The notes below the pieces were generated by a model. The model was given only the letters and a program-made list of their open reading frames with translations. It was not told the DNA's origin and made no database searches. 9,909 nt of DNA from Actinomycetota bacterium (GTDB lineage Bacteria; Actinomycetota; Coriobacteriia; Anaerosomatales; JAHIQC01): contig JAHIQC010000031.1 of the NCBI GenBank assembly GCA_018902765.1, forward strand, positions 1 through 9,909. The letters run 5' to 3'. Both the position numbers and the translations under genes were made by a program. Every line of letters starts with the position of its first letter. The stretch's first letter is position 1. Below are positions 1 to 9,909 of the stretch, one piece after another.

Positions 1-324
1 CACTTTTTCGATTCGGGACGCATTCATCTCCGACCTCGACGCTCGCTGCCGCTCTCGACCTTTGAGCTTCGCCAGCTGCAGCGGAGAAATCTCCTGTACA
101 GGCAGAAACACATTGAGTTGATTGACCAGGTCCAGTGACGCGTGAATGGCGACAAGGTTCTCCAGCTGGACCCTTCCCTGCTCAGCGTTGAGGACGGTCC
201 TTCTGCCGAGGCCCGCACGAGATGCCACCTCGGCTTGAGTCAGATCGGCATTGAGCCTCGCTTGCCTGAGCCTTGCGCCCAGTTCCTCTGCGATGGCGGC
301 GGGTGTCATCCTATCAAGTTCCAT
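1..324 (-). CDS. HipB-like HTH antitoxin/repressor, partial (left edge)
   Basis: Reading leftwards from the ATG at 324 gives 108 codons with no stop, so the gene continues beyond position 1. Residues about 12-62 form an XRE-type helix-turn-helix: LGARLRQARL, then LTQAEVASRAGLGRRTVLNA as scaffold and recognition helices, then NAEQG. The following part, with ISPLQLAKLKGRERQRAS at about residues 79-96, is a tail I know from HTH proteins encoded next to HipA-type serine/threonine kinase toxins. The family binds DNA as a dimer and represses its own operon while neutralising HipA. The toxin itself would lie left of this window and is not seen, so the antitoxin role is inferred from the tail and the HTH. 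A second in-frame ATG lies at 309. Neither start has a strong ribosome binding site. A stand-alone XRE repressor is the alternative. Confidence 0.75.
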   Translation of the reverse strand, partial: MELDRMTPAAIAEELGARLRQARLNADLTQAEVASRAGLGRRTVLNAEQGRVQLENLVAIHASLDLVNQLNVFLPVQEISPLQLAKLKGRERQRASRSEMNASRIEKV

Positions 325-333
325 AGTGTGACC

Positions 334-400
334 CATTCTGTACATTGAACTTGTAATTGCGACTTAATGTGAACGATACTGCACATTGTAACAGACAAGC
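334..400 (-). promoter_or_regulatory. Promoter/operator region of the HipB-like gene
   Basis: This short stretch is clearly more AT-rich than the surrounding DNA. On the plus strand AATGTG (366-371) and CACATT (382-387) form a perfect 6-base inverted repeat with a 10-base spacer, and weaker matching TTA/TAA bases extend it outside. CTGTACATTGAAC (338-350) and CTGCACATTGTAAC (379-392) are near-identical direct copies 41 bases apart. On the minus strand TTCACA followed 18 bases later by TTCAAT is a fair -35/-10 pair inside the dyad region. That arrangement fits autorepression by the HTH protein, but the regulator-to-site link is inference. Confidence 0.45.
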
Positions 401-722
401 GGATGCGGATGCTCGTCATTCTTCGGCTCCCTCGGGGCCACGCGCTCTTCGAGGTGTGGGACGGCGGACCTGAAGCCTGAGAGATCCTCGTCGCCAGCTG
501 CCATTGCCGGGTCTCCTTGCACCAGCCACTCCCACAATGCCATAGTCTGCTAGACGCGTTCCGACGGTAGGATTCCCTATCCAGGGGCGTCCAGGACAAG
601 CCACGGGCGTCCTGCACGTCTCCCGCGGTCCGCCCTCGCCGTGCCTGCACCCAATGGCGTTGGGGGGTCTGCCAGCTGTCGCTCCTTGCCTTGGGTGCCG
701 TACTTCGTTGGCCGCGCCAACT
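393..722. other. Gene-free stretch
   Basis: I see no credible gene here on either strand. Long open frames exist on the minus strand (for example 982-416), but they are Arg/Ser/Gly-rich, have no recognisable domain, and run across the remnant regulator and the start of the thioredoxin gene. The one small structure noted is CAGGAC facing GTCCTG near 592-614. The stretch probably represents eroded DNA upstream of the broken ArsR gene. No tRNA-like T-arm or CRISPR-type repeat was seen. Confidence 0.5.
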
Positions 723-919
723 GTGTCTGCGACATGGACGACGACGCAGCTCGACGAGGTCTTCAAAGCGCTGGCATCGGAGCATCGACGGTGTCGCATC
801 ACATGTCGGTGCTTCGTGGGGCCGGACTTGTGGACGGTCGCAAGGATGGGCTCTGGACCTACTACACCTTGAAGCGGGATGTTCTTGATGAGGCGGCTCG
901 GGCCCTGCGCAGTCTCTAA
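723..919 (+). pseudogene. Remnant of an ArsR-family regulator (internal deletion plus frameshift)
   Basis: Two parts of one ArsR-type winged helix protein lie in different frames. In the frame of a GTG at 723, bases 750-791 encode LDEVFKALASEHRR, the usual first helix of the family. In the next frame, bases 785-919 encode STVSHHMSVLRGAGLVDGRK, then DGLWTYYTLKRDVLDEA and ALRSL, which are the recognition helix, the wing and the C-terminal helix, ending at a TAA. About 25-30 residues normally between these parts (helices 2 and 3, where many members carry their metal-binding ELCVC-like motif) are absent. The junction falls in a GCATCG-GA-GCATCG direct repeat (774-787), as expected for a short-repeat deletion. 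The position 45 bases before the redox operon suggests it once controlled that operon. No functional full-length product can be read. Confidence 0.75.
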
Positions 920-951
920 CACTGCTCGCAGTAGACCGTCCCACTCGACCC

Positions 952-957
952 GAGGAG
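952..957 (+). promoter_or_regulatory. Ribosome binding site deciding the GTG start at 964
   Basis: GAGGAG lies 6 bases before the GTG at 964 and is the only good Shine-Dalgarno match in the region. It fixes the non-ATG start of the thioredoxin gene. Confidence 0.75.
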
Positions 958-963
958 TGAACC

Positions 964-1494
964 GTGACAGGCAAGGACGCAACTGAGGCGTCGGCTGTAG
1001 AAAAGAGCCCGTTGGCGGCGGTCATCATCATCCTCGTGGTGGTGGCGATCTTCGCGGGTGTGCTCCTGGCCAAGGCGACCAACGGGTCTTCGGACGCGTC
1101 CACTCAGGTGCCCGGGAATTCCGCGAGCTCAGGGTCTGTCCCGGTCGGCGCAGTGACGATAACCAGCACACACAACGATGCGGTCACCGACTACGAGGCT
1201 GCACTTGCGACCGGCAAGCCCGTCTACGTACTCTTCCACTCGCTGAGCTGTCAGCCGTGCGTAGAGATCTCAGCCGTGGCCGACAAGATCATGCCTGGCT
1301 ACGAAGGCAAGGTGGTGTTCGTCAACGCCATCAGCGATGACCCGTCAGGTCAGCAGCTGGCGTCGCGGTTCCAGTTCCAGTACATTCCCACATCGTTCTT
1401 CATCACCCCCGACGGCAAGGTGGCCGACTCGTTCACCGGCGCCATGTCCGACGTCGACATGAAGGCGCGGCTCGACAAGTTGATCGCCCAATGA
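964..1494 (+). CDS. Membrane-anchored extracytoplasmic thioredoxin-like protein
   Basis: The protein has 176 residues. Residues about 16-37 are one hydrophobic segment (starting PLAAVIIILVVV) that anchors the protein with its C-terminal part outside. A Ser/Gly-rich linker follows (about 40-65), then a thioredoxin fold from about 70 to the end. The active site is CQPC at 96-99 after VYVLFHSLS, the cis-proline is in YIPTSFF (about 140-146), and TPDGKVADSFTGAM is the usual final strand pair. Proteins of this type reduce or exchange disulfides outside the membrane, and they obtain electrons from a CcdA/DsbD-type carrier. Its TGA stop overlaps the start of exactly such a carrier (ATGA, 1491-1494), so the two are almost surely translationally coupled. 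The GTG start is supported by the GAGGAG site. The substrate is unknown; cytochrome c maturation or protection of secreted thiols are both possible. Confidence 0.88.
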   Translation: MTGKDATEASAVEKSPLAAVIIILVVVAIFAGVLLAKATNGSSDASTQVPGNSASSGSVPVGAVTITSTHNDAVTDYEAALATGKPVYVLFHSLSCQPCVEISAVADKIMPGYEGKVVFVNAISDDPSGQQLASRFQFQYIPTSFFITPDGKVADSFTGAMSDVDMKARLDKLIAQ

Positions 1495-2204
1495 GCATTG
1501 AGTCTCTCGCATCGCAGCTGACTGGCGGTTCGCTCGGGACCGTTGCGGCGTTCGGAATCGCATTTCTCGGCGGCATGGTCGCGGGCTTCGGGCCGTGCGT
1601 GTTGCCCATGCTTCCAGCCGTTTTCGGCTACGTGACCGGGCAGGTCGCCGAGACACCGGGGATCTCGCAACGCAGTGCGTGGCGCAAAGGGCTGGCTCTT
1701 TCGGCGACGTTCGTGCTGGGGATGAGCCTGCTGTTCGCTGCGATCGGAGCAGCTGCCGCGTTGCTCGGGAGAGCACTGCTGGTGGGTGCGTGGGCCTACT
1801 ACGTGGTCGCGGCGATCTGCGTCGTTCTTGGTCTGCAGATGATGGGAACCATCAGCCTGCCCTTCGATGCGCTGAACCGCTTCGTGCCGAACACGCGCCC
1901 CGAGCGCCGAGGGTTTCTCGGGGCGTTCCTGTTCGGGATCTTGTTCGGGGTCGTCGCGTCGCCGTGTTCAACTCCCATACTTGCGGCGATTGCCACGATA
2001 GCCGCCACCCGTGGATCGGTCCCTCAAGGAGCCCTACTGCTCTTCATCTACGGACTCGGCAAGGGTGTGCCACTCATCTTGCTCGGTCTTGCTTCAGGCT
2101 CACTCGTCGTCATGCGCTCGCTTTCGCGCGCGACGGGCGTTCTGACCAAGATCGGTGGTGCAGCGCTCATCGGCGCCGCCGCCTACCTCGTATGGCTCGC
2201 GTGA
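1491..2204 (+). CDS. ccdA: CcdA/DsbD-type transmembrane thiol-disulfide carrier
   Basis: The 237-residue protein has about six hydrophobic segments and the family's two signature cysteines. Cys36 lies in GFGPCVLPMLPAVFGYVTG and Cys159 in FGVVASPCSTPILAAIA, the two symmetric halves of the CcdA fold. In this family the two cysteines pass reducing equivalents from cytoplasmic thioredoxin across the membrane to extracytoplasmic thioredoxin-like partners. The length is typical for CcdA, which lacks the extra soluble domains of DsbD. The start overlaps the stop of the anchored thioredoxin by 4 bases, which identifies that protein as its probable partner. The stop at 2202-2204 is a TGA that clearly ends the gene, since a strong ribosome binding site for the next gene follows 6 bases later. 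That shows TGA is a normal stop in this genome. Confidence 0.92.
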   Translation: MSIESLASQLTGGSLGTVAAFGIAFLGGMVAGFGPCVLPMLPAVFGYVTGQVAETPGISQRSAWRKGLALSATFVLGMSLLFAAIGAAAALLGRALLVGAWAYYVVAAICVVLGLQMMGTISLPFDALNRFVPNTRPERRGFLGAFLFGILFGVVASPCSTPILAAIATIAATRGSVPQGALLLFIYGLGKGVPLILLGLASGSLVVMRSLSRATGVLTKIGGAALIGAAAYLVWLA

Positions 2205-2210
2205 TTCCCC

Positions 2211-2216
2211 AAGGAG
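2211..2216 (+). promoter_or_regulatory. Ribosome binding site for the selenoprotein frame
   Basis: AAGGAG lies 5 bases before the ATG at 2222 and directly after the ccdA stop. It is one of the best Shine-Dalgarno sites in the window. It supports translation from 2222, not from the downstream ATG at 2339, which has no comparable site. Confidence 0.75.
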
Positions 2217-2221
2217 ATGAG

Positions 2222-2599
2222 ATGGAACAGATAGCGATCAAGATCATAAATCCCGAGGCCTGCGGTTGAGGCGGTGCACGAGTGTACTCGGGCGGTCCGC
2301 TCGAGGAATTGGACTACTCCGAAGGTTCGACTTGAGCCATGCCTGTCGAATGGCACCTCCACGTGTTGGAGGAACGACTCAAGCACGACTTCGGCCACGT
2401 GTTCGCAATTCAAGCCGTCGATCTGTACGGCGTATCACTCGCCGAACAAACCGCGGCAATCGATGCGATGGTTGAGACCCAGGGCGACTTCCCGATCACT
2501 TTGGTCGACGGAGTGGTGGCATGCGTGAGCGAAATCGACATAGATGCGATTGCGGCGGAACTCGGCCGAAGGATCGAGTCGCAGTCGTCACACCCTTAG
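2222..2599 (+). CDS. Putative thioredoxin-fold selenoprotein with two in-frame TGA codons
   Basis: The frame from ATG 2222 (ribosome binding site AAGGAG) to TAG 2597-2599 has 125 codons, interrupted only by TGA at 2267-2269 (codon 16) and at 2333-2335 (codon 38). Reading both as selenocysteine (U) gives one small thioredoxin-like protein. It has strand IAIKIIN, a Cys14-Gly-U16 redox-like motif, helix LHVLEERLKHDF (46-57), strand FAIQAVDLYG (61-70), a helix around 73-87, the cis-proline-like FPITLVDGVV (90-99), and a final helix IDAIAAELGRRI. The second half resembles the small YuzD/DUF1462-like disulfide oxidoreductases, but I do not recognise the exact family. Each TGA is followed by a SECIS-like hairpin at the proper distance. 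The gene ends the thioredoxin-ccdA operon, and a redox job is inferred from that. Alternatives: only the first TGA is read, or the gene is decayed and the part from Met40 (2339) is made alone. There is no obvious lipobox or signal peptide, so it is probably cytoplasmic. Confidence 0.65.
2287..2305 (+). promoter_or_regulatory. SECIS-like hairpin after the first TGA
   Basis: CTCGGGC (2287-2293) pairs with GCTCGAG (2299-2305) to make a 7-base-pair stem with a single G-U pair. The 5-base loop GGTCC starts with two guanines. The loop begins 24 bases after TGA 2267-2269. Bacterial SECIS elements are known to sit just 3' of the UGA inside the coding region, with a guanine in the first two loop positions and a loop roughly 16-37 bases from the UGA, so all criteria are met. 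A shorter competing helix (CGAG/CTCG, 2279-2290) is weaker. Confidence 0.6.
2356..2372 (+). promoter_or_regulatory. SECIS-like hairpin after the second TGA
   Basis: CCTCCA (2356-2361) and TGGAGG (2367-2372) form a perfect 6-base-pair stem with loop CGTGT, which has a guanine in its second position. The loop begins 26 bases after TGA 2333-2335. The geometry matches the first hairpin closely, though the loop begins with C and the element is a little less convincing. Confidence 0.45.
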
Positions 2600-2695
2600 G
2601 CGCCCGATTATTCGCCAGCGCAGCGCCGTCCACCTGCTCGAAACAGAGTCCCATCGGTCGACGACGATCCAGTCCGCCTCAACGGCCCGACCCGT

Positions 2696-4387
2696 CTATC
2701 GCCCCGGATGCCCTCCTCGGCCACCCATCATCACGCGAAGCAGTGGCAGCGCCGAGGCGACCATGAGCACCTTGGCGAGCGTAGGCTCAGCCGGGTAGAG
2801 AATCGCGCCGGCGACGAGCAGTGCCGCGAACACGAGTGCCATCGCGACCCGACCGACGGAGCGTTCAAGCCGGCGCACCCGCAGGTCGAGCAGGGGCGTT
2901 TGCACACTGAACTCTCCACGCTCCATGAGCGTCAGCACGCGGTCAGCGCGTCCCGGGAGGCCGACCGCCGTTTGCAGCAGCTTGGTCCCCTCGGACAGAA
3001 GCGTGTCCCAGGTCGAGCCACCTTCGTCGGAGATGAGCTTGTCCGCGTACGGCGTGATCGAACTCCATACGTTGAACTCGGGGTCGAGCCCGGTGCACAT
3101 GCCGGACAGGATCGCGACCGTGCGCCCGAGCAGCAGCAGGTTCTCGGGAAGCTGGAAGGGGAGGTTCAGCAGAAGCTCCCGGAACTGCAGCCCGAAACTC
3201 ATCATCTGAGCGTGATCGATGCTGCGCAAGTCGCCCATGCTCATGCCACCGAAGCGATCGAACACCTGCATGCTCGCCATCTCGATGAGCTTGAGGTCAG
3301 CCGTCGGCAGCAGTACGCCGAGCGTCTTGAAGCTTTGCACGAGGCGCGCGCCGTCCTGAGTACCGATGGCGATGATCGCCTCTCGAAGTCCTGAGCGCAG
3401 GCTCTCGGGCACACGCCCCATCATCCCGAAGTCTATGAACGTGAGCTGCCATTCACGCTTGCCGTCGGCATCGAATCCCTCAAGCGGGCTCACGAACAGG
3501 TTGCCCGGATGCGGATCCGCGTGAAAGAATCCATCCTCAAAGATCTGACGCATGTACGTGCCGAGGAGAACCTCGGCCACCTCGCCGCGATCGATGCCCG
3601 CGGCGGTGATCGCCTCGTAGTCTCCGAGCTTGATTGCGGTGACGTCCTCAAGTGTGAGCAAGCGTCGGGTGGTGAGCTCCCAGGCGACCTTGGGCACGCG
3701 CACCTTGGGGTCCTCGGCAAAAAGCTCTGCGAACGACTCGGCGTTGCTCGCCTCGGCGAGGTAATCGATCTCGGCATAGGTCGTTGTCGCGAACTCCTCG
3801 ATAAGCGCGCGAACGTCGGCGCGCTTGGCCACTGGTTTGTAGCGCATAAGCCAGCCACCGACGCGGCGGATGGCAGCCAGGTCGACCTCGACCACCTGCT
3901 CGATGTGTGGCCGTTGGACCTTGACCACGACATCGGTGAATCCCAGCTCGGCGGCGTCCGCCTCTAGGAGGCGCGCGCGGTGAGCCTGTCCGAGCGATGC
4001 GGCGGCCAATGGCGTCTCGTCAAAGAACGCGTAGTGGGTCGACAACGGTGAGCCCAGCTCGGACTCGGCTTTGGCCCGGATCGCCTCAAACGCTTCGGGC
4101 GGTACTTCGTCCTGAAGACCGGCAAGCTCGTCGGTGATCTCGACGGGCAGCACGTCCAGTCGCGCGGAGAGGAACTGGCCGACCTTGATCATCAGGCCGC
4201 CCATGCGAATCGCCAGCGCACGGAAACGCACGGCCGTGCGGCGGCTGCGCTCGGACCGAGTCCGAGCCGACCAGCCGCCGAGGCCAATGCGTGGCAGGGC
4301 GATCTCCCAGTAGATGAACCCGAGGGTCACCCGGGCGAAGAAGAACACGATGCGCCAGTAGCGCGCGCGTAGCTGTGCAGGCTTCAT
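2696..4387 (-). CDS. UbiB/ABC1 (AarF-like) atypical kinase-fold membrane protein
   Basis: The 563-residue protein carries the full set of ABC1/UbiB motifs. These are KVGQ (68-71) within IKVGQFLSARLDVLP, the alanine-rich loop AAASLGQAH (128-136) that replaces the usual P-loop, the VVVK lysine at 156, the catalytic stretch FFHADPHPGNLFV (287-299) and the metal-binding DFG (319-321). The C terminus has two hydrophobic segments (about 513-532 and 537-553), as in membrane-bound UbiB/ADCK proteins. The family supports quinone or isoprenoid lipid metabolism by an ATPase-like activity; the exact substrate is unknown. I chose ATG 4387 over the longer frame to 4450, because the extra 21 residues would overlap the PadR gene and lie before a typical MKPAQLRARYW start with AGGGA 5 bases upstream. 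It follows the PadR gene by 7 bases, so both form one operon. The gene converges with the redox operon. Confidence 0.92.
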   Translation of the reverse strand: MKPAQLRARYWRIVFFFARVTLGFIYWEIALPRIGLGGWSARTRSERSRRTAVRFRALAIRMGGLMIKVGQFLSARLDVLPVEITDELAGLQDEVPPEAFEAIRAKAESELGSPLSTHYAFFDETPLAAASLGQAHRARLLEADAAELGFTDVVVKVQRPHIEQVVEVDLAAIRRVGGWLMRYKPVAKRADVRALIEEFATTTYAEIDYLAEASNAESFAELFAEDPKVRVPKVAWELTTRRLLTLEDVTAIKLGDYEAITAAGIDRGEVAEVLLGTYMRQIFEDGFFHADPHPGNLFVSPLEGFDADGKREWQLTFIDFGMMGRVPESLRSGLREAIIAIGTQDGARLVQSFKTLGVLLPTADLKLIEMASMQVFDRFGGMSMGDLRSIDHAQMMSFGLQFRELLLNLPFQLPENLLLLGRTVAILSGMCTGLDPEFNVWSSITPYADKLISDEGGSTWDTLLSEGTKLLQTAVGLPGRADRVLTLMERGEFSVQTPLLDLRVRRLERSVGRVAMALVFAALLVAGAILYPAEPTLAKVLMVASALPLLRVMMGGRGGHPGR

Positions 4388-4394
4388 CGAATCC

Positions 4395-4967
4395 CTAGTC
4401 TTCGGCGAGGATTGCGTAGATCTTCTTGCGAGCGTCGGCCAGAACCTCAAGCGCTGCCTCGCGCTGGGCCGGGGAGCCGCCCTTGCCTACCTGGAACATA
4501 GCCTGCATGAGCCGACCAGCCGCCTCGCGATAATCGCCGAAGCCCGAATCGCCCTGAGAGGCTTCTTCCCACGGAGAGGGTTCGTCAGCGGTCTTTGCGA
4601 CTTCAGCTACGCCGGACTCGGTGAGCGTGAAGACCTTCTTGCCGGCGGTCTCCTCGGAAGATACGAGGCCTTCGTCGGCCAGCAGCTGCAGCGTCGGGTA
4701 CACCGAGCCTGCGCTGGGACTCCAGGCGCCGCCACTGCGGGCGGAGAGCTCTTGGATGATCTGGTAGCCGTGCATCGGTTCCTCGGAAAGGAGTCGCAAG
4801 ACGGCCGCGCGGACGTCACCGCGGCGGGCACGCATGCCCGGGCCGCCGAAACCGTGCGGGTGGCCGCCCATGCCGAACGGGGGGCGCATGCCGTGCTTGG
4901 AAAACAGGTCATGGTGGCCGCGTGCGTCATGCCGGCCGCAGTTCTCTGGGTTGTGATGGGTATACAT
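4395..4967 (-). CDS. PadR-family regulator with His/Gly-rich N terminus
   Basis: The 190-residue protein has a PadR winged helix at about 48-118. It shows GDVRAAVLRLLSEEPMHGYQ, then SAGSVYPTLQLLADEGLVSS as recognition helix and wing entry, and KKVFTLTESG as the wing end. A C-terminal helical region of Vir_C type (about 140-188) serves dimerisation. The first 45 residues hold eight histidines, one cysteine and many glycines, which could bind a metal or heme. PadR proteins with similar leaders are known, but a sensing role is inference. The start ATG at 4967 follows AAAGGAC. The kinase gene starts 7 bases after its stop, so PadR probably controls itself and the UbiB-like gene, in the usual way of PadR repressors released by a ligand. 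Several palindromes lie just upstream. Confidence 0.9.
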   Translation of the reverse strand: MYTHHNPENCGRHDARGHHDLFSKHGMRPPFGMGGHPHGFGGPGMRARRGDVRAAVLRLLSEEPMHGYQIIQELSARSGGAWSPSAGSVYPTLQLLADEGLVSSEETAGKKVFTLTESGVAEVAKTADEPSPWEEASQGDSGFGDYREAAGRLMQAMFQVGKGGSPAQREAALEVLADARKKIYAILAED

Positions 4968-4989
4968 GGAGAGGTCCTTTCGGTTGGGT

Positions 4990-5072
4990 GTTGCGATATA
5001 TCGCTAACTATCGGGATAGGTTAGCACGGGCCGTGCCAACCTTCGCGACACGCAGGACCGTGCGTCGCGACC
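4990..5072. promoter_or_regulatory. Divergent control region with clustered palindromes
   Basis: The 175 bases between padR (minus) and the secreted-protein gene (plus) contain four dyads in close succession. GCGATATATCGC (4993-5004) is a perfect 12-base palindrome. CTAAC-TATC (5004-5012) faces GATA-G-GTTAG (5015-5024) with one extra base. GCACGG-G-CCGTGC (5024-5036) is perfect around one central base. TCGCGA-(CA)-CGCA (5043-5054) pairs with TGCGTCGCGA (5061-5070), ten pairs with a two-base bulge. The first two lie at promoter distance from the padR start and are natural candidates for PadR binding. The last could be a hairpin in either transcript. Promoter hexamers are not clear. Confidence 0.5.
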
Positions 5073-5142
5073 GGTACAGCACTGAGCCTTCGGTGCCGAT
5101 ACTAGTTCTACATGGCTCGTTTCAAGAAAGGGGTGTGAGCTG

Positions 5143-5745
5143 ATGCGCAAAGCATTCGCAATCGTGCTCACCATGGCACTTGTATTGAGTTTGGCCGCTC
5201 CCGTCGCTGTGTTCGCGCAGCGTGGCGGGAACAAGGAAGCCCAGATGCGCGGCAGGTCGAGCGCGCCCGGACAGGCAAAGAAGTCTGCCGAGGAAGCTCT
5301 TGGCGTTGCCGCTCCCAAGGGCAAGCCCGGTCGCTCCGAGAGCGTCGACGGCCTCGAGGATGCTCAGGATCCCGAGACCGCCAAGGGGCCCAAGGACGCC
5401 AAGGGTCCCAAGGCCGAGAAGCGCGAGAAGCGCTCGCGGGACATGAGCGCAAGCCCGGACGCCAGCGGCACAGCGCGTTTCGGCAACGAGAACGCTTTCG
5501 ATCGGATCACCGCGAACATCGAGAAGTCGATGGCCAAGGTGGCCGACGGTACCAAGAAGCAGATCCCCCCGGGACTCATGCGTGTGTGGCTCAAGTTCGC
5601 CGGATGGCTCGGCATAACAACGACTCCTCCCTGGGAGCCGGTTGTCACCGCTGAACCCACGGGCACCGTGGAGCCGACCGTGACCGTGGAGCCTACTGTG
5701 ACCGTCGAGCCGACCGTGACCGTGGAGCCGGACGTCGTCGAGTAG
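5143..5745 (+). CDS. Secreted charged protein with C-terminal VEPTVT repeats
   Basis: I do not recognise a family. The 200-residue protein starts with a classical signal peptide: MRK, a hydrophobic core to about residue 20, and a likely cleavage after VFA at 25. Residues 27-105 are low-complexity, rich in Lys, Gly, Pro, Ala and Glu, with KGPKDAKGPK at 81-90, and are probably disordered. Residues about 110-165 may form a small helical region (NAFDRITANIEKSMAKVADG, then PPGLMRVWLKFAGWLG). From residue 176 on, VEPTVT is repeated about three and a half times and ends in DVVE. No sorting signal, lipobox or membrane segment follows, so the protein is probably released or loosely wall-bound. The start is supported by AAAGGGG about 10 bases upstream. 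It resembles other repeat-ended surface proteins of actinobacteria only in style; function unknown. Confidence 0.8.
   Translation: MRKAFAIVLTMALVLSLAAPVAVFAQRGGNKEAQMRGRSSAPGQAKKSAEEALGVAAPKGKPGRSESVDGLEDAQDPETAKGPKDAKGPKAEKREKRSRDMSASPDASGTARFGNENAFDRITANIEKSMAKVADGTKKQIPPGLMRVWLKFAGWLGITTTPPWEPVVTAEPTGTVEPTVTVEPTVTVEPTVTVEPDVVE
5668..5742 (+). repeat. Tandem 18-base repeat encoding VEPTVT
   Basis: Three full 18-base units and a partial fourth, in frame, encode V-E-P-T-V-T. Synonymous differences (GTG/GTC, CCG/CCT, ACC/ACT) show that the copies are not brand new. A more diverged unit (AEPTGT) precedes them. Confidence 0.8.
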
Positions 5746-5817
5746 GGCACGCAATCGCCCGCCCAAGGTTCCCGTTCGGCTACGCAGCGTGGCATTGCAG
5801 CGCATGAAGGGCACAAT

Positions 5818-5842
5818 CGATAGGGAGTCCCTTTTCCTATCG
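5818..5842 (+). promoter_or_regulatory. Leader hairpin before the TRIC-like gene
   Basis: CGATAGG (5818-5824) pairs with CCTATCG (5836-5842) around an 11-base loop ending in TTTT. An alternative small helix GGG/CCC lies inside it. The ribosome binding site TAGGAG (5848-5853) follows 5 bases later. No T-run follows, so it is not a standard terminator. It may be an operator or an mRNA element for the next gene. Confidence 0.4.
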
Positions 5843-5861
5843 GCTTATAGGAGTCGCCCGC

Positions 5862-6818
5862 ATGTCCGCCGTGCTCACCCTTGTCTCCGCCTACTCGACG
5901 GCCAGCGCGAGCTTCATCGCGACCGCGAGCGCGACCGCGAGCACCGTGGCCACTGCAGGCGTCGCTGCGACCCATAGTGTGCCCGCGACGGGTGGACTCG
6001 AGTCGATCGTCACGAGTCTGGTGCCCTCGCTTCTGGCGTCCGCGCTGCCCTCGGTCATCACCACCACTGCGCCGGTGACTTCGGCGCCGCTGTTCTTGCC
6101 GGTGTGGTTCGAGGTGGCCGCGATCTTCGCAGGTGCTTTGGCCGGGGGGGTGCGCGCGGTCAGGCGGAAGTTCGACGTGGTCGGCGTGCTCGTATTGGCG
6201 CTCGTGAACGGTCTTGGCGGCGGCATCATGCGCGATCTGTTGCTCCAGGACTATGGGATATTCGCCCTCAAGAACCCTCGAGCGCTCGTTGCCGTGGTTG
6301 TGGCGGCTCTTGTCGCATACTTCTTCTTGCAGGTCGCCACCCGGCTTGGGAGCTCGATGGTGGTGATCGATGCACTCTCGCTCGCGCTGTTCTGCATCGC
6401 TGGCGCCGACAAGGCGCTTATTGCGGGGCTGGGTATCCCGCCGGCGATCCTTTTGGGAGTCGTCACCGCAACGGGTGGCGGAATCATGCGTGACATCCTG
6501 TGCGACACCGAGCCTGTGGTTCTGCGCCCGGGCACCTTCAGCGCCACAGCGGCCGTTGCGGGCAGCAGTGTGTTCGTGTTCATGGTGACGTGGCTGAACT
6601 TCACGAAGCCCTTCGCCATGCTCATCTCCGCGCTCGTGACTCTCGTGCTGCGCATGGGCTCACTGTGGCGTGGCTGGAAATCACGGGAACCTCGTGATCT
6701 GACCGACGTTGTTGCCACCATGCCCCGCAGGTTGCTGAGTGGTGCAGGAAGGCTTCGGCGGACGACACCGTGCGATCCGGATGATCCCGACCCCGACGAC
6801 AGAACGCCCTGCCCCTAG
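5862..6818 (+). CDS. TRIC/UPF0126 family membrane channel or transporter with N-terminal extension
   Basis: Residues about 80-265 are a bacterial TRIC-type (UPF0126) protein. There are two homologous three-helix halves, each with the family motif: GGGIMRD at 119-125 and TGGGIMRDIL at 204-213. About seven hydrophobic segments are visible. Bacterial members are cation channels or, for YicG/YadS-like proteins, linked to glycine transport; which applies here is not decided by sequence. The protein is 318 residues against about 200-220 in the family. The first 78 residues are rich in Ser, Thr and Ala, with a weak hydrophobic start that could act as a signal or extra segment, and the last 45 are a charged, Asp/Pro-rich tail. 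The ATG has a TAGGAG site 8 bases upstream, so the extension is likely real; no better internal start is seen before the conserved part. A 12-base unit in the extension (5919-5942) is duplicated. Confidence 0.88.
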   Translation: MSAVLTLVSAYSTASASFIATASATASTVATAGVAATHSVPATGGLESIVTSLVPSLLASALPSVITTTAPVTSAPLFLPVWFEVAAIFAGALAGGVRAVRRKFDVVGVLVLALVNGLGGGIMRDLLLQDYGIFALKNPRALVAVVVAALVAYFFLQVATRLGSSMVVIDALSLALFCIAGADKALIAGLGIPPAILLGVVTATGGGIMRDILCDTEPVVLRPGTFSATAAVAGSSVFVFMVTWLNFTKPFAMLISALVTLVLRMGSLWRGWKSREPRDLTDVVATMPRRLLSGAGRLRRTTPCDPDDPDPDDRTPCP

Positions 6819-6888
6819 AGGCAAGCTCTTTGCTCGTTGTTGAGTATCATGGGGACTAGGCCATCCACGAAAGCGGGCATTTTCGCAC

Positions 6889-7752
6889 ATGCGTTCACTC
6901 AAGCTCACACTCGCAGCGTCGCTCGCATTCGCTTTGCTCGCGGCGCCCCTCACAGGGTGCGCGGCACAAGACGCGGACTCCGGCGCCATGGGTATGGCGG
7001 CGGGAGGCCCGACCCCGGGACCCGGGATGGGCTTGGGTATTGTCGCCGCCGATGGGGATGCGAGCCTTCAGGTCGCCGAGGAGAGCTCCTCGGCGGAAGG
7101 GATCTTGGTGCAGCGCGTGGTGTCTCCGGGTGCCGGGTGGCTCGTGGTCCGTTCCCTGATCGAGCCCTACGGCGTACTCGGTCGGGTGCATATTGATGCC
7201 GGCGAGAGCCGAGACGTCCTCGTGACGCTTGACGCAGCCGATTCGGCGTTCGCGAGAGTCGCACTGCACGCGGACCGTGGGAGCCGTCAGGTGTTCGAGT
7301 ACGACCCTTTGCGACCCGAGCGAAGCTTCGACAAGCCCGTGTTCGTGGATCAGGTGCCTGTTGAGAGCGACGTGGCCATCAGTAACTTCGGCATCGAGGC
7401 ACCGCAGAACATGGCCTCGATGGTGGTCAAGGACCAGCAACTGGGCCCCGACGGCTCGCTCCTGGTCGATTACGTGCGACTTCCCGGTCCGAGCTGGGTC
7501 GCGGTACACATCATGAGCGATGGAGTCCCGGGGCGCCTTGTGGGATGGGTGGCGCGCGGCAAAGGCGAGTCGTTCGCGTTTCGCGTGCCTTTGGATGGAG
7601 TCCAGGCCGGGGATCGCGTGATGGTGACGCTGCACGCCGACACGGGCGAGATCCTGCAATTCGAATACGACGTGAGCGGGCCTTTGGGCTCGATCGATCA
7701 ACCCTATACCGCTAGCGGGATTGTGGTCGCGAAGGCGGTGCTTCTGCAGTAG
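6889..7752 (+). CDS. Lipoprotein with two DUF7282-like domains
   Basis: The 287-residue protein starts with a lipoprotein signal peptide and lipobox LTGC (Cys24). A Gly/Pro/Met-rich linker follows (31-50). Two similar beta-rich domains come next. The first runs about 84-153: WLVVRSL, LGRVHIDAGES, LVTLD, VALHADRGSRQVFEYD. The second runs about 203-276: WVAVHIMSDGVPG, LVGWVARGKGES, FRVPLD, VTLHADTGEILQFEYD. This pattern (WVVVH, a G-rich turn, then LHADxG and FEY) is that of DUF7282, a domain common in secreted archaeal and actinobacterial proteins with no known activity. The protein is presumably anchored to the outer face of the membrane. The ATG has only a poor ribosome binding site, but the signal peptide begins right there. 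No terminator of note follows; only a 4-base-pair hairpin (GCCT/AGGC) lies just after the stop. Confidence 0.85.
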   Translation: MRSLKLTLAASLAFALLAAPLTGCAAQDADSGAMGMAAGGPTPGPGMGLGIVAADGDASLQVAEESSSAEGILVQRVVSPGAGWLVVRSLIEPYGVLGRVHIDAGESRDVLVTLDAADSAFARVALHADRGSRQVFEYDPLRPERSFDKPVFVDQVPVESDVAISNFGIEAPQNMASMVVKDQQLGPDGSLLVDYVRLPGPSWVAVHIMSDGVPGRLVGWVARGKGESFAFRVPLDGVQAGDRVMVTLHADTGEILQFEYDVSGPLGSIDQPYTASGIVVAKAVLLQ

Positions 7753-7944
7753 TCGGGCCTCTGAGGCATTTAGGATTCGGACTTGGTGGATGAAGCACGG
7801 TCGAGCGGCTAGTTATATACTTCACTTGGTAAGGACACTGCATTTCCGTTTCTCGATTTGGAGGAGGGGGGCACTCGTCAGGATCCGGCTGCAATATCAA
7901 CAGGCAATCGTTCATTTGCATTCCTGAAAGCGAGGCAAGACACC
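7753..7944 (+). promoter_or_regulatory. Leader and promoter region of the ABC transporter operon
   Basis: This 192-base gap is partly AT-rich. TATATA (7814-7819) is the best -10-like hexamer, but no good -35 lies at the normal distance. Further on, GGAGGAGGGGGG at about 7860-7870 looks like a very strong Shine-Dalgarno site, yet no ATG or GTG follows it closely. The true start signal, CGAGG at 7931-7935, lies before the TTG at 7945. The long leader may carry regulation, but I see no recognisable riboswitch. Confidence 0.35.
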
Positions 7945-9147
7945 TTGAAGAACATGAAGAAACTCTCAGTCCTTCTGGCCCTCATGCTCGTCGTGGCCAT
8001 GATGGTCACGGCTTGCGGGACCAAGGACGACACCGCCACCACTGATGGCGGAGACAAGATCATCATCGGTGCGGCCCTTTGTCAGACCGGCATCCAGGCC
8101 CCGCTCGATGAGCCCGCACTTCGCGGCGCGCAGCTGGCAGTCGATGAGCTCAACGCCAACGGCGGTATCCTCGGCAAGCAGGTCGAGCTGCTCAACTTCG
8201 ACGGCAAGAGCGATCCGGTCACGGTCGGCAACGTCGCCAAGCAAATGATCGACAAGGGCGCCGTCGCCATCATCGCACCGAGCGATTTCGACTTCGGTGG
8301 CCCGGCCAGCCGTGAGGCACAGAAGGCCGGCGTCGTCGGTATCTCGCCGTGCGCCTCTTCGCCGCTGTACGGCTCCGCCGCTTTGGGCGACAAGCAGTTC
8401 ACGATGTCCATGTGGAACACCACCATGGGCGCGGCAGTCGCTGAGTACGCATACGGTCAGGATCTCAAGACCGCATACGTCATCACCGACGACTTCATCG
8501 ATTACACCAAGAGCCTCTCGCGCTACTTCATCGCTCGCTATGAGGAGCTCGGTGGAAAGGTGCTGTTCGAGGACAGCTACACGCAGGGTCAGGCCGACGT
8601 TTCGGCCCAGCTCGCGCGCATCAAGGCGCTCCCCGAGCAGCCTGACGTGATCTACGTCTCTTCGTACATGCCTGATCTGGCGCTTATCATCCGTACCCTG
8701 CGCGAGAGCGGCATCACCGCTCCGATCATGGGTGGCGACTCCTACGACGACCCGGCGCTGTTCGAGGCTCTGGGTGCGCAGTACGGCAACAGCATCGTGT
8801 TCGACACTCACGGCTACCTGTCCGATGAGGCCAACCCGAACTATGGCGCTTTCGCCGCTGCGTACGAGAAGAAGTTCAACGCGGCACCCGACGCCGTGTG
8901 GATCATGCCCGGCTACGACGTCGTGATGCTTCTCGCTGAGGCCATGGAGAAGGCCGGCAGCACCGATGGCGCAGAAGTCGCCAAGGTCATGGAGACCACC
9001 ACGTTCGATCTTCTCACCGGTGAGCTCAAGTGGTCCGACGCAGCTTCCGGTCATGAGCCGAACAAGGCTGCCGCATTGGTCAAGATCGAAGGCGGCAAGA
9101 ACACCTTCATGGAGTGGGTCATCCCGGAGAAGATCTCCGCCCCGTAG
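7945..9147 (+). CDS. Branched-chain amino acid type ABC transporter, substrate-binding lipoprotein (LivK-like)
   Basis: The protein has a lipoprotein signal peptide with lipobox VTAC and a two-lobed periplasmic binding protein type I body (Peripla_BP_6). Family marks are IIIGAALCQTG at the start of the first lobe, RGAQLAVDELNANGGILGKQ, the ligand loop GISPCASSP, and the second-lobe stretches VITDDFIDYTKSL and GKVLFEDSYTQGQADVSAQL. The family captures amino acids or other small organic acids for the LivHMGF permease; the ligand cannot be told from sequence. CGAGG lies 9 bases before TTG 7945, while ATG 7954 (MKKLSVLL) has no site at good distance, so I prefer TTG. The shorter version would be 397 residues and is otherwise equivalent. 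Cysteines at positions 43 and 133 (numbered from the ATG) sit where the family usually has Ser/Thr around the ligand. The ATPase gene follows after a large hairpin. Confidence 0.92.
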   Translation: MKNMKKLSVLLALMLVVAMMVTACGTKDDTATTDGGDKIIIGAALCQTGIQAPLDEPALRGAQLAVDELNANGGILGKQVELLNFDGKSDPVTVGNVAKQMIDKGAVAIIAPSDFDFGGPASREAQKAGVVGISPCASSPLYGSAALGDKQFTMSMWNTTMGAAVAEYAYGQDLKTAYVITDDFIDYTKSLSRYFIARYEELGGKVLFEDSYTQGQADVSAQLARIKALPEQPDVIYVSSYMPDLALIIRTLRESGITAPIMGGDSYDDPALFEALGAQYGNSIVFDTHGYLSDEANPNYGAFAAAYEKKFNAAPDAVWIMPGYDVVMLLAEAMEKAGSTDGAEVAKVMETTTFDLLTGELKWSDAASGHEPNKAAALVKIEGGKNTFMEWVIPEKISAP

Positions 9148-9175
9148 GGCTTACTCGCACTACCGCTTGATTGAT

Positions 9176-9229
9176 ACGAAATCCCTGGGGAGGGAGCCTG
9201 GCTTACAGGCTTCCTCCCGCAGGTTTCGT
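9176..9229 (+). promoter_or_regulatory. Large intercistronic stem-loop between the binding protein and ATPase genes
   Basis: GGGAGG-G-AGCCTG (9188-9200) pairs with CAGGCT-T-CCTCCC (9206-9218) around the loop GCTTA, giving 13 pairs with one G-U. CCTG/CAGG with a bulge and the outer ACGAAA/TTTCGT (9176-9181 and 9224-9229) extend it to about 54 bases. There is no T-run, so it is not a textbook terminator. Hairpins between a binding-protein gene and its permease genes commonly protect the upstream mRNA or attenuate transcription, giving excess binding protein. Confidence 0.7.
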
Positions 9230-9276
9230 GACATTCGACGGACGCTCGTGTCCGACTCTTGATTGTGGAGATCTGT

Positions 9277-9909
9277 ATGGAAGCTGCGCAAAGTTCGTCC
9301 AGCACGCTCGAAATACGCAATCTGTGTAAGTCGTTCGCCGGCCTCAAAGCCGTGGACGACGTCAGCTTTGAACTACACACGGGGGAGATCCTTGGCCTCA
9401 TCGGTCCGAATGGTTCGGGCAAGACGACGCTTATCAACGTGGTCACCGGCCTGCTGCGCGCAACGAGCGGCTCGGTCATCGTCGATGGGACCGTCACCAC
9501 GGAAAAGCCGCCGCACCGGGTGGCGCATGCGGGCCTGGCTCGCACGTTCCAGACGATCCGGCTGTTCAAGGAGCTCACGGTCCTTGAGAACGTCGAGGTC
9601 GCCGCTGTCAGCATGGGCAGCTCGAGAAGGTCCGCCGTTCCCCTTGCCGAGGAGTTACTCGCCGAGATGGGAATCGAAGCGTTCTCCGATCGCCTCGCCA
9701 GCGAGATCCCCTTCGGTCACCAGCGCAAGTTGGAGATCGCACGGGCGCTCGCGATGAAACCGAAGTTCCTGCTGCTCGACGAGCCGGCCGCTGGCCTTAA
9801 TGAAGAGGAAAGCGACCTGCTGCTCGAGTTGCTGAGATCCATACCTGAGAAGAAGGGTGTCGGCGTGCTGATCGTCGAGCACGACATGCGCTTGATGATG
9901 AACCTGTGC
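9277..9909 (+). CDS. Branched-chain amino acid type ABC transporter ATPase (LivG-like), partial (right edge)
   Basis: The frame from ATG 9277 is open for 211 codons to the window edge; the family is about 255 residues, so roughly 45 are missing. Visible motifs are Walker A GPNGSGKT (43-50), the Q-loop RTFQTIRLF (about 89-97), the LivG-type signature PFGHQRKLEIARAL (about 145-158) in place of LSGGQ, Walker B FLLLDEPAAGLN (about 164-175) and the H-loop VEHDM (200-204). These place it with LivG more than LivF. It would couple ATP hydrolysis to uptake of the ligand bound by the lipoprotein upstream, from the cytoplasmic face. The start is supported by GTGGAG 6 bases upstream. The other permease genes, livH, livM and livF, are expected to the right. 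Confidence 0.92.
   Translation, partial: MEAAQSSSSTLEIRNLCKSFAGLKAVDDVSFELHTGEILGLIGPNGSGKTTLINVVTGLLRATSGSVIVDGTVTTEKPPHRVAHAGLARTFQTIRLFKELTVLENVEVAAVSMGSSRRSAVPLAEELLAEMGIEAFSDRLASEIPFGHQRKLEIARALAMKPKFLLLDEPAAGLNEEESDLLLELLRSIPEKKGVGVLIVEHDMRLMMNLC

What the first reader, a model, noticed from the sequence alone, without database searches (positions are those of the whole stretch)
2222..2599. Unannotated selenoprotein: Cys-Gly-Sec motif in a thioredoxin-fold protein encoded after ccdA
A normal gene finder would stop at the TGA of codon 16 and call only the part from 2339. Yet the best ribosome binding site is at 2211-2216, the sequence on both sides of the TGA reads as one thioredoxin-like protein, and the TGA falls in a Cys-Gly-X redox motif. 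A 7-base-pair hairpin with loop GGTCC starts 24 bases after it, as in bacterial SECIS elements. TGA ends ccdA and the anchored thioredoxin gene normally, so a changed genetic code does not explain it.
Basis: partly seen in the sequence, partly recalled or inferred. Interest (0 to 1): 0.9.

Follow-up and report, generated by a model that had tools for sequence, protein, structure and literature searches.

The report
Double-selenium protein hidden behind stops
A small bacterial gene that protein databases hold only in part is predicted to be read through two UGA stop codons, both likely decoded as the selenium-containing amino acid selenocysteine, giving a thioredoxin-like protein that probably helps handle arsenic and would be an overlooked selenium protein family.

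Summary
The finding holds and is larger than stated. Relatives occur in 30 of 69 genomes of the window's order. Codon 16 is TGA in 32 of 32 copies examined; codon 38 is TGA in 22, Cys in 8, Trp in 1, Ser in 1. Codons on both sides evolve as protein. In 12 of 30 loci the frame runs from a DUF2703 domain into the first TGA. SECIS-type hairpins follow codon 38 in 21 of 21 UGA copies, against 7.8 +/- 1.9 with synonymous codons. The genome holds selA, selB, part of selD and tRNA-Sec. The predicted thioredoxin fold starts before both UGAs; relatives' neighbours are often arsenic genes. No Pfam and only one chance-like NCBIfam match was found. An arsenic-binding role is inferred. Open: five of 30 carrier assemblies lack the machinery, nine of 29 rows lack a standard hairpin at codon 16, and hairpin covariation sits mostly in copies without the UGA.

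The parts
2211..2216 (+). Ribosome binding site AAGGAG
   Evidence: Sequence
2222..2599 (+). Whole gene read through both TGAs: 125 residues, then TAG stop 2597-2599
2267..2269 (+). TGA codon 16, predicted Sec, in Cys-Gly-Sec
   Evidence: TGA in 32 of 32 relatives with this stretch
2287..2305 (+). Hairpin with GGTCC loop, candidate SECIS for codon 16; loop starts 24 nt after the UGA
   Evidence: loop 2294-2298
2333..2335 (+). TGA codon 38, predicted Sec, just before helix 1 of the model
   Evidence: TGA 22, Cys 8, Trp 1, Ser 1 of 32; model
2356..2372 (+). Hairpin with CGTGT loop, candidate SECIS for codon 38; loop starts 26 nt after the UGA
   Evidence: loop 2362-2366
2339..2599 (+). Truncated 86-aa ORF as held in the protein database; lacks strand 1 of the modelled fold
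   Evidence: P0002; model
1491..2204 (+). ccdA (DsbD_TM), upstream neighbour in the probable operon
   Evidence: PF02683 E 1.6e-29
964..1494 (+). Membrane-anchored thioredoxin, upstream neighbour in the probable operon
   Evidence: PF00085 E 6.2e-8

Best explanation
Window 2222-2599 is very likely one gene whose two in-frame UGA codons, 16 and 38, are predicted to be decoded as selenocysteine, giving a double-selenocysteine thioredoxin-fold protein that would probably bind arsenic compounds in the cytosol and pass them to an efflux pump. Shown by calls: the conserved frame across both UGAs, UGA/Cys exchange at codon 38, hairpins after the UGAs, the Sec machinery in the genome, and arsenic genes near many relatives. 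Predicted: the fold (strand 1, then a loop holding Cys14, Sec16 and Sec38, then helix 1). Inferred: each UGA uses the hairpin just behind it as SECIS for SelB. Inferred: Cys14, Sec16 and Sec38 form a soft three-ligand site placed after strand 1, where the ArsD proteins fetched here have their invariant C12, C13 and C18. Inferred: neighbouring thioredoxins and CcdA keep the site reduced, and efflux is by ArsP-type or ACR3 transporters. I hold double Sec decoding at about 0.92 (lowered from 0.93 after the covariation recheck) and the ArsD-like arsenic role at about 0.4. The score of 0.8 is for the double selenoprotein with some tie to these redox and arsenic loci; the first rival shares that core and disputes only the last step.
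For: Codon 16 TGA in 29 of 29 aligned rows and 3 further copies. Codon 38: TGA 21, TGC 4, TGT 2, TGG 1, TCC 1 of 29; the 3 further copies have TGA 1, Cys 2. pN/pS over 10 of the 23 pairs at 60% identity or more, picked by hand with no sequence used twice: 0.34 before codon 16, 0.45 between the sites, 0.35 after; shifted frames 1.07-2.72. In 12 of 30 loci the frame runs from a DUF2703 domain into the first TGA (Pfam run on one copy), and database copies of that fusion stop exactly at ...PECG (5 of 6 viewed of 11 hits). Site-2 hairpin in 21 of 21, simulations 7.8 +/- 1.9, maximum 13 in 300 runs; site 1 in 15 of 29 against 6.5 +/- 2.0, maximum 12; 18.5% of 1126 later positions have one. Machinery. 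An own formate-dehydrogenase-like gene (130 bits, under the family cut-off) reads ...RIUHSS... at an in-frame TGA. Model pLDDT 82, thioredoxin-fold order of strands and helices; nearest 1xg8 (Foldseek E 9.5e-4), then ArsD and SelW. Neighbours within 4 kb in 30 loci: ArsE-type small thioredoxin 19, ArsP permease 18, membrane thioredoxin 17, ArsR 11, CcdA 11, ACR3 10.
Against: No relative with Cys at codon 16 was found among the hits viewed of three protein searches, so that site lacks a Sec/Cys pair. Of 29 rows, 8 have no hairpin with the usual loop at codon 16 and 1 only a weak one. Five of the six aligned copies with Cys at codon 38 keep the codon-38 hairpin. Covariation is no independent support: in the 14-row group the 9 cells changed on both sides beat 500 of 500 shuffles, but 7 of them are in four Cys copies of one genus and 1 in the Trp copy; in the 8 UGA copies alone only 1 cell is double-changed (182 of 500 shuffles reach that), and the 13-row group is weak too. 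Five of 30 carrier genomes lack selA, tRNA-Sec and selB over the cut-off, and a sixth lacks tRNA-Sec. Carriers are not clearly enriched for the machinery: selB 25 of 30 against 26 of 39 non-carriers, tRNA-Sec 24 of 30 against 28 of 39. The loop between the two Sec has mostly pLDDT under 50, so no metal site is modelled. The neighbour tally has no background control and rests on similarity to one scanned representative per family. No arsenic transporter was found in the window.
Confidence: 0.8

Rival explanations
1. Double selenoprotein as above, but a pure redox enzyme: it would take electrons from thioredoxins or CcdA and reduce an arsenical, a disulfide or a peroxide, with no metalloid carrying.
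For: Sec just before helix 1 is the usual thioredoxin active-site place (general knowledge; model). Neighbours are thioredoxins in 17-19 and CcdA in 11 of 30 loci.
Against: No CxxC, UxxC or CxxU motif in the window protein; instead Cys-Gly-Sec and a distant Sec. Cys-rich C-terminal tails in several relatives resemble those of some fetched ArsD proteins.
Confidence: 0.35
2. Both UGAs are ordinary stops: a short leader ends at codon 16 and the 86-aa ORF from 2339 is translated on its own by reinitiation.
For: The protein database holds this ORF; an ATG follows the second TGA by three bases.
Against: Frame-specific constraint before and between the UGAs, DUF2703 frame running into the first UGA in 12 of 30 loci, Cys at codon 38 in 8 of 32 copies, missing strand 1 in the short ORF, hairpins beyond codon choice.
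Confidence: 0.04
3. UGA is read as Trp or another ordinary amino acid (changed code or suppressor tRNA).
For: TGG at codon 38 in one copy (L042), and a W at that place in metagenome protein P0031.
Against: TGA ends ccdA and the anchored thioredoxin, and is the assigned end of 17 of 29 family members. The selA and selB matches of this genome hold no stop. 8 of the 10 non-TGA copies have Cys at codon 38. tRNA-Sec is present.
Confidence: 0.02
4. Only codon 16 or only codon 38 is Sec in the window; the other is a stop that ends or cripples the product in this strain.
For: Site 1 has no Cys relatives among the hits viewed, and nine of 29 rows lack a standard hairpin there.
Against: Both TGAs are kept together in 22 of 32 copies from several genera, and the window has a standard hairpin after each.
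Confidence: 0.03

Closest known systems
SA0789 of Staphylococcus aureus (PDB 1xg8; DUF1462/YuzD by recall)
   Different: 12% identity in that alignment; no Pfam match of any of 29 members; no Sec there by recall
ArsD arsenic metallochaperone (PF06953; 3ktb, 3kgk, 3mwh)
   Different: No Pfam match; hhalign aligns only 29 columns, probability 24.6, E 0.0008; CGU...U instead of CC....C
Selenoprotein W (2npb)
   Different: SelW-like motif is CxxU in the review table; here CxU plus a second Sec 22 codons on
Catalogued selenoproteins with a CxU motif (rhodanese form 3, UshA-like, ferredoxin-thioredoxin reductase, thioredoxin-like Sec.1) or with two Sec such as MbdU and TsoB (Table 1 of PMC13188914)
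   Same: CxU motif, or two Sec in one chain; ferredoxin-thioredoxin reductase is listed with CxU and two Sec, MbdU as metal-binding
   Different: No Pfam match, and no NCBIfam match at E 0.01 among 29 members other than one chance-like MnmH hit

Membership tests
Bacterial selenoprotein | In-frame UGA conserved in relatives, with coding constraint on both sides | tested here: met
   TGA in 32 of 32 at codon 16, 22 of 32 at codon 38; pN/pS 0.34, 0.45, 0.35 in frame
Bacterial selenoprotein | Sec/Cys exchange in relatives | tested here: met
   Met at codon 38: 8 of 32 Cys. Not found at codon 16
Bacterial selenoprotein | SECIS hairpin 16-37 nt downstream with G in the first two loop positions | tested here: met
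   Window: both sites. Family: 21 of 21 at codon 38; 20 of 29 at codon 16, counting energies of -6.6 or lower. Covariation in UGA copies weak
Bacterial selenoprotein | selA, selB, selD, tRNA-Sec in the genome | tested here: met
   selD only as a C-terminal piece at a contig end, under its cut-off
Bacterial selenoprotein | Selenium in the protein | not testable with these tools
   Needs mass spectrometry or labelling
ArsD (PF06953) | Sequence profile match | tested here: not met
   No Pfam hit among 29 members at E 0.01; weak partial hhalign
ArsD (PF06953) | CC....C motif after strand 1 | tested here: not met
   CGU...U instead
ArsD (PF06953) | Thioredoxin-like fold of ArsD type | tested here: inconclusive
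DUF1462 / YuzD (1xg8) | Fold and sequence match | tested here: inconclusive
   Best fold match, no sequence match
Thioredoxin (PF00085) | CxxC or UxxC active site and profile match | tested here: not met
   No Pfam hit; motif absent in the window protein
Selenoprotein W-like | CxxU motif and profile match | tested here: not met
   No Pfam hit; CxU instead

The most novel reading that the evidence does not exclude
A selenium-based arsenic chaperone: Cys14, Sec16 and Sec38 together grip trivalent arsenic and hand it to ArsP or ACR3, in a family seen here in one order only, with two SECIS elements of different geometry in one short gene. In copies with Cys at codon 38, the single remaining hairpin would direct Sec at a UGA about 92 bases upstream, far outside the bacterial SECIS rule.
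Probability: 0.15. Interest if true: 0.85.

Novelty: new variant of a known kind. Interest (0 to 1): 0.62.

Why it matters
It would add a double-Sec family that annotation has split into a 'DUF2703 protein' or nothing upstream and a short hypothetical protein downstream. It would tie selenium use to arsenic handling in one order of Coriobacteriia. The family offers a natural test of SECIS rules, since site 2 uses two hairpin positions (loop 18 or 26 nt after the UGA) and a hairpin remains in five of six aligned copies where that codon is Cys.

Tried and rejected
A generic bacterial-SECIS filter (loop, spacing, energy) was rejected as evidence because shuffles pass almost as often; I used a stricter hairpin with synonymous-codon controls. 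Covariation first looked strong, but a recheck showed that 7 of the 9 double changes lie in four Cys copies of one genus and that UGA copies alone show almost none, so I do not count it. Pairwise pN/pS over all 406 pairs was saturated (0.92, 0.84, 0.70), so I used 10 of the 23 closer pairs, picked by hand. ArsD membership by profile comparison was rejected. ArsD itself was found in 13 of 149 sampled genomes of the phylum, none listed in the window's order. A PDB sequence search gave an antifreeze-protein match (E 0.0005) and two weaker ones, judged chance. A fold of the 86-aa ORF alone gave pLDDT 58, but without an alignment it cannot be compared. Presence of Sec machinery does not separate carriers from non-carriers in this order. 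Literature: the listings showed no paper on this family by title or abstract start. I read the outline, sections 5 and 7 (parts 1 and 2 of 3, with Table 1) and passages of PMC13188914 and passages of PMC12013277; nothing else was opened. Rows dropped: L018 (unrelated proteobacterial hit), L017 (same locus as L020), L019 and L052 (the window itself), L047/G107 (contig edge, no upstream part), and four weak places (E 1.6e-4 to 8.9e-4, not examined). Protein hits viewed: 11 and all 31 in alignment A1; 21 of the 50, others of those being in A1; 6 of 11.

Full report
What is there. The frame from ATG 2222 to TAG 2597-2599 has 125 residues and two internal TGAs, codons 16 and 38. AAGGAG stands at 2211-2216 and ccdA ends at 2204. 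The protein database entry identical to the window is the 86-aa part from 2339 (P0002). Of the other 31 hits, all but P0031 begin at or after that Met in alignment A1; P0031 begins between the sites and reads through site 2 with Trp.

Relatives. A profile search found the gene in 29 of 396 genomes of the class, in 30 of 69 of the order and in 4 of 396 across the phylum, all of the window's order. Hits with names say Coriobacteriia or Anaerosomatales, one only Actinomycetota; taxonomy puts Anaerosomatales in Coriobacteriia. I infer that order for the window. 29 full-length rows were aligned. Of 37 places, 32 hold the first site, one is cut by a contig edge, and four weak ones were not examined.

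The two codons. Codon 16 is TGA in 29 of 29 aligned rows and in L109, L110 and L111. Codon 38 is TGA in 21 of 29, TGC in 4, TGT in 2, TGG in 1 and TCC in 1; L111 has TGA, L109 and L110 Cys. No Cys at codon 16 was seen. The protein hits viewed begin after the first TGA or end at it, apart from P0068, which lacks the domain, and P0054, which has an unrelated start. L111 is a second copy in G057 with both TGAs and an internal loss.

Coding constraint. Over 10 close pairs, pN/pS is 0.34 before codon 16, 0.45 between and 0.35 after; shifted frames give 1.07-2.72. In 12 of 30 loci the open frame upstream of the first TGA carries a DUF2703 domain: Pfam names it in the one copy scanned (PF10865 E 2.7e-25), the other 11 match that copy. 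Database versions of such fusions end at ...PECG in 5 of the 6 viewed.

Hairpins. The published model asks for a 3-9 nt loop, G in its first two positions, 16-37 nt from UGA to loop, and -7.5 kcal/mol or lower (PMC13188914 section 5). That filter does not discriminate here. With contiguous stems of at least 5 pairs and loops starting [N]G[G/U], site 2 scores 21 of 21 against 7.8 +/- 1.9 in 300 synonymous-codon runs, and site 1 15 of 29 against 6.5 +/- 2.0. Energy scoring agrees (z -4.6 for site 1, -4.2 for site 2). Site-2 hairpins fall in two registers, loop at 18 or 26 nt. Covariation does not help: in the second register 9 cells changed on both sides, but 7 of them lie in four Cys copies of one genus and 1 in the Trp copy; UGA copies alone give 1, and the first register is weak. 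Also against the simple reading: five of six aligned Cys copies keep the hairpin, and the four g4 copies (L041, L043, L044, L046) lack a usual hairpin after their only UGA.

Machinery. Own genome (73% complete): tRNA-Sec 68.4 bits, also seen by ARAGORN; selB 367 bits; selA 585 bits; selD 108 bits, under its cut-off of 125, matching positions 186-309 at the contig end. selB, selA and selD lie on one contig. A formate-dehydrogenase-like gene has an in-frame TGA in RIUHSS, so the organism very likely uses Sec elsewhere. Of 30 carriers, 25 have selB over the cut-off and 24 tRNA-Sec; of 39 non-carriers 26 and 28. Five carriers (G051, G145, G047, G107, G075) also lack selA. In G003 selA, selB and tRNA-Sec are adjacent, so one missing contig could explain them; this is inference.

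Novelty. No Pfam match and one chance-like NCBIfam match (MnmH, E 0.0031, one member) among 29 members at E 0.01. Table 1 of PMC13188914 (119 families or subfamilies) lists four with a CxU motif, one of them with two Sec, and several other two-Sec families, but I saw none described with this pair of sites or this fold. Paper searches listed none. The library lacks most subscription journals and preprints.

Verdict. Double Sec decoding is strongly supported by sequence (about 0.92, lowered by 0.01). The arsenic-chaperone role rests on fold resemblance, ligand placement and neighbours (about 0.4), with a redox relay close behind.

Noticed in passing
window 641-919 (and 654 onwards in another frame): ArsR-like regulator remnant, apparently split over two frames; the ORF 641-916 matches only positions 26-46 of HTH_5. 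Loss or assembly error in the probable operon's regulator.
   Followed up: partly
L111, G057:C137:46393-46548: Second copy with both TGAs but an internal loss after helix 1, in a genome that also has a UGA/Cys copy.
   Followed up: partly
L041, L043, L044, L046 (genus g4) and L038: Cys at codon 38 but the downstream hairpin is kept, its loop about 92 nt after the only UGA; relic, codon constraint or another role.
   Followed up: partly
P0058: Database protein that runs from a CcdA-like part into DUF2703 and ends at the first UGA; fusion or assembly artefact.
   Followed up: no
L025, L026, L028 site 1: By eye, a short stem after codon 16 with an ACGCC(C/T)GA loop, not the usual GGU loop; a possible other SECIS class, not computed.
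   Followed up: no
loci L082-L085, L088, L090, L091, L095, L097, L098, L100: Ornithine degradation genes (OraE, in eight of them also OrtB) lie near the gene, mostly beside the DUF2703-fused form; L084 has a short upstream frame.
   Followed up: no
window 6889-7752: ORF with two matched DUF7282 stretches.
   Followed up: no
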